DNA of 64,000 bases from Alistipes sp. (GTDB lineage Bacteria; Bacteroidota; Bacteroidia; Bacteroidales; Rikenellaceae), in contig JAGAOZ010000005.1 in NCBI GenBank assembly GCA_017623505.1, forward strand, positions 238,710-302,709, in the 5' to 3' direction. Under the pieces are notes generated by a model. It did no database searches, was not told the origin of the DNA, and saw nothing but the letters and a program-made list of their open reading frames with translations. Below are positions 1-64,000 of the stretch, piece by piece (the stretch's first letter is position 1; each line of letters starts with the position of its first letter). The position numbers and the translations under genes are program-made.

Positions 1-867
1 ACGCAGGAGCTCTACCTTCATATCGTAGAGGTGTGGGTTCTCCGGTGTCCACAACTCAGGGTTAGATACGTAGATTTCGGCTGCTGAGCAAGGTGAGCTC
101 TTGCCCTCAGCGACAACCTTGCCGTTGTCAAGAATGGTGACAGCAATCAAATCACCGCTCTTTGCACCGGCAACCTCTGCTTTAACACTGAAGCAGCTAT
201 TGTCAAGCTTAGGGGTGGTCTTTACCGCTGCGATGTGGCTCTCAGCAACAGGCTCCAACCAAACGGTCTGCCAAATGCCGGTAACAGGCGTGTACCAAAT
301 GCCGTGTGGGTTGTTGTGCTGCTTGCCGCGTGGCTGGTAGCCATCTGTTGTTGGGTCCCAAACGCGTACTAAGAGCTCATTCTCTCCCTTCTTGAGGGCA
401 GATGTGATGTCAAACGAAAATGCTGCATAGCCGCCAGTGTGCGAGCCTACGCTGACGCCGTTTACCCAGACGTCTGCCTTCCAATCAACTGCGCCAAAGT
501 GGAGCAGAACATTCTGCTTTGACCAAGCTGCAGGAACGGTAAAGGTGCGGCTATACCATAACTCGTTGTCCTTGCCGACACGTTTGCCAACGCCTGAAAG
601 GCTCGACTCTACTGCGAAAGGTACCAAAATCTCGCCATCCCACACCTCGGGCTTATTGCCACATGGGGCAATGGCGTAATTCCACATGCCGTTGAGGTTC
701 TGCCAAGCGGAGCGTACCATCTGTGGGCGTGGATACTCTGCAAGTACATTGTCGGGGTTAATCTCTTCGGCCCACTTGGTCATTATACGACCCTCGACGG
801 GCTTCCATTGCGCTGATGCGGTATATGCTACCAATAGTGCGCAGCATATCAATAAAACTCTTTTCAT
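1..867 (-). CDS. Glycoside hydrolase family 2 enzyme (beta-galactosidase-like), N-terminal part only
   Basis: Leftward gene with its start at 867 and its 3' end beyond the window; 289 codons are visible. The protein begins with a signal peptide (MKRVLLICCALLVAYTASAQ), so it is secreted, probably to the periplasm. The visible part is the GH2 sugar-binding jelly-roll domain: residues such as FGAVDWKADVWVNGVSVG and GIWYTPVTGIWQTVWLEPV are classic for the family, followed by the start of the Ig-like domain. The catalytic TIM barrel lies outside the window, so the exact specificity (galactosidase, mannosidase or glucuronidase) cannot be read here. It is divergent from the mannan-type PUL at 1300-13135 and probably belongs to it. 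Family assignment is firm; substrate is open. Confidence 0.9.
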   Translation of the reverse strand, partial: MKRVLLICCALLVAYTASAQWKPVEGRIMTKWAEEINPDNVLAEYPRPQMVRSAWQNLNGMWNYAIAPCGNKPEVWDGEILVPFAVESSLSGVGKRVGKDNELWYSRTFTVPAAWSKQNVLLHFGAVDWKADVWVNGVSVGSHTGGYAAFSFDITSALKKGENELLVRVWDPTTDGYQPRGKQHNNPHGIWYTPVTGIWQTVWLEPVAESHIAAVKTTPKLDNSCFSVKAEVAGAKSGDLIAVTILDNGKVVAEGKSSPCSAAEIYVSNPELWTPENPHLYDMKVELLR

Positions 868-871
868 TGTA

Positions 872-885
872 TTTAAACGTTTAAA
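872..885. promoter_or_regulatory. Perfect 14-bp palindrome, candidate LacI-type operator
   Basis: The sequence TTTAAACGTTTAAA lies 4 bp upstream of the GH2 start codon and downstream of that gene's putative -7 box. A centre of AAACGTTT is typical of operators bound by LacI-family repressors. A perfect 14-bp palindrome could also occur by chance in AT-rich DNA, and no regulator gene is visible in the window, so the role is inferred. Confidence 0.35.
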
Positions 886-903
886 GTATAAAATCTCGTT
901 GAG

Positions 904-911
904 CAAAAATA
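904..911 (-). promoter_or_regulatory. Putative -7 box (TATTTTTG) for the GH2 gene
   Basis: Leftward match to the Bacteroidota -7 consensus TAnnTTTG, 36 bp upstream of the GH2 start. No clear TTTG -33 element is seen, which would fit a regulated promoter. The 432-bp divergent gap 868-1299 otherwise holds only this box, the palindrome at 872-885, the susC promoter and its leader; I see no gene in it. Confidence 0.4.
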
Positions 912-1135
912 TAAAAAAAGATTTTAAATAATGGGCTGTTGTATAGCTAAATTTTAGGTAAATCGCACTTGGGCCTCTATTCTTCTTGATTTCGTACATT
1001 TTTGTCGTAAAGTTATATGTTGTGCGGTGGGTTATAGTGGTGCAGACGTTATGTAATAATTTTAATAATACGAATTTTGCGCTTCATAGTGACTTATATT
1101 ACACGAAATCGTACTCTTTAGATATATATGTATTG

Positions 1136-1143
1136 TATCTTTG
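1136..1143 (+). promoter_or_regulatory. Putative -7 box (TATCTTTG) for the susC operon
   Basis: Matches TAnnTTTG and implies a start near 1148, giving a leader of about 150 nt before susC. No matching TTTG lies 19-20 bp upstream, so an activator may be needed. The leader contains a short GC-rich hairpin at 1240-1251 (GGGC/GCCC arms). Confidence 0.45.
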
Positions 1144-1299
1144 CTAAGTAAAAATGTAATTAACCAATAAAATAATCGTAAAAATTTTTAAAAACAGAAG
1201 AAGTAAAGAGCAAGTAAACAAAAATTCAAACCAGTGAACGGGCTGCGGCCCACAATTTCTAACCATTAACGAGTTATTTGAAGAATTAAACTCAAATTT

Positions 1300-4200
1300 A
1301 TGATGAAAAATTTTATCCTTTCTTTATCACTGTTTGCTGCATCGTTGATGCCTTTTATGGCTGATGCGCAGACAAAAAGGACCTCTACCTCTCCCCAGAA
1401 GGTTGTAAGCGGTACGGTTACAGATTCTCAGGGTGAGCCGGTAATAGGTGCTACTGTGATGGTCGAAGGCACAACAACAGGTGCAACGACCGATGCTAAG
1501 GGTGGCTACCAAATCAAATGTGCAGAAGGTAGCGTCCTTGAGTTTTCTTTTATTGGCTACCAGACAGTACGTGAAACCGTGGGCAGCGCAAACTTAATCA
1601 ACGTAGTGATGTCGGATGACGCAATCGCTATGGAGGAGTTGGTGGTAATCGCATACGGTACAACAACACGTAAAAGTGCTGTCGGTGCGGTTGATCAGAT
1701 TAAGTCGGCAACGCTTACAGAGCGTTCTGTGGCAAACATGACGCAGGCTTTGCAGGGTGCTTCTCCTTCAATCGTTATCCAGCAGCGTAGCTTTAACCCT
1801 AACGGTGAGAGTACCAACCTCAATATTCGTGGTATCGGTACTATGAACGACAACTCTCCACTTATCGTTATTGACGGTTTGGTGGCTGATGGCGGTGCAT
1901 TTAACTCACTTAACCCACAAGATATTGAGAATATCTCAGTATTGAAGGATGCAGGTTCGGCAGCTATCTACGGTTCTCGTTCGGCTAACGGTGTATTGTT
2001 GGTAACAACAAAGAAGGGCCGTAAGAATCAGGCTCCACGTGTGCAGTTCAATGCGATGATTGGTGCGCAGGATCCTAAGGTGCTTTATACCCCTGTTGAT
2101 AGCTGGGTGAATGCTACTTTGCAGAACGTGCGTATGACAAATGGCGGCGAGGCTCCTAAGTTCTCTCCTGAGCAGATTCGTGATATGTATGCTCACGGTA
2201 ACGGAACTTATTTCCTTGACGAGATTTTGCGTACAGCACTTCAGCAGAACTACAACGCAAGTGTATCGGGTGGTGGTGAGAACTCAACCTATATGTTCTC
2301 TGCCGGCTACTACGACCAGGAGAGTAACTTCGTAGGTCCAAGCCTCGGTATTAAGCGTTATAACTTGCGTGCAAACCTTACAACTGAGTACAAGCGTGTG
2401 AAACTGACAGGTTTGATTTCATACCGTCGTTCAGAGAGCACCACATCTCAGGGACAGGGTAATGCTATCGCCGATGCTTCACGTGTACCTAATTATTATT
2501 ATTACCGTCAGTACGACCCTGCAACAGGTAAGTATCTGTTGAATGATATTTTGGGTCAGTTCAACTCATACGGTATGTTGAAGGATGGTGGTGTTGATAA
2601 GGCTGATAACGATTACATCAACCTCAACGTAGGTCTTGAGTATAAGATTTTGGAGGGCTTGAAACTTAAGGGTATGTTTGGTGCTGACATCTATTCAAAC
2701 CACTCATATTCACGTGCTTATCAGGTGAATTTCTACGACACACCAGAGTCTACTACTCCACGTGTGGCTAATGCTGACTTGGATAGCCGCGATTGGAATG
2801 AGAAGAAGTGGCTTACCAACACTCAGGTTTTGCTCGATTTCAACAGAACATTTGCTAAGGACCACACAGTACAGGCAATGGTTGGTTTCTCTAACGAGTC
2901 ATTCTCTGCAAAGAGCAACCAGGTGGCAATGAAGTTCGTTGATCCTGATTTGGGTATCAAGGGCGATGCTACTGAGATTGTTCCAGGTAGCTCATGGGTT
3001 ACTCCTGAGAGCACAACTCAGCGCAGTATCTACTCTGTATTTGGTCGTGTAGGTTATAACTACAAGGAGAAGTACTTTATCGAGGGTACATTCCGTTATG
3101 ATGGCTCTTCAAAGTTCGGTAAGGATTACCGTTGGGGCTTCTTCCCATCAGCATCGTTGGGATGGCGTCTTTCAGAGGAGGCATTTATGGACTCATATCG
3201 CTATAATGTAGGTGATATCAAGCTCCGTGTATCGTATGGTACTTTGGGTAACCAGTCGGTAGGTGATTATCAGTACTTCACTACTTATGATGTTTACTCT
3301 AACACTTACGGTTTCAATAACAACCCTGTGGGTGGTGCAGGATTCCAGCTCGGTACAGAGAACTTGCGTTGGGAGGTATCTCGTACACTCAATGCCGGTT
3401 TGGATTTGACTTTCTTGCGTAACTCACTCAATGTTACATTTGACTACTTCCATAAGACAACAACAGATATCTTGGTGACACCACAGATTCCTTCAATCTT
3501 CGGTACTACACTCGCTAACCACAATGCTGGTGAGATGCGTACTCAGGGTTGGGAGTTGAGCATCAACTACAACTTGGAGCACGGTGATTTCCACCACGGT
3601 TTCCGCTTCAATATCGGTGATTCATGGAATAAGGTTGTTAAGTATGAGGGCTTTGAGTCTATTCACTACAACGACGGTGTATCATGGATTCGTCGTGAGG
3701 GCTTGCCACTCAACTCATACTATGGTTTGAAGACCGACGGTATCTTCCAGAGCTACGAGGAGATTGCTGAGGCTGCTTTGCCAGCAGGTGCAAGCGTAAC
3801 TCCTGGTGACTTGCGTTATGTAGACCGTAACGGTGATGGCGTAATCGATGGTAACGACCGTTACTATTTGGGTAATGCCTTCCCACGCTACACATTCGGT
3901 TTCAACTACGACTTCTCTTGGAAGGGTTTGGAGTTCAGCCTCTTCTTGCAGGGCGTAGGTAAGCGTGATATGTTTGTACGTGGTGAGATGATTGAGCCAT
4001 TCCACGCTAACTACTATCACTTGATTTTCGAGCACCAGCTCGATTTCTGGACACCAACCAACACCGATGCGAAGTACCCACAGCTTACTTCACGTTCAGG
4101 CTCACAGTCTAACAACTTCGGTACTTACGGTTTGGGTTCTGATATCTATAAGCTCAACGGTGCTTATATGCGTGTGAAGAATATTCAGATTGGTTATACA

Positions 4201-4407
4201 TTGCCACAGAAGTGGACCAAGAAGATTGGTATCGAGAAGTTGAAGATATATGTAAATGCACAGAATCCATTTACCTTCTCTCACAACTCATTCATCGACC
4301 CAGAGTCTTCGGAGGTTGGTTCAAACATGAACGTAGGTGGAGCAAACTCAGCTCGTAACTATCCTACATTGCGTTACTACGGTGGTGGTATCGACCTTAC
4401 ATTCTAA
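1300..4407 (+). CDS. susC: SusC/RagA-family TonB-dependent outer-membrane transporter
   Basis: Outer-membrane barrel that imports the PUL's oligosaccharide using TonB energy. The 1035-residue protein has a signal peptide ending at ADAQ (about residue 24), a carboxypeptidase-regulatory-like domain (VSGTVTDSQGEPVIGATV), a TonB-box region (EELVVIAYGTTTRKSAVGAV), then a plug with the SusC/RagA signature SVLKDAGSAAIYGSRSANG and a beta barrel ending in an aromatic residue (Phe). Length is normal for the family. It starts the operon susC-susD-SusE-SusF-GH76-GH92, and susD follows within about 25 bp. The start may be the ATG at 1300 or the next codon at 1303. Identity is secure; the alpha-mannoside substrate is inferred from the GH76 and GH92 genes downstream. 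Confidence 0.97.
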   Translation: MMKNFILSLSLFAASLMPFMADAQTKRTSTSPQKVVSGTVTDSQGEPVIGATVMVEGTTTGATTDAKGGYQIKCAEGSVLEFSFIGYQTVRETVGSANLINVVMSDDAIAMEELVVIAYGTTTRKSAVGAVDQIKSATLTERSVANMTQALQGASPSIVIQQRSFNPNGESTNLNIRGIGTMNDNSPLIVIDGLVADGGAFNSLNPQDIENISVLKDAGSAAIYGSRSANGVLLVTTKKGRKNQAPRVQFNAMIGAQDPKVLYTPVDSWVNATLQNVRMTNGGEAPKFSPEQIRDMYAHGNGTYFLDEILRTALQQNYNASVSGGGENSTYMFSAGYYDQESNFVGPSLGIKRYNLRANLTTEYKRVKLTGLISYRRSESTTSQGQGNAIADASRVPNYYYYRQYDPATGKYLLNDILGQFNSYGMLKDGGVDKADNDYINLNVGLEYKILEGLKLKGMFGADIYSNHSYSRAYQVNFYDTPESTTPRVANADLDSRDWNEKKWLTNTQVLLDFNRTFAKDHTVQAMVGFSNESFSAKSNQVAMKFVDPDLGIKGDATEIVPGSSWVTPESTTQRSIYSVFGRVGYNYKEKYFIEGTFRYDGSSKFGKDYRWGFFPSASLGWRLSEEAFMDSYRYNVGDIKLRVSYGTLGNQSVGDYQYFTTYDVYSNTYGFNNNPVGGAGFQLGTENLRWEVSRTLNAGLDLTFLRNSLNVTFDYFHKTTTDILVTPQIPSIFGTTLANHNAGEMRTQGWELSINYNLEHGDFHHGFRFNIGDSWNKVVKYEGFESIHYNDGVSWIRREGLPLNSYYGLKTDGIFQSYEEIAEAALPAGASVTPGDLRYVDRNGDGVIDGNDRYYLGNAFPRYTFGFNYDFSWKGLEFSLFLQGVGKRDMFVRGEMIEPFHANYYHLIFEHQLDFWTPTNTDAKYPQLTSRSGSQSNNFGTYGLGSDIYKLNGAYMRVKNIQIGYTLPQKWTKKIGIEKLKIYVNAQNPFTFSHNSFIDPESSEVGSNMNVGGANSARNYPTLRYYGGGIDLTF

Positions 4408-4432
4408 TATAGAGTAATCATCAAAATTGAAG

Positions 4433-6052
4433 ATGTTTATGAAAAATACCTTTAAATATATAATGGTCGGCATTGTCGCATTAGTTGCGTTCTGGGGTTG
4501 TAACAGCCTCGACCAGGCTCCGACCAACAAATTTGAGGAGAATACCTTCTGGACCTCGAAGGACCGTGCGCAGATGGTTGTCAATATGGCATATAACCAG
4601 ATGTACGGTGTGGACAAGATGTGGTCAGATGAGTATTTGGGCGATAATATGATCGCTAAGCGTGACCGTAATCCTGAGGAGCGTCAGATTCGTCAGGGTA
4701 GTGCTCACCCAGGTATGGGCCTTTTCGCAGGCGAGTGGGCTTGGGCTTATGGTGGTATTAAGACTACCAACGTATTTATGGATAAGGTTCATCTTGTTCC
4801 TAATCTCTCAGCAGAGGAGCGTCAGGCTATGGAGGCACAGATTCGTTTCATCCGTGCATATCTCTACTTCCGCTTGACAAACTTCTACGGTGCAGTGCCA
4901 TTCTTCTTGGGTGACATCACATTGGAGGAGGCTAAGGTGATGAAGCGTACCCCACGTGCTGAGGTTATCGCCGCTCTTCACAAGGAGTTGGATGAGATTA
5001 TCCCTCAGTTGCCACAGACAGTTCCTGCATCTCGCAATGGTGAGATTCGTCAGGCTGCAGCTGCTATGTTGAAGGCACGTTTCTACCTCTATGATGGCGA
5101 TTTCGAGAACGCCGCTAAGATTTGTGGTGAGATTATCGAGGGCAAGTATGGCCACTATGAGTTGTTCCAGACAAAGACTCCTGTATACTCATCATACGAG
5201 GATTTGTTTACTTCGGCTAACGAGTTTAACGCAGAGGTTATCTTGAGCTACTCTATGATGCCTATCATCCGCGAGTGGTCACTCAACGATAAGGTGCCTA
5301 ACTCAACAGTAGGTTCTATGGGTGCATATTTCTTCCCAACAGAGTCTTTGGCTAAGGAGTATATCCGCTTGGATGGTCAGCCATTTGAGTATCCTACAAC
5401 AAATACTTCTTGCTACACTGACCGTGACCCACGTATGGATGCTACTATCGTTCGTCACAATGCTGTATGGCGCGATGTAGATCTTGCATCAGGTGCAGCA
5501 ACAACCAAGACTATCAACATTGTGAGCGATGCTACTGATGGTATCAATAAGGGTAATGCTACCGAGACAGGTTACTACGTGCGTAAGTGGTTCGACCCAG
5601 CACACCGTGCCGATATGAAGATTTCGACCGATATTATCATGATGCGTTACGCTGACGTACTTTTGATGTACGCTGAGTCAATGAATGAGATTGGTCAGAT
5701 GTCAGAGCAGGTATGGAACACAACAATCCGTCCTATCCGTGAGCGTGCAGGCTTTACTCAGCAGAGTGCTTTGCAGTATCCTAACCTCGACCAGGCTGCT
5801 ATGCGTGAGATTATTCGTCGCGAGCGTCGTTGCGAGTTGGCTTTGGAGGGATTGCGTTACTACGATATTATCCGTTGGAACGCCGGTTTGGAGCTCTTGA
5901 ACTCTGATTTGATGTCGGCTAAGTTTACAGGTACAACCGCTCAGAGCTCAATCTTCAAGTATAAGTTTACCTCTCGCGATATGTTGTGGCCTGTACCACA
6001 GTCACAGATTAATAACTATCCGTCGCTTGCTCCACAGAACAGCGGCTATTAA
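4433..6052 (+). CDS. susD: SusD/RagB-family surface glycan-binding lipoprotein
   Basis: Lid and glycan-binding partner of the SusC barrel, anchored on the outer leaflet. The signal peptide ends in the lipobox AFWGC. The body has the RagB/SusD layout: an N-terminal TPR-like part around FIRAYLYFRLTNFYGAVPF and the C-terminal family signature RRERRCELALEGLRYYDIIRW-like segment near the end. At about 540 residues it has the usual length. The reading frame is open upstream to a TTG at 4427; I prefer the ATG at 4433, and the ATG at 4439 (MKNTFKYIM) is equally plausible. It follows susC directly and the SusE-like gene begins 12 bp after it. Confidence 0.96.
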   Translation: MFMKNTFKYIMVGIVALVAFWGCNSLDQAPTNKFEENTFWTSKDRAQMVVNMAYNQMYGVDKMWSDEYLGDNMIAKRDRNPEERQIRQGSAHPGMGLFAGEWAWAYGGIKTTNVFMDKVHLVPNLSAEERQAMEAQIRFIRAYLYFRLTNFYGAVPFFLGDITLEEAKVMKRTPRAEVIAALHKELDEIIPQLPQTVPASRNGEIRQAAAAMLKARFYLYDGDFENAAKICGEIIEGKYGHYELFQTKTPVYSSYEDLFTSANEFNAEVILSYSMMPIIREWSLNDKVPNSTVGSMGAYFFPTESLAKEYIRLDGQPFEYPTTNTSCYTDRDPRMDATIVRHNAVWRDVDLASGAATTKTINIVSDATDGINKGNATETGYYVRKWFDPAHRADMKISTDIIMMRYADVLLMYAESMNEIGQMSEQVWNTTIRPIRERAGFTQQSALQYPNLDQAAMREIIRRERRCELALEGLRYYDIIRWNAGLELLNSDLMSAKFTGTTAQSSIFKYKFTSRDMLWPVPQSQINNYPSLAPQNSGY

Positions 6053-6064
6053 ACCTGACTTGAT

Positions 6065-7195
6065 ATGAAAAAGATAGTAAAATTATTGTCGATTTCCGTT
6101 GTGGCACTCTTCGCAGCGTGTACTTCGGATATGGATTACAATGCAGGCTATGTTAGCTCTATCGAGGAGCTCTACGCACCAAGCGAGGGTTATTACCTTG
6201 AGCTTGTGAGCGGTAGCACAGCAGCTACAACCTTCAGCTGGTCGCCTGCAAATGTATCGGACGGTTATGCTCCTATGTATGAGTTGGTATTCTTTAAGGA
6301 TGCTGCCGGCAAAGAGGAGATTGCACGTGTTAATGCAGGTACAGCTACTTCGGTTGTTGTTCCTCACAAGACTATTAACAAGATTATGAATGCTACCGGC
6401 ACTGAGCCTGAGGCTATCGGTACACTCTATTGGTCTGCCGTAGCTTCACGCAGCGTTGTGGAGTCTGTGACTATGCCTAAGGTTCGCGCGCTGGATGTTA
6501 AGCGTCTGAAGGGCTTTAAGGTTGCTCCTGAGCGTTTGTATTTGACAGGTTCTGCTACTGAGGCAGGTGCGGCTATCGAGAATGCAATGCCATTCTCAGT
6601 ATTTGAGGATGGTGAGATTTTCGAGATCTTCACTCAGCTCTCATCTGGTGATTTCAATATCACTGATGGAACAGATGCTTCAGCTCGTCGCTTCAATATC
6701 AGCGGTGGCTTGATTTCGGAGGAGAACTCTTCACCTATCTCAAGCTCATACAACGGTGTATATCGTATCCGTATCGATATGGCTACTTGTGCTGCTACAA
6801 TTGATAAGATTGAGAATATGCGTTGGGTAATGTGTATCCAGAAGAATGTTCTCTGTCCAATGGCTTACCAGGGCAATGGCGTATGGTATGGTGAGGGCTT
6901 CGAGACCAACTTCAACTCAGGTTGGAACGATGACCGTTACTTCTTCCGTGCTGAATTGAACGGCCAGACCATTAAGATTGGTAACAACAAGATGGACTTC
7001 GGTGGTGCTCCATCAGACCAGCCATCTTACACTTGGAACGTTTACTTTACCGAAGAGGGTAACCCTGATTGGGATTATAGCTTCAAGGCTATCTCTGCAT
7101 ATCACGGTTCTGTCGGCATGCATGTCAATGTTAAGTTGGTTATGAATGCTTCGGCAGAGTATTACCACACAATCGATTATACCGATTTAGAGTAG
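6065..7195 (+). CDS. SusE-like surface glycan-binding lipoprotein, single module
   Basis: Auxiliary glycan-binding protein of the PUL. A lipoprotein signal peptide ends at LFAAC (Cys19), followed by TSDMDY; the acidic residues after Cys resemble the Bacteroidota signal for surface export. Residues about 28-125 form a SusE-type Ig-like domain (TTFSWSPANVSDGYAPMYEL), and about 150-376 a carbohydrate-binding beta domain with many Trp and Tyr residues (VMCIQKN...YQGNGVWYGEGF). The next gene contains two copies of this whole layout. Known SusE/SusF proteins bind starch; here the ligand is presumably a mannoside because of GH76 and GH92. Family call is good; specificity is inference. Confidence 0.85.
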   Translation: MKKIVKLLSISVVALFAACTSDMDYNAGYVSSIEELYAPSEGYYLELVSGSTAATTFSWSPANVSDGYAPMYELVFFKDAAGKEEIARVNAGTATSVVVPHKTINKIMNATGTEPEAIGTLYWSAVASRSVVESVTMPKVRALDVKRLKGFKVAPERLYLTGSATEAGAAIENAMPFSVFEDGEIFEIFTQLSSGDFNITDGTDASARRFNISGGLISEENSSPISSSYNGVYRIRIDMATCAATIDKIENMRWVMCIQKNVLCPMAYQGNGVWYGEGFETNFNSGWNDDRYFFRAELNGQTIKIGNNKMDFGGAPSDQPSYTWNVYFTEEGNPDWDYSFKAISAYHGSVGMHVNVKLVMNASAEYYHTIDYTDLE

Positions 7196-7217
7196 TAACG
7201 CTTAAATTTCAGAAAAG

Positions 7218-9467
7218 ATGAAAAAGAATTTATTATATTTAATGCTCTTTGTGTTCGGCGTTATGGGTATGGTCTCTTGTGCCGAGGATATGGAGTATAA
7301 TAACAATGGCACCGTGCCTGTTAAGCAGTTGCTTGTTCCAGCTGCTGACGCTGAGATGGTGCTTATTAACAACGAGGAGGCAACGACTCTCTTCGAGTGG
7401 ACAGTAGGTGATGCTGTTACTACTCAGAAGTATTATGTTGTCTTCTATAACGCAGCAACAGGTGGCCAGGAGCTCTTCCGTATTGACAATGGTCAATCGA
7501 CCAGCGAGGCTCTTATCAGCCACGATATTCTCTCTGACATAGCTTCACGTGCAGGTATCGCTCCTGACACTGCCGGCGATGTATATTGGAATGTAATACC
7601 TTATAGCGGTAACAATGAGGCTCAGCCTACAACAGCCCGTAACCGTCTTACTTTGGTTCGTTACGGAGGTATTGAGGATGCTCCATCTAACCTCTATATG
7701 GGCGGTATTGCCGACTTGGAGGAGGGTGCAGCTGTTCGTACTATGGCTGCCAATGGCGAGGTGTTCGATATTTACACTCGTCTAACATCTGAGGATAGCA
7801 TCTATATCACAAACCGTGGTGATGGTACTGTTGCTCGTCGCTTCTATATCGCTGAGCAGGATGGCGCTACCGTTTTGGTTGAGGGCGAGGGCGAGTCTGT
7901 TAAGTTGGATGGTGTTTACCATATCCAGGTTGATTTGGGCTCAGCTCGCGTTAAGTTGGAGAAGATTGAGGGTGTTGCGCTGCACTGGTGCTGGACTCCT
8001 AACTATGAGCAGACTGCATTTGAGTATCAGGGCTTGGGTACATTCAAGCTTGCCAACTATACTATCCCAACAGGCGATAACCGCTATCGTTTCCGTGCTT
8101 TGGTTAATGGCGTAGAGTATATCTGGGGTGCTTCTGCTTCTAACGATGCAGAGCCTACTACTTTGGATGGCAACTACTTCGACTTGGTATTCACCGCTTT
8201 GGGTACTAATGACCAGTGGGGTTATAAGTATAAGTTTATGGGTGTTACTCGCGGTCAGACTTGCGACGTATATATCCACCTTGGTGCACGTAACTACCAC
8301 GTTTTGGATTTCGGTAATATCATTCCTAACCCTGCAACAGCTATCGAGACTCCTGCTGCTTTGGCAGCTTCAACAGTTGATAATCCAGTGGATTTGAATA
8401 CTGTAACAGAGCCATTCACATTTAGCTGGACTGTTGAGGAGGGTGAGTATAAGATTGCTCCTATGTATCGTGTTATCTTCTCTCACGATGGCGTTGCTGT
8501 TGAGACTATCGAGTCTGAGGCTACTTCGATTGTTTTGGAGCCAGGTCGCATCGACAATATCCTCGATAAGATTGGTATTGCTGCCGGTGAGAGTGCAACT
8601 CTTACTTGGAAGGTTGAGGCTTATATCCTCAACAACACAGCTGCTCAGACTTGCGACGAGGGCGTATTTACAGCTAAGCGTATGAGCTTGCCTACGGCTC
8701 TCTATATCACAGGTGCAGCAACTGAGTTCGGTGAGGATTTGGCTGCAGCTCAGGCTATGAACATCGTAGGTAAGGAGGGTAGTGGTCAGTTCATCATCTA
8801 CACCAAGCTTACTGCTGGTGCATATCGTTTTGCTACTTCAAACGGTGCTGATGCTAAGTTCTACGTGCTCAATGGTGGTAAACTCATCCCAGGTGAGGGC
8901 ACTATCCAGAACGACACTGAGGCTGTTTACCGTATCACTGCTAACGTAGCTGCCAAGAGCCTTACTTTGGAGGCTATCACTAACGTACAGCTTAAGAATG
9001 AGGGTAATGGTAACTGGACAACCGACTTCCAGTATATTGGTGGTGGCGTTTGGTCTGCTATTGACCCTGCATCTCACATCTCTCGTATCGGTTGGTGGGG
9101 TGATCGTTACTACTTCGCAGCATTTGCTGCCGATGTAGAGGAGTTGTGGGGCTATAGCCGCTCTAACAACGATGCTCCTGAGGTATTCCACACCGAGGCT
9201 GTTGACCCAACTGCTGAGGATTGTCCTCCACAGTATATCTACATCCAGAAGCGTGGTACAATCTCTCGTTGGGATTACACCTTCAAGGATGGTCGTGGTC
9301 AGTCAGGCTTCGAGCATACTATCCAGGAGATGTATCTGCATATGAACGGTAACGAGAACCACAACCACCCATACTACTCATTCCGTGCAGTTTGGGGTTC
9401 AGGTTACTCAGGCGACCGCAATGCTGTTCACCAGACAGAGTTTACTTATATTGCTAACGAGTTATAA
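7218..9467 (+). CDS. SusF-like surface glycan-binding lipoprotein, tandem double module
   Basis: Second binding lipoprotein of the PUL, 749 residues. Signal peptide with lipobox MVSC (Cys21) followed by AEDMEY, again acidic. It reads as two copies of the preceding protein's layout: Ig-like domain about 36-150 then binding domain to about 365, and a second Ig-like domain from about 373 (FTFSWTVEEGEYKIAPMYRV) with a second binding domain to the end. Both halves carry the LYxxGxA strand and the aromatic ...GxGxF/W... segment. The doubling suggests more binding sites on one anchor. It lies 22 bp after the single-module gene and 15 bp before GH76. SusE/SusF membership is clear; the ligand is not shown. 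Confidence 0.85.
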   Translation: MKKNLLYLMLFVFGVMGMVSCAEDMEYNNNGTVPVKQLLVPAADAEMVLINNEEATTLFEWTVGDAVTTQKYYVVFYNAATGGQELFRIDNGQSTSEALISHDILSDIASRAGIAPDTAGDVYWNVIPYSGNNEAQPTTARNRLTLVRYGGIEDAPSNLYMGGIADLEEGAAVRTMAANGEVFDIYTRLTSEDSIYITNRGDGTVARRFYIAEQDGATVLVEGEGESVKLDGVYHIQVDLGSARVKLEKIEGVALHWCWTPNYEQTAFEYQGLGTFKLANYTIPTGDNRYRFRALVNGVEYIWGASASNDAEPTTLDGNYFDLVFTALGTNDQWGYKYKFMGVTRGQTCDVYIHLGARNYHVLDFGNIIPNPATAIETPAALAASTVDNPVDLNTVTEPFTFSWTVEEGEYKIAPMYRVIFSHDGVAVETIESEATSIVLEPGRIDNILDKIGIAAGESATLTWKVEAYILNNTAAQTCDEGVFTAKRMSLPTALYITGAATEFGEDLAAAQAMNIVGKEGSGQFIIYTKLTAGAYRFATSNGADAKFYVLNGGKLIPGEGTIQNDTEAVYRITANVAAKSLTLEAITNVQLKNEGNGNWTTDFQYIGGGVWSAIDPASHISRIGWWGDRYYFAAFAADVEELWGYSRSNNDAPEVFHTEAVDPTAEDCPPQYIYIQKRGTISRWDYTFKDGRGQSGFEHTIQEMYLHMNGNENHNHPYYSFRAVWGSGYSGDRNAVHQTEFTYIANEL

Positions 9468-9482
9468 TTTTTGGAGTAAAAT

Positions 9483-10835
9483 ATGAAAAAGATATTAGTA
9501 GTTTTAGCATTGTCAGCCTTGGCAGTAGGTTGCGAGGTTGAGGATAAGTACTATGGTCCGGAGGTTACTCCAAGCGATAGTACGGTTGCTCCCGATGACT
9601 CTAAAATTGACTGGGAGGCTGCTGCCGACTTCGGTACTGCACAGCTTGTCGATAAGTTTTGGAAGACTTCGGACAACGGTTTTGTGAGCAACACTCCAGA
9701 CTACCACTTCACAGTGGGTGTTAAGGGTGTAAATGACCCAAACAACAACTATTGGGTAAATGCACACGGTATGGATGTCGTTATCGACGCTTATTTGCGT
9801 ACGGGCGATGCGAAGTATAAGGAGATGTTGGATAACGGTTACAAGTATCCTATTGGCGACGGTACCCGTGATAATCGTCAGGGTGTACTTTGGACAAGCT
9901 ATGGTGACAAGAGCCGTTTTGGTCAGATTTCACCTTGCTTTGGTAACCCATTTATCGATGATATGGAGTGGCACGCACTCACCCTGACTCGTGCTTACGA
10001 GGCTACCGGTGAGGTGGTATATCTGCACGAGGCACAGAAACTCTTCGATCAGATTTGGACTATTGGTTGGAATCCTGATTTTACAGATGTTGGTGGTAAT
10101 GGTGGTTTCTTGTGGAGCTACAACTCTGATCCATCGAAGAATGCTTGTTCAAACAACCCAGGCTGTTTGTTGTGCGTTCGTATGTATGAGTTGAGCCAGC
10201 GTGAGGACTACGCAGCTAACTCTCTCCCACAGTATTTGGAGGAGGACTACCTTGCGAAGGCTAAGATGAGCTACGATTGGATTCGTTCTATGCTCTTTAA
10301 CCCTCAGACAGGTATGACCTATGGTGGCGTTAATGCTAATGGCGTAGATAAGGCTTTCACCCTCTCTTATGACCAGGGTACCTTCATCGCTGCTGCTCAC
10401 CACCTCTATAAGGCTACGGGTGACTACGTATACGCTCGCGATGCACAGAAGGCTGTTGAGTTTGCTATGGGCGACCACATCACATCGGATGGTATTCTCC
10501 GTGACGAGGGTGCAGGAGGCGATAACTCTACTTTCAAGGGTATCTTCATGCGTTATGCTACCGCTTACGTAAACGATAAGGCTATGGATAAGGCGACACG
10601 TATCGCACTCCACGACTTCCTCAAGCACAATGCTATCACATTGTGGACTGATGGTATGGCTTTCGACGAGAATGGCGAGCCTTACGGTTTGTTTACTCCG
10701 GATTGGCGTTTGACCGAGGAGGAGGCATATTACAGCAAGGGTGGTCAGTACACAACTCCATTGCTCGGCTGGCAGACCAGTGGTGCTACTACTATGGAGA
10801 TGATGTGCATCCTGAAGGATCCTCGTAAGGAGTAA
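9483..10835 (+). CDS. Glycoside hydrolase family 76, endo-alpha-1,6-mannanase, lipoprotein
   Basis: Predicted to cut the alpha-1,6-mannose backbone of mannan-type glycans. The 450-residue protein has a lipobox at LAVGC (Cys17) followed by EVED, so it is likely on the cell surface. The (alpha/alpha)6 GH76 domain spans about 55-440. The paired catalytic aspartates sit in NPFIDDMEWHALTLTRAY (Asp159-Asp160), the hallmark of the family. Other conserved pieces are GGFLWSYN and TYGGVNANG. It is fifth in the susC operon, with GH92 next. Surface endo-cleavage followed by import and exo-trimming is the usual order in Bacteroides mannan PULs; for this organism that is inference. Confidence 0.93.
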   Translation: MKKILVVLALSALAVGCEVEDKYYGPEVTPSDSTVAPDDSKIDWEAAADFGTAQLVDKFWKTSDNGFVSNTPDYHFTVGVKGVNDPNNNYWVNAHGMDVVIDAYLRTGDAKYKEMLDNGYKYPIGDGTRDNRQGVLWTSYGDKSRFGQISPCFGNPFIDDMEWHALTLTRAYEATGEVVYLHEAQKLFDQIWTIGWNPDFTDVGGNGGFLWSYNSDPSKNACSNNPGCLLCVRMYELSQREDYAANSLPQYLEEDYLAKAKMSYDWIRSMLFNPQTGMTYGGVNANGVDKAFTLSYDQGTFIAAAHHLYKATGDYVYARDAQKAVEFAMGDHITSDGILRDEGAGGDNSTFKGIFMRYATAYVNDKAMDKATRIALHDFLKHNAITLWTDGMAFDENGEPYGLFTPDWRLTEEEAYYSKGGQYTTPLLGWQTSGATTMEMMCILKDPRKE

Positions 10836-10861
10836 CCTTAATAGAATAGTTTAGTAATTCA

Positions 10862-10900
10862 GGGCTTGGCTATCCTTAGTGGTCGCCGAGCCCATTTTGT
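10862..10900 (+). terminator. Intra-operon hairpin between GH76 and GH92
   Basis: Arms GGGCTTGGC (10862-10870) and GCCGAGCCC (10885-10893) pair with one G-U, followed by ATTTTGT. The weak T-run suggests partial termination or mRNA-end protection, which would set GH92 expression apart from the upstream genes. Confidence 0.5.
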
Positions 10901-10912
10901 AAAACAGATATT

Positions 10913-13135
10913 ATGAGAAGTTATATTTATATCGTAATATTGATGTTGGCGGTGGGATGCTGTTCTGCTCAGAATCCTAAGACTGCTACTGCCGAAGAGC
11001 AGCTTACCGACAAAGTAAATCCGTTCTTGGGTACCGAGACTATGTGGGATGAGAAGGAGTTGGGCTTTGTACCTACACGACGTACGTGGGGTGCTGAGGT
11101 CTATCCGGGCTCTTCTCTACCTTTTGCCATGGTGCAGGTTAGCCCTGTTACGATGTTCCGTTCCGGAGCAGGTTATCAGTATGAGGATACGGAGATTTAT
11201 GGCTTCAGCCACACCAACAAAGGCCACTGGAATCTCAACCATGTTCCTGTGTTACCTGTGCGTGGTGAGCTCTCGATTGACGATTACGCTTCGCCATATA
11301 GCCACGACCGCGAGTCAGCCCGTCCGGCATATTATAGCGTCTATCTGGAGCGTTATGGTGTGGAGGTGGAATTAACCTCTACGTTGCGTGCCGCTTTCCA
11401 CCGCTATAAGTGGGATGAGCAGGGCGAGCGCAGTGTGCTCATTAATCTGCCTCGTTCGAACGAGCGTGTTCGTGATTTTGCAATAGAGAAGAGTGGCGAT
11501 AATGCCTTTTCGGGTTATCAGCAGGCTGGTCGTGCAAAGATATACTTCTATGCTGTGGCTAACGATAAGGTAGTGGCTATTGATAGTATTACCGAGAATA
11601 AGGGCGGTGCTATCTATGACAGCAAAGATGCTGCGGGGGCAGACCCTCGTTTCCGTCGTCGCTACGATAGACCTATCCCTGTGGTTCGTTTTGAGCCATC
11701 GGCTGAGGCTTTGGAGTTGAAAATCGGCTTCTCGTTTGTGAGTGTTGAGGGCGCAAAGCAGAATCTCGAGGCTGAGATGATTGATAAGACATTTGAGCAG
11801 GTTCAGCAGGAGGGTAACGACACTTGGAATAAGATGCTCTCAAAAATTAAGGTTGAGGGTGGCTCGGAGAAGCAGCAAGGCCTCTTCTACACCACGCTCT
11901 ACCGCTCATTGCTCTGGCCTGCGTTGCGTAGCGATGTGGACGGCTCGTTTACCAATCCACGTGGCGAGGTTATGAATACGGGCTTTAACTACTACACCGA
12001 GCCATCATTCTGGGACGACTACCGCAACAAGCTCGTTTTGATGGGTATGGTAGCACCAGATGTTGCCAACGATGTTATCAGCTCTTGTATCGTTATGGGC
12101 GATGCTATGGGTGGTTGGATGCCTACATTTTTCCACGGCGACCACGCTTCAGTATTCGTTACAGGAAGCTATCTGCGTGGTCTGCGCGACTACGATGTTG
12201 AGAAGGCATACTCGCTGATGTTGCGTAATGCTACCGAGGAGGGACCATCGCGTCCTTTCTTGCAGGAGTATATCGACAACGGATATGTTGCCGAGAAGGA
12301 ACTCAAGGGCGAGATAGAGATTCACACCGAGGCTAAGGCGAGTGTTACCAAGACTCAGGAGTATAGCTACGACGACTATGCGGTCGCTCTGTTGGCTAAG
12401 GAGCTTGGCGATACGGAGAGCCACGATATGCTGATGAAGCGAGTTCACAACTACCGCAACCTCTACGATGCCTCTACGCAGTTTATGCGTGGAAAACTCG
12501 CCGATGGTCGTTGGGTTGAGAACTTCGACCCTTGCTTCCCTTACTATCACTATCAGTTCCGTGAGGCTACGGCGTGGATGTCGGCATTTTTTGCTCCGCA
12601 CGACACCGAGGGCTTGATAGCTCTGTATGGTGGTGCTGAGGCGTTTGAGAAGAAGCTCGATGAGTTCTACACCCTTCCTTGGGAGGGCCACGAGGCTCAC
12701 AACCTTTCGGGCTTTGTCGGTCAGTATTGCCACGGTAATCAGCCTGACCACACAGCACCTTTCCTCTACTACTTCATCGGTAAGCCTGAGAAGTCGCAGG
12801 CTCTTATCGACCACCTCTTGAACGAGTATTATTCTCTGGGTGAGCACGATTTGGCTTATGCGGGTATGGACGATGCGGGCGAGATGTCGGCGTGGTTTGT
12901 GATGAGTGCCATAGGACTTTACACCTACTCTCCAGCCGACGCTGAGTATCTTGTTACCGTGCCTTTGTTCGATAAGGTAACATTTGAGCTTGGCGAGAAG
13001 CCATTTACCGTAGAGTGGGATGGTAAGTCGCGTAAGATGCAATCGGTTGAGTGCAACGGGAAGCCTTTGGAGGGCTTGTTTGTGGACCACCAATCGCTCA
13101 AGCAGGGTGCAACCATCAAGGTCTTGACCGAGTAG
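10913..13135 (+). CDS. Glycoside hydrolase family 92 alpha-mannosidase
   Basis: Ca-dependent inverting exo-alpha-mannosidase that trims mannose side chains. The 740-residue protein has a signal peptide or lipobox (LAVGCCSAQ). It starts the GH92 fold with VNPFLGTE, and carries GFSHTNKGHW, the putative acid Glu551 in FREATAWMSAFF, the metal/substrate loop CHGNQPDHTAPFLYYF, and the signature GMDDAGEMSAWFVMSAIGLY with Asp653-Asp654. Length fits the family. It is the last gene of the PUL operon, followed by a strong terminator at 13159. With GH76 it points to a mannan or high-mannose substrate. Linkage specificity (1,2, 1,3 or other) cannot be read from sequence. Confidence 0.95.
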   Translation: MRSYIYIVILMLAVGCCSAQNPKTATAEEQLTDKVNPFLGTETMWDEKELGFVPTRRTWGAEVYPGSSLPFAMVQVSPVTMFRSGAGYQYEDTEIYGFSHTNKGHWNLNHVPVLPVRGELSIDDYASPYSHDRESARPAYYSVYLERYGVEVELTSTLRAAFHRYKWDEQGERSVLINLPRSNERVRDFAIEKSGDNAFSGYQQAGRAKIYFYAVANDKVVAIDSITENKGGAIYDSKDAAGADPRFRRRYDRPIPVVRFEPSAEALELKIGFSFVSVEGAKQNLEAEMIDKTFEQVQQEGNDTWNKMLSKIKVEGGSEKQQGLFYTTLYRSLLWPALRSDVDGSFTNPRGEVMNTGFNYYTEPSFWDDYRNKLVLMGMVAPDVANDVISSCIVMGDAMGGWMPTFFHGDHASVFVTGSYLRGLRDYDVEKAYSLMLRNATEEGPSRPFLQEYIDNGYVAEKELKGEIEIHTEAKASVTKTQEYSYDDYAVALLAKELGDTESHDMLMKRVHNYRNLYDASTQFMRGKLADGRWVENFDPCFPYYHYQFREATAWMSAFFAPHDTEGLIALYGGAEAFEKKLDEFYTLPWEGHEAHNLSGFVGQYCHGNQPDHTAPFLYYFIGKPEKSQALIDHLLNEYYSLGEHDLAYAGMDDAGEMSAWFVMSAIGLYTYSPADAEYLVTVPLFDKVTFELGEKPFTVEWDGKSRKMQSVECNGKPLEGLFVDHQSLKQGATIKVLTE

Positions 13136-13158
13136 GCAACAGTTTTTCACTATGTGTT

Positions 13159-13192
13159 AAGTGCAGCTCCACGTTCGGGGCTGCACTTTTCT
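13159..13192 (+). terminator. Rho-independent terminator after the PUL operon
   Basis: Arms AGTGCAGCTCC and GGGGCTGCACT (one G-U pair) around ACGTTC, followed by TTTTC. It lies 24 bp after the GH92 stop and separates the PUL from enolase. Confidence 0.85.
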
Positions 13193-13276
13193 TATGCCTA
13201 TATAAGTATAATTGATAAAAAACTCTTCCCCAAGCCTTGAAATGTCCCGATATTTGCATCAGAGATAAATAGATAA

Positions 13277-14557
<1,281 letters not shown>

Positions 14558-14561
14558 TTGA

Positions 14562-14693
14562 GGTTCAGGCTTGACTTCCGCTTCGCTTCGTCTTGCCTTG
14601 GGGCGGTTTTTCAGGCTTGACTTCGCGGAGCTTCGTCTTGCCTTGCGCGGTTTTTCAGGCTTGACTTCGCGGAGCTTCGTCTTGCCTTGGGGC
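14562..14693. repeat. GC-rich tandem repeat, three units of 44-46 bp
   Basis: Begins 5 bp after the enolase stop. The marker TCAGGC recurs at 14565, 14611 and 14655. Units 2 and 3 share TTTTTCAGGCTTGACTTCGC and GGAGCTTCGTCTTGCCTTG almost perfectly; unit 1 differs in the middle. Each unit has a weak dyad (GGCTTGAC against GTCTTGCC). There are no unique spacers of CRISPR type. No coding function is evident. Confidence 0.8.
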
Positions 14694-14700
14694 GCTAAGG

Positions 14701-14831
14701 TAAATATTTAAAACGGATGACCTATTGGTCTTATTTTCATCATACAGTAAGCCCTTAAATATAAACATTTAGGGCTTGCTGTATAATAAAAATGCCACCT
14801 AATTTTAGGTGGCATCCGTTTTAAATATTTA
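14701..14831. repeat. 131-bp nested inverted-repeat element between eno and tRNA-Thr
   Basis: The ends are perfect 19-bp inverted repeats, TAAATATTTAAAACGGATG at 14701-14719 and its complement at 14813-14831. Inside are two further hairpins: about 14744-14783 (arms ending AAGCCCTTAAAT / ATTTAGGGCTT) and 14792-14815 (ATGCCACCT / AGGTGGCAT). The whole could fold as a three-way junction. It ends 5 bp from the tRNA-Thr 3' end. Possible natures are a small non-autonomous element, a structured RNA, or fused terminators. Confidence 0.7.
14787..14815 (-). terminator. Terminator of tRNA-Thr
   Basis: Read leftward from the tRNA, ATGCCACCT and AGGTGGCAT pair around AAAATT and are followed by a TTTTTATT run. 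It is embedded in the inverted-repeat element at 14701-14831. Confidence 0.65.
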
Positions 14832-14836
14832 CTCTG

Positions 14837-14908
<72 letters not shown>

Positions 14909-14930
14909 AACAATCTCCTTAAGAGCAGGG

Positions 14931-14962
14931 CAAAAGTAGAAAACAAAATCGAATTAACCAAA
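14931..14962 (-). promoter_or_regulatory. Promoter of tRNA-Thr with overlapping palindrome
   Basis: Leftward TTTG, a 20-bp spacer and TACTTTTG (-7 box at 14931-14938) form a full Bacteroidota promoter. The -33 box lies inside a perfect 12-bp palindrome, CCAAACGTTTGG (14958-14969), which shares the AAACGTTT core with the palindrome at 872-885. Confidence 0.7.
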
Positions 14963-15009
14963 CGTTTGGACCACTTTTTATGTTTTTGACGATAAATTTG
15001 CACGTGACG

Positions 15010-15645
15010 CTATTTGATTATCAAATCCTCTACTCGGAGTTTCGGCACATAGTGTATGCCCTCACGACGGTAGTAGGCGTGGCTATCAGTAGGCGAGATG
15101 TTGGTTAGCTCAATCTTCTCCGCGCACTTACCTATGGCCAGGATAAGCAGAGGTTCGTGCGGTAACGACAAACTCTCCTTGACGGCATCCTTGTCAAAGG
15201 CGGCGATGCAGATACCATTAAGCCCAATCTCTACAGCCTGCAAAAGCATACTTTGTGCCGCTATGCCTAAATCAATATCGACATAACGTCCTTCGGCGAC
15301 CGTCGAGCAGATGACGATAAATGCCTTAGGCTCGGTGCCGGCGAGTGGCAGATGTAGCTCTGGTAGAGCTCCTCCCAGACGTATGTGTGGCAACACTTTA
15401 TCCGCCTCAGCACTTAGCACAGGGCGAAAACGCAATACCTGCTGATTCATAGCCGATGGTGTGGCGCAATTAACCTCAATAATGCGTTGTAGCTGGTCCG
15501 CACGGACCTCGTAGCTATTGTCGTAGCCGCGATAACTGCGGTTTTTGAGCAGCAGCTGCTTGAGCGAAGGCCTCTTCTTTACCAAGGAAGTGCTCTTTCC
15601 GGAGTAGAAGTCCTCCATCTTCTTACCTATATAATTATCTGCCAT
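15010..15645 (-). CDS. Nitroreductase-family protein
   Basis: FMN-dependent oxidoreductase of the nitroreductase fold, 211 residues, cytosolic. Family features are RSYRGYD near residue 33 (FMN phosphate contact), CATPSAMNQQVLRF, and the central DIDLGIAAQSMLLQAVEIGLNG followed by LSLPHEPLLILAIGKC. The natural substrate cannot be predicted. It is the last gene of a leftward operon: it starts only 2 bp after the GH35 stop, with the sirtuin upstream. The first 30 residues (DFYSGKSTSLVKKRPSL) are an extension ahead of the usual start of the fold. Function within a glycosidase operon is unclear. Confidence 0.85.
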   Translation of the reverse strand: MADNYIGKKMEDFYSGKSTSLVKKRPSLKQLLLKNRSYRGYDNSYEVRADQLQRIIEVNCATPSAMNQQVLRFRPVLSAEADKVLPHIRLGGALPELHLPLAGTEPKAFIVICSTVAEGRYVDIDLGIAAQSMLLQAVEIGLNGICIAAFDKDAVKESLSLPHEPLLILAIGKCAEKIELTNISPTDSHAYYRREGIHYVPKLRVEDLIIK

Positions 15646-15647
15646 AG

Positions 15648-18011
15648 CTAAAAGTCGAAATTGGTCTGCTTGATATATATCTTGTAATCGTTGATGCTTC
15701 CTGGAGCTCCCTCCTCCATACGAGGCAGGTACTCAATACCGCCGATATGGTGAACAGAGCCTAAATCAATAACGACACGATGTGGGAACTCCTTACCACT
15801 CTCGGAGCTCCAATAGGTGGACTCCTGGAGGTCGTACATCTTGTCTGCCGAGCGGTTTACGTTGGTGACATCCTCGCTGTCGGCATATTTGATGGTCCAA
15901 GGCTCACGTGTGATGCGTTTACCATTTTGGTCAATGACGTAGAACTCTGCAATACATGCCAACTCCTTGCCGTCGTGTGCCGAGAGGGCTTCGATGCAGA
16001 GGTAACGACCCTGTGTAGGTCGTTTGAATGTTACGCTCTGCCAGCCGTTACCAGCCCTGAATCGCGAAGAGTGAACGGCGCGTTCCTCCGACAGGTCGAG
16101 GAGGAGACCTTCGTGGCTGTGCAGTTGGGCTTTGACCGATTGGAGATGGTCAATCATCGGCTCGCGCAAGCCCTCGCAAACGGCGTTGCGAGGTCCGACA
16201 ATGTCGAATACCAAAATCTCATTCTCCCCCTTATGTAGCCAACACCCAGGCATATAGAGTGTCTGCTGAGGACCAATCTCCCAGATTCGGCCCAAAGCGT
16301 GGCCATTGACGTAGACTAAACCCTTGCCCCAGCTCTCGAAGTTAAGGAAGGTGTCGCCGACCTTACGAACGTTGAATGTGGCACGATAACAACCGGGGAT
16401 GCGCTGTCCGTGTTGGTCGGTGATAGACTCTATGGGGCGGAATTTCATCGCTTGGTAGGCTGCATAGTCATCGTGGATGTTGTAGACACTCCAGCCTGTT
16501 AGCTTCGATGTGAAAGGTCGGCCGTAGAGGTCTACGGTGAGCTCCACATCTTCGGTTATGCCCTTATAATCCTTGATGGCGCGTCCGAAATTGATGCGTC
16601 CCATTGCCTCGACCAAGATGTCTAAGCGAGCATTCTCGTCGCATGCCGGCAGGGTTATCTGCTTCTCGTTGTGGCGACGGTCCAGTGAACCGATATATTT
16701 GCCATCGATAAATATCTGTGCGAAGTCGTGTACTTCGTTGATGCGCAGCGTTGCGGAGGTCTTGATTTCGGGCAGGGTAGTGCTGTATAGTATCGAGCCG
16801 AAGCCTTGGTCGTACTCCTCCATAGTGCGAATCTGCTCGTCGTATTGGGCTTTAGGGAGATTCTCGAACAGGGGAGCCATCTCAGTAAAGCTGAACTGAG
16901 GGATGCGGACCGTCGGTATCTGCTCCGGTACGGCAATCATCTTTTCGCCATTAGGCATATATTTCGATAGTGTTTGACGCAGAGCCCAATATTTGGGTGT
17001 TGTGTGTCCCGCCTCATTGATAGGGGCGTCGTAGTCGTATGAGGTGACGTCGGGGGCGAAGCCCGGAGAGTTTGCACCTGCCCAATGACCCCAATTTGTG
17101 CCACCGTGCGTCATATAGAGACTGAACGATATATCTTTCGAGAGCATCTCGTCGATGCCGGCTATCATCGTCTCTGCGTCGCGTGTCTCGTGGTTAGCAC
17201 CCCACTTGTCAAACCAACCGCTCCAATATTCGCTACACATCAGCGGAGAGTTGGGGCGCAGCTCCTTCAAGAGGGTGAATTGTTGGTCGATATTGGCTCC
17301 CGCACCGAAGTTCATCGTCCAAATCAGGTCGTCTAAGCCATTGAGTGTGAAGTTGGAAGCCCAATCACATTGGAACAGTGTGACCTCGCCGAAATGTTTG
17401 CGAACTATATCGCGGATGGCTGCAACATAGGTTTTATTTTCGCCATACGAGCCGTACTCATTTTCGACCTGCACCATAATTATAGGGCCTCCGTTGTCGA
17501 TAGTCAGCTCGGCCACTTGTGCGGCGACCTGCTCCTCGAAAATATCTACTCGCTCCAAGAAATAGGGGTCATCCTCGCGTAGGCGAATCTCTCTGTTTTT
17601 GAGAAGCCACCACGGCAGTCCTCCCATCTCCCACTCGGCGCAGACGTATGGTCCGGGGCGTAGGATGACATACATACCGTTCTTTTGGCATAGACGGCAA
17701 AATTCGGCTAAATCGAGCTGCTCCTCAAAGTTGAATTGTCCTGGTTGTTGCTCGTGAGCGTTCCAAAAAACGTAAAGGCAGACGGTGTTCATTCCCAAAG
17801 CCTTACACATCTGGATACGGTGCTCCCAATAGGGGCGGGGGATGCGCGGATAGTGCAGCTCGGCAGCCTTGATTACCAGAGGCTTGCCGTCGAGAAGAAA
17901 CATCTTCTTACCCGCCTTGAAACGAGGCTTGATATACTCGTCAGCCTCAGCGGGCAGGGTGAACGCTACGCACGTGAGCGATAATATTATAAGGTATATA
18001 AAGCGTTTCAT
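15648..18011 (-). CDS. Glycoside hydrolase family 35 beta-galactosidase with C-terminal discoidin-like domain
   Basis: Retaining exo-beta-galactosidase, secreted. Signal peptide to about residue 23 (LPAEA). The GH35 barrel spans about 30-350, with the acid/base in QVENEYGSYG (Glu185) and the nucleophile in MCSEYWSGWFDKWG (Glu261), plus ILRPGPYVCAEWEMGGLPWW. Jelly-roll domains follow (YVNGHALGRIWEIGPQQTLY), then a C-terminal F5/8 type C-like domain (about 640-787; VVIDLGSVHHIGGIEYLPR) that may bind galactosides. The 787-residue length suits a multidomain Bacteroidota GH35. The gene sits between the sirtuin (20 bp) and nitroreductase (2 bp). Enzyme family is certain; the glycan is unknown. Confidence 0.95.
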   Translation of the reverse strand: MKRFIYLIILSLTCVAFTLPAEADEYIKPRFKAGKKMFLLDGKPLVIKAAELHYPRIPRPYWEHRIQMCKALGMNTVCLYVFWNAHEQQPGQFNFEEQLDLAEFCRLCQKNGMYVILRPGPYVCAEWEMGGLPWWLLKNREIRLREDDPYFLERVDIFEEQVAAQVAELTIDNGGPIIMVQVENEYGSYGENKTYVAAIRDIVRKHFGEVTLFQCDWASNFTLNGLDDLIWTMNFGAGANIDQQFTLLKELRPNSPLMCSEYWSGWFDKWGANHETRDAETMIAGIDEMLSKDISFSLYMTHGGTNWGHWAGANSPGFAPDVTSYDYDAPINEAGHTTPKYWALRQTLSKYMPNGEKMIAVPEQIPTVRIPQFSFTEMAPLFENLPKAQYDEQIRTMEEYDQGFGSILYSTTLPEIKTSATLRINEVHDFAQIFIDGKYIGSLDRRHNEKQITLPACDENARLDILVEAMGRINFGRAIKDYKGITEDVELTVDLYGRPFTSKLTGWSVYNIHDDYAAYQAMKFRPIESITDQHGQRIPGCYRATFNVRKVGDTFLNFESWGKGLVYVNGHALGRIWEIGPQQTLYMPGCWLHKGENEILVFDIVGPRNAVCEGLREPMIDHLQSVKAQLHSHEGLLLDLSEERAVHSSRFRAGNGWQSVTFKRPTQGRYLCIEALSAHDGKELACIAEFYVIDQNGKRITREPWTIKYADSEDVTNVNRSADKMYDLQESTYWSSESGKEFPHRVVIDLGSVHHIGGIEYLPRMEEGAPGSINDYKIYIKQTNFDF

Positions 18012-18031
18012 CGCAAAGTCTTATTGTGGGG

Positions 18032-18730
18032 TTATCGTTTCAGTTCGCTAATCAGCTTCTCGGCCAACATCGGAACGCCTTTTCCGGCCTTCTCCTTGAT
18101 GTGGTATATGGTGTTTCGTACCGCTGTGCAGTCGGGCTCGCCGGGGTCTACGACAAATACGGGAACTCCGCTCGGGGCATAGCGCAGGAGTGAGGCGGCA
18201 GGGTAGACTGCCAAAGATGTGCCGACGACAATTACCAGCTCCGCACCCTGCATTATGCGGACTGCCGCGTCGTACATCGGTACCGACTCGCCGAAAAATA
18301 CGATGTGTGGGCGAAGTAGAGAGCCGTCCGGTGCTTTGTCATCCAAGGTCTGCTCCCAGCCGTCGATAGGGACGATAAGGTCGGGGTTCTTCTCGCTGCG
18401 TAGCTTCTTGAGCTCGCCGTGCAGGTGCAGCACTTTTGTTGAGCCGGCCCTTTCGTGCAGGTCATCAACGTTCTGCGTTATGACCTCTACGTCGAACTGC
18501 TCCTCCAATTGGGCAATCGCCACGTGTGCCGCGTTGGGCAGGGTTGCGAGGAGTTCCTTACGTCGTTTGTTGTAGAACTCTATCACTAAGGCTCTGTTGC
18601 GGGCGAGGGCTTCGGGTGTGCATACATCCTCTATGCGGTATTGCGCCCAAAGTCCGTCGGCATCTCTAAATGTCGCCAACCCGCTCTCGGCACTCACGCC
18701 CGCCCCTGTGAATACTACGATTTTTTTCAT
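18032..18730 (-). CDS. cobB: Sirtuin, NAD-dependent protein deacylase
   Basis: Removes acyl groups from protein lysines using NAD. Motifs are GAGVSAESG (9-17), TFRDADGLW, TQNVDDLHERAG with the NAD residues, and catalytic His104 in LHLHGEL. Tyr53 and Arg56 in EFYNKRR match the Tyr-x-x-Arg pair that gives SIRT5 and CobB desuccinylase or demalonylase activity. The four zinc cysteines normally found after HGEL are absent (KKLRSEKNPDLIVPIDG), so this is a zinc-free form. I chose the ATG at 18730; a GTG at 18736 would add two residues. First gene of the operon sirtuin-GH35-nitroreductase. Confidence 0.92.
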   Translation of the reverse strand: MKKIVVFTGAGVSAESGLATFRDADGLWAQYRIEDVCTPEALARNRALVIEFYNKRRKELLATLPNAAHVAIAQLEEQFDVEVITQNVDDLHERAGSTKVLHLHGELKKLRSEKNPDLIVPIDGWEQTLDDKAPDGSLLRPHIVFFGESVPMYDAAVRIMQGAELVIVVGTSLAVYPAASLLRYAPSGVPVFVVDPGEPDCTAVRNTIYHIKEKAGKGVPMLAEKLISELKR

Positions 18731-18920
18731 AACCACACATTTAATCTGCTTCTAAGGTAGTGCTAAAAAATTATTTTTTCAAATTATTGCCAAAAAAACT
18801 CTTTTTTTAGAGCGGTAAATAGTTGTTGTGGGGGCTGGATAATCGGAGATTTTGTTGTGTAAAATTTTATAAATTAGGGTATTGTTCGGCGTTTTTTTTG
18901 ACAAATGCTTGTCGAAAATA

Positions 18921-18952
18921 GTTGGATATTTCATTAAATGTTAGTACATTTG
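18921..18952 (+). promoter_or_regulatory. Putative promoter of the fimbrillin-type lipoprotein
   Basis: GTTG (18921-18924), a 20-bp spacer and TACATTTG (18945-18952) fit the -33/-7 pattern and predict a leader of about 170 nt. Just upstream is a small dyad, GACAA/TTGTC, at 18900-18913. The leader and flank contain three T8 tracts (18892, 19002 and 19056). I looked for inverted repeats flanking the promoter that would allow inversion and found none. The rest of the 397-bp gap 18731-19127 shows nothing else I can name. Confidence 0.6.
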
Positions 18953-19127
18953 CTGTTGGTAATTGACATTGCGTTACAAGAACCGTATTCTCGTTGGTGG
19001 ATTTTTTTTGAGTCTTTTAGCTTGCCAACCCCAATATCGCTCCTGCCACAATTTCTTTTTTTTGCGCCTTTTGGATGAGGACAATGTGTGTGACTATAAA
19101 CCATTTTTTAACCTAATATTAACTTTT

Positions 19128-20691
19128 ATGAAAAAACATCTATTCATTTTGTCTGCAATGGCAGCTTTTGCTCTTGTGGGCTGTTCAAAAAATGAGGGGG
19201 GGAAATTTAGACCCTGAGGCAAAGACTCCTATTTCAATCTCTACAACTATCACTCGTGCCACTGACACTGCATTTGAGGCAGATGATCAGATTGGTCTTT
19301 ATGTGGTAAACCGCAACGGCTCTGCACACGACCTTACAGCAGATGCTAATCACATCAATAACGTCGCTTTCACATACGACGGTTCAGTGTGGACTCCAGG
19401 TGAGGAGGTATTCTGGAAGGATATGACAACACACGCTGATTTCTATGCTTACTATCCATTTACAACACCTATTACCGATGTAAACACATTGCCTTGGAGC
19501 GTTGCGGCAGACCAGAGCAGTGAGGCTGCTTATTTGGAGGGTGATTTCTTGTGGACAAAGGAGGATGATGTTGCGCCTACACTTTCAGCAGTACCTTTGG
19601 CAATGAATCACATTCTCAGTAATGCAATTATCACTCTTGAGAAGGGTACAGGTTTTGATGCAACCGCAGATGAGTGGGAGAATGCGAAGGTTGAGTTGTA
19701 TCTCTATGGTGTAAAGACTGCTGCTGATATCGATTTGGCAACAGGTGCTGTTACTGCAAAGGGTAATGCTACTGTTGTTACTCCTTGGAATACCGGTGCG
19801 AAGACTTACCGTGCAATGATTATTCCTCAGACTATCGCTCAGGGTCAGAAGTTTATCTCTGTCAGTGTTGATGGTATCGTTTACTCTTTGGATTTGGAGG
19901 AGGATTTTGTATTCACTCCAGGTATGAAGCACGAATTCGTTCTTACTATTAACGAGTCAAAGGTTAGTGTTAATTTCACAATGAATCCTTGGAGTAATGA
20001 CGATGAGCCTCTGGAGAGTGAAGCACCAGCATCATCTAACTCTAAGTCAATTATGTTGCCAGTTGATAATTGGGTAGCATTGACAGATGCTCAACTCTAT
20101 GGCTCATATTGGGGTGGTACATCTCCTACTGAGGCTTTGCAGACAGCATATCCTGGTATTACATATTCAGAGAGCAGCTTTAAGCAGGTTGGTGCAAATG
20201 ATAGTTATCCATTGGAGAATATTTGGGATAGAATAAAGACTGAAGATAGTGGTGAGCACGCAGGTATATGGACTTATATGAATTCTCATTGGACAAGTCC
20301 AGATAACCAGACATATCCATTCTCAATCTTTATTGATTTGGGTGGAGTAGTTCAGATGGATGCTTTGCGTTTGTATTGTCGTGGTGGTCGTTCTGAGAGT
20401 TATACACCTGGACAGTTTAGCATCTGGGTAAGTGATGATAACACTCCAGAGGATGGTATTCTCGATGGTTGGACAAAGGTTGCTGAGGTAGATGCTCGTC
20501 ACTCTGTTACTGGAGATTGGGGATATGAGATTGGTTATCAGTATGGCTATTTAGTTGAGTTTGATAGCCGCACCAAGCCTTGTCGTTATGTCCGTTTTGA
20601 GGCTATTGCTGATAGAAATAATGGAGCATACAACAACACTACAACATCTATCGCAGAGTTGGAGTTCTTTGGTGTTCAGCACAATTTCTAA
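19128..20691 (+). CDS. Fimbrillin-like lipoprotein with C-terminal discoidin-like domain, out of frame at a G7 tract
   Basis: Predicted surface adhesin or fimbrial subunit. The ATG at 19128 begins a lipoprotein signal peptide (MKKHLFILSAMAAFALVGC), but that frame stops at 19217. The body is open in the next frame from 19168 to 20691. The two join if one G is removed from the run of seven at 19196-19202, giving GCSKNEGGNLDPEAKTP and a 520-residue protein. Residues to about 285 resemble the Mfa-like fimbrillin family (ITRATDTAFEADDQIGLYV, PLAMNHILSNAIITL, YRAMIIPQTIAQGQ); the remainder resembles an F5/8 type C fold (SIFIDLGGVVQMDALRLYC). The body is intact, so a switchable or recent frameshift, or a sequencing error, is likelier than decay. 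Confidence 0.8.
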
Positions 20692-20713
20692 AAGAGAGAA
20701 AATATTTAATAGC

Positions 20714-20746
20714 GAAAGTGCCCTTTTTCGGGGCACTTTCTTTTTA
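20714..20746 (+). terminator. Terminator of the fimbrillin-type gene
   Basis: Perfect 10-bp arms GAAAGTGCCC and GGGCACTTTC around TTTTTCG, followed by TTTTTAATT, 22 bp after the stop. Confidence 0.9.
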
Positions 20747-20763
20747 ATTAGTAATTATGCGTC

Positions 20764-20976
20764 ATTGCGCGAAATAGCATCTGTTTTCCTACCTGATACG
20801 CAACCACACCCTATGCTATTTCGTGGCAATCTACCTTTTATTTCTCGGCCTTGCTGATACGCAAAAGGGAATTTTAGTTTTTACTTTGTAAGCGGTAGAT
20901 TCCCTTCGCCTTGTTCCACAAGTCGGGGAATGACGGTTGATTAACCAGGATTGAGCCGTTCTATTCAGAACGTCTC
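20764..20976. other. Non-coding stretch rich in dyads
   Basis: No convincing gene. Inverted repeats are CGAAATAGCAT (20770-20780) with its complement at 20813-20823, extended by ATTGC/GCAAT; AATCTACC (20828-20835) with GGTAGATT (20894-20901); AAGGGAAT (20865-20872) with ATTCCCTT (20899-20906); and a hairpin at 20953-20976 with 9 of 10 pairs. TGATACGCAA occurs twice, about 60 bp apart. It could be structured RNA or a decayed element. Confidence 0.45.
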
Positions 20977-21005
20977 TTTCCTTGCTGCTCGCCGCAGGGG
21001 CTGTT

Positions 21006-21143
21006 ACAAAGTTCAAGCAATAAGTTGCTTTGCAACTCTTTTTGTTTTTTTGTACACTACCTTATGAGAATAAATTCTCAACGGCACTATACAAAAAAAA
21101 CAAAAGGTGTCGATTTTTCGACACCTTATTGTTTGAACTTTGT
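21006..21143. repeat. Nested inverted repeats beside tRNA-Pro
   Basis: Outer arms of 18 bp (21006-21023 and 21126-21143; one mismatch that is G-U as RNA) enclose a hairpin with a T-run at 21023-21050, a second inverted pair made of T-rich and A-rich tracts, a small palindrome (TGAGAATAAATTCTCA at 21064-21079), and the tRNA terminator at 21104-21127. The right arm abuts the tRNA-Pro 3' end. Confidence 0.6.
21092..21127 (-). terminator. Terminator of tRNA-Pro
   Basis: Leftward hairpin with perfect arms AAGGTGTCGA and TCGACACCTT, followed by TTTTGTTTTTTTT. Confidence 0.85.
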
Positions 21144-21217
21144 CGGGATACCAGGATTCGAACCTGGGACCCTCTGCTCCCAAAGCAGATGCGCTAACCG
21201 GACTGCGCTACATCCCG
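21143..21217 (-). tRNA. tRNA-Pro (anticodon TGG)
   Basis: A leftward 75-nt cloverleaf: acceptor CGGGATG/TATCCCG, D arm GCGC/GCGC, anticodon stem TCTGC/GCAGA with loop TTTGGGA (anticodon TGG), T arm CCAGG TTCGAAT CCTGG, discriminator A. CCA is not encoded. A full promoter is upstream at 21243-21274. Confidence 0.96.
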
Positions 21218-21242
21218 AGGAAACCTTACTGATTTCGGAGTG

Positions 21243-21274
21243 CAAATATAAAGGGTTTTTTCTTTACAACCAAA
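21243..21274 (-). promoter_or_regulatory. Promoter of tRNA-Pro
   Basis: Leftward TTTG (21271-21274), a 20-bp spacer and TATATTTG (21243-21250): a perfect match to the Bacteroidota housekeeping promoter, 26 bp before the tRNA. Confidence 0.8.
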
Positions 21275-21396
21275 TTTTTTTGCAAAAAAATGTTGCAAAA
21301 GAGTTTCTTAAGGGCGACACATCTGTTGCTCCGAAGCGGTCATTGTGCATATTAACAGCGAGTTACATCACTGTATCGCTACGAAAAAAACTTATC

Positions 21397-22425
21397 CTAT
21401 AAAATCTCCTCCAAACGGGCAACAGGGGCTACATCTAAGCTCGATATCATACCTTGCTGATAGCGGTAATAGCCCGAAATAGCAATCATCGCGGCGTTGT
21501 CGGTGGTGAACTTCAGTTCCGGAATAAAGGTGCGCCAACCGCGACGACGACCCGCCTCGGCAACGGCTTCACGCAGACCCGAATTGGCTGATACTCCGCC
21601 GGCAATGGCTATATCTTTGATACCCAATTTCTTAGAGGCTTTGATGAGCTTGTCAAGCAGAATCTCGATAATGGTCCTCTGGAGTGAGGCACAGAGGTCT
21701 GCTTTGTGCTTCTCGACAAAGTCGGCATCCTCCTCAACTCTATCGCGCAGAGTGTAGAGGAACGAGGTCTTCAAGCCGGAGAAAGAGTAGTCAAATTCGC
21801 CCTTGACGTGTGGTTTGGCAAAGCTGAAAGCCTCGGCATTACCCTCCTTGGCTAAGCGGTCGATAACGGGTCCGCCGGGGTAGGGTAGTCCCATAACCTT
21901 GGCGCACTTGTCGAAGGCTTCGCCCGCAGCATCGTCGATAGTGGAGCCGATAATCTCCATCTCAAGAGGCGAAGAGACCTTGACAATCTGTGTGTGACCA
22001 CCGCTGACCAAAAGGCAGAGGAATGGGAAGTCGGGGTGAGGTAACTCCCTGTCAGGCAGGTCGATAAAGTGCGACAAGATGTGTCCTTGAAGGTGGTTTA
22101 CCTCAACCATAGGAATATTGTTCGATATGGCAAGTCCCTTGGTGAACGATGTGCCGACCAAAAGTGAGCCGAGAAGACCCGGACCACGTGTAAAGGCTAT
22201 GGCATCAATCTTGTCGATAGTCGTTCCGGCCTCCTTCAGCGCAGTATCAACAACAGGGATGATGTTCTGCTGATGGGCGCGTGAGGCGAGCTCAGGGATG
22301 ACGCCACCGTACTTGATATGAACGGCTTGCGAGGCGATAACATTCGATAAAAGTGTAGTATTGCGGATGACCGCAGCCGAGGTGTCATCGCAAGAAGATT
22401 CTATGCCGAGGATGGTTATATCCAT
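21397..22425 (-). CDS. tsaD: tRNA N6-adenosine threonylcarbamoyltransferase
   Basis: Transfers the threonylcarbamoyl group to A37 of ANN-reading tRNAs (t6A), working with TsaB, TsaC and TsaE. The 342-residue ASKHA-fold protein has GIESSCDDTSAAV at the start, the metal-binding motif NHLQGHILSHF, the nucleotide loop LVSGGHTQI, YPGGPVIDRLA and the C-terminal IAGGVSANSGLRE and TDNAAMIA segments. Length is normal. It is divergent from tamB across a 69-bp gap that contains a 23-bp near-palindrome (22439-22461). Confidence 0.98.
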   Translation of the reverse strand: MDITILGIESSCDDTSAAVIRNTTLLSNVIASQAVHIKYGGVIPELASRAHQQNIIPVVDTALKEAGTTIDKIDAIAFTRGPGLLGSLLVGTSFTKGLAISNNIPMVEVNHLQGHILSHFIDLPDRELPHPDFPFLCLLVSGGHTQIVKVSSPLEMEIIGSTIDDAAGEAFDKCAKVMGLPYPGGPVIDRLAKEGNAEAFSFAKPHVKGEFDYSFSGLKTSFLYTLRDRVEEDADFVEKHKADLCASLQRTIIEILLDKLIKASKKLGIKDIAIAGGVSANSGLREAVAEAGRRRGWRTFIPELKFTTDNAAMIAISGYYRYQQGMISSLDVAPVARLEEIL

Positions 22426-22438
22426 ATTTTATAGAGTT

Positions 22439-22473
22439 TTTTTCTATTATTAATAGAAAAAGTGTTATATTTG
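22439..22473. promoter_or_regulatory. Divergent tsaD-tamB control region
   Basis: A palindrome with 11-bp arms (TTTTTCTATTA, T, TAATAGAAAAA at 22439-22461) lies between the two starts and is followed by TATATTTG (22466-22473), a -7 box for tamB. The palindrome covers where the -33 element would lie, so it may be an operator or simply an AT-rich dyad. Confidence 0.45.
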
Positions 22474-22494
22474 TAGGTTAATTTATAAGTATCT

Positions 22495-25400
22495 ATGCGC
22501 AAAGTTATAAAAATATTGGCAAATATCCTCTCGGCAATCATTTTGTTGCTGATATTTTTGCCTATGCTTGTAGCTTTGATTGTAGAAATCCCCTCGGTAC
22601 AAAACTTTATCGTCGATAAGCTCACCAAATCATTGGCTGAGAATACTGGTGTGAATGTTAGTGTCGGTCACGTCAGAGTTGATTTGTTGGGCCGTGTGAG
22701 TGTGGAGGAGCTATATGTTGAGGACCTTCAGCAAGATACTCTGCTCTATGCAGGGTGTGTGCGTACAAGTCTGGCAAGTTTCGTGCGCAGCAGCGACGGC
22801 AACGGCATAGTGCTGGACGATGGTCTGATTGAGGATACACGACTCTTTATTCGCGAGACACCCGAAGGCGTGACAAACGTAAAACAGGTGTTGGACCGTC
22901 TGAGCAAGAAGAAAAAGAAGAAAAAGCCTTTCCAAGTAAATATCACAGATGCGAGGATAGAGAATCTGTTTTTGGTTATCGAGCGTCAGCAACATCGTAA
23001 TCCCGAATATGGTATAGACTACGGCAATATGCGTATTCACGATATATCTGCCGATGTTCATTCGTTCCATTTGCAGGGAACAATCGTCGAGGGCTCGGTA
23101 AGCAATATGGTGGGACGCGAGCAGAGCGGATTTAAGATAAAATCTATGGATGGTGACTTCCATATCGACAGAGGTGTTGTCGATTTGAAAAATATGCACG
23201 TGCAGACCGAGCGTTCGAATCTCTATGTTGAACGACTGCTGCTCAAGGATAGCGACTGGCCCCGCTATAAGGACTTCATCCATAATGTGCCTATGCTCGG
23301 CGTGATACGTAACAGTAGCGTGGTGACGGATGATGTGGCTTACTTCGCACCTAAGATGCGACAGTGGAACAACGAGCTGCTCGATGCCGATATAGATTTC
23401 TCAGGCTTGGTAGTGGACTTGACCGTAAATGTGCATCGTGCGCGCTTCGGCGAGAAGAGCTCTTTCAGTGGCGATGTTAATCTGATAGGTCTGCCCGATA
23501 TCAAAAACACTACGATGCACCTCGATTTGGAACATCTCACGACGACAGAGGAGGATGCGTACAGACTTTTCCACGGCATAACACAGAAGAGCCTGCCGGA
23601 AAATTTGCTGGCGATGGTGCGGCGTGCCGGCACGATAACCATCGGAGGTAATTTCGATGGAGACTTGCGAACTTTTGCAACGAATGCTTCATTTAAGACA
23701 ACCATTGGTTCGGCAAATGTAACGGTTTCGAAGTTTAAACACTACGACGAGGGCGGTCGAGCGCAGGATTATGCGTTCAAGGCTACTGCCGATGTGGAGA
23801 AGTTGAGTTTGAATAAGTTACTGTCAGCCAGCATTTTAGGCGATGTTAGTTTGACGGCATCGTTCGACGGATTGGTCGCAAATGATAAGATTGAGGGCGA
23901 CCTGACCGCCGCTGTTGCGTCGATAGGCTTCAATGGCTATGATTTTCAGGATGTTACAGTCGGCGGATTCTTGGCGAACAAGAGCTTCAGAGGTAGTGTG
24001 AATAGTGCTGACCCGGCATTGAAGATGTCGCTGAGTGGCACGGCAAACCTCAATGATGCTATGCCGGTGTATAATCTGGTGCTGGATTTGGATAACGCCG
24101 ATTTGCATGCCATAAATGTAAATCGTAGAGATTCGCTCTCTACATTGTCGATGAGAGCGGAGCTGTATGCCGTAGGAAATAACTTGGATGATATGAATGG
24201 CGATGTGACGTTGCGTGATGTGACATATCGCTACAATCAGGAGATGTTGCAGACCCCGAACGTTGAGCTGACAGCGCGACGTGTAGGCGAGCAACGCTCA
24301 ATGAGCCTCGAGTCGGAGTTCTTTGATGCAACATTTACGGGCCCGACACGTTATGCCGAGGTGTTGGGTTATCTCTCGACGGCAATGCATAAGTACTTGC
24401 CGGGATTGCCTCCTTTTACAAATCAATATGTGGCACAGCATAATCAGGGATATTCCGCATTGTCGCTTAATGTGAAGAAGATTGACCCTCTGTTGGATGC
24501 TTTGGTGGATGATTTGCAGGTGGCCGAGGAATCAACCCTGAACTTTATGATTAATCCGAGCACAAACCACATATCCGTCAGGATGAAGTCCCAGTATCTT
24601 GAGAAGACAAATAAGGTCTTGGCGACGAATGTGAATGTGAATGTGAATAATGAGGGTGATTCGTTGGCAATGTATGTGAATTCGGAGGATTTGTATGTGG
24701 GTAGTCTTAACTTCCCAAATCTTTCGATTGTTGCCGGAGCCAAAAATGATAAGCTGGGAGTGTCAGCTGTGACTAAATCGGAGCAGGATTCGTTGATGGC
24801 ATCAGTCAATATCCTTGCAAAACTCGGATATAACGCTCAGCATAGACGTTCGGTGACGGTGGATGTGCTGCCGACGACAATATCTAAGGGTCATAAGTCA
24901 TGGAATATTCACCGCAGCCAGGTGGTGCTGGATTCTATGAGAATCGACGTGAAGGATTTTGTAGTAAGTAATCGTGACCAGCAGTTGAGGCTCAATGGCG
25001 TGGCTTCACGTAGCATTGAGGACTCTTTAACGCTTACGTTGCACGACTTTAGCCTTACTCCTTTTGCGACGATTGTAGAGCGTCTGGGTTACCATGTTAA
25101 GGGTGATGGAAACGGTGTGGCTACGATGAAGGCGGTGCTGGATATGGGTGAGCTGACGGCGGATATCAACATTGACAACATATCTGTCAATGATGTGCCC
25201 GTGGCACCGATGAAGTTAGGCTCTCAGTGGGATTTCAAGGAGAATAAGGCTAATGTGCGATTGCGTAACATGCGGGCAAATAAAGATATCATAAGGGGAT
25301 ACTACGAGCCATCGGAAAATCGTTATTATGCTGAGGGCGAGTTTGAGAATATCCCAATGATGATGATAGACTCTATGTTGCGTGGAGTGGTATGTTCGAC

Positions 25401-27135
25401 TGAGGGTACAGCATCTGCACGACTGACAATCCAGGGACAGGGACGTATGGCACACTTGAACGGAGATATTGAGGTGCGAGATTTATCGACCATGGCAGAG
25501 TTTACTCAAGTGCGTTATAATGCTCCGACGGCGCATATTGACGTGAAGGACAATCATCTGTTGGCCAGTGATATCAGAGTATACGATGAGGAAAATAATT
25601 GGGGAACATACAATATGGATGTTAGCCTGGAGCACCTCTCGAATGTGGCATTTAACGTAAGGGTAGAGCCACGAAAGATGATAGTGTTGAATACCACTGC
25701 CGAGGATAATGATTTGTTCTATGGTAAGCTCTATGCTTCGGGTGTGGCAAACTTTACGGGTAATAAGAGTGGTACGCGACTCGATATATCGGGCTCTACC
25801 GAGGGCGATTCGCATTTCTATATGCCTTTGTCAAGTAAGACGGATGCATCGACGGCTGATTTTGTAACATTCGTGAAGCCTGGCAGCCAGCGAGCAGACA
25901 GCACTGATAATCTGGCACAGAAGAAACGTGATTATCAACGTCGAGCAAATCGTGCGTCGGCCTCAACAGGTAATATGGAGATTAATATCGAGTTGGAGGC
26001 CAATACAAATACCGAGGCGCAGTTGATATTCGACCCTACGGTGGGAGATATTATCAAGGCGCGAGGTGTAGGTTCTTTGAATCTGAAGGTAGTACCTAAA
26101 GCCAATATCTTTGAGATGTATGGTGACTACGAGATTACGGAGGGTAGCTACCTGTTTACGTTGCAGAATATTGTAAACAAGTATTTCGATATTGAGGGAG
26201 GCTCTTTGATTCGATGGACGGGTGATCCTATGAATGCCAATCTCGATATCAATGCTGTATATCGCCTGAGAGCCTCATTGCAACCTTTGTTGGCTTCGAC
26301 AACGCTGGATAATGTGACGCGTGCAGTCCCCGTGGAGTGTATTATAAACCTGACAGACAGGTTGAGTAATCCGACTGTGAACTTCGATATCAGAGTTCCT
26401 AATGCTGATGCGGAGATTCAGGCGGCAGTAGCCAACTTGCTGAATAATCAGCAATCTATTGCTACACAATTTATGTATCTGCTTGTCAGCGGTAGCTTCT
26501 ACTCGGATGCAACATCCTCGACAATGGGTGCTACGGCATCAGCAACGACGGGCTTTGAGCTTCTGTCAAATCAGCTGAGTAACTGGCTGTCGAGCGATGA
26601 TTACAACATCGTCTTGCGTTATCGTCCACGCTCGGAGCTTACGAGTGATGAGATTGACTTTGGTTTCTCGAAGAGCCTTGTCAATAACCGATTGTTGGTC
26701 GAGCTGGAGGGTAACTATATGGTCGATAATAAGATGGCAGCCAATAGTAATATGTCGAACTTTATGGGCGAGGCCTATATTACATGGCTGATAGACCGGG
26801 CAGGTAGCCTGAAACTCAAGGGCTTTACGCAGACTATTGACCGTTTTGACGAGAACCAGGGCTTGCAGGAGACAGGATTGGGAATCTACTATAAGGAGGA
26901 TTTCAATAACTGGGCGGATTTGAAGCGCCGAGTGAGTGAGCGTTTTATGAGTAAACGCCGTCGCGAGGCTCGAGATAAAGCAATGGAGGCTATGGAGAAC
27001 GGCGAGCCTTATGACTCAACAGCCTTGATGACGCGTAAGGAGTTGCGAGAGTTGCGTCGTCAGGAGCGTAAGCAGAAAAAGGTTGAGCGTGACTCGCTGA
27101 AGAGTGTTGAGACTACAACGGATGTAAATAGATAA
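22495..27135 (+). CDS. tamB: TamB/AsmA-like envelope protein (translocation and assembly module)
   Basis: Large periplasm-spanning protein of the AsmA/TamB group, thought to bridge inner and outer membranes in lipid transport or outer-membrane protein assembly. The 1546 residues start with one N-terminal membrane anchor (about 8-30), then long repetitive beta-rich segments typical of the repeating beta-groove fold, and end with a TamB-type C-terminal domain (about 1130-1450; MYGDYEITEGSYLFTLQNIVNKYFDIEGGSLIRWTGD region). The tail after about 1480 is highly charged (KELRELRRQERKQKK). No TamA/TamL gene is next to it. It is followed 24 bp later by exbB, so TonB-type energy genes share its operon. 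Confidence 0.9.
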   Translation: MRKVIKILANILSAIILLLIFLPMLVALIVEIPSVQNFIVDKLTKSLAENTGVNVSVGHVRVDLLGRVSVEELYVEDLQQDTLLYAGCVRTSLASFVRSSDGNGIVLDDGLIEDTRLFIRETPEGVTNVKQVLDRLSKKKKKKKPFQVNITDARIENLFLVIERQQHRNPEYGIDYGNMRIHDISADVHSFHLQGTIVEGSVSNMVGREQSGFKIKSMDGDFHIDRGVVDLKNMHVQTERSNLYVERLLLKDSDWPRYKDFIHNVPMLGVIRNSSVVTDDVAYFAPKMRQWNNELLDADIDFSGLVVDLTVNVHRARFGEKSSFSGDVNLIGLPDIKNTTMHLDLEHLTTTEEDAYRLFHGITQKSLPENLLAMVRRAGTITIGGNFDGDLRTFATNASFKTTIGSANVTVSKFKHYDEGGRAQDYAFKATADVEKLSLNKLLSASILGDVSLTASFDGLVANDKIEGDLTAAVASIGFNGYDFQDVTVGGFLANKSFRGSVNSADPALKMSLSGTANLNDAMPVYNLVLDLDNADLHAINVNRRDSLSTLSMRAELYAVGNNLDDMNGDVTLRDVTYRYNQEMLQTPNVELTARRVGEQRSMSLESEFFDATFTGPTRYAEVLGYLSTAMHKYLPGLPPFTNQYVAQHNQGYSALSLNVKKIDPLLDALVDDLQVAEESTLNFMINPSTNHISVRMKSQYLEKTNKVLATNVNVNVNNEGDSLAMYVNSEDLYVGSLNFPNLSIVAGAKNDKLGVSAVTKSEQDSLMASVNILAKLGYNAQHRRSVTVDVLPTTISKGHKSWNIHRSQVVLDSMRIDVKDFVVSNRDQQLRLNGVASRSIEDSLTLTLHDFSLTPFATIVERLGYHVKGDGNGVATMKAVLDMGELTADINIDNISVNDVPVAPMKLGSQWDFKENKANVRLRNMRANKDIIRGYYEPSENRYYAEGEFENIPMMMIDSMLRGVVCSTEGTASARLTIQGQGRMAHLNGDIEVRDLSTMAEFTQVRYNAPTAHIDVKDNHLLASDIRVYDEENNWGTYNMDVSLEHLSNVAFNVRVEPRKMIVLNTTAEDNDLFYGKLYASGVANFTGNKSGTRLDISGSTEGDSHFYMPLSSKTDASTADFVTFVKPGSQRADSTDNLAQKKRDYQRRANRASASTGNMEINIELEANTNTEAQLIFDPTVGDIIKARGVGSLNLKVVPKANIFEMYGDYEITEGSYLFTLQNIVNKYFDIEGGSLIRWTGDPMNANLDINAVYRLRASLQPLLASTTLDNVTRAVPVECIINLTDRLSNPTVNFDIRVPNADAEIQAAVANLLNNQQSIATQFMYLLVSGSFYSDATSSTMGATASATTGFELLSNQLSNWLSSDDYNIVLRYRPRSELTSDEIDFGFSKSLVNNRLLVELEGNYMVDNKMAANSNMSNFMGEAYITWLIDRAGSLKLKGFTQTIDRFDENQGLQETGLGIYYKEDFNNWADLKRRVSERFMSKRRREARDKAMEAMENGEPYDSTALMTRKELRELRRQERKQKKVERDSLKSVETTTDVNR

Positions 27136-27159
27136 AACTTAAATAAAAAATTCGGTACT

Positions 27160-27864
27160 ATGATTAATTTTCTTAATGTCGGTGACTCTTTGGTAAGTAG
27201 TGAGCCGGTAAAGAAGGCAGCCGAGCAGGTTGCCGACCAGACAATGAGTTTTTGGGAGCTGTTCAGCGCAGGCGGCTGGTTGATGTGGGTGTTGTTGCTA
27301 CTCGGTGGAGTTGCAATCTTTATCTTCGTTGAGCGTTTTGTCGCTATTCGTAAGGCTTCGACGATGAATGTTCACTTTATGAATCGTATCAGAGATTATA
27401 TCTCGGAGGGCAAGATGCGTTCGGCTGTTGAGCTTTGTCGCAAGACAAATACCCCTGTGGCGCGTATGATTGAGAAGGGTATCGAGCGTATTGGTCGTCC
27501 GGTGAGCGATATTCAGTCTTCAATAGAGAATGTTGCCAATATGGAGGTGTCTAAGTTGGAGAATGGTTTGCCTTTCTTGGCAACTATTGCCGGAGGTGCT
27601 CCTATGATTGGTTTCTTGGGTACGGTAATCGGTATGGTGCAGACCTTTATGGATATGCAGGCAGCTGGCGGTACTGTCGAGTTGTCGATGTTGGCCGGCG
27701 GTATGTATGTGGCAATGGTTACAACCGTAGGTGGTTTGGTTGTAGGTATTCCTGCATACTTCGGTTATAACTATTTGGTTGCCCGCATCGAGAAGCTGAT
27801 ATTCCGTATGGAGGCTAACTCAATCGCATTTATGGATATTTTGAATCAACCTGTTAAGCAATAA
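27160..27864 (+). CDS. exbB: ExbB/TolQ/MotA-family proton channel protein
   Basis: Inner-membrane channel subunit that with ExbD converts proton flow into TonB movement. The 234-residue protein has a membrane helix at about 38-58 (LMWVLLLLGGVAIFIFVERF) and two more at about 145-170 and 190-215 (GAPMIGFLGTVIGMV and MYVAMVTTVGGLVVGIPAYF), the conserved MotA/ExbB core. It starts 24 bp after tamB and ends 3 bp before exbD. Together with the downstream TonB-like protein it could energise SusC-type transporters, though many Bacteroidota have several such sets. Confidence 0.93.
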   Translation: MINFLNVGDSLVSSEPVKKAAEQVADQTMSFWELFSAGGWLMWVLLLLGGVAIFIFVERFVAIRKASTMNVHFMNRIRDYISEGKMRSAVELCRKTNTPVARMIEKGIERIGRPVSDIQSSIENVANMEVSKLENGLPFLATIAGGAPMIGFLGTVIGMVQTFMDMQAAGGTVELSMLAGGMYVAMVTTVGGLVVGIPAYFGYNYLVARIEKLIFRMEANSIAFMDILNQPVKQ

Positions 27865-27867
27865 GAT

Positions 27868-28284
27868 ATGGCTATTAAAAGAAGTTCAAAGGTGGATTCG
27901 TCGTTCGCGAGTTCTTCGATGACCGATATGATATTTCTGCTTTTGATATTTATGGTGTTGGCTGTGACGTTGATTAAGCCTACTGCGCCTGTGAAGATTA
28001 TATTGCCTAACGGCACGCAGCAGAGTGAGGTTAATAACGTTACTGTCGTCTCTATTGCTCTGGCGGATGATGGAGGATACCTATACTATGTAAATAGTGA
28101 GCAGGTAAGCTCTTCAGCAGCAATTGAGCCTGCTTTGCAGGGCCTTTTGCAAGGTGTAGCAGACCCTACCGTGTCGCTGCATGCCGATAAGAGAGTTGAG
28201 TGGGACGAAGTAGTTAAGGTGATGAATATCGCCAAAGATAATAAATATAAACTCATTGCTGCTACCCAGCGAGAGGGTATGTAG
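27868..28284 (+). CDS. exbD: ExbD/TolR-family energy transducer
   Basis: Partner of ExbB. Of 138 residues, one transmembrane helix lies at about 19-40 and carries the essential Asp in SSMTDMIFLLLIFMVLAV. The remainder is the periplasmic domain, ending in VSLHADKRVEWDEVVKVMNIAKDNKYKLIAAT. The size is standard. It is tightly packed between exbB (3 bp) and the TonB-like gene. Only one ExbD is present; Bacteroidota TonB clusters often encode two. Confidence 0.92.
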   Translation: MAIKRSSKVDSSFASSSMTDMIFLLLIFMVLAVTLIKPTAPVKIILPNGTQQSEVNNVTVVSIALADDGGYLYYVNSEQVSSSAAIEPALQGLLQGVADPTVSLHADKRVEWDEVVKVMNIAKDNKYKLIAATQREGM

Positions 28285-28293
28285 TTGCGTAGA

Positions 28294-28980
28294 ATGAACT
28301 ATTACGACGATAAAGAGAGAACCTCGAAGGTGTATGCATTGTTGGCTGTGCTGTGTTACGGCGTAGTTGTGGCGGCGTTGTGCTATTTTGTGGCATATCC
28401 GATGCCTCAGCCGGAATCCCTCTCGGAGATGGTTATCGAATTTGTCGAGCAGCCAGAGCCTGTTGAGGAGCCCCCACTGCCACCGTCACAGCAGGACTCT
28501 CCTCGTCATGATGTTCACTCGTCGGAGGTGGAACAGACCAAGCAGCTAAAAGGTGATGATGTTAAGACGACGACTGTAAAACCTTTACCCGGCTTTGTGA
28601 TGAACGATGGCCCTGATGAGCCGGAGGAGTCTATGGCTCCAATAGCTCCGGATGCCCAGCAAGAACAGCGAAGAGGAGCAGGTGAGGGTATGAATGTTGT
28701 AGGGGATGATGTCTTGGATGCAGGCCTAAAAGGTAGAGGCGTTGTTGGTAGCTTGCCACAACCACGATACCCGGGAGATAAGAGCGGTAAGATTGTAATT
28801 AGAGTGACCGTTGATAGCAAGGGACGAGTGACAAGTGCCGAATTCCAAGCGAAAGGCTCTACGTTGAGTGACTCTGCTTTTATCGAGGCTGCAAAGTCCG
28901 CAGCATTGAGAGCTCGTTTTAGAGAGAGTAGTGCTGAGATTATGGGAGGACAGATTACATATAAGTTTAATCTTAATTAA
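28294..28980 (+). CDS. TonB-like energy transducer
   Basis: Spans the periplasm to transmit energy to outer-membrane receptors. One membrane helix lies near the N-terminus (VYALLAVLCYGVVVAALCYF), then a Pro/Glu-rich linker (VEQPEPVEEPPLPPS), and a C-terminal TonB-like domain from about 150 (IVIRVTVDSKGRVTSAEF to YKFNL). The C-terminal domain resembles the TonB family but is short. The reading frame is open to a TTG at 28285 that abuts the exbD stop; I chose the ATG at 28294. It could equally be a TolA-like protein. The operon with exbB/exbD supports the role. Confidence 0.82.
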   Translation: MNYYDDKERTSKVYALLAVLCYGVVVAALCYFVAYPMPQPESLSEMVIEFVEQPEPVEEPPLPPSQQDSPRHDVHSSEVEQTKQLKGDDVKTTTVKPLPGFVMNDGPDEPEESMAPIAPDAQQEQRRGAGEGMNVVGDDVLDAGLKGRGVVGSLPQPRYPGDKSGKIVIRVTVDSKGRVTSAEFQAKGSTLSDSAFIEAAKSAALRARFRESSAEIMGGQITYKFNLN

Positions 28981-28989
28981 TCTAGAAAG

Positions 28990-29379
28990 ATGCGAAAGTT
29001 ACTTTTGTCATGCTTTTTGTTAGCCTTTTCGGTGATGTTGGCATCGGCTGATGATGCTAAAGTGGCAAAGATACGCTTTGAAAGTGAGGCACATAACTTC
29101 GGTCAGATAGCACATAAAGGAGGAGAGGTAGAGTACGACTTTGTTTTTTATAATGATGGTAATGCTCCTTTGGTGATTAGAAAGATTACCAAAAACTGTG
29201 TATGTACCGATGTGGAGTTCTCCAAGAAACCTGTTATGCCAGGCGAGAAGGGTGTGGTAAAGGTGAAGTATGCTCCTGCAAAATTGCCGGCAGGAACTTT
29301 CCATAAGGCGATAAAGGTGTTTACTAACGATACACGAGGGGTTACGATACTTACCATTCACGGAGAGTCGGTGGAGTAG
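28990..29379 (+). CDS. DUF1573-domain secreted protein
   Basis: Secreted protein of 129 residues with a signal peptide (LLLSCFLLAFSVMLASA) and one DUF1573 domain, an Ig-like fold recognisable by the HNFGQIAHKGGEVEYDFVF and VKVKYAPAKLPAGTFHKAI segments. The function of the family is not established. It begins 10 bp after the TonB-like gene and ends the operon, before the terminator at 29438. A single pair of Cys residues (NCVCTDV) could form a disulfide or metal site. Confidence 0.85.
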   Translation: MRKLLLSCFLLAFSVMLASADDAKVAKIRFESEAHNFGQIAHKGGEVEYDFVFYNDGNAPLVIRKITKNCVCTDVEFSKKPVMPGEKGVVKVKYAPAKLPAGTFHKAIKVFTNDTRGVTILTIHGESVE

Positions 29380-29437
29380 AGCTATATATAAAGGCGAATA
29401 GCTGCGTTATGCTCTGTTGAGTGTAGTATGAAATGAA

Positions 29438-29475
29438 GAGGTTGCATCATTAAAACGATGCAACCTCTATATATT
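29438..29475. terminator. Bidirectional terminator between the DUF1573 gene and glgB
   Basis: Perfect arms GAGGTTGCATC (29438-29448) and GATGCAACCTC (29457-29467) lie between two converging genes, 59 bp after the rightward gene. Confidence 0.8.
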
Positions 29476-29490
29476 ATATATATGGTATAG

Positions 29491-31527
29491 TTACTCTGCC
29501 AATTCGAAGACCATAGCAGTTCGTGATGTGTTGTAGATTTTTATCTTCGAGGTTATGGAGCCATCCTCGTTTTCTACGTCGAACGAGAAGTACTCGCCAC
29601 CTACGTCTTGTCGCTTAAGTCCACCAAAACGCTCCTCGTCGGTGGAGAGAATAAGGCGATATTTGCCTTTCTCCCTGACCGGAAGTTCATAATCAGGAAT
29701 CGAAGCCTCACCGTGCCAATTTAGTACAAAGAGGAGGTTGCGGTGAGTGTATACCATCGTCTTGTTATGCTCGTCCATAAGCAGGTTGTATGGATAGCCA
29801 TCGGCGAGGATGTCGTGTTGCTTAACAAGCTCAATCATTGCCTTGTCCCATTCGGCGAGTAGTGAGTAGCGCAATGTCTTGTCATCACGTATCGACCACT
29901 GACGACGTGCGTGTGCATACGACCAATTGTTACCCTCGCGAGGGAAATCAATCCACTCGGGATGACCAAACTCGTTACCCATAAAGTTGAGATATGCCTC
30001 GCCACCTGTGGTTATAGTTATCAGACGTATCATCTTATGCAGGGCCATGCCGCGGTCTACCACTATGCTCTCGCTCTTGAGGTCCATAGAGTCGTACATT
30101 AGCTTGTCCAGAAGGCGGAAGGCAATGGTCTTGTCACCCACCAATGCCTGGTCGTGTGACTCTGCATATGCGACTGTGCGGACACTCGGCAGGCGGTTTG
30201 TGAGCGTGCTCCACATCTCCCAAATGTTCCACTCCTCGTCAGGTGTGTCCTTAAGCATCTTAATCCAGAAATCGGGAATAGCCATGCCTAAACGGTAGTC
30301 AAAGCCGACGCCGCCGTCCTCGATAGGCGAGCATATACCCGGCATGCCGCTTACGTCCTCGGCAATAGTTACAGCTTCAGGGTGGAGCGTGTGAATCAGC
30401 TTATTGGCGAGAGTAAGGTATGTTACAGCATCCAAATCGACACCTTCGTCGAAGAACTTTTCGCGAGCGTCAAAGTCGATATAGCCTCGGTGGTAATAGA
30501 GCATAGATGTTACGCCATCGAAGCGGTAGCCATCGAAGTGGAACTCCTCCATCCAATATTTTACGTTTGAGAGCAGGAAGTGCTCCACGCCATCCTTGCC
30601 ATAGTCGAAAATCATTGAGTCCCAATATTGCTGATAGCCAGCATCTCCCGCCTTTGAGTAATGGTGGTCCGAACCGTCCAAAGAGGCGATGCCCTCGTTG
30701 AGGTTCTTTACATAGTGGGCGTGCACCAAATCCATAATCACTGCTATACCCATCTCATGAGCGGTGTCAATCAAGTGTTTTAGCTCCTCAGGCGTGCCGA
30801 AACGCGATGATGGTGCAAAGAAGTTGGCTACGTGATAGCCAAATGAGCCGTAGTAGGGGTGTTCGGCAATGGCCATCAGCTGCACAGCATTATATCCCGC
30901 ATCCTTAATGCGTGGAAGAATCTCGGTGCGGAACTCCTCGTATGTGCCTACGCCCTCACGCTCTTGAGCCATACCTACGTGAGCCTCATATATGAGCAAA
31001 TTGCCCACATCGGCTATCGAGAAATCGTTGCATTGCCACTTGTATTGGTGCTCAGGAGCCCAGAATTGCGCAGTATAGTTCTTCGTCGCATCGTCTTGCA
31101 CAACACGTGTTGCGTATGCAGGGATACGGTCATGCCATCCGTTAGCTCCGTGAACGTGAAGTTTGTAAAGTGAGCCGTGGGTTAGCAGATGAGAGTATGA
31201 GGCATCGGGGAAGAATATGCTCCACACGCCGTTCTTGCCTTTGTCTAAGCGGAGTGATGTGCGTTGCCAAGAGTTGAAGTCGCCGAAGATAAACACGTCG
31301 TACGCCTCGGGTAGCCACTCGCGGAACCACCAACCACAAAGCATCTCGTCATACTGCCAGCCGTAGAAACGGTAGCCATTGGCATAATCCACAATCGATG
31401 AGGCTTGTTGTTGGATATGATGCAGGCGACTGAGATAGCGGTTATGGCGATCCTCAATCTTATCTGCTACGGGGTGTAGCCACTCGTCCTGCTCAACCAT
31501 TGGGAGCATTATCTGATTTTTTTTCAT
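29491..31527 (-). CDS. glgB: 1,4-alpha-glucan branching enzyme (GH13)
   Basis: Introduces alpha-1,6 branches into glycogen in the cytosol. The 678-residue protein has an N-terminal CBM48-like domain (about 60-160; YDVFIFGDFNSWQRTSLRL) and a GH13 barrel with the four conserved regions: VIMDLVHAH, GYRFDGVTSM (nucleophile Asp), TIAEDVSG (acid Glu) and YAESHDQ. The segment YHVANFFAPSSRFGTPEELK is typical of the eukaryote-like branching enzymes found in Bacteroidota. A C-terminal beta domain ends the protein. It is divergent from the POT transporter, and both have TATATTTG boxes in a 95-bp gap. Confidence 0.95.
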   Translation of the reverse strand: MKKNQIMLPMVEQDEWLHPVADKIEDRHNRYLSRLHHIQQQASSIVDYANGYRFYGWQYDEMLCGWWFREWLPEAYDVFIFGDFNSWQRTSLRLDKGKNGVWSIFFPDASYSHLLTHGSLYKLHVHGANGWHDRIPAYATRVVQDDATKNYTAQFWAPEHQYKWQCNDFSIADVGNLLIYEAHVGMAQEREGVGTYEEFRTEILPRIKDAGYNAVQLMAIAEHPYYGSFGYHVANFFAPSSRFGTPEELKHLIDTAHEMGIAVIMDLVHAHYVKNLNEGIASLDGSDHHYSKAGDAGYQQYWDSMIFDYGKDGVEHFLLSNVKYWMEEFHFDGYRFDGVTSMLYYHRGYIDFDAREKFFDEGVDLDAVTYLTLANKLIHTLHPEAVTIAEDVSGMPGICSPIEDGGVGFDYRLGMAIPDFWIKMLKDTPDEEWNIWEMWSTLTNRLPSVRTVAYAESHDQALVGDKTIAFRLLDKLMYDSMDLKSESIVVDRGMALHKMIRLITITTGGEAYLNFMGNEFGHPEWIDFPREGNNWSYAHARRQWSIRDDKTLRYSLLAEWDKAMIELVKQHDILADGYPYNLLMDEHNKTMVYTHRNLLFVLNWHGEASIPDYELPVREKGKYRLILSTDEERFGGLKRQDVGGEYFSFDVENEDGSITSKIKIYNTSRTAMVFELAE

Positions 31528-31547
31528 AACAGAAGGTTATTTCTATA

Positions 31548-31575
31548 CAAATATAAAAATAAATTCTTATATTTG
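31548..31575. promoter_or_regulatory. Divergent -7 boxes for glgB and the POT transporter
   Basis: TATATTTG occurs leftward at 31548-31555 (glgB) and rightward at 31568-31575 (transporter), only 12 bp apart. Clear -33 boxes are missing on both sides, so polymerases would compete for the same site. Confidence 0.55.
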
Positions 31576-31622
31576 TACAATGTGAGAATATTATTATTTA
31601 TTAACTAATACTTATTATTTTT

Positions 31623-33290
31623 ATGACGTTTATTACAAATCTTTGGGAAACAAATCGTCCGATGATGATTTTGTTGATGATTCTGATTGTAGTAATCCCG
31701 TTTATTGTGTTCTATGTAATTAAGGCTCGCAAAGAACATCCTAAGGGACTTATTGCAGCAGCGTTGAGTAATATGGGTGAGCGTTTTGGCTACTATATTA
31801 TGAATGCTGTACTTTTATTGTTCCTTTGCTCTAAATTTGGCATTAGTGATGATGTAGCAGGCTGGATTTACGCAGTGTTCTATTTCTTAATCTATGTGTT
31901 GAGTTTGCCGGGTGGTCTTATCGCAGACCGTACAAGAAGTTTCAAAGGTACAATTATCGCAGGTTTGGTGGTAATGGCTTTGGGTTATGGTATGTTGTCT
32001 GTGCCAGTATTTGCTGAGTCATCTGGTATCTCTTGGGTTTTGATATTTACCTGTGTTGCTTTGTTTATTATTGCATTTGGTAATGGTCTGTTTAAGGGTA
32101 ATTTGCAGGCCTTAGTTGGTCAAATGTATGATAATTTTGAGGCAGAAGCTGCAAAGAAAGGACCAGAAGCATTGGCGAAGGCTAAGTCGAAGCGTGATGT
32201 AGGATTCCAGATATTTTATGTGTTTATTAATATTGGAGGTGTAATTGCTCCGTTCATCGCTCCGTTGTTGCGTAGTTTTTGGCTAAATGCTCATGCCCTA
32301 ACCTATAATGCAGATTTACCACGTCTTTGTCACTTGTTCCTCGACAACAGAGCAGGTATGACAGCAGAGGATATGGATAATCTAAATAAACTTGCAACAG
32401 AGGTTGGACATACAGGTGTGGTTGATGCCGCTTTCTGTAATGAGTATCTGAATATCTTTAATACAGGTGTTCATTTCTCATTTATCGCATCTGTCGTAGC
32501 AATGTTGGTTTCATTATTGATTTTTGTTTTAATTAAGAAGAAACTGCCTAATCCAGTTAAAAAGGATAAGGCTGCAGTTGTGTCATATACTCCTGAGGAA
32601 AAAGTGGCTAAAGCAAAGGAAATTAAGCAGCGTCTTTATGCTTTGTTTGCTGTTTTAGGTGTTGCAGTATTCTTCTGGTTCTCATTCCACCAGAATGGAC
32701 AGTCACTGTCTGTATTTGCACGTGACTTTGTTGCTACTGATGCTATTCCACCTGAGATTTGGCAGTGTATCAACCCATTATTCGTTATCCTGCTTACGCC
32801 GGTAATTATGTTTATTTTCGGTGCGCTGGCTAAAAGGAATAAAGAGGTATCTACTCCACGTAAGATTGTAATTGGTATGTTCCTCGCTGCATGTGCATAT
32901 ATTTTCCTTGCAGTCATAGCAATAGCAAATAATTATCCATCAGGAGAAGAGTTTAGAAGTTTCTCGGAGGCAGTAAAGATAGCTATGAAGACAAGTCCTA
33001 TGGTACTTATATTGACATATTTCTTCCTTACTGTTGCTGAGTTGTTTATCTCACCTCTGGGTCTGTCATTTGTATCTAAGATTGCTCCTCTGCATTTGCA
33101 AGGTATTTGTCAGGGTTTATGGCTTACTGCGACAGCCATTGGAAACCTCTTCATTGCAATTGGCGTTACAATGCTTAATACCTTCCCTGATCAGTGGATG
33201 TGTTGGGCTGTATTTGCCCTCTTCTGCTTGATCTCTATGGGTGTGATGTTGGGTATGGTTAAGTGGCTTGAAAGAGTAACTAAGGCATAA
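31623..33290 (+). CDS. POT/PTR-family (proton-dependent oligopeptide) transporter
   Basis: Inner-membrane MFS carrier of the POT family, 555 residues and about 12-14 helices, predicted to import di- or tripeptides or related solutes. The family motif is present as NMGERFGYY (Glu53, Arg54), but the first Glu of ExxERFxYY is Asn50. The FYVFINIGGVIAPFIAPLL segment matches the second POT signature, and the ELFISPLGLSFVSKIAP segment near the C-terminus is also typical. From memory, Bacteroidota POT members commonly have Asn here. A convergent terminator at 33313 ends the gene. Confidence 0.88.
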   Translation: MTFITNLWETNRPMMILLMILIVVIPFIVFYVIKARKEHPKGLIAAALSNMGERFGYYIMNAVLLLFLCSKFGISDDVAGWIYAVFYFLIYVLSLPGGLIADRTRSFKGTIIAGLVVMALGYGMLSVPVFAESSGISWVLIFTCVALFIIAFGNGLFKGNLQALVGQMYDNFEAEAAKKGPEALAKAKSKRDVGFQIFYVFINIGGVIAPFIAPLLRSFWLNAHALTYNADLPRLCHLFLDNRAGMTAEDMDNLNKLATEVGHTGVVDAAFCNEYLNIFNTGVHFSFIASVVAMLVSLLIFVLIKKKLPNPVKKDKAAVVSYTPEEKVAKAKEIKQRLYALFAVLGVAVFFWFSFHQNGQSLSVFARDFVATDAIPPEIWQCINPLFVILLTPVIMFIFGALAKRNKEVSTPRKIVIGMFLAACAYIFLAVIAIANNYPSGEEFRSFSEAVKIAMKTSPMVLILTYFFLTVAELFISPLGLSFVSKIAPLHLQGICQGLWLTATAIGNLFIAIGVTMLNTFPDQWMCWAVFALFCLISMGVMLGMVKWLERVTKA

Positions 33291-33312
33291 CGGATACATT
33301 ACTACAAATAGT

Positions 33313-33345
33313 AAAGGGATTGCATTGTGCAATCCCTTTCTTTGT
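33313..33345. terminator. Bidirectional terminator between POT and SDR genes
   Basis: Perfect 12-bp arms AAAGGGATTGCA / TGCAATCCCTTT with loop TTG, followed rightward by CTTTGTC, between converging genes. Confidence 0.85.
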
Positions 33346-33357
33346 CTCTATACCTTT

Positions 33358-34173
33358 TTACTTTAGTGGTGAGTCGGGCTCTTTGGCCATTACCTTATAG
33401 AAAATCTTATCGACTAAGCCTGGTGCGAACTTCTTGACAAAGTGTGTTGCGCGGCCCTCTGCCTCCATCAGGCATAGACGCTTGCGGCGACGTATGCCTT
33501 TGGCTACGATGCGGGCAACCTCCTCGGCAGTCATCATCTTACCCTCCTCGCGTGGTGTTGAGCCTTGCTGTGAGCCGTCAGCTGTGAGAGCCGAGAAGCG
33601 TACATTCGACGCTGTGAAACCCGGACAAGCCACCATCACGTGAAGTCCCTTCTTGAGGTTCTCGATACGGATAGTCTCCAAAAATCCTGTCATAGCGAAC
33701 TTCGATGCCGAGTAACCTGTTCTGCCAGGTAGACCATGTATGCCCGCTACGGATGATATGCCGACCAATGAGCCCTTTGATTGCTGAAGGTATGGCAGAG
33801 CATATTTGGTGCAATATACCGTACCCCAGAAGTTCACATCCATCAGTCGGTGCAGAACGCTCAGGTCCAAGTCATCGAACAATGCGCGCATCGAGATACC
33901 TGCATTACATATCATTACATCTATACCGCCGAAACGCTCTACTGTAAGCTCTATCAGGGCCTTGCAATCCTCTTGTTTTGTTACGTCGGTTGCAATCCAC
34001 GCTGCCTGGCCTCCATCGGCCTCGATAGCCTTACAGAGAGCCTCCAACTTGTCGGCTTGACGTGCTCCGAGAACAACTTTTGCTCCCACCTTGGCGTACT
34101 CCTTGGCCATAGCCTCACCAATGCCTGATGAGGCACCTGTGATAACTACAACCTTACCATTAAGTTTTTTCAT
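33358..34173 (-). CDS. Short-chain dehydrogenase/reductase (SDR)
   Basis: NAD(P)-dependent oxidoreductase of the classical SDR type, 271 residues. Visible motifs are TGASSGIGEAMA (cofactor), CNAGIS (NNAG equivalent), and the catalytic Ser-Tyr-Lys in ISSVAGIHGLPGRTGYSASKFA. The C-terminal tail with KKFAPGLVDKIFYKVMAKE is typical of Bacteroidota SDRs annotated only as oxidoreductases. The substrate is unknown. It is the last gene of a leftward group with the PhnP-like hydrolase (18 bp upstream) and rnhA. Confidence 0.93.
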   Translation of the reverse strand: MKKLNGKVVVITGASSGIGEAMAKEYAKVGAKVVLGARQADKLEALCKAIEADGGQAAWIATDVTKQEDCKALIELTVERFGGIDVMICNAGISMRALFDDLDLSVLHRLMDVNFWGTVYCTKYALPYLQQSKGSLVGISSVAGIHGLPGRTGYSASKFAMTGFLETIRIENLKKGLHVMVACPGFTASNVRFSALTADGSQQGSTPREEGKMMTAEEVARIVAKGIRRRKRLCLMEAEGRATHFVKKFAPGLVDKIFYKVMAKEPDSPLK

Positions 34174-34191
34174 CTATCAATGTTTTTGTCG

Positions 34192-34971
34192 TTAAAATTC
34201 AAATCGTAGCCCATCATAAGCAAGTATCACTCCGTCGGGTAAAGTCTTCTCAACCTGCTGATACTGCCCCATACGGTGCGAGACGTGGGTGAGGTATGCC
34301 CTTGTGGGTGCGACCTTGCCAATCAAAGCCAAAGCCTCCTTGACGTTGAAGTGCGAATGATGAGGCTCAAATCGCAAAGCGTTCACTACTAAATGCTCTA
34401 CACCCATTAATTTCTCAACCTCTTCGGGCTCTATATGCTTAAAGTCGGTCAAGTATGCCATTGCTCCAATGCGATAGCCCACGACCTCTAATCCAGGGGC
34501 GTGCGTGCCTTTAATAGGGGTTATCTTTACTCCGCAAACCTCAAAATTGTGTGCCGTGTCAATCTCGTGCAGACGCAACTCCGGTACTCCGATATACTTA
34601 TGCTCAGCAAAGGCGTAATCGTAATCTTTACGTAGGCTACAAGCTGTTTTGGGTGTGGCATATATGTCTACGGGGCAGATTTCGGGGTAGCGAATAAAGT
34701 TAAAAGCCCTGACATCATCTATGCCGCCTGTGTGGTCCTTGTGGTGGTGTGTGCATAGTATAGCATCCAACTGCGACACATTCTCGCGCAACATCTGTTG
34801 GCGAAAATCGGGACCGGCATCTATCACTATCCTCTTGCCCTCCACTTCAACCATAGCAGCCGTACGCAGGCGATTATCGCGCTTGTCGGCTGATGTGCAT
34901 ACCTCGCATCGACAACCGATGACCGGAACGCCCTGCGATGTGCCTGTGCCTAAGAAGGTGAGTCGTGCCAT
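34192..34971 (-). CDS. PhnP-like metallo-beta-lactamase-fold hydrolase
   Basis: Probable phosphodiesterase of the PhnP/RNase Z-like branch, 259 residues. It has the metal motif THHHKDHTGGIDD, the N-terminal GTGTSQGVPVIGC start, and Cys20, Cys22 and Cys25 in GCRCEVC, which match the extra structural zinc site of PhnP. Later ligands are GTHAPG and THVSHRMG. PhnP acts on cyclic phosphate esters in phosphonate breakdown, but no phn genes are nearby, so the actual substrate is open. It lies 19 bp after rnhA and 18 bp before the SDR gene. Confidence 0.88.
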   Translation of the reverse strand: MARLTFLGTGTSQGVPVIGCRCEVCTSADKRDNRLRTAAMVEVEGKRIVIDAGPDFRQQMLRENVSQLDAILCTHHHKDHTGGIDDVRAFNFIRYPEICPVDIYATPKTACSLRKDYDYAFAEHKYIGVPELRLHEIDTAHNFEVCGVKITPIKGTHAPGLEVVGYRIGAMAYLTDFKHIEPEEVEKLMGVEHLVVNALRFEPHHSHFNVKEALALIGKVAPTRAYLTHVSHRMGQYQQVEKTLPDGVILAYDGLRFEF

Positions 34972-34990
34972 AGTTTATGATGTTTGATAG

Positions 34991-35464
34991 CTAAAAGACG
35001 CTGCCGTTATTCTCCGGTGTGTAGCCACTATCCTCCAACAACGTTGTTCCATTTGCTGCTGCTACTGCCAACTCATCACAACGATTGTTCTCAACGGTAG
35101 AGGCATGTCCCTTAACCCAGACGAATTGTACTTTGTGGCGGCGGTATATACGCAGAAAACGCATCCACAAATCGGGATTTTTCTTATCCTTAAATCGTTT
35201 TTGCTCCCAGCCAAACACCCAACGTTGATTGACTGCCTCGACAACATATTTCGAGTCGGAGTAAATCGTAACATTGCAACCCTCGAACTTCAAAGCCTCC
35301 AATGCAACACATACAGCCATAAGCTCCATACGATTATTGGTCGTAAGGCGATAGCCTGCAGAGAGCTCTTTGCGATGAGGTCCCGACAAGAGCACAATAC
35401 CATAACCACCCGGCCCCGGGTTTCCCAGAGCCGAGCCGTCAGTGTATATGGTAATGTTGGGCAT
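34991..35464 (-). CDS. rnhA: Ribonuclease HI
   Basis: Degrades RNA in RNA-DNA hybrids. The 157-residue protein keeps the catalytic acids: Asp in ITIYTDGSALGNPGPGG, Glu in NNRMELMAV, Asp in TIYSDSKYV and Asp in NNRCDELA. The basic handle and WVKGHAS segments match E. coli RNase HI, and length is standard. It starts a leftward trio with the PhnP-like and SDR genes. Upstream are AT-rich repeats (35466-35528) and then valS. Confidence 0.97.
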   Translation of the reverse strand: MPNITIYTDGSALGNPGPGGYGIVLLSGPHRKELSAGYRLTTNNRMELMAVCVALEALKFEGCNVTIYSDSKYVVEAVNQRWVFGWEQKRFKDKKNPDLWMRFLRIYRRHKVQFVWVKGHASTVENNRCDELAVAAANGTTLLEDSGYTPENNGSVF

Positions 35465-35465
35465 T

Positions 35466-35528
35466 ACAATTCAAAATTCAAAATTCAAAATTATGAATTC
35501 ATACTTCATATTCAATATTCAATATAGA
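35466..35528. repeat. AT-rich short tandem repeats
   Basis: Three copies of AATTCAAA followed by related ATTCAT/ATTCAAT units fill the gap between rnhA and valS. Short AATTCAAA-type runs are common between Bacteroidales genes; no function is evident. Confidence 0.7.
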
Positions 35529-35538
35529 GTTTTTAACT

Positions 35539-38163
35539 CTATTTCATAGCCTCCATACGCTCCTTGATGGCAGCAATCTTGGCCTCGGCATCTGCCTTCT
35601 TAGCGTACTCGTTAGCTACAACCTTCTCGGGAGCTGACGATACGAAACGCTCGTTAGAGAGCTTCTTCATAACACTTGCAAGGAAGCCCTCAAGGTACGA
35701 AAGCTCGTCAGCGAGCTTCTTCAATTCAGCCTCCTTGTCGATGTTGTCGCCCATAGGAACGAAATATTGTGTCGTCTTAACGATGAAAGCGTCAGCAGCG
35801 GTATCCTTCTCAGCTACCAACTCTACCTGCTCCAAGTTGCCCATTTTTGAGATGACAGGAGTGTACTCCGCAGGGTAGTTCTCGTCGGCGATAACCTTCA
35901 GTGTCAGAGCCTGCTTTTGAGCTATGTTCTTCTGCTTACGTACGTTACGTATGCCTGTGATAGCCTCCTTGGCAAGCTCAAAGCGAGCGAGCAGCTTCTC
36001 ATCGACCGGCTCAGCTTCAGGCATAGGGGCAAACATAATAGTCTCGCCCGCAGTGCGTGGAGCCAAATCCTGCCAAATCTCCTCCGTAACGAATGGCATA
36101 AATGGATGGATAAGGCGCATCAGAAGGTCAAAGTAGTGGCGTGTAGCCTCCATAGTAGCCTTGTCTGTTGGCTGCTGATATGCGGGCTTCACCATCTCCA
36201 AATACCAGCCGCTGAAGTCGTCCCAGAAGAGTTTATAGATGCGCATAAACGCCTCAGAGATGCGGTATGCAGCGAAGTTGTCATTAATCTCGGCAATAGC
36301 CTGTGAGAGCGTGTGGCGGAACCACTCAATAGAGAGGCGGTTGTTCTCCGACTGCTCCATAGCCTCGTCTACACTCCAACCGTTGATAAGACGGTAGGCG
36401 TTCCAAATCTTGTTACCGAAGTTACGGCCCTGCTCGCAGAGTGCCTCGTCGAACATCACGTCGTTACCGGCAGATGATGAGAGCATCATAGCAACACGCA
36501 TACCGTCAGCACCATACTTGGCAATCAAATCGAGTGGGTCGGGCGAGTTACCCAACTGCTTCGACATCTTACGGCCCAACTTGTCGCGAACGATACCTGT
36601 GAAGTATACGTTGCCAAATGGCTTCTCCGAGCGGTACTCATAGCCTGCCATAATCATACGTGCTACCCAGAAGAAGATGATATCTGGACCTGTGATAAGG
36701 TCGTTGGTAGGGTAGTAATATTTGATATCCTCGTTCTCTGGGTTGCGGATGCCGTCGAATACAGAAATAGGCCACAACCATGAGCTGAACCAAGTGTCCA
36801 AAACATCCTCATCCTGGCGCAGGTCGCTCATCTGCAAAGAACTGTCACCTGCTTTCTCGCGCGCCAATACCAAAGCCTTCTCGGCTGTCTCGGCAATCAC
36901 ATAACCACCCTTTGGTAGGTAGTAAGCAGGGATGCGCTGTCCCCACCAGAGCTGACGCGAGATACACCAATCCTTGATGTTCTCCATCCAGTGGCGGTAT
37001 GTATTCTTGTATTTTGCAGGGATAAACTTAATAGCATCCTCCAGCACAGCCTTGGTAGCAGGCTCGGCAATCTCGCTCATAGACATAAACCACTGCATAG
37101 AGAGCTTAGGCTCGATAGCTACGCCGGTACGCTCCGAGTAGCCTACGTTGTTGGTGTAGGCCTCCACCTTCTCCATCAAGCCGGCAGCCTGCAAGTCAAG
37201 CTCAATCTGCTTGCGGCACTCGAAACGGTCCACACCTACGTACATGCCAACTTTGTCGTTAATCGTTCCGTCATCGTTGAAGATGTCGATAGTCTCCAAG
37301 TTGTACTTCTCGCCCAACATATAGTCGTTTACGTCGTGTGCAGGCGTAACCTTCAAAGCTCCTGTACCGAACTCAATATCCACATATTCATCACGGATGA
37401 TTGGAATAGCACGACCTACCAGCGGCACAATAACCCTTGCATCGGCAGGGATGTCCTTATAACGCTCGTCGTTAGGGTTGAGGCAGACTGCGGTATCACC
37501 CAAGATGGTCTCCGGACGGGTTGTAGCAACAACCAAGTAACGGTCTGAGCCCTCAATCATATATCGCAGATAGTAGAGTTTACCCTGCGACTCCTTGTAG
37601 ATTACCTCCTCATCCGAGAGGGCTGTCTTAGCCGATGGGTCCCAGTTTACCATACGTACACCGCGGTAAATCTTGCCTTTGTTGTAGAGGTCGCAGAATA
37701 CTTTGATTACACTCTCGGTGCGTGGCTCGTCCATCGTAAAGCAGGTGCGGTCCCAGTCGCACGAAGCGCCCAACTTACGCAGCTGCTGAAGAATGATGCC
37801 ACCGTGTTTCTCCTTCCACTCCCAAGCGTGTGCCAAGAACTCCTCACGTGTGAGTGTCGCCTTGTCGATACCCTCAGCCTTGAGTTTAGCTACCACCTTA
37901 GCCTCTGTTGCGATGGATGCGTGGTCGGTGCCAGGTACCCAACAAGCATTTTTGCCTTGCTGACGTGCGCGGCGCATCAACACATCTTGCAATGTGTTGT
38001 TGAGCATATGGCCCATGTGCAACATACCTGTTACGTTTGGTGGTGGGATAACTATTGTGTAAGGCTCGCGAGCATCAGGCTCCGAGTGGAAATGTTTGTT
38101 TTCAATCCAATACTCATACCACTTTGATTCAATATCTTGTGGCGTGTACTTGTCTGCAACCAT
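35539..38163 (-). CDS. valS: Valyl-tRNA synthetase
   Basis: Charges tRNA-Val; class I synthetase of 874 residues. HIGH motif in [21 protein letters not shown]-type motif in [16 protein letters not shown], an editing domain between them ([18 protein letters not shown]), an anticodon-binding domain, and a C-terminal coiled-coil arm ([21 protein letters not shown]) as usual for ValRS. Length is normal. A -7 box TAAATTTG lies at 38227-38234, and the predicted mRNA would begin at a hairpin (38202-38225), leaving a leader of about 60 nt. There is no T-box. Confidence 0.98.
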
Positions 38164-38201
38164 AGTTTTTATCTGTTTTTAATTTTGAATATGCCTTTTT
38201 T

Positions 38202-38234
38202 GAGTTTCTATTGAAAATAGAACTCGCAAATTTA
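38202..38234 (-). promoter_or_regulatory. valS -7 box and 5' leader hairpin
   Basis: Leftward TAAATTTG (38227-38234) puts the start near 38222, where a hairpin begins (GAGTT and AATAG pairings across 38202-38225, one bulge). A structured 5' end may stabilise the message. Confidence 0.4.
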
Positions 38235-38313
38235 GTAAATTTTTTCGGATAATGTTCGCTTTAGCGAAAGAATTGTGTGCGCCCGCACGCGAAAGGGTGA
38301 AAGAGACGGATGT

Positions 38314-38946
38314 TTACTCCTTTACGGAGTATGTTACGTAGACTATGTAGTCGCCCTTGCCACTGATTGAAAAGAGCTCCTCCGAAGCCTCGTTCAGAGT
38401 TCCTTGCCACCATTGCGAGAAGTCGTAGATGGGGTAACGCAACCCTTTGGAGGTAAGACTGTTGGCGTTGATATTAAAGATAGATACCTGAGCTCCCTTT
38501 TTACATTCGAAACGACACTCACCACTGCAAGGAATAAACACTCCGTAGTCGGTGTAACTCCTTACATCTGCCCCCATTCTGCGATACTCTGCCAAAAGGG
38601 CTATGTTGCCCAGTGTGTGGTCGTCGCGTTTGCCCGTAGCACCTACGATAGCAATGTGGCGAATACCTTTTTCGAGCAAGAATCTTACGGCTTTTGTTTG
38701 GTCGTTAGTCTCTTGGTCGGGCGAGTAGTGGATGATGTCGGCAAAACGTCGGCGGTTCTCCTCGCTGAGCGAGTCCCCGTCGCCAATTATTGCATCAGGC
38801 GTATAGCCTTTAGCTATGTAGTGGTCTGCTCCGCCATCGCAGCATACAACATATTCGCCCTGCAAAAGTATCTGCAAGGGTAGCTCTGCCGATGGGTAGT
38901 CACCATTGGCGAGTATCACAGCCTCTATTTGCGATTGTTTAAGCAT
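38314..38946 (-). CDS. Thiamine pyrophosphokinase
   Basis: Converts thiamine to TPP with ATP. The protein of about 210 residues has the TPK motifs CCDGGADHYI, PDAIIGDGDSLS, DQETNDQTKAVRF and GATGKRDDHTLGNI, then a C-terminal TPK_B1-like beta domain (KGLRYPIYDF). The frame is open to 38994, but the ATG at 38946 (MLKQSQIEAVILANGD) aligns with the family start and overlaps the end of pnuT by 8 nt, a coupled arrangement. The pair pnuT-TPK is a known Bacteroidota thiamine salvage unit. Confidence 0.94.
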   Translation of the reverse strand: MLKQSQIEAVILANGDYPSAELPLQILLQGEYVVCCDGGADHYIAKGYTPDAIIGDGDSLSEENRRRFADIIHYSPDQETNDQTKAVRFLLEKGIRHIAIVGATGKRDDHTLGNIALLAEYRRMGADVRSYTDYGVFIPCSGECRFECKKGAQVSIFNINANSLTSKGLRYPIYDFSQWWQGTLNEASEELFSISGKGDYIVYVTYSVKE

Positions 38947-39511
38947 TCTCAGCGGCAATAAGTCGTTTCCAATTTCGATAGCCAAAGATAGCAATTATTG
39001 CGTAAATAGCGTACAATGCAGCGGTAAAATATAGTTCGGTGTGGATGTAGAGTGCCGCCAATGCTACGTCGGCTACAATCCAGACAATCCACTGCTCAAG
39101 ATATTTACGTGCCAAGAGCCACATGCCCGCTACGCTCAGGGTCGATGTGAAGCCGTTTGCCCACGGTACTTCGCTGTCGGTCAGGGTGATAAGTAGTGCT
39201 GTCGTTGCTGCCTGTGCTACGATAAATATTGCAGCTGCTATTATCCACGCGCCTGCTGTTGCACGCCTTATCGGCAGCTCCTCTTGGGCCTTGTCGCCTC
39301 CTCGTCGCCACGCCAACCAGCCATATAGTGCGATAACCAAATAGTAGATGTTAAGGGCTGTGTCGGCATATAGTCCTGCATCGTAATAGACAAAAAGATA
39401 TATGGCGGGCATAATGACACTTGCCACCCACATATAGATGCTTGCGCGGTACTCCAACCAAAGGTACACAACGCCTACAACAACACCCGCTATCTCTAAA
39501 TATTGCTCCAT
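38939..39511 (-). CDS. pnuT: PnuT-type thiamine transporter (PnuC family)
   Basis: Inner-membrane facilitator of the PnuC family, about 190 residues with 7-8 helices. Features are YLWLEYRASIYMWVASVIMPAIYLF near the start and WxxWIVADVALAALYIHTELYFTAALYAIY near the end. PnuC proteins carry nicotinamide riboside, but the overlap with thiamine pyrophosphokinase marks this as the thiamine form, with trapping by phosphorylation. I chose the ATG at 39511; a GTG at 39517 would place the -7 promoter box inside the coding region. The promoter directly abuts the ATG. Confidence 0.9.
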   Translation of the reverse strand: MEQYLEIAGVVVGVVYLWLEYRASIYMWVASVIMPAIYLFVYYDAGLYADTALNIYYLVIALYGWLAWRRGGDKAQEELPIRRATAGAWIIAAAIFIVAQAATTALLITLTDSEVPWANGFTSTLSVAGMWLLARKYLEQWIVWIVADVALAALYIHTELYFTAALYAIYAIIAIFGYRNWKRLIAAENA

Positions 39512-39516
39512 AGCCA

Positions 39517-39547
39517 CAAAGATATAGAGTTCGTGTTAAAACACAAA
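39517..39547 (-). promoter_or_regulatory. Consensus promoter abutting the pnuT start
   Basis: Leftward TTTG (39544-39547), 19-bp spacer and TATCTTTG (39517-39524). The last base of the box is 6 nt from the A of the pnuT ATG (39511), predicting a leader of about 0-3 nt. The TTTG lies in the T-run of the terminator at 39544-39570. Confidence 0.7.
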
Positions 39548-39570
39548 AAATCCACCCGAAAAGGTGGATT
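39544..39570 (-). terminator. Terminator of the three-gene secreted-protein operon
   Basis: Leftward arms AATCCACC and GGTGGATT around a short loop, followed by TTTTTTG. Its T-run also supplies the -33 box of the pnuT promoter. Confidence 0.75.
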
Positions 39571-39601
39571 TTAAGTAAAAGGCATTTGTTTAGGAAGGCT
39601 A

Positions 39602-39829
39602 TTATTGTCTTTCAATGAATATTTCACCCAAAGCTAAGTCACCTTCTACGGATTTAACTTCAATTGCAGTCGAGCCAAACCTCAAGACCATAACAACATT
39701 TTTCTTTTTAGACTTAGGCTTCAGATAGATTGACTGAACCCTCGCTTTTAATCCGCTTTTGTCGGTGCGAGCATTTACATACTCAATTATTTCATAGAGG
39801 GTAAAGCTTACACTTTTTTGATTCGTGTC
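39602..39829 (-). pseudogene. In-frame 75-codon repeat remnant beyond the stop of the 275-residue protein
   Basis: Directly after the TAG stop of the preceding gene (39830-39832), the same frame stays open for 75 codons to a TAA at 39602. The translation (DTNQKSVSFTLYEIIEYVN ... VKSVEGDLALGEIFIERQ) is clearly related to the last repeat of that gene (SIYLKPKSKKKNVV against SIYVNPKSKNKVV; EVKSVEG against RVKSVED). A TTAGGACAC at the junction would read LGH, as at the start of the other repeats, in another frame. So this looks like an extra repeat cut off by a deletion or nonsense event; stop read-through is a less likely alternative. Confidence 0.75.
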
Positions 39830-40657
39830 CTAATGTAGATAAATCTCACTGTTAGCAATGGCATCTTCAACAGACTTAACGCGCACGACAGTTTTTCCAT
39901 TGTTGATAGCAAACTCCATCTCTACAACTTTATTCTTGCTTTTAGGATTTACGTAGATAGATGTTACAACTCCCTGATTGCCTGCATATTCAGTTTTTGC
40001 ATTGGTGTATTCGTATTTGTTTTCAAAAGTGTGTCCTAAAACAACATTGCTTTCTCCAACGATAAATTTTGCACCATTGCTTGCTGTGTATGAGGTGTAA
40101 TTACCACCTTCACATCCCTCCAAATTGAAATATGCAAGTTCTCCATACTGCAGAGGTGTATTTGTTACATCTTCTATTGTTTCTGTTGAAGCGCCATTAT
40201 CGTATGAGTCGGTATTGTTAAATTCTGTAACGCCCTTGCTTATTACCTCACCTATGGTAATAGCCTTGTCTAAGTCTGTAATAGCCATTCCAAATGACAT
40301 TTTTGCAATAAATGCTTTACTCTTAAATGGCACACATATTCTCAAACCTTTTTTGGGAGAACCTTTTATTTTAAACTTCTTAATAATAGCGGTTTTACCC
40401 TCCATATTAAAGACGTTTACTGGATATGCTCCACCCCAACCTTTTATGGTTTTATTCAAAAACTTGTATTTATGACCCAATGTTAATTGATCTCCGATCG
40501 AGTAGGTCTGTCCGTCAGATGCCGTATATGATGTAATTTTTAGGTTTTTATACTCCTTCTTTGATTGGAATGACTGCAACTGTTCGTAAGTCAATTCTTG
40601 AGCTGCTGCCGAGCAGAAAATGCCCGACAGCAGTAAGATAAATAATAAACGTTTCAT
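39830..40657 (-). CDS. Secreted repeat protein of unknown function
   Basis: I do not recognise this 275-residue protein. It has a signal peptide (MKRLLFILLLSGIFCSAAAQ). It holds two repeats that begin alike: ITSYTASDGQTYSIGD...LGHKYKF (about 42-68) and YTSYTASNGAKFIVGE...LGHTFE (about 187-215), each followed by a beta-rich part. It is the third gene of a leftward operon, starting 3 bp after the stop of the YajG/PEGA-like lipoprotein gene. A further repeat remnant follows its TAG stop. The region is more AT-rich in codon choice than valS nearby, which may mean later acquisition. Confidence 0.75.
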   Translation of the reverse strand: MKRLLFILLLSGIFCSAAAQELTYEQLQSFQSKKEYKNLKITSYTASDGQTYSIGDQLTLGHKYKFLNKTIKGWGGAYPVNVFNMEGKTAIIKKFKIKGSPKKGLRICVPFKSKAFIAKMSFGMAITDLDKAITIGEVISKGVTEFNNTDSYDNGASTETIEDVTNTPLQYGELAYFNLEGCEGGNYTSYTASNGAKFIVGESNVVLGHTFENKYEYTNAKTEYAGNQGVVTSIYVNPKSKNKVVEMEFAINNGKTVVRVKSVEDAIANSEIYLH

Positions 40658-40660
40658 AGA

Positions 40661-41620
40661 TTACTCTTCTTTTACAAGGTTGAACTTTGTAGAAATCTCT
40701 TTTTGGTCGATAGCCTGCTTAAGGTTGAAACGCTTTTTTTGAGTAATATAACCAGCCTTTTCGCAAGTAACCTCAATCTGAACATTTCCAGAATTATTGT
40801 AAGTCAAACCCTTGATATCGAATGATTCGGTTGTTTCGTAAGGGGTAGAGCCAACATAGTTCTGATTTGTGTTCATAACCTCCGGAGTAGAAGATACTAC
40901 GCGAAGAGAGATGTCTGCGCCCTTAGGTGTTGAATCTAAATACCAACGGATAACAGTCGATTCCAAAGCAGTATTGCCCTCGCCTGTAACTTGCTTGTTG
41001 GCCTCTTGCTTTGGCGATGAAGCTTTTGTGAGGAAGTATGCAATGCGATCCCAATCAATATCCTCTAAAGCATTGGCGTACGCTGTGTTAATTGCACGAC
41101 TTCCGTATGTGAAATCGTATCCACTACCCTGAATATTAGCGCGACCTGTTGCGATTACGTTAGGATATACTAACTCGCGAGACGCATTATATACCTTAAC
41201 CTCAAGACTTACAGAAGCCGACCATCCAATGCCAGACAAATATCCGAGATTGTAATCTTTGATAGATACACTCATCATATAATCGGTAGCAATATCAGCA
41301 TCTAAATTAAAGCCCATAGTACGCATATAGCGACGCATACTCTCTGAAACAAACGAATGAACATCTGGGGTAACGTTCACGTTTGGAATACTGATGGCGC
41401 TTAAATCATATTTGCTCAGTACTTGAGTGTTTGGACGAGCATCATCAACGTTGAGGCGAATGCCATAGTCCATATTGAGATATTTATTAGCAGGAGCATC
41501 TTTGATCAATGCGAGTGAAATAACCTTTGGCTGTGGTGGTGTAGCAGCAGGCTTCGTTGATGAACAAGCTGTTATGCCTAAAATACAGACACAAGCTGCA
41601 ATAAATGTTGAAATTCTCAT
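40661..41620 (-). CDS. Lipoprotein with YajG-like domain and C-terminal PEGA-like domain
   Basis: Envelope lipoprotein of 319 residues; lipobox ITAC (about Cys19) followed by SSTKPAA. Residues about 30-200 resemble YajG-type lipoproteins: DYGIRLNVDDARPNTQVLSKY, FVSESMRRYMRTMGFNLDAD, and INTAYANALEDIDWDRIAYFL. Residues about 225-319 resemble a PEGA-type beta domain (DSTPKGADISLRVV, YVGSTPYETTESF). Function is unknown. It is the middle gene of the operon, 2 bp after the first lipoprotein and 3 bp before the repeat protein. The YajG call is a resemblance by pattern, not a search result. Confidence 0.7.
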   Translation of the reverse strand: MRISTFIAACVCILGITACSSTKPAATPPQPKVISLALIKDAPANKYLNMDYGIRLNVDDARPNTQVLSKYDLSAISIPNVNVTPDVHSFVSESMRRYMRTMGFNLDADIATDYMMSVSIKDYNLGYLSGIGWSASVSLEVKVYNASRELVYPNVIATGRANIQGSGYDFTYGSRAINTAYANALEDIDWDRIAYFLTKASSPKQEANKQVTGEGNTALESTVIRWYLDSTPKGADISLRVVSSTPEVMNTNQNYVGSTPYETTESFDIKGLTYNNSGNVQIEVTCEKAGYITQKKRFNLKQAIDQKEISTKFNLVKEE

Positions 41621-41622
41621 GA

Positions 41623-42153
41623 TTAGTTATCTGTGTTAAGTTTAACAATCTTTGCTGATACTGTTGTTTTGTAAATAACATTCTTACCTCGTTGTGCAAC
41701 ATTGGTTGAGATGATAGGCTCTATTACGCCGTCTCCGCCATCCATGTGAACTTGATTAACTAATCGATATATAGCCAAACGACGGGCAACTTCCTCAGGT
41801 TGTAAAATTCCTATCTCGCCAATTTGGTAATCATTAGATAGATAACCTAATTTTACGATGCCAGAGTAGCGACACTCCCATCCCTTATCATCGTCAAAGC
41901 GGTATAAAAGCATAAACTCATTGTTCTCACCTGCGATTGAGTACTCATCTCCAGATTTATTTTCTGTGTATGTAATGGATGCAGTCGCAGTTACTGTATT
42001 CAAGATTTTGTAGTCTCCACGCTCCAGATTCAGCTCTTTCAAACCAACAGAATTAACTGTATTGACTGCACGAGGAACGACCAAACTTTGTTTCGTGGAT
42101 GAACATGAAACAAGACACAAAGAAGCAAATGCTATAAATAATAATTTCTTCAT
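41623..42153 (-). CDS. Small lipoprotein of unknown function
   Basis: First gene of the secreted trio. About 176 residues with lipobox CLVSC and SSTKQSLVVPRAV after it. The mature part is beta-rich with LNLERGDYKILNTVTATASITY and VARRLAIYRLVNQVHMDGGDGVIEPII. The last segment, with an invariant-looking GGDG and a following basic patch, resembles small Bacteroidales lipoproteins of unassigned DUF type; I cannot name the family. The frame is open to a TTG at 42159; I chose the ATG at 42153. Upstream lies a 120-nt nested hairpin (42240-42359) with a -7 box, which may form its leader. Confidence 0.75.
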   Translation of the reverse strand: MKKLLFIAFASLCLVSCSSTKQSLVVPRAVNTVNSVGLKELNLERGDYKILNTVTATASITYTENKSGDEYSIAGENNEFMLLYRFDDDKGWECRYSGIVKLGYLSNDYQIGEIGILQPEEVARRLAIYRLVNQVHMDGGDGVIEPIISTNVAQRGKNVIYKTTVSAKIVKLNTDN

Positions 42154-42239
42154 AATCAAAAAGTTAATAATTAGTCAATGAGGTACGTGTCCGATGGTAA
42201 GATACATACAAAAAAAAGCGCGGACAGAACTCCTTTTAT

Positions 42240-42359
42240 TTGCTTCTGAGGTTTTCGACGACCTTTGCACCAAATAAATGAGTAAAGCCCACGCCATAAG
42301 ACGTGAGCGTCATTGCTTTACTCTTGGTGCTTAATGAAGTGTCGAAATTTCAGAAGCAA
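42240..42359 (-). ncRNA. Candidate structured RNA or leader: 120-nt nested hairpin
   Basis: Four nested complementary pairs are visible: TTGCTTCTGA...TTTCGAC with GTCGAAA...TCAGAAGCAA (outer, about 17 pairs), GCACCAA (42267-42273) with TTGGTGC (42324-42330), GAGTAAAG (42280-42287) with CTTTACTC (42316-42323), and GACG/CGTC (42300-42311). A leftward -7 box TAGCTTTG at 42364-42371 would start RNA at the base of the outer stem. The strand is therefore inferred. It could be a separate small RNA, the leader of the trio, or a palindromic repeat. Confidence 0.5.
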
Positions 42360-42363
42360 GAAT

Positions 42364-42371
42364 CAAAGCTA
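42364..42371 (-). promoter_or_regulatory. Putative -7 box (TAGCTTTG) ahead of the 120-nt hairpin
   Basis: Matches TAnnTTTG; predicted start about 42359. No TTTG at the right -33 spacing, so support is partial. Confidence 0.35.
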
Positions 42372-42489
42372 AACGCTTTTTCCAAATGTGTTACGAGTAT
42401 GTATTAAAATATACTAATGTTTCATAGGCAAATCCATTTGTTTGCAACAAAATTAATAGTTTTTTTGTGTAAATACAAATCAAAGTAAG

Positions 42490-42520
42490 AAAAAACCGCC
42501 GTGCTGCAAGTGCACGACGG
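42490..42520 (-). terminator. Terminator of nhaD
   Basis: Leftward arms CCGTCGTGC / GCACGGCGG around ACTTGCA (one G-U), followed by TTTTTTC, 40 bp after the nhaD stop. Confidence 0.85.
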
Positions 42521-42531
42521 TATATTTTATT

Positions 42532-42575
42532 AGAATATTATCAAAATATTATCAGAATATTATAGGAATATCAGC
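42532..42575. repeat. 11-bp tandem repeats across the nhaD stop
   Basis: Units AGAATATTATC, AAAATATTATC, AGAATATTATA and a degenerate GGAATATCAGC run across the last codons and stop of nhaD. Copy number change would alter only the C-terminal codons or the 3' UTR. Confidence 0.6.
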
Positions 42576-43849
42576 TGAACGATGATAAAGACAGGCAGCA
42601 GAACTATGAGCGAGAACTTGAGCATATAGCCAAAGAAACTTGGCATCTTTACTCCCTCCTGCTCGGCGATAGCCTTGACCATAAAGTTAGGTCCGTTGCC
42701 GATGTAGGTCATCGAGCCGAAGAATACTGCTCCGAGTGAAATAGCACTCATAAGTGCAGATGATATTCCGGCAACACCTCCATCTATTGGGAAGGCACTA
42801 TGGGCAACCTCATAGAATGCTACGGCGGTAGGGGTGTTATCAAGGAATGAAGATAGAGCTCCGGTGCTGTAATAGTACTGCCAAGGCTCTGTTAGACCCA
42901 ACTCTGCGGCGTGTGCATTGAGGTAGAGTAGCGCAGGGGTCATCGTAGCGAAGATGCCGATGAAGAGAATAGCTACCTCGTTGATAGGCTCCCAACTGAA
43001 ATTATTTGCTCTACGGATGCTCTTATGCGTGGTGATAAGCGAGAGAATAGCCAATATCACAAGAACGATTTCGCGTAGAAATTTAATGTATACCGGAGGA
43101 TGCTCAGCACCCATTGCAGGGATATACTGAGGGTTGATGAATGCTACTGAGCAGACAATCAAAATCAGATAGATGAAGTTGATGCCACCTGTGATTTTTA
43201 TAGGTGATTGCTCGCGCATATCTGCCATAAGAGCCTCGGTAGGCTCCTTGCGATAGAAGTAGACATCGGTCAAGAAATATAGCAAAAGCAATATGCCTCC
43301 CGCTGCCAACCACTCGCCGTAGAGCGATAGGAACCAGAAGAAATCGGCACCTCGCAGGAAGAGCATAAAGAGCGGTGGGTCACCAAGCGGTGTGAGTATA
43401 CCTCCGCAGTTGGCAACAAGTGCAATGAAAAACAGAACGGTGTGTACCTTGTATTTTCGCTGTTGGTTAATCTCCAAAAGGATACGGATAAGAAGCATTG
43501 CAGCACCCGTTGTTCCGATAAATGATGCAAGGACAAAACCTATAATCATTATCAAGCTATTGACCTGCGGTGTAGCCATCACATCGCCTCGGATATGGAT
43601 ACCTCCCGTGGTGACAAAAAGTGAGCCGAGAAGGATGATGAAAGGCAGATAATCGCCCAACATCTGATGTTCGAGGTTGTGTCCCATACCGTTGGCTATC
43701 AGATATATAGCTGTCGGAATACTTAGGCCAAGAACGATGTAAAATTTGTGTAGGTTACTCTCCCACCATTTCTCTGCTACAAGGGGTAATATCGCAATGC
43801 TCAAAAGCATCAGCGCAAACGGAATCAAGGTCCATAATTCTACCTGCAT
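42560..43849 (-). CDS. nhaD: NhaD-type sodium:proton antiporter
   Basis: Inner-membrane antiporter of the ion-transporter (ArsB/NhaD) superfamily, 429 residues with about 11-12 helices. The pattern is GMGHNLEHQMLGDYLPFIILLGSLFVTTGGI, GTTGAAMLLIRILLEINQQRK and NCGGILTPLGDPPLFMLFLRG, which match the NhaD signature, and SSFLDNTPTAVAFYE in the second half. It expels Na+ (or Li+) for H+. It appears monocistronic, with its own terminator and a GC-poor 300-bp gap to divergent lon. Confidence 0.93.
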   Translation of the reverse strand: MQVELWTLIPFALMLLSIAILPLVAEKWWESNLHKFYIVLGLSIPTAIYLIANGMGHNLEHQMLGDYLPFIILLGSLFVTTGGIHIRGDVMATPQVNSLIMIIGFVLASFIGTTGAAMLLIRILLEINQQRKYKVHTVLFFIALVANCGGILTPLGDPPLFMLFLRGADFFWFLSLYGEWLAAGGILLLLYFLTDVYFYRKEPTEALMADMREQSPIKITGGINFIYLILIVCSVAFINPQYIPAMGAEHPPVYIKFLREIVLVILAILSLITTHKSIRRANNFSWEPINEVAILFIGIFATMTPALLYLNAHAAELGLTEPWQYYYSTGALSSFLDNTPTAVAFYEVAHSAFPIDGGVAGISSALMSAISLGAVFFGSMTYIGNGPNFMVKAIAEQEGVKMPSFFGYMLKFSLIVLLPVFIIVQLIFL

Positions 43850-44042
43850 ATCTCTCTGTTTTAATTTGCCGCGAAAGTAGCAAAATTTTTGGCAATAAAA
43901 AAATTTTTATTCTCTTTTCGAATCGGATGTTTAACATACCAAAAGGCATGTCAAGTCCGTTATATTGTCGAAAAACAAGTTGCCGAAACAAGAAGTTATT
44001 AACAATCTATAAAAATAGGGTATGCTTTGTGCTTAAAATATG

Positions 44043-44050
44043 TATATTTG
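44043..44050 (+). promoter_or_regulatory. Putative lon -7 box (TATATTTG)
   Basis: Exact TAnnTTTG match, about 97 bp before the lon ATG. A TTTG lies upstream but at a 13-bp spacing, so the -33 is uncertain. I see nothing else in the nhaD-lon gap. Confidence 0.5.
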
Positions 44051-44146
44051 CATTGCCAAGTTGCGCGCATACGAGAGATGCGGAGTAGTGATTTTTGTCG
44101 CAAGTGGCTATGTGTGAAGTAAATACTTGGCTAAAAATTGAGAATT

Positions 44147-46567
44147 ATGAGTAAAAAGAAGAATATAGATTTGTCGGAATTGGATGTTATGCCGGATTTG
44201 TTGGATGGCAGACATCAGGTAGTACCTATCATCACCGGTGGAGACGATGTTATTGAGGAGGTGGCTCTGCCAGAGTCGCTTCCTATCTTGTCGTTGCGTA
44301 GCTCGGTGCTGTTTCCGGGTGCTATAACTCCCATCACGGTAGGTCGTGAGAAGAGTATCAAGTTGGTTAGGGATGTGAATGCTTCGGGTGGTTTGTTGGG
44401 TGCTGTGCTTCAGCGTGAAAGTGAGGTCGAGATACCTACCCCCGATGATATGTATAAAGTCGGAACAGCCGCACGTATTATTAAGATTCTGGAGATGCCG
44501 AATGGTAATCTGACCGTTATCTTGAGCGGATTGGAGAAGATTGAGGTTGGCGAATATTTGCAGTCGGAGCCATATCTGAAGGCCGTTGTTCGTACGATTC
44601 GTGATTCGCAGCCCGACGCCTCGAATGTGGAGTTTCAGGCTTTGGTGGACTCGGTGCGTGAGGTGTCGCTCAATATAATCAACATCTCGCCATCGATGCC
44701 AAAGGAGGCTGTCTTCGCTTTAAAAAATATTGACACTCAGCGCGGTTTGGTCAATTTTGTCTGCTCAAATATGGACCTTAGTGATGAGGACCGCCAGACA
44801 TTGTTGGAGGCTCCGGGTTTGTTGGCACGTACTCGTAAACTCTTGGAGATTTTGGTGCGTGAGCAGCAACTGGCAGAGCTAAAGAGTGAGATTCAAGAGA
44901 AGGTAAAGCGCGAGATAGACAAACAGCAACGCGATTACTATCTTCAGCAGCAGATGCGCACAATTCAAGACGAGTTGGGTGATACGTCGGATGCCGAGAT
45001 AGACAAGATGCGCGAGCAGGCCAAGAAGAAGAATTGGTCGAAAGAGGTGGGCGAACTCTTTGAGAAAGAGCTCTCAAAGGTTGAAAGACTGAATCCCGCT
45101 GTGGCTGAGTATTCGGTGCAGATGACCTATCTGCAGCTGATGTTGGAACTCCCATGGAACGATGTTACCAAAGATAACCTCGATTTGGAGTGTGCTCGCA
45201 AGCAGCTCGACGATGACCATTTCGGATTGGAGGAGGTTAAAGACCGAATCTTGGAGCATTTGGCTGTAATTAAGCTCAAGGGCGATTTGAAGTCGCCAAT
45301 ACTCTGCTTATATGGCCCTCCGGGAGTGGGTAAGACCTCGCTTGGTAAGTCTGTGGCGGCGGCTTTGGGCAGGAAGTTCGGTCGTATATCACTCGGCGGT
45401 CTGCACGACGAGTCGGAGATACGAGGCCACCGCCGTACCTATATCGGCGCAATGCCAGGTCGAATCATTCAGACTATCAAACGTTGTGGTTCGTCGAATC
45501 CGGTGATTATCCTTGACGAGGTGGATAAGATTACGGTAAGTAATCACGGCGACCCATCAAGTGCTCTGCTGGAGGTGTTGGACCCTGAGCAGAACACCAC
45601 TTTCCACGATAACTACCTCGATACGGAGTATGACCTCTCGAAGGTGCTCTTTATCGCTACGGCTAACGATATAGGCGCGATAAATCCTGCACTGCGTGAC
45701 CGTATGGAGATGATAAACATCCCCGGCTATATCCTTGAGGATAAGGTCCGTATCGCTGCCGACCATCTGTTGAAGAAGCAGTGCGAGGCGCATGGTGTGA
45801 AAGAGTCGGAGTTGGTGCTTTCGAAGGAGATTTTAGAGAAGATTATCTCGGATTATACTCGTGAGTCGGGTGTGCGTTCACTCGACAAGCAGATTGCTAA
45901 GCTGGCACGTGCCAGAGCAAAGAATATCGCCTTCGATGAGGCTTTCGCTGCGGAGGTTACTGCTGCGGAGTTGGAGAAGGTGCTGGGTAAGGCTAAGTTC
46001 CGTAACGACGAGTATGAGATTGCCGGTATGATTGGCGTTGTGACAGGTTTGGCTTGGACGGCTGTTGGCGGAGATATTCTCTACATCGAGTCGGTATTGA
46101 CGCCGGGTAAGGGCGCGATAAATCTGACGGGTAACCTGGGTGATGTGATGAAGGAGTCGGCGACAATTGCTTATGAGTGGGTGCAGGCTCATCATGAGGA
46201 GTTGGGTATTGATGCGGAGATTTTTGAAAAGAAAAATATCAATATTCACGTTCCTGAGGGCGCAATTCCAAAGGATGGCCCCTCGGCAGGTATTACTATG
46301 GTCACCTCTATCGTTTCGACTTTTACCAAGCGTGAGGTAAAAGAGCGTATCGCCATGACGGGAGAGATGACCTTGCGTGGTCGTGTGATGCCTGTGGGCG
46401 GTATTAAGGAGAAGATTTTAGCTGCTAAACGTGCAGGTATTGAGGAGTTGATTCTCTGCGAGGATAACCGTAAGGATGTAGAGGAGATTAAGCCTGAGTA
46501 TTTGGCCGGTTTGACTTTCCACTACGTTAAGCAGATAGACCAAGTATTGGCTTTAGCCCTAAAATAA
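44147..46567 (+). CDS. lon: ATP-dependent protease Lon
   Basis: Cytosolic AAA+ protease degrading misfolded and regulatory proteins. About 806 residues: N-terminal substrate domain ([19 protein letters not shown]), coiled coil ([20 protein letters not shown]), AAA module with Walker [12 protein letters not shown] and Walker [11 protein letters not shown], and a C-terminal protease domain with Ser in [11 protein letters not shown] and Lys in [14 protein letters not shown]. The frame is open to a TTG at 44138; the ATG at 44147 ([13 protein letters not shown]) is preferred. kdsB follows within 10 bp, so lon leads an operon with LPS genes. Confidence 0.98.
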
Positions 46568-46576
46568 GAGATTGAT

Positions 46577-47341
46577 ATGGAGCAGAAATTGCGATTTGTG
46601 GCGATTATTCCGGCCAGATATGCATCGACACGTTTCCCCGGTAAACCATTGGCTTTGCTGGGTGGTAAGCCTGTGATTCAGAGGGTGTATGAACAGGTGT
46701 CGGCAGTTGTTGAGGATGCTGTTGTGGCAACTGATGACGAGCGAATATATGCCGCAGTGGAGGCCTTTGGAGGTCGTGTGGTGATGACCTCAACGGAGCA
46801 TCGTAGCGGTACGGACCGTTGCTATGAAGCTTATCAAAAATTGGGTAAGCAGTTCGATGTTGTAATCAATGTGCAGGGTGATGAGCCTTTCATTGCCCAT
46901 TCGCAGCTCAGAGCTATTATGGCCTGCTTCGAGGATGAACAGACCGAGATTGCGACGCTCGTAAAGCCTTTTACGGTGGAGGATGGCATCGAGGCATTGG
47001 AGAATCCCAACTCGCCAAAGGTCGTCGTGGATGCAGCATCGAAGGCAATATATTTCTCTCGCTCGGTGATTCCTTATCTGCGTGGAGTGGAGAGAGCGGA
47101 GTGGCTGAAGTGTCATACGTTTTATAAGCATATCGGTATGTATGCCTTTCGTAGCGAGGTGTTGCGTGAGGTGACGTCTTTACCGCAATCATCGTTGGAG
47201 AAGGCTGAATCGTTGGAGCAGCTGCGTTGGATTGAGAATGGATACAAGATTGGCGTGGGTATCTCTGATGTGGAGACGGTCGGTATCGATACTCCGGAGG
47301 ATTTGGCACGTGCCGAAGAGTTTTTGGCAAGTAAACACTAA
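46577..47341 (+). CDS. kdsB: 3-deoxy-manno-octulosonate cytidylyltransferase
   Basis: Makes CMP-Kdo for LPS inner core. 254 residues with the nucleotidyltransferase start IPARYASTRFPGKPLALLGGKP, the VATDDERIYAAVEAFGG segment, the STEHRSGTDR motif and NVQGDEPFI with the metal Asp, then HIGMYAFRSEVLREVTSLPQS. Length is normal. It is 10 bp downstream of lon and 12 bp upstream of kdsA, forming a lon-kdsB-kdsA-kdsD-ubiD run. Confidence 0.97.
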   Translation: MEQKLRFVAIIPARYASTRFPGKPLALLGGKPVIQRVYEQVSAVVEDAVVATDDERIYAAVEAFGGRVVMTSTEHRSGTDRCYEAYQKLGKQFDVVINVQGDEPFIAHSQLRAIMACFEDEQTEIATLVKPFTVEDGIEALENPNSPKVVVDAASKAIYFSRSVIPYLRGVERAEWLKCHTFYKHIGMYAFRSEVLREVTSLPQSSLEKAESLEQLRWIENGYKIGVGISDVETVGIDTPEDLARAEEFLASKH

Positions 47342-47353
47342 ACAAAATATAAT

Positions 47354-48103
47354 ATGAAACAATTTATCGCAGGACCTTGTGTGATAGAGTCGGCAGAGTT
47401 GCTGGATGAGGTTGCTAAGACGTTGGTCGATATCAATGCTCGTTTGGGTGTGGATATTATCTTTAAGGCGTCGTTCGATAAGGCAAATCGCACATCACTT
47501 TCGTCGTTCCGTGGCCCAGGACTGGAGAAGGGCTTGCAGATGCTTTCGGATGTGAAGCAGAAGTGGGGTTTGAGAATTTGTACCGATATTCACGAGGCAT
47601 ACCAGGCTGCGCCTACGGGTGAGGTTGCCGATGTGGTGCAGATACCGGCTTTCTTGTGCCGTCAGACCGATTTATTGGTCGCAGCGGCAAAGACGGGTCG
47701 TATCGTCAATATAAAAAAGGCGCAGTTCCTCTCAGGAGCAGATATGATATATCCATACGAGAAGGCTATGAACTCCGGTGCTAAGGAGGTGTGGCTCACT
47801 GAGCGAGGTAATATGTACGGCTATAACAATTTGGTGGTTGATTTCCGAAACATTGCCGATATGTTGGGTATCGCCAAGACAGTTGTTATGGATTGTACCC
47901 ATAGCGTGCAGCGTCCTGGTGCTGCCGGTGGTAAGACAGGTGGCAATAGAGAGTTTGTGCCTGCGATGGCTCAGGCTGCTAAGGCTTTTGGTGCCAATGC
48001 TTTCTTCTTCGAGGTGCATCCCGACCCAGATAAGGGTAAGAGCGATGCGGCAAATATGCTCTATTTGAAGGACTTGGAGAGTGTTGTGAAGAGCCTTTTG
48101 TAG
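47354..48103 (+). CDS. kdsA: 3-deoxy-8-phosphooctulonate synthase
   Basis: Condenses phosphoenolpyruvate with arabinose-5-phosphate to Kdo-8-phosphate. 249 residues with KASFDKANRTSLSSFRGPG, DIHEAYQAAPTGEVADVVQIPAF and DCTHSVQRPG signatures, and FFFEVHPDPDKGKSDA near the C-terminus. At 249 residues it is about 30 shorter than the E. coli enzyme, mostly at the N-terminus and the last helix, but all family blocks are present. It is followed 36 bp later by kdsD, which makes its arabinose-5-phosphate substrate. Confidence 0.96.
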   Translation: MKQFIAGPCVIESAELLDEVAKTLVDINARLGVDIIFKASFDKANRTSLSSFRGPGLEKGLQMLSDVKQKWGLRICTDIHEAYQAAPTGEVADVVQIPAFLCRQTDLLVAAAKTGRIVNIKKAQFLSGADMIYPYEKAMNSGAKEVWLTERGNMYGYNNLVVDFRNIADMLGIAKTVVMDCTHSVQRPGAAGGKTGGNREFVPAMAQAAKAFGANAFFFEVHPDPDKGKSDAANMLYLKDLESVVKSLL

Positions 48104-48139
48104 CGAGTGCAGATAACTAACCTAAATAGATTGAGAATT

Positions 48140-49096
48140 ATGACATCACAAGAAATACTTGCTTTGGCGCGCCAAACACTCAATATCGAGTCTGAGTCGT
48201 TGTTGGCTATGGCCGAGCGTTTGGATGAGCAGTTTGTTGCTGCGGTGGAGAGTATCCTTGCCTGTAAGGGTAAACTCATCGTTACCGGTATGGGTAAGTC
48301 GGGATTGGTAGGTAGGAAGATTGCAGCTACGTTAGCCTCGACAGGTACTCCGAGCTTTTTCTTGCACCCCGGAGAGGCTTTCCATGGCGATTTGGGTATG
48401 ATTTCTCCTGAAGATGTAGTTTTGGCTTTGTCCTATTCGGGCGAGACAGATGAGGTGCTGAAGATTGTACCTTTTATCCATAGTAACGGCAACAAACTTA
48501 TCTCGATGACGGGTAAGCGCGAGTCTGCTTTGGCAAAGAATTCCGATATTCATCTCGACGTAGGCGTCAAGACCGAGGCTTGTATTCTGCGCTTGGCTCC
48601 AACATCATCCACAACAGCCCAGATAGCTATGGGTGATGCCTTGGCTGTTGCACTGATGAAGGCCAGAGAGTTTACTTCGATGGATTTTGCTCGTCTGCAT
48701 CCGGGCGGTAGTCTGGGACGACGCTTGTTGATGACCGTTGAGAATGTTATGCGTAGCAATGATTTGCCTGTTGTGGGAGCTGACTGTAATGCGACAGAGA
48801 TGATTCACGCCGTTAGCCGTGGTGGCTTGGGCTTGATTATCATTGTTGAGAATGGTCGTGTGGAGGGTATTGTTACCGATGGAGATATTCGTCGTGCAAT
48901 GCAGTCGCGTCAAGCGGAGTTTTTCAATATTAAGGCAATAGATATTGCAACACGTTCACCTAAGACTATTGATGTCGGCGCGAAGCTTATCGAGGCCGAG
49001 AAGATGATGACTAAGCATAAGGTAAATACGCTTCTTGCTACCGATGCTAATGGAGAGTTGAAGGGCGTAATTCAGATTTACGATATTAAGTTGTAG
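48140..49096 (+). CDS. kdsD: Arabinose-5-phosphate isomerase (KpsF/GutQ family)
   Basis: Converts ribulose-5-phosphate to arabinose-5-phosphate for Kdo synthesis. About 318 residues: an SIS domain (VTGMGKSGLVGRKIAATLAST, FFLHPGEAFHGDLGMI) and two CBS domains (LPVVGADCNATEMIHAVSRGG; TIDVGAKLIEAEKMMTKHKVNTLL). The frame is open to a GTG at 48107; the ATG at 48140 (MTSQEILALAR) fits the family. Its stop overlaps the GTG start of the UbiD-family gene by 1 nt. kdsC, the phosphatase of the pathway, is not in the window. Confidence 0.96.
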   Translation: MTSQEILALARQTLNIESESLLAMAERLDEQFVAAVESILACKGKLIVTGMGKSGLVGRKIAATLASTGTPSFFLHPGEAFHGDLGMISPEDVVLALSYSGETDEVLKIVPFIHSNGNKLISMTGKRESALAKNSDIHLDVGVKTEACILRLAPTSSTTAQIAMGDALAVALMKAREFTSMDFARLHPGGSLGRRLLMTVENVMRSNDLPVVGADCNATEMIHAVSRGGLGLIIIVENGRVEGIVTDGDIRRAMQSRQAEFFNIKAIDIATRSPKTIDVGAKLIEAEKMMTKHKVNTLLATDANGELKGVIQIYDIKL

Positions 49097-50949
49097 TGTA
49101 TAAGAATCTAAAAGATTATATCGATAAGTTGGAGAGTGCGGGCGAATTGGTCCGCATTTCCGCTTTGGTATCTACCCACGAGGAGATTGCTGAAATCACC
49201 GACCGAGAGGTTAAACGTGAGGGTGGAGGTCGAGCTCTGTTGTTTGAAAATACGGGTACCGAGTTCCCTGTGCTGACAAACATGATGGGTTCGTCGCGCA
49301 GAATGGCTATGGCACTTGGTGTGGAGCGGCTGGAGGAGATAGGGGAGCGGATAAACTCTCTATTGGGAGATGCTCTCTCGCCAAAAGTAACGCTGATGGA
49401 TAAACTGCGTATGTTGCCTTTGCTGGCCGATGTGGCGAAGTGGTTCCCCAAGAATGTGTCGGGCCGAGGAGAGTGTCAGCAGGTGGTATGGCAGGGCGAC
49501 GAGGCGTCGTTGGAGCGATTACCTTTGCTACATTCGTGGGAGTATGACGGTGGGGCGTTTGTGACACTCCCTATGGTAAATACGGTGGATGCCGATACGG
49601 GTATACGCAACGTCGGTATGTATCGTATGCAGCGATTTGATGCTCACACAACAGGTATGCATTGGCACGTTCACAAGACGGGCGCACGTCATTACGAGAC
49701 GTATAAGCGTCGTGGTGAGCGTATGCCGGTTGTTGTTACGTTGGGTGGCGACCCTGTATACACCTATTGTGCTACGGCTCCTATGCCCGATAATATGGAT
49801 GAGTATCTGTTGGCGGGATTCCTGCGACGCAAACCAGTTAAGCTGGTTAAGGCTTTGACGTGTGATATACGTATTCCGTCAGACTGCGATTTTGTTATCG
49901 AGGGTTATGTTGATACTATGGAGCAGAAGGCTGTTGAGGGCGATTTTGGCGACCATACGGGTTTCTACTCTCTTAAAGATTTATATCCGCGTTTTCATAT
50001 TACTGCAATTACTCATCGCAAGGGTGCTATATATCCTGCAACCGTCGTGGGAGTGCCACCACAGGAGGATGCCTATATCTCGGAGGCGACAGAGAAGATT
50101 TTTCTTGCTCCGATACGGTTGGCAATACAGCCTGAAATAGAAGATTTGTGGATGCCCGTGGAGGGTACATCACACAATATAGCTGTTCTCTCCATCTCAA
50201 AACGATATGAGGCTCAGGCGGCGAAGGTGGCTCAAGCGATGTGGGGTGCAGGGCAGATGATGTTTAACAAATATATGTTGATTCTCCCTGCGGGAGAGTC
50301 AATTCGCTCATATGACTATTTGGGCAAAATGCTTCGTCGTGCCGATGTGCGGCGCAATATCGTTCGAACGGAGGGCGTTTTGGATGTTTTGGACCACGCT
50401 ACGGCGACGTGTGGTGTCGGTGGTAAGTTGGCCTTTGATCTGACAAGTGTCGATGTGCAGCAAGGTGTAGAGCCTGTGCGACTGCCTGAACAGTATATGG
50501 CGTGTGGCGGTATCGGTAGTTGCGATGATTCTCTGGCTCAGGAGTATGCAATATTGATACTGTTCGCCCAGGAGGGAAACTATGCGGATGTCGATGTGGC
50601 TATGTATTTGCAACAAAACAATATTGCGGGAATAAAGTATGTGGCGTTGTTTGATGCGGCGGCCTCGGCGGCTATGAGTCATAGCGATTTGTTGTGGCTC
50701 GCTGCGGCAAATACCGACCCTCGACGTGATGTGAACGCTTTGGAGTGTGATGCGTTGCTCTTCGATGCCCGCAGTAAAAAGCCTGGTGTGGGTGCTGCAC
50801 CTAAACGTTTTCCAAATGTGGTCACTTCATCAGCCGAGATAATCGCCAAAGTGGATGCACGTTGGTCGGAGTATGGATTAGGGGAGTTTGTAAGTTCTCC
50901 ATCCCTTCGCTATCGTACGCTCCGCCTCTCCAATAAAGCAGAGTGGTAG
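49096..50949 (+). CDS. UbiD-family decarboxylase (prenylated-FMN type)
   Basis: Member of the UbiD decarboxylase family often annotated as menaquinone biosynthesis decarboxylase; needs prenylated FMN made by a UbiX partner not seen here. 617 residues, longer than UbiD of E. coli. Features are MYRMQRFDAHTTGMHWHVHK, the EGDFGDHTGFYS segment with an active-site acid, and PATVVGVPPQEDAYI. The start is GTG in the overlap TAGTG with the kdsD stop. The C-terminal 150 residues (MACGGIGSCDD to the end) are an extension found in Bacteroidota members. The true substrate is not established. Confidence 0.88.
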   Translation: MYKNLKDYIDKLESAGELVRISALVSTHEEIAEITDREVKREGGGRALLFENTGTEFPVLTNMMGSSRRMAMALGVERLEEIGERINSLLGDALSPKVTLMDKLRMLPLLADVAKWFPKNVSGRGECQQVVWQGDEASLERLPLLHSWEYDGGAFVTLPMVNTVDADTGIRNVGMYRMQRFDAHTTGMHWHVHKTGARHYETYKRRGERMPVVVTLGGDPVYTYCATAPMPDNMDEYLLAGFLRRKPVKLVKALTCDIRIPSDCDFVIEGYVDTMEQKAVEGDFGDHTGFYSLKDLYPRFHITAITHRKGAIYPATVVGVPPQEDAYISEATEKIFLAPIRLAIQPEIEDLWMPVEGTSHNIAVLSISKRYEAQAAKVAQAMWGAGQMMFNKYMLILPAGESIRSYDYLGKMLRRADVRRNIVRTEGVLDVLDHATATCGVGGKLAFDLTSVDVQQGVEPVRLPEQYMACGGIGSCDDSLAQEYAILILFAQEGNYADVDVAMYLQQNNIAGIKYVALFDAAASAAMSHSDLLWLAAANTDPRRDVNALECDALLFDARSKKPGVGAAPKRFPNVVTSSAEIIAKVDARWSEYGLGEFVSSPSLRYRTLRLSNKAEW

Positions 50950-50966
50950 CATAAAGTAGGTGTGTT

Positions 50967-52037
50967 ATGGCAATATTCGAAAAGGAGGAGGTCAAGGGTT
51001 TGTCGGTATTGATGGTCATGCTGCTTATTCTGGGCTTGCTGGCGGTTTTGTATGGCAAATTTCAAAGTGAGCATGTAACTCAGCAACTCAATCGCCGTGG
51101 TAATATTGCGGCCGACACTCTCTCATATTTTAATCCTAACACATTCGAATATGAGGAGTTGCGTCAAGCAGGAGTGCCTGCCGATGTGGCTGTCAATATG
51201 ATACGATGGCGTCGTTATGGCAAGGTCTATCGTATGAAGGAGGATTTGGCTTTGGTGGGTGGTATGACAGACTCGTTGTATATGCTTCTGAGCCCCTACG
51301 CTGTAATTGATGACTCTTTGAGAATAGTCCCCGTGTATCGTGATTATGAAAGGTCGGTAAGTTCTCAAAGGCGGGATTTTCGCACAGATACCATTCCGTT
51401 ATCTACGTTTCGTGTAGATACGGCAGGTGTTGAATACCTCTCTCACATCGGCTTTTCGAAGCGTCAGGCTGAGGTTTTTGTGCAGTACAGGGATATGATT
51501 GGTGGCATATACAATGAGGAACAGCTGCGCAAGTGTTATGTGGTGAGTGATTCTATGGCGGTAAGACTTTTGCCTCATATCATATTCTCCGAGCCGGAGC
51601 TCTCGGAGATAGAGAAGAGTGGGTTGCTGGAGCTGAATAGCGCAGATACTGCGGCTCTGATTAAGATATATGGTATCGGAGAACGGAGTGCTGCGGATAT
51701 TATCCGATACCGTGATTTGCTCGGTGGATACTACTCTGTTGAGCAACTTTCCGAGATAAAAACCGTTACAGAGAGCAATTTTGAGAAAATTTTACCACAA
51801 ATTTGCTGTGATAGTTGCAAAATATCAAAAATTGATATTAACTTTGCGAGCCCAAAGGAGTTTGAGAAGCATCCCTATATATCTTCTCGGGCTTTGAGGC
51901 GGATAGTTAAACAACGACAATTGAAAGGAGGTTGGAGCAGAATCGAAGAGATGATCGAACAAGAGATATTGACTAAGGATGAGGCTGAACGTTTGGCCCC
52001 ATATCTTCGATTCAGGCATGATGCCACCTCGGAATAG
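50967..52037 (+). CDS. Membrane-anchored helix-hairpin-helix protein
   Basis: 356 residues with one N-terminal membrane helix (about 12-32, LSVLMVMLLILGLLAVLYG) and several helix-hairpin-helix units of the ComEA type: FEYEELRQAGVPADVAVNMIRWR, VEYLSHIGFSKRQAEVFVQYRD, LIKIYGIGERSAADIIRYRD and EKHPYISSRALRRIVKQRQ. HhH motifs bind DNA non-specifically, and ComEA binds incoming DNA in natural transformation. A role in DNA uptake or anchoring is inference; no comEC is in the window. It lies 17 bp downstream of the UbiD-family gene. Confidence 0.85.
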   Translation: MAIFEKEEVKGLSVLMVMLLILGLLAVLYGKFQSEHVTQQLNRRGNIAADTLSYFNPNTFEYEELRQAGVPADVAVNMIRWRRYGKVYRMKEDLALVGGMTDSLYMLLSPYAVIDDSLRIVPVYRDYERSVSSQRRDFRTDTIPLSTFRVDTAGVEYLSHIGFSKRQAEVFVQYRDMIGGIYNEEQLRKCYVVSDSMAVRLLPHIIFSEPELSEIEKSGLLELNSADTAALIKIYGIGERSAADIIRYRDLLGGYYSVEQLSEIKTVTESNFEKILPQICCDSCKISKIDINFASPKEFEKHPYISSRALRRIVKQRQLKGGWSRIEEMIEQEILTKDEAERLAPYLRFRHDATSE

Positions 52038-52130
52038 ATATTGGAAATAGGGCAAGAGTGGTGCGGGAGTGCTGCTGCCACAGAGAAAAAGTGAAATAAG
52101 TTGTAAAATTTTAAAATCAAGAATAAGATT

Positions 52131-52322
52131 ATGATTATCATGCAGGTTAAGGAGGGTGAGAATATCGAAAGAGCCCTCAAGAAGTTTAAGCGTAAGTATG
52201 AGCGTACAGGTGTTTTGAAGGAGTTGCGTCGTCGTCAGTATTTCACAAAGCCTTCAATCGCAAAGCGTGAGGCTATGCAGCACGCTATCTACGTTGAGCA
52301 CACATACCGTCAGGAGGAGTAA
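52131..52322 (+). CDS. rpsU: Small ribosomal subunit protein bS21
   Basis: 63 residues, basic, with VKEGENIERALKKFKRKYERTG and LRRRQYFTKPSIAKRE, an unmistakable bS21. The start MIIMQV uses the ATG at 52131. There is no Shine-Dalgarno sequence upstream, but AAGGAGGG occurs inside the coding region at 52149-52156 (codons for Lys-Glu-Gly). In Bacteroidota bS21 is known to help sequester the anti-SD of 16S rRNA. A terminator follows at 52345. Confidence 0.97.
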   Translation: MIIMQVKEGENIERALKKFKRKYERTGVLKELRRRQYFTKPSIAKREAMQHAIYVEHTYRQEE

Positions 52323-52344
52323 TACTTCCCCTCATAGGATTAAG

Positions 52345-52375
52345 GCCGTCAGTTATACTGTCGGCTTTTTCTTGT
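52345..52375 (+). terminator. Terminator after rpsU
   Basis: Arms GCCGTCAGT / ACTGTCGGC (one T-T mismatch) around TAT, followed by TTTTTCTTG, 22 bp after the stop. Confidence 0.75.
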
Positions 52376-52490
52376 TTTAGTGGCTGATTTTAATGGCTGA
52401 TGAAGGGCGTTTTTGATGCTGTAAAACAAATAAGTTTTTCTTTTTAAGAAAAAAAGCGTATATTTAAGCCCAAATTTATTTGTTAAAGCG

Positions 52491-53303
52491 ATGGTGGTTG
52501 AAATTATATCGGAGTATTTGACAACTAATAAACGATTGGTTGTGCCTAACTTGGGTGCTTTTATCGTTAAGAAGGTTGGTGAGCAGATTCTCTTCTCGAA
52601 CCTAATCAAGAGTGATGATGGAGTTCTGCGAGAGCTATTGGTCAATACCGGTCTGTCAGAGATAGAGGCGGCAGGAGTATTGGACCGCTTTGTCTTTGAG
52701 GTTAATTTCCGTCTTCAGAATAGCGGAGAGTGCGCTTTGAAGAATTTTGGCTATTTGCGTGTGGGCGCAAATGGAACCATCGCCTTTGAGTATAAGCCTG
52801 GTGTTGAGGGCGAGAGCTTGGATAAGGAGGTCGTGGTAGAGCAAGACACGCCTGCGCAGCCGGAGACTCAGGAGAATGTAACGGCACAGGAGGATGTCGA
52901 GTCGCTACCTCAGCAGGTTGATGAGAGCAACCCTGTAAAACGTGAAAATAAAGTTGTCGAGTTGGGAAAATCTCGATATGATGACAAGGAAGAGGTGCGC
53001 AAATCGACAAGTATTCGTAGGGATAAATCAATCAAGGGGCTGACTTATCACGGTGGCGGAGCAACTCGTCGTTCGTCGGGATATTCATCTTCTCGCCGCT
53101 CGAATGGTGTGGGTGGCTGGCTTTTGGTTTTGGTCGTTGCTGCGGCAATGTTGGCAATAGGAGTTTTGCTATACGATGAAATCTTTGGTGATAAGTCCGG
53201 GGATGCAGAGCCACAGACCACAACGCCACAAATCAAGGCTGAGCCAGGTGTAGAAAATCCCGATTTAGAGTATATTGAGCAAACATCGGAGTCGCAGGAG
53301 TAG
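52491..53303 (+). CDS. HU-domain protein with a transmembrane segment
   Basis: 270 residues. The first 95 form an HU/IHF-like domain of the Bacteroidota CCDC81-like type (IISEYLTTNKRLVVPNLGAF, ALKNFGYLRVGANGTIAF). A charged linker to about 205 includes a Ser/Arg-rich stretch (ATRRSSGYSSSRRSNG), then one membrane helix (GGWLLVLVVAAAMLAIGVLLY, about 207-227) and a short acidic tail. The DNA-binding fold would be cytosolic, tethered to the membrane. The sigma-54 activator gene begins 7 bp after its stop. Function unknown; nucleoid anchoring is inference. Confidence 0.82.
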   Translation: MVVEIISEYLTTNKRLVVPNLGAFIVKKVGEQILFSNLIKSDDGVLRELLVNTGLSEIEAAGVLDRFVFEVNFRLQNSGECALKNFGYLRVGANGTIAFEYKPGVEGESLDKEVVVEQDTPAQPETQENVTAQEDVESLPQQVDESNPVKRENKVVELGKSRYDDKEEVRKSTSIRRDKSIKGLTYHGGGATRRSSGYSSSRRSNGVGGWLLVLVVAAAMLAIGVLLYDEIFGDKSGDAEPQTTTPQIKAEPGVENPDLEYIEQTSESQE

Positions 53304-53310
53304 ATTATTT

Positions 53311-54525
53311 ATGTTTGAGAGTAACGATATAACCAACGTTAAACAACGCTTCGGCATTATAGGTAATGCGGAGGCGTTGAATAATGCTATTGGGATAGCA
53401 TTGCGTGTCGCACCCACCGATTTGTCGGTGCTTGTGACAGGGGAGAGCGGTGTCGGTAAGGAGTTCTTTCCTCGGATTATTCACGCTTTCTCGGCTCGTA
53501 AACACAATAAATATATCGCTGTAAATTGCGGAGCAATTCCCGAAGGAACTATCGACTCGGAGCTTTTTGGCCACGAGAAGGGCTCTTTTACGGGCGCAAC
53601 AGAGGCGCATAAAGGATATTTTGAGGAGGCTGACGGTGGTACAATCTTTTTGGATGAGGTGGGTGAGCTACCTTTATCGACACAGGTGAGATTGTTGCGT
53701 GTCTTGCAATCCGGTGAGTTCTTACGTGTCGGCTCTTCGAAGGTTCAGACAACAAACGTAAGAGTTATCGCAGCGACGAATAATAATCTGCTCAAATCCA
53801 TTGAGAATGGTCGCTTCCGTGAGGATTTATATTTCAGACTCAATACTGTACCGATTCATGTGCCGGCGTTGCGTGAGCGTAAAGAGGATATTCCACTGCT
53901 CTTCAGAAAATTTGCAGCGGATGTTGCCGTGCAATATAAGATGCCTTCTATCGCGCTGGAAGACGATGCAAAGGAGTTGCTGAAGAATTACTATTGGCGA
54001 GGAAATATTCGTCAGCTGAAGAATGTTGCGGAGCAAATATCTGCTTTAGAGAAGAGTAGAATTATCTCTGCTGAGCTCCTGCGGACCTATCTGGAGCCTA
54101 ATCAGAGTGCTGCTCCGACAATGTCATACAACTCTGGCAGCGGCGCATCAGATTTTGCTACCGAGAGAGAGTTGCTTTATAAGATTCTCTTTGATATGCG
54201 TAGCGATATCAACGATTTGAAACGTATGTTGAGCAGCTTGATGCAGGGTAATGTCGCTCAGCCACAACCTACGTCAGAAGTGATGAATCTTCTTCCACCG
54301 ACGGTAGTTGCTCGTCCTGAGGATGTCGATTATGCCGAAAGCGAGGAGATTGTCGAGGAGAGTCCCAAGGAGATGACCAAGGCAGATATGCAACGTGAGC
54401 AGATTTTGCGGGCTTTGAGGAATAACAAAGGTCGTCGTCGCGATGCAGCAAAGGATTTATTCCTTTCCGAGCGCACTCTATATCGTCGTATGAAGGATTT
54501 AGGTATTACAGACGCTGATTTTTAA
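53311..54525 (+). CDS. Sigma-54-interacting transcriptional activator without receiver domain
   Basis: 404 residues. AAA+ sigma-54 activator core from about 15: Walker A GESGVGKEFF, the GSFTGA loop (GSFTGATEAHKGYFEEADGG), Walker B TIFLDEVGEL, second-region arginine VRVIAATNN, and FREDLYFRLN. The C-terminus has a Fis-type helix-turn-helix (ILRALRNNKGRRRDAAKDLFLSERTLYRRMKDLG). No receiver or sensor domain precedes the AAA core, so activity may be set by level or by partner proteins. The frame is open to 53275, but the ATG at 53311 gives the standard start. It is in a run with HU-like, LptE, unknown and SecG genes. Confidence 0.95.
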   Translation: MFESNDITNVKQRFGIIGNAEALNNAIGIALRVAPTDLSVLVTGESGVGKEFFPRIIHAFSARKHNKYIAVNCGAIPEGTIDSELFGHEKGSFTGATEAHKGYFEEADGGTIFLDEVGELPLSTQVRLLRVLQSGEFLRVGSSKVQTTNVRVIAATNNNLLKSIENGRFREDLYFRLNTVPIHVPALRERKEDIPLLFRKFAADVAVQYKMPSIALEDDAKELLKNYYWRGNIRQLKNVAEQISALEKSRIISAELLRTYLEPNQSAAPTMSYNSGSGASDFATERELLYKILFDMRSDINDLKRMLSSLMQGNVAQPQPTSEVMNLLPPTVVARPEDVDYAESEEIVEESPKEMTKADMQREQILRALRNNKGRRRDAAKDLFLSERTLYRRMKDLGITDADF

Positions 54526-54529
54526 CGAT

Positions 54530-55066
54530 ATGAATATACTGAAAAAAATATCTGTTCGATTGTTGGCCCTTATGCTCGTCTTGAGCTGTTTTGGCTTTAC
54601 AAGCTGTATCTTTATGAAGGGTGGATATACCCTTTCGGGAGCTAGTATTCCGGAGGGTGCAACGACTTTTAGCGTTGCATACTTCCCAAATAATGCTCCG
54701 ATGGTCTCTCCAACGTTGAGTACGGCTCTTGTGGAGGCTTTGAAGGATAAATTCTCACGTCAGACCAAGTTGCAACTCGTAGATGAGGGTGGTGATTTCG
54801 CTTTTGAGGGCGAGATTATAGGCTACACCTCTACAACAGCTTCGGTGTCAAGTGATGATTATGCTATATTGAACAGATTGACTATTACCGTTAAGGTACA
54901 GTTTACTAACGTTATTGAGCCAGATAACTCATTTAACCAGACCTTCAAAGCGTTTGCTGATTACGACTCAACCCAACTTTTGACCGAGATTCAGACCGAG
55001 TTGGATGATGAGATTATTCAGCAACTTGTTACCGATATATATATGGCGGCTGCATCAAATTGGTAG
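54530..55066 (+). CDS. lptE: LptE-family LPS assembly lipoprotein
   Basis: Lipoprotein thought to plug the LptD barrel for LPS insertion. 178 residues; lipobox FTSC (about Cys26). The family pattern is YTLSGASIPEGATTFSVAYFPNNAPMVSPTLSTALVEALKDKF and the FEGEIIGYTSTTASV and LNRLTITVKVQFTN strands. LptE in Bacteroidota is poorly conserved, so the call rests on this pattern and on the position after a sigma-54 activator and before secG, a gene order I recall from other Bacteroidales. The gene starts 4 bp after the activator stop. Confidence 0.88.
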   Translation: MNILKKISVRLLALMLVLSCFGFTSCIFMKGGYTLSGASIPEGATTFSVAYFPNNAPMVSPTLSTALVEALKDKFSRQTKLQLVDEGGDFAFEGEIIGYTSTTASVSSDDYAILNRLTITVKVQFTNVIEPDNSFNQTFKAFADYDSTQLLTEIQTELDDEIIQQLVTDIYMAAASNW

Positions 55067-55069
55067 AAA

Positions 55070-55558
55070 ATGAAAAAAAATGAAAAAAATAATTCTGCCT
55101 CTGCATCAGGCTCAATAGTAATTGATAAGGAGGATTTGACACTCTTATCATCGGCCTGTCGGTGGAGTAGTGAGAAGGGTGATGCAGTGGGTGATGTTGG
55201 TGGTAGCGTGTGTTGTAATCAGGGACTTGCGCAGATACTGAAACAGCCTGAGATTAATGCTAAAGTTGTTGATGTTGAAGCACTTACAAGGCTTACTTCA
55301 ATGGAGGTGATTGATAAATTCCTCGACTGCGATAACTATCGCATCGTAGCAGATGAGGGTGCTGAGGTCGAGGATGTGGTAACTGAGGCTACGCTTGATG
55401 ACGAGGACGATTTGGTTAGTGAGGAGTTGGCTGAAATATACCTTTCTCAAGGACTTAATGAGCAGGCAAAACAAACTTATCGCAAATTAAGTTTGCTAAA
55501 TCCAGAAAAAAGTGTTTACTTTGCAAGACTTATCGAGAAAATAGAAAGTAATAATTAA
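55070..55558 (+). CDS. Small acidic protein of unknown function
   Basis: I do not recognise this 162-residue protein. There is no signal peptide. The N-terminal half is Ser-rich and weakly structured; the middle has an acidic stretch (ATLDDEDDLVSEELAEI), and the C-terminal 45 residues look like a single TPR-type helical pair (LAEIYLSQGLNEQAKQTYRKLSLLNPEKSVYFARLIEKIE). The gene lies 3 bp after lptE and 16 bp before secG, so it is co-transcribed. The start codon is followed by A8 and A7 runs, possible slippage sites. Confidence 0.7.
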   Translation: MKKNEKNNSASASGSIVIDKEDLTLLSSACRWSSEKGDAVGDVGGSVCCNQGLAQILKQPEINAKVVDVEALTRLTSMEVIDKFLDCDNYRIVADEGAEVEDVVTEATLDDEDDLVSEELAEIYLSQGLNEQAKQTYRKLSLLNPEKSVYFARLIEKIESNN

Positions 55559-55574
55559 AAAAATATAAGTAATT

Positions 55575-55979
55575 ATGTTATACAACATTTGTATCGTATT
55601 GATTTTGATAGCAAGTATCTTGCTTATTCTCGCAGTTTTGGTGCAGAGCCCAAAGAGTGGTATGGCTGCTAATTTCGGTGCTGCAAACCAGGTGATGGGT
55701 GTTCGCGAGTCAGCTAATGTATTGGAGAAGGTTTCTTGGTGGTTGGCAGGTATTATCGCTGTATTGAGCGTATTGGCTACTACACTCCACGAGAGCACAT
55801 CAGGCTCACAGTTGTCTGATGATATGGCTAACCATCAGAGTAGCAGCACTGAGCAGGTAAGCGAAACACCAGCTGTTCCTAATGCTTTGGAGAATACCGA
55901 TATGTCAGCGCAGACTGCTACTCCTTCAGAGGGTGGTGAGGCTGTAACTAATGATGCTGCAGCAGCTGAGCAGAAGTAA
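55575..55979 (+). CDS. secG: Preprotein translocase subunit SecG
   Basis: Inner-membrane component of SecYEG. 134 residues: two membrane helices (ICIVLILIASILLILAVLVQ and KVSWWLAGIIAVLSVLATTL) joined by the conserved loop SPKSGMAANFGAANQVMGVRESANVLEK, then a long Ser/Glu/Ala-rich tail typical of Bacteroidota SecG. It ends the run that begins with the HU-like gene; a strong terminator follows at 56037. Confidence 0.96.
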   Translation: MLYNICIVLILIASILLILAVLVQSPKSGMAANFGAANQVMGVRESANVLEKVSWWLAGIIAVLSVLATTLHESTSGSQLSDDMANHQSSSTEQVSETPAVPNALENTDMSAQTATPSEGGEAVTNDAAAAEQK

Positions 55980-56036
55980 AAAGCTATCAATCAAGCATTC
56001 GCTATTCCAGAAGATAAATGGGGTGCGATAAGGTTA

Positions 56037-56076
56037 GAGGCTGTCCAACAAGTGAGTTGTGACAGCCTCTTTTTTG
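56037..56076 (+). terminator. Terminator after secG
   Basis: Arms GAGGCTGTC / GACAGCCTC with an inner CAAC/GTTG pairing, followed by TTTTTTGTG. Confidence 0.85.
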
Positions 56077-56114
56077 TGTGTTATACTGAAATAGTCTATG
56101 GCTTTAGCCTTGAG

Positions 56115-57446
56115 TTATTGGGCTTGTTGATAAATCTTCTTCAGTCGGTTTGACATAAAGTATTGTAACACGCCTCGCAAGAACATATAGGAGGTAAATG
56201 CTAACCATAGCGCATTGTTGCCTATCAGAGGCTCAAAGGCATAGAATAGTCCGAAATAGGCGAGTGTCGCCAACAACATTGAGTCGCGCATGATGCGTGA
56301 TTGCGTTGCTCCGACCATTATACCATCCATAATAAAAGGCATAGATGCAGCTATCGGGATAGCGATAATCCAACCGATAAATTGTGAGGCATACTCCAGG
56401 ATTGAGCTGACATCGGCACTTTGGTCTTTGATGAATATTGACAGCAGCTCTTCCCACCAAAAGATGTAGACAACAACAAATATGACTCCTATGGCCAAGC
56501 CCCACGCTAAGCAGCGGTTTATGCTGCTACGCAGAGATACGCTATCCTTAGCACCTATGAACCTGCCTGTCAAGGCCTCTGCGGCATAGGCCAAACCATC
56601 GTTCATATATGAGAATAGTGTGAAGAGTTGTAGCAGAATGGTGTTTACAGCCAATATCGCAGGGTCGCCCATACGTGCCGAAGCTGCCGTAAAGAAGGTG
56701 TATGTGCAGACGATGCAGAACGTGCGGATGATAATATCACGATTTATGGCAAAGAACTCCTTCATTGCCTTGGCGTCGATAATCTCTTTGAATGTTATTG
56801 CGACGAATCCTTTGTGATAACGCCACCAGGTTATGATGATTGTTATAGCTACACCAATCCATTGCGCCACAACTGAGGCGTATGCGATGCCTACGATGCC
56901 CATATCAAATGTGAAGGCAAACCATACGCTGCATCCTATATGTATGAGATTGACCGCAATAGATACTATCATCGGAATTATGGCGTTTTGCATACCTGTC
57001 AGCCAGCCATTCAATCCAAAGAGAAGGATTCCGGCAGGCACAGCCCAAATTCGGGCAAAGAAATAGTCAGCAACCATATCTCCGCCATTCATAATCGCCA
57101 AAGCACCATATCCGAGGGGTTTCTGAAGAATAATCATCAGCACACCCAACACCAACGATACAAGGACTGCACGAGCCAACATAAGTGTTGTTGTGTGGAA
57201 ATCGCCTCTGCCAAAAGCTTGGGCGGTAATGCCACTTGTGCCCATACGTATAAACGAGCAGTTCCAATATATGAAGTTGAAGATTGATACTCCGACAGCA
57301 AGAGCTCCTATGGTTGCAGAGACTCCACTTCCGGAATTGTCGAGATGACCGGCAATGATAGTTCCTGCAATACCCATTATAGGTACCGTAATGTTGGAGA
57401 TAATATTTGGAACTGCAATACGCAGAATCTCTTTCGTCATTCCCAT
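56115..57446 (-). CDS. MATE-family efflux transporter
   Basis: Inner-membrane multidrug/cation antiporter of 443 residues with 12 predicted helices. It begins with the family start ILRIAVPNIISNITVPIMGIAGTIIAGHL, repeats it as TFFTAASARMGDPAILAVNTI in the second half, and has the GWLTGMQNA segment. DinF-like subgroup is possible. Substrate is unknown. The start may be 57446 or the ATG at 57440. It is followed on the same strand by nothing closely spaced; GH78 ends 52 bp upstream. Confidence 0.93.
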   Translation of the reverse strand: MGMTKEILRIAVPNIISNITVPIMGIAGTIIAGHLDNSGSGVSATIGALAVGVSIFNFIYWNCSFIRMGTSGITAQAFGRGDFHTTTLMLARAVLVSLVLGVLMIILQKPLGYGALAIMNGGDMVADYFFARIWAVPAGILLFGLNGWLTGMQNAIIPMIVSIAVNLIHIGCSVWFAFTFDMGIVGIAYASVVAQWIGVAITIIITWWRYHKGFVAITFKEIIDAKAMKEFFAINRDIIIRTFCIVCTYTFFTAASARMGDPAILAVNTILLQLFTLFSYMNDGLAYAAEALTGRFIGAKDSVSLRSSINRCLAWGLAIGVIFVVVYIFWWEELLSIFIKDQSADVSSILEYASQFIGWIIAIPIAASMPFIMDGIMVGATQSRIMRDSMLLATLAYFGLFYAFEPLIGNNALWLAFTSYMFLRGVLQYFMSNRLKKIYQQAQ

Positions 57447-57497
57447 TGTCTAACCGTTAAACCGCTACAAAGATACAAAAATTGTGCGATAGATGCG

Positions 57498-59708
57498 CTA
57501 TTCGCGCGATAATCTGATATGGTGACTACCTGCTCCGAATGTTACATCCTTACCACGTTTGGTGATATGGGCTACTGTGCCTGTGGGGACTTCAAAGTTG
57601 ATATTCATCACATCATTAACACATAAGATTGATACACGGATAGTGCCGTGAGGGGTCTCAACGGATGCTATGGCATTGCTCAGATTGCCCATCTGTGGCG
57701 CGATGCGAAACTCCTTGAAGCCTGGCTCAATAGGGCTGATGCCTGCAACGTATTGTGAGAGCAGGGTGAGTGTGCCTCCGCTCCAAGCGTGGTTGGTTGA
57801 GCCACCGCCGAAGCCCTCGCTACCTATGCCCCAACCCTCCCACAATGTGGTGAGTGTGGGGTGGTTTACCATCTTATCAAAGCGTTCGCGGGTGCGTTGT
57901 AGTGCATAGTCGGCGTAGCCCATACGGAAGAGAGCCTCTCCAACGTATTTCTCCATATAAGGGCTGGCGTGGTGCTCTCGTTGGAGGATCTTCAAAATAG
58001 CGGGGTAGTACTCTTTGGGAGCGAAGCCCGCCAAAACAGCCATAGCTTGTCCGCGGTCGTCGGTCTTACCCTCATAACCCGGTGTGCGGTATTCGTTACC
58101 TTGCCAGAAACGGCTATTAAAACTCTTTCGCATACCCTCCATTTTGGCTTCAATCATCTCAACATCGCTCTGCTTGTCAAGTATCAGGGCATATTCGCGC
58201 TCAGCCTTCAGGGCTAAGTAGTACCAACAATTAAGAAGTAGGTCGAGGTCGATATTGTCGCCCCAATCGCCCCACGACCAATCTCCGTGGCGAGTGACAA
58301 CCAAGCCCTCATTGTCCATCTGCCATACCTCGTGTAGATAGCGTTTTACAGGGTCGTAGATGTGGCGGATGATGCTCTCGTCACCACTATAAAGATACCA
58401 AGTGTAGAAACCATAGTATCCCACAGAGGCTAACATCTGTGCTGGTAGCTCATTTCGCCATATAACAGATGGACAAGGAGAGTAGAGAACGCCATCCTCA
58501 CGTTGCCAATTAACCAGCTCCAAGATGCCTTTGCGTGCCAGGAGTTGTCCGCGGCTATCCAAAGCGTAGAATGCCTCGCCAAGCTCATTCACCTCGTCAC
58601 CCCACCATTGCGAACGTTCGCGGTCGGGACAATCCATATAGGTATCACGCATGGTAACGTATAGCGTGCGAAGGGCCTTGGTGCGCAGACGGTTGAGGAA
58701 GTCATCGTCGCAGAGGAATGTACCGCTGAAATCGGTGTCGTAGCCCGTTTCGCGATAGCGGAGGGCTGTGACCTTAACATCATTTGGAATACGGTATATA
58801 ACCTCGTGACCATTCATCCACCCCAAAGACTCATATTGTTGTTTGCCTGAGCGTGTAACATATTCGGCACGAACATTAGGTTCGCCACCTCCCATATAGT
58901 CATCGGTTTGGATGTGTATGAGTCTGCCCGCTTCGGCCTCGACGTCAAGATACGGCGTTACATGGCAGTTATAAGGCAAACGACAGCGATAGATTGTATG
59001 GTCGCCATCTTGCTCCTTAACGATAGAGAGATAGTCGCTAATACCATAATCTCGCCACAGCGGGATAGGACGCTCGATGAGTTTGTTCCACGGCTCGCAG
59101 CCCGCTTTGCCTACTGAAACGGCATGAGGGAATGATGGTTTAGAGCCTTGTGCGTACCAACCATCAATGGCTTGTTGAGCGTTGAAACGGACATTAGACT
59201 CCGCAAGGCGGAAGTTAGCCTGCGTTCCTTCGGTTTGCTCATAGGCGGTGTAGTGGTGGCAGAGCCACGTGTTGTCGGATAGTATAGAGAAGGTGTCGGT
59301 ATGGCAATCGAAGATAAGGCCCATACGACCGCTGTTCTTATGTGAGAAACCCTCCTTGCCAAAATACCACACCAAAAGTGCGATAGTATTCTCGCCACGG
59401 CGAAGGTAGTGTGTTATATCGACGTGGTCGTAGTAGGTGTTATCGGGCGATGGGCCACGCTTAAGCCCGCCTTCGAAGACAACCATCTCGCCATTAATCC
59501 ATAGCCAATACTTACTATCGACAGCAATATCGGCAAATGCAGGTTTGTCGCCCAAATCGTCAATCACGACGCTCTTGTGGAAGCAAAACCACGAATTGCT
59601 CTGCTCGCTGGCAGTGGGGGAGGTTATCCATTCGGCTTGCCATACTTTGGCGTTGGCTTGTGTAAGGCTGATAAGCAATGTTGCGATGATTGCCAATACT
59701 CTGTTCAT
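57498..59708 (-). CDS. Glycoside hydrolase family 78 alpha-L-rhamnosidase
   Basis: Secreted rhamnosidase, 736 residues. Signal peptide MNRVLAIIATLLISLTQANA. N-terminal beta domains include a jelly roll (FADIAVDSKYWLWINGEMVVFEGGLK), and the (alpha/alpha)6 catalytic domain carries the GH78 signature MDCPDRERSQWWGDEVNELGEAFYALDS, with the acidic residues of the active site, and EGWGIGSEGFGGGSTNHAWSGGTL. It may act on pectic or host rhamnosides. It is alone on its strand between MATE and the divergent pseudouridine synthase; the 248-bp gap holds the latter's promoter. Confidence 0.93.
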   Translation of the reverse strand: MNRVLAIIATLLISLTQANAKVWQAEWITSPTASEQSNSWFCFHKSVVIDDLGDKPAFADIAVDSKYWLWINGEMVVFEGGLKRGPSPDNTYYDHVDITHYLRRGENTIALLVWYFGKEGFSHKNSGRMGLIFDCHTDTFSILSDNTWLCHHYTAYEQTEGTQANFRLAESNVRFNAQQAIDGWYAQGSKPSFPHAVSVGKAGCEPWNKLIERPIPLWRDYGISDYLSIVKEQDGDHTIYRCRLPYNCHVTPYLDVEAEAGRLIHIQTDDYMGGGEPNVRAEYVTRSGKQQYESLGWMNGHEVIYRIPNDVKVTALRYRETGYDTDFSGTFLCDDDFLNRLRTKALRTLYVTMRDTYMDCPDRERSQWWGDEVNELGEAFYALDSRGQLLARKGILELVNWQREDGVLYSPCPSVIWRNELPAQMLASVGYYGFYTWYLYSGDESIIRHIYDPVKRYLHEVWQMDNEGLVVTRHGDWSWGDWGDNIDLDLLLNCWYYLALKAEREYALILDKQSDVEMIEAKMEGMRKSFNSRFWQGNEYRTPGYEGKTDDRGQAMAVLAGFAPKEYYPAILKILQREHHASPYMEKYVGEALFRMGYADYALQRTRERFDKMVNHPTLTTLWEGWGIGSEGFGGGSTNHAWSGGTLTLLSQYVAGISPIEPGFKEFRIAPQMGNLSNAIASVETPHGTIRVSILCVNDVMNINFEVPTGTVAHITKRGKDVTFGAGSHHIRLSRE

Positions 59709-59890
59709 ATAGTCTGTGTTTTTAGTTTCTTATCATATATAGGTACAAATTTCGGTAAAAAATGATTTATGTCAAAGCATATAGCTCAAAATAATCGCAG
59801 CATAATGGCAGCATATTGCAGTTGTGTAGTCCGAAAGGGCGTATGTAGCATATTTTTTGGTGCGAGGTGATATTTTCTCTAAAAAATAAT

Positions 59891-59898
59891 TACCTTTG
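59891..59898 (+). promoter_or_regulatory. Putative -7 box (TACCTTTG) of the pseudouridine synthase gene
   Basis: Exact TAnnTTTG match about 58 bp before the chosen ATG; a TTTG upstream is spaced 31 bp away, too far for a standard -33. Confidence 0.45.
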
Positions 59899-59956
59899 CC
59901 GCTGAAAATTAGAGCGTCACAAGTAAGTGATGCCGGTTAGTAAAGAGAATAAAAGT

Positions 59957-61111
59957 ATGAGAGATTTTAAGAAAGACTCAACATCGGCAGTTAGTCGTTT
60001 TGGTCGCGACAAGCGTCAGCGAGTAGCAACTGCTCAGCGAGTTGAGCGTAGCCCTCGTCCTCAGCGTGATGCCGACAACGGGGGAGATTTTCGTCAGTCA
60101 CGTGCTCCTCAGCGTGAGCGCAGAGCATCGTATAACCCTAACTTCACCGCTGATAACCGTCCAGTAGGTGAGCAGCGTGAGGGTAACGCAAGAGGTGGTG
60201 CACGCGGCGGCTACCGCAATGAAGGTTATCGTGGCGAAGGTTATCGCAGCGAAGCAGGTCAGAGAGGTAACTATGGCTCAAAGCCAAAGTTTGGAGCCGG
60301 TGGCGGTCCACGTAAGGGTGCAGCCGGAGGAGGCTTTAAGAAGAACTATCGCACTGAGGAGAAGCGTTCATATCCTAAGTATGCGGCTAAGCAACCTGAT
60401 GAGATGCGTTTGAATCGTTTCTTAGCGCAGTCGGGTTTGTGTTCACGTCGTGAGGCTGATGATTTTATCCAGGCAGGATTGGTAACGGTTAATGGCGAGA
60501 TAGTATCGGAGTTGGGTGTTAAGATTCGCCCAAGCGATGAGGTTAAGTTTAATGGCGAGCGTATTCAAGGCGAGAAGAAGGTCTATTTGGTGCTTAATAA
60601 GCCTAAGGGCTATGTTACATCATTGGAGGACCCACATGCCGACAAGACTGTTATGGAACTTGTGAAGGGTGCGTGCTCGGAGCGTATCTATCCTGTTGGT
60701 CGCTTGGATAAAAATTCCCTGGGATTGTTGCTCTTTACCAATGATGGTGATGTGACACGCCAATTGACACACCCATCGTTGGAGAAGAAGAAGATTTATC
60801 AGGTATCGCTCGACAAGCCATTGACGCGTGCCGACATGGAGAAGATTACCGAGGGTATCACACTTGAGGATGGCGATATATATGCCGACGAGGTGGCGTA
60901 TGTAAGTGAGAATAAGAAAGATGTGGGTATTGAGATTCACTCAGGTCGTAACCGTATTGTGCGTCGTATTTTTGAGCACCTGGGTTATGCTGTGCAGAAG
61001 CTCGACCGTGTCTATTATGCCGGTATCACTAAGAAAAACCTTAAGCGTGGTGCATGGCGTTTCCTTACAAAGGATGAGGTTGATCGCTTGAAGAGCGGTC
61101 GCTATGAGTAA
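59957..61111 (+). CDS. rluB: RsuA/RluB-family pseudouridine synthase with Arg/Gly-rich N-terminal tail
   Basis: Makes pseudouridine in ribosomal RNA. About 384 residues. The first 150 are low complexity, rich in Arg and Gly, with repeated EGYR-type units (GYRNEGYRGEGYRSEAGQRG). Then an S4 RNA-binding domain (MRLNRFLAQSGLCSRREADDFI) and the catalytic domain with Asp in YPVGRLDKNSLGLLLFTNDG and HPSLEKKKIYQVSL. The frame is open to GTG/ATG at 59927-59930; I chose the ATG at 59957 (MRDFKKDSTSAV). RluB against RluF or RsuA cannot be fixed by sight. The tail is typical of several Bacteroidota RNA-modifying enzymes. Confidence 0.92.
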   Translation: MRDFKKDSTSAVSRFGRDKRQRVATAQRVERSPRPQRDADNGGDFRQSRAPQRERRASYNPNFTADNRPVGEQREGNARGGARGGYRNEGYRGEGYRSEAGQRGNYGSKPKFGAGGGPRKGAAGGGFKKNYRTEEKRSYPKYAAKQPDEMRLNRFLAQSGLCSRREADDFIQAGLVTVNGEIVSELGVKIRPSDEVKFNGERIQGEKKVYLVLNKPKGYVTSLEDPHADKTVMELVKGACSERIYPVGRLDKNSLGLLLFTNDGDVTRQLTHPSLEKKKIYQVSLDKPLTRADMEKITEGITLEDGDIYADEVAYVSENKKDVGIEIHSGRNRIVRRIFEHLGYAVQKLDRVYYAGITKKNLKRGAWRFLTKDEVDRLKSGRYE

Positions 61112-61133
61112 TGGGTTTTCGCTATATATAATA

Positions 61134-61255
61134 AGAAGCCGTCTAACAAGGTGATTTTTGCGTTACACTTGTGCTTAAAATGCTCATTTACGTAGAGTAA
61201 ACTCCGCTTTTTCGCACTGCGTAAGCCTTAAAATCCCTCTTGTTATACAACTTCT
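61134..61255. repeat. 122-bp nested hairpin between pseudouridine synthase and YfcE genes
   Basis: Three nested inverted pairs: AGAAG..GT.TAACAAG..GATTTT (61134-61158) with its near-complement at 61230-61255; GCGTTACACTTGTGC (61160-61174) with GCACTGCGTAAGC (61214-61226); and TTTAC/GTAAA (61187-61201). The three nested pairs run from edge to edge. No gene fits. It resembles in size the elements at 14701 and 42240. Confidence 0.65.
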
Positions 61256-61260
61256 AACAA

Positions 61261-61305
61261 AATGGGCGTGTCTATAAATTTGTTAGACACGCCCATTCTT
61301 TTATT
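61261..61305. terminator. Bidirectional terminator
   Basis: Perfect 14-bp arms AATGGGCGTGTCTA / TAGACACGCCCATT; T-rich on the rightward side (CTTTTATTTT). It lies between converging genes, 3 bp from the YfcE stop. Confidence 0.9.
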
Positions 61306-61801
61306 TTAGTATTCGTTGCCACTCGCCAATCTCCATATCCCGAATATCCGCGCCGTCGATTGTAAAACGTATTGCGGTGCGTACTTTGTGAAAACCATAA
61401 GTGCCGGCAGCTCCCGGATTGATATGCAGGAGGTTGTATACAGGGTCGTAGATGACTTTTAGGATATGAGAGTGCCCCGCCACAAATATATCGGGCTTGA
61501 GTTGTTGAATACGAGCTATGGCTTGCGGCGCATAGTGGCGTGGATAGCCTCCGATGTGGGTGATAAGGACCTTCTTGCCCTCACATTCAAAGCAATTAAA
61601 CTCGCTCAGTACGCGTCGTGTGACACCTCCGTCGATATTGCCGTAGACAGCCTTCAAAGGTTTGAAAGCCGCAATTTCATCAGCAAGTTCCAATGAGCCT
61701 ACATCGCCGGCGTGCCAAATCTCATCCACATCCTTCAAAAAGTCACGAAGTGGCTTGTCGAATGTGCCGTGGGTGTCCGATATAACTCCTATCCTACGCA
61801 T
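61301..61801 (-). CDS. YfcE/MJ0936-type metallophosphoesterase
   Basis: Cytosolic phosphodiesterase of the calcineurin-like fold, 166 residues. Metal ligands are in GVISDTHGTFD, DEIWHAGDVGS, AVYGNIDGG, and THIGGYPRHY and VAGHSHILKV. Size and motifs match YfcE, which acts on phosphodiesters in vitro; the physiological substrate is unknown. Its ATG overlaps the stop of the esterase gene by 1 nt (TAATG), so the pair is translationally coupled. Confidence 0.93.
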   Translation of the reverse strand: MRRIGVISDTHGTFDKPLRDFLKDVDEIWHAGDVGSLELADEIAAFKPLKAVYGNIDGGVTRRVLSEFNCFECEGKKVLITHIGGYPRHYAPQAIARIQQLKPDIFVAGHSHILKVIYDPVYNLLHINPGAAGTYGFHKVRTAIRFTIDGADIRDMEIGEWQRILK

Positions 61802-62748
61802 TATAGTCCGTAATTAGCTTTGAGATAGTCGTCTACACTGAATGATGTCTGTCGCTTAGGGTAGGCTGTGTCGGCTACGCTTGTCATTCTTGGCTTCTTG
61901 CTGCCTTGCTCAACGTAGTCCTTCAAGAACTCCTTGATGTGCACAAGATTATTGCGCATAGGTGTTACAGACAAATCGTGATTAGCGTACTTGACGGCGT
62001 AGAACCAATATGGTGACGATAGCTTATCTAACTGATTCACAATAAACTGTGAGCCATAGAATCCTGTGCCGAGCAATGTGGCTTTTTTGTATGGGACTTG
62101 ATTGTCCGAGTTGCCGTGGAATAACATTATTGGAGCAGGTTTTTGTGCCCACTCAGGCTCTCCATTGAGCGAGAAAAGTGCTCCGGCAAAGGATATGACA
62201 CCGGCATAACGGAAATCTTCGGGTAGCACCGCAGCATTCTCGGCTCTGTTACATATCTCATATTCAGCCTGCAATACGCTGATGGCACCTGCACTTGAGC
62301 CGCTAATTACAATCTTATCGGTATCAATATTCCATTTTTTAGCATTGTCAAGAATGTAGAGCGTTGCGCTGTAAAGGTCCTCTACTGCCATATCAATCGA
62401 GCCGTACAGAGCTCCTATCATATCGCTTAGCGTAAACTCCTGCTCTTTTTTCTCCAACATCTTCAGTCCCAGGCGATAGTCGATTGATATTACATCGTAT
62501 CCTGCTTCCGCCAACTCGTTAAAATATGTAGCGTAGGCTTGGTTGTCGCGTGTGCCTTTGGCGAATGCACCTCCGAACATAAAGACAACACAACCACGCT
62601 CTCCCTCCGCATTGGCTACGTAGTGGTCCATATAGAGCTTTTGGCCCGACTTCTCGGCGTAGAGGTATGTATGTTTCTTAGGCGTGAAGCCTTCTGCTGT
62701 GCCAATAAACAATATGCTGATAATGAGTGCTAAAATGGTTCTATTCAT
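61801..62748 (-). CDS. Secreted alpha/beta-hydrolase (esterase)
   Basis: 315 residues with a signal peptide (LALIISILFIGTAEG). The oxyanion region is VVFMFGGAFAKGTRDN, the nucleophile Ser lies in VISGSSAGAISVL, with probable Asp in MLFHGNSDNQVPYK and His in KYANHDLSV. This is the carboxylesterase/BD-FAE type, often acting on acetyl or feruloyl sugars. The substrate is unknown. It overlaps the YfcE gene and lies 53 bp downstream of rarA on the same strand. Confidence 0.88.
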   Translation of the reverse strand: MNRTILALIISILFIGTAEGFTPKKHTYLYAEKSGQKLYMDHYVANAEGERGCVVFMFGGAFAKGTRDNQAYATYFNELAEAGYDVISIDYRLGLKMLEKKEQEFTLSDMIGALYGSIDMAVEDLYSATLYILDNAKKWNIDTDKIVISGSSAGAISVLQAEYEICNRAENAAVLPEDFRYAGVISFAGALFSLNGEPEWAQKPAPIMLFHGNSDNQVPYKKATLLGTGFYGSQFIVNQLDKLSSPYWFYAVKYANHDLSVTPMRNNLVHIKEFLKDYVEQGSKKPRMTSVADTAYPKRQTSFSVDDYLKANYGL

Positions 62749-62801
62749 CGTGCTGTTTCTTATGTTGTGTTATCAAAATTTGTGCCTTAGCCTTATTGCT
62801 C

Positions 62802-64000
62802 TTATTTATACTTATCTCCCCACCAATTCTCAATACGCTCAGCGATTTTGTCCTCCGTCGTGTTGGCTCGGTTGGGGTGATAGAATGTTGTCCCACTTAA
62901 CGATTCAGGTAGGAACTCCTGCTTGGCGAACGAGCCGCTGAAATCGTGTGCATATTTGTAATCCTTGCCGTAGCCCGCCTCGCTCATGAGTTTGGTCGGA
63001 GCATTACGTAGATGCAGCGGTACGCGTCTATTGGTCGTATCGTGATTGACAAAGCTCAGGGCCGCGTTTATTGCCATATATGCTGAATTACTCTTTGGGC
63101 TCGTTGCTAAATATATCGTTGTTTCGGCAAGTGTTATCCGAGCCTCCGGCATACCAATCTTATGCACAGTGTCGAAGCAGGCATTGGCCAGCAGTAAGGC
63201 ATTGGGATTGGCTAAACCAATATCCTCGGATGCCAAAATTACTAACCGGCGTGCAATGAAACGAGGCTCTTCGCCTCCGGCCAACATACGTGCCAGGTAA
63301 TAGATAGCGGCATTGGGGTCGCTGCCTCTTACTGACTTGATGAATGCCGAGATAACGTCATAGTGTTGTTCGCCATTCTTGTCGTAGAGAGCTATATTTT
63401 GTTGAAGAGCTTGTGTGATTACCTCGTCGTTAATGGTAATGTTGCCCTCGCTTGCCCCTGCTACAATGTCCAGGATGTTGAGCAGTTTGCGCGCATCTCC
63501 TCCCGAAAAGCGGAACAGAGCCTCTGTCTGCTCGATTTTTATGTTACGTGCTTTGAGCTGCTCGTCGGTAGCTATTGCGCGGTTGAGCAATGTAGCTAAC
63601 TCTTCGTCGGTCATTGACTTGAGGATATAGACTTGACAGCGGCTCAGGAGTGGAGAGATGACCTCGAATGAAGGGTTCTCCGTAGTGGCTCCGATAAGCG
63701 TAACAATGCCTTGCTCTACTGCGCCGAGCAGGGAGTCTTGCTGACTCTTGTTGAAGCGGTGAATCTCATCTATAAACAGAAAAGCTGCACGCTGATTAAA
63801 CAAACTCTGTTTGCGGGCCGATTCGATGACCTCACGCACCTCTTTTACGCCCGACGTTACTGCCGAGAGGGTGTAGAAGGGTCTGTCGAGTTGCTTAGCG
63901 ACAAGTCGGGCAAGTGTGGTCTTACCAACGCCGGGAGGTCCCCACAGTATAAACGATGGGGTATTTCCTGTCGAGAGGAACTTACGAAACACACCGTCCT
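62802..64000 (-). CDS. rarA: Replication-associated recombination protein A, 5' end missing
   Basis: AAA+ ATPase that acts at stalled replication forks (RarA/MgsA/WRNIP1). Leftward gene, cut at the right edge: the frame stays open to 64000, and roughly 25-30 N-terminal residues are outside. Walker [20 protein letters not shown], Walker B LFIDEIHRFNKSQQDSLL, sensor TLIGATTENPSFEVISPLLSR, and the C-terminal tetramer domain (LRNAPTKLMSEAGYGKDYKYAHDF, FYHPNRANTTEDKIAERIENWWGDKY). An internal GTG at 63992 is not the real start, because the missing N-terminus is part of the family. Confidence 0.96.
   Translation of the reverse strand, partial: DGVFRKFLSTGNTPSFILWGPPGVGKTTLARLVAKQLDRPFYTLSAVTSGVKEVREVIESARKQSLFNQRAAFLFIDEIHRFNKSQQDSLLGAVEQGIVTLIGATTENPSFEVISPLLSRCQVYILKSMTDEELATLLNRAIATDEQLKARNIKIEQTEALFRFSGGDARKLLNILDIVAGASEGNITINDEVITQALQQNIALYDKNGEQHYDVISAFIKSVRGSDPNAAIYYLARMLAGGEEPRFIARRLVILASEDIGLANPNALLLANACFDTVHKIGMPEARITLAETTIYLATSPKSNSAYMAINAALSFVNHDTTNRRVPLHLRNAPTKLMSEAGYGKDYKYAHDFSGSFAKQEFLPESLSGTTFYHPNRANTTEDKIAERIENWWGDKYK

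Follow-up and report, generated by a model that had tools for sequence, protein, structure and literature searches.

A gene for a fimbrillin-like surface lipoprotein in Alistipes sp. is probably a contingency (phase-variable) gene captured by the assembly in its OFF state, and slippage phase variation at a run of seven guanines (G7) best explains the arrangement of its reading frames. The gene lies in a 64,000-bp stretch of DNA, the whole of which is referred to here as the window, from a draft genome (G000) of 1,999,646 bases in 29 contigs that is 93.7% complete. The proposed switch is of a known type, poly-G slippage, in a group where it is unexpected; the evidence from a second species strengthens this interpretation without proving it.

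All features of the locus are on the forward strand of the window. The signal-peptide reading frame (19128 to 19217) begins with an ATG at 19128, encodes the type II (lipoprotein) signal peptide MKKHLFILSAMAAFALVGC, and ends right after the tract at a TGA (19215 to 19217). The codon for the lipobox Cys, assigned by eye and with a simple pattern, occupies positions 19182 to 19184, and the G7 homopolymer, the proposed slippage tract, begins in the fourth codon past it (19196 to 19202). The body reading frame (19204 to 20691) is offset by one base relative to that of the signal peptide; its ORF spans 19168 to 20691 and remains open for 495 codons from 19204 to 20688, with no internal stop before the stop codon at 20689 to 20691. 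The sequence and a frame check confirmed what the preliminary description had reported, namely, an intact signal peptide and an intact body lying one base out of frame, with a G7 behind the lipobox Cys. The 520-residue length that it proposed for the joined protein agrees by arithmetic. A run of six adenines (A6; 19187 to 19192) ends three bases before the start of the G7 and offers another position at which the frame could have changed. Because it is so near, the exact base at which the frame changed cannot be proved from the window sequence alone. An alternative start in the body frame, the ATG at 19192, was rejected: it would yield a protein lacking the signal peptide, and no ATG is found there in the orthologue described below.

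In the body, an Mfa_like_1 (fimbrillin-like; PF13149) domain covers residues 17 to 263 (19252 to 19992) with a score of 203.6 bits (E value, 6.7e-60) against a curated cutoff of 27, which places the protein in that family, and a C-terminal DUF5000/F5-F8 type C-like module (discoidin, galactose-binding-like) covers residues 360 to 490 (20281 to 20673). The DUF5000 match (28.7 bits) exceeds its cutoff of 25, and the F5/8 type C match (27.4 bits) falls slightly below its cutoff of 28.2. The solved relatives are 4k4k (a putative cell adhesion protein) for the Mfa_like_1 domain and 7m1b (a galactose-binding-like protein) for the C-terminal module. The Mfa_like_1 match is far above the cutoff and the lipoprotein signal peptide lies in the adjoining frame, but the window gene differs from other Mfa_like_1 proteins (PF13149; 4k4k) in its extra C-terminal discoidin-like module and in being out of frame as assembled. 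Since the type II signal peptide is not in the frame of the domain, the assembled gene does not encode an expressed lipoprotein. It does show the layout of an SSR phase-variable gene, in which a homopolymer inside the reading frame separates two intact coding parts and its length modulo 3 sets the frame. The same DUF5000 module also stands at the C terminus of proteins at two other loci of the source genome (L024 and L031, both on G000:C14), where the N-terminal domains are different (DUF4998 in one; DUF4959 plus DUF5126 in the other). A terminator-like hairpin with a T tail lies 3′ of the gene (20714 to 20740), identified by consensus match only, with two such matches in the region against a mean of 1.4 in shuffled sequences.

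The DNA from 18000 to 22500 and the body protein were each searched in 180 genomes of the genus, the source genome included. The sole full-length match, on contig C165 of the draft assembly G230, has 72% DNA identity over window positions 19092 to 20692 and scored 710.9 bits in the protein search, compared to 239.5 bits for the next match. This orthologue possesses its own intact signal peptide, MKKNLLMLSMALVTLLAGC, followed by a tract of equal length at nearly the same place (G7, beginning in the fifth codon past the Cys) and then immediately by a stop, with an intact body in another frame. The G7 and the frame break are therefore common to both species, and the A6 run, absent from the orthologue, is not. 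The body is offset by +1 in the window but by −1 in G230, and a single inherited lesion therefore does not account for both. The preliminary description had named, as an observation against a switch, orthologues with a frame break plus further stops in the body; G230 has the break, and its body contains no stops.

The two bodies are identical at 333 of 490 aligned residues (68% protein identity). By the Nei-Gojobori method, dS is 0.81 and dN is 0.23 (dN/dS, about 0.28), and over the first 90 codons dS is 1.54 and dN is 0.11 (dN/dS, about 0.07); differences at codon positions 1, 2, and 3 number 98, 94, and 192. The bodies appear to have diverged under purifying selection, a pattern that would be unexpected for a gene left untranslated since the species split. 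A recent loss of function, with the gene an early pseudogene fixed out of frame, would also join a frame break to an otherwise intact body, and an in-frame allele of the gene was found in 0/2 orthologues (window and G230). However, such a loss would need separate events in two species at one G run, with both bodies kept intact, and the one homologue that looks decayed, in genome G066, has a different appearance, with no start codon, a shorter frame, and no G run. We consider a young pseudogene quite unlikely.

The differing offsets also bear on constant recoding, in which RNA polymerase slippage on the G7 or a ribosomal frameshift would ensure that some full-length lipoprotein is always made. 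The G7 is kept in both species despite differing flanking codons, as recoding would predict, and RNA polymerase slippage could serve either offset. A single programmed ribosomal frameshift could not, and its expected signature, a shift direction conserved between orthologues, is missing (+1 in the window versus −1 in G230), which makes that form of recoding unlikely. Moreover, five lipoprotein genes in the genus, all from other families, simply carry the tract in frame (see below). Recoding of either kind is the most improbable of the explanations considered.

To place the two broken genes among their homologues, frame states at the gene start were read from 56 fetched loci. Across 40 genomes, these loci gave 63 distinct genes that reach the N-terminal half, counting that of the window; the count is restricted to homologues within the fetched loci. 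The signal peptide, recognized by a simple pattern, was in frame in 60 of the 63 genes, the exceptions being the genes of the window, G230, and G066. A G or C run of at least 6 near the start is confined to the first two of these; the other 61 genes carry runs of 2 to 5. The G066 homologue (L234; G066:C1:288293-288943) has no recognizable start codon before the lipobox, a break that does not involve a homopolymer, no G run, and a shorter open frame; it looks decayed, as judged from its sequence. No relatives of the body protein were found in collections of genome contigs or viral contigs.

The G7 is the sole G or C run of at least 6 in the 64-kb window. Across both strands of the source genome, there are 37 G runs of at least 6, with exact lengths of 6, 7, 8, 9, 10, and 12 occurring 15, 4, 8, 6, 2, and 2 times. 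The 22 runs of at least 7 and 18 runs of at least 8 that are observed compare with 2.2 to 7.2 and 0.8, respectively, predicted by order-3 and order-4 Markov models trained on the window. The excess over these models sits in the runs of at least 8, and the four runs of exactly 7, including that of the window, fit the background. Because runs of exactly 7 are not rare in the genome, the length of the G7 alone is unremarkable; what is notable is its place at the frame break and its presence in the orthologue. A plain base-composition null was set aside: it expects about 25 runs of at least 8 (18 seen) but overshoots the runs of at least 6 about 13-fold (about 475 expected, 37 seen).

Of the 21 other runs of at least 7 in the source genome, 19 are located outside ORFs of 80 aa or more. 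A gene start lies within 260 bp of 16 of the 21, and the nearest gene is exported in 11 of those 16 by a crude rule (13 after adding two judged by eye), compared to 19 of 48 window ORFs by that same rule, a figure with evident false positives among the 19. Tracts and exported genes are only moderately associated in this genome, and five of the 11 belong to one gene family. Rfam searches at the gathering threshold on 12 tract loci returned four tRNAs and nothing else. One G10 run (L063, 4375 to 4384; G000:C1) lies within a 92-aa reading frame in an apparent prophage region, with the frame kept. Two of the 22 long runs (G000:C10:110-118 and G000:C17:72-83) are no more than 120 bases from a contig end, which might reflect assemblies breaking at such runs.

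Coding G tracts similar to that of the window were sought in the 180 genomes with a pattern that requires a G run of 7 or more no further than 24 bases downstream of a lipobox-like codon string. In total, 61 places in 44 genomes matched. Most of these are due to chance, because the pattern is also frequent when read backwards, and it is the frame states rather than the count that matter. A crude rule and inspection by eye identified eight of the 61 places as lipoprotein starts; four further crude-rule calls (L276, L294, L299, and L302) were dropped by eye, and L274, a receptor with a signal peptide, was treated separately. Five of the eight are in frame: a G9 in G186 (BACON), G213 (no Pfam match), and G099 and G111 (both DUF4493) and a G7 in G077 (DUF4465). 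The remaining three are out of frame, namely, the G7 of the window, the G7 of G230, and a G8 in G231. The last is a subtilase (Peptidase_S8) lipoprotein (L277, 994 to 1001; G231:C209), in which the G8 lies behind the lipobox and the out-of-frame body stays open for 466 codons to the contig end. For this subtilase, 30 loci were fetched and 28 gave a readable start; L355, which was read on the wrong strand, and L377, with an unreadable start, were excluded. Of these 28 genes, 27 are in frame, with no run exceeding 6, and the G231 gene alone is out of frame and carries a longer run. In-frame G9 runs near the end of the signal peptide were also present in TonB-dependent receptor genes (SusC-like, Plug domain) of G013 (L122), G089 (L166, L177, and L181), and G184 (L274). 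Genus-wide counts of G9 runs (101/101 genomes; 65/80 in the order, the source genome included) were not taken as proof and are discounted, since several relatives look G+C rich and a G9 is expected by chance. In G023 and G089 (loci L146 to L185), nearly all listed G runs of at least 9 are exactly 9 long, a sharp limit that may be biological or technical.

These data also allow a homopolymer assembly error to be weighed, in which the G7 would be an artifact and the gene would be in frame in real cells. An error process would give the coincidence of breaks with G runs that is seen in 3/3 otherwise intact cases, and all three assemblies are drafts. On the other hand, two separately assembled species are broken at one locus with different offsets, and in-frame G9 runs occur in several surface genes of the genus. 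Within the window, 14 homopolymers of at least 6 inside kept ORFs, all of them A or T, leave their frames unbroken (a doubtful 126-aa ORF contains at least four of the 14), and a scan of 13 other window ORFs revealed no further broken gene. An assembly error is accordingly an unlikely source of the frame break.

G runs of a second kind were found upstream of genes for DUF6562 lipoproteins, a multicopy family with 11 matches in the source genome and 12 in G193 (E value, 1e-25). Pure G7 to G9 runs precede several copies, among loci L068 to L071 and L081 in the source genome and L334 to L341 in G193. The five runs in the source genome lie 38 to 73 bp before the predicted starts (the start at L068 is uncertain), and in four of the five elements, L068 being the exception, the tract forms one arm of an inverted repeat with the layout TTTACCC-pyrimidine run, short loop, TTATA-G run-TAAA. 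None of the five other copies examined in this genome (L345 to L349) has an upstream run of at least 6, and for a further copy, in L074, the G12 lies at a distance of about 540 bp. Of the nine readable copies in G193, five have a G9, one has a G8, and three have no such run; overall, 5 of the 20 upstream stretches fetched gave no readable start. The two species can be compared directly at two elements: L070 of the source genome and L336 of G193 are identical at 126 of 127 aligned bases but carry G8 and G9, respectively, and L068 and L340 are identical at 226 of 241 aligned bases but carry G7 and G8. These one-base differences between near-identical flanks show that the intergenic G runs change length faster than the DNA around them.

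If the window locus is a contingency gene, slipped-strand mispairing would change the number of guanines at the tract, a step that we infer, as we do its reversibility and the surface role of the protein. In one length class (modulo 3), the ribosome would continue past the signal peptide into the body, yielding an adhesin that is exported and lipid anchored. In the other length classes, the ribosome would halt a few codons past the lipobox, leaving the adhesin absent from the surface. The preliminary description had likewise put forward an on/off switch by slippage, and that reading is favored over a one-off error or old decay by the G7 in G230, the different offset, the purifying selection, and the similar tracts in some other surface genes of the genus; the switching itself stands as a prediction. 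Several points count against a switch. Seven guanines are at the short end for hypermutable tracts, and the genome contains a MutS_I match, which should lower slippage and, with the short run, speaks against fast switching. The fit of the exactly-7 runs to the Markov background also counts against it, as does the draft state of both genomes, since runs of this kind are exactly where homopolymer errors in a draft would arise.

Campylobacter is the classical setting for poly-G contingency loci. In Campylobacter jejuni NCTC11168, 29 poly-G/C contingency loci with tracts of seven or more are described (PMC4965091). The window locus resembles these in having a G homopolymer inside the reading frame of a surface-related gene, and the number of long G runs per genome is similar (22 of at least 7 in the source genome). 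It differs from them in phylum, in the presence of a MutS_I match, in the location of 19 of the 21 other long runs outside ORFs of 80 aa or more, and in that switching is here a prediction from sequence. In Treponema pallidum, poly-G tracts lie upstream of tpr genes. These resemble the intergenic G7 to G9 runs upstream of the DUF6562 genes in the source genome and G193; the window tract, unlike those of tpr, is inside a reading frame and not in a promoter.

Within the phylum, the phase variation systems of Bacteroides covered in a review (PMC11868660) are inversion systems with invertible promoters, in agreement with the remark in the preliminary description that Bacteroidota are better known for DNA inversion. 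The outcome there and at the window locus would be the same, on/off surface proteins, but the Bacteroides system is recombinase-mediated DNA inversion, whereas homopolymer slippage is proposed here. In Bacteroides fragilis 638R, an extra C in a run of four C's breaks an acetyltransferase-related gene, and the authors suggest that slippage could vary polysaccharide (PMC3090145). That case shares with the window a frame break at a short homopolymer in a surface-related gene of Bacteroidota; it differs in involving four C's and one strain, and the passages of that paper concerning the gene describe neither a second broken orthologue nor a family of such tracts (PMC3090145). No slippage or homopolymer phase variation system in Alistipes or Bacteroidetes was found in the literature searched, which included portions of PMC3090145, PMC7241687, PMC11388281, and PMC11868660, and one may exist in print.

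A broader reading, which we offer tentatively and hold to be somewhat more doubtful than not, is that Alistipes-like Rikenellaceae possess a genus-wide poly-G contingency system. It would comprise tracts within the coding sequence, at the junction with the signal peptide, in genes for surface lipoproteins and SusC-type transporters, together with length-varying G7 to G9 runs, often within an inverted repeat, upstream of the multicopy DUF6562 family. If true, such a system would be a second, recombinase-free mode of phase variation in Bacteroidota. Slippage would then be switching adhesins, and perhaps also nutrient receptors, on and off in gut bacteria of a phylum known mainly for DNA inversion, and surveys that seek inversions would miss this switching.

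The fimbrillin gene is situated between sir2 and a tRNA-Pro gene (window 18032 to 21217). The nearest named matches of the adjacent SIR2 gene are in Rikenellaceae and Alistipes assemblies, with a best identity of 81%. No fimbrillin relative was found in the available flanks of sir2 at 33 SIR2 loci, some of which are short at contig ends, and the G230 copy sits on an 8-kb stretch without sir2. At the closest sir2 locus (L083), sir2 and a GH35 gene are neighbors, and the fimbrillin gene of the window may represent an insertion at the sir2 site.
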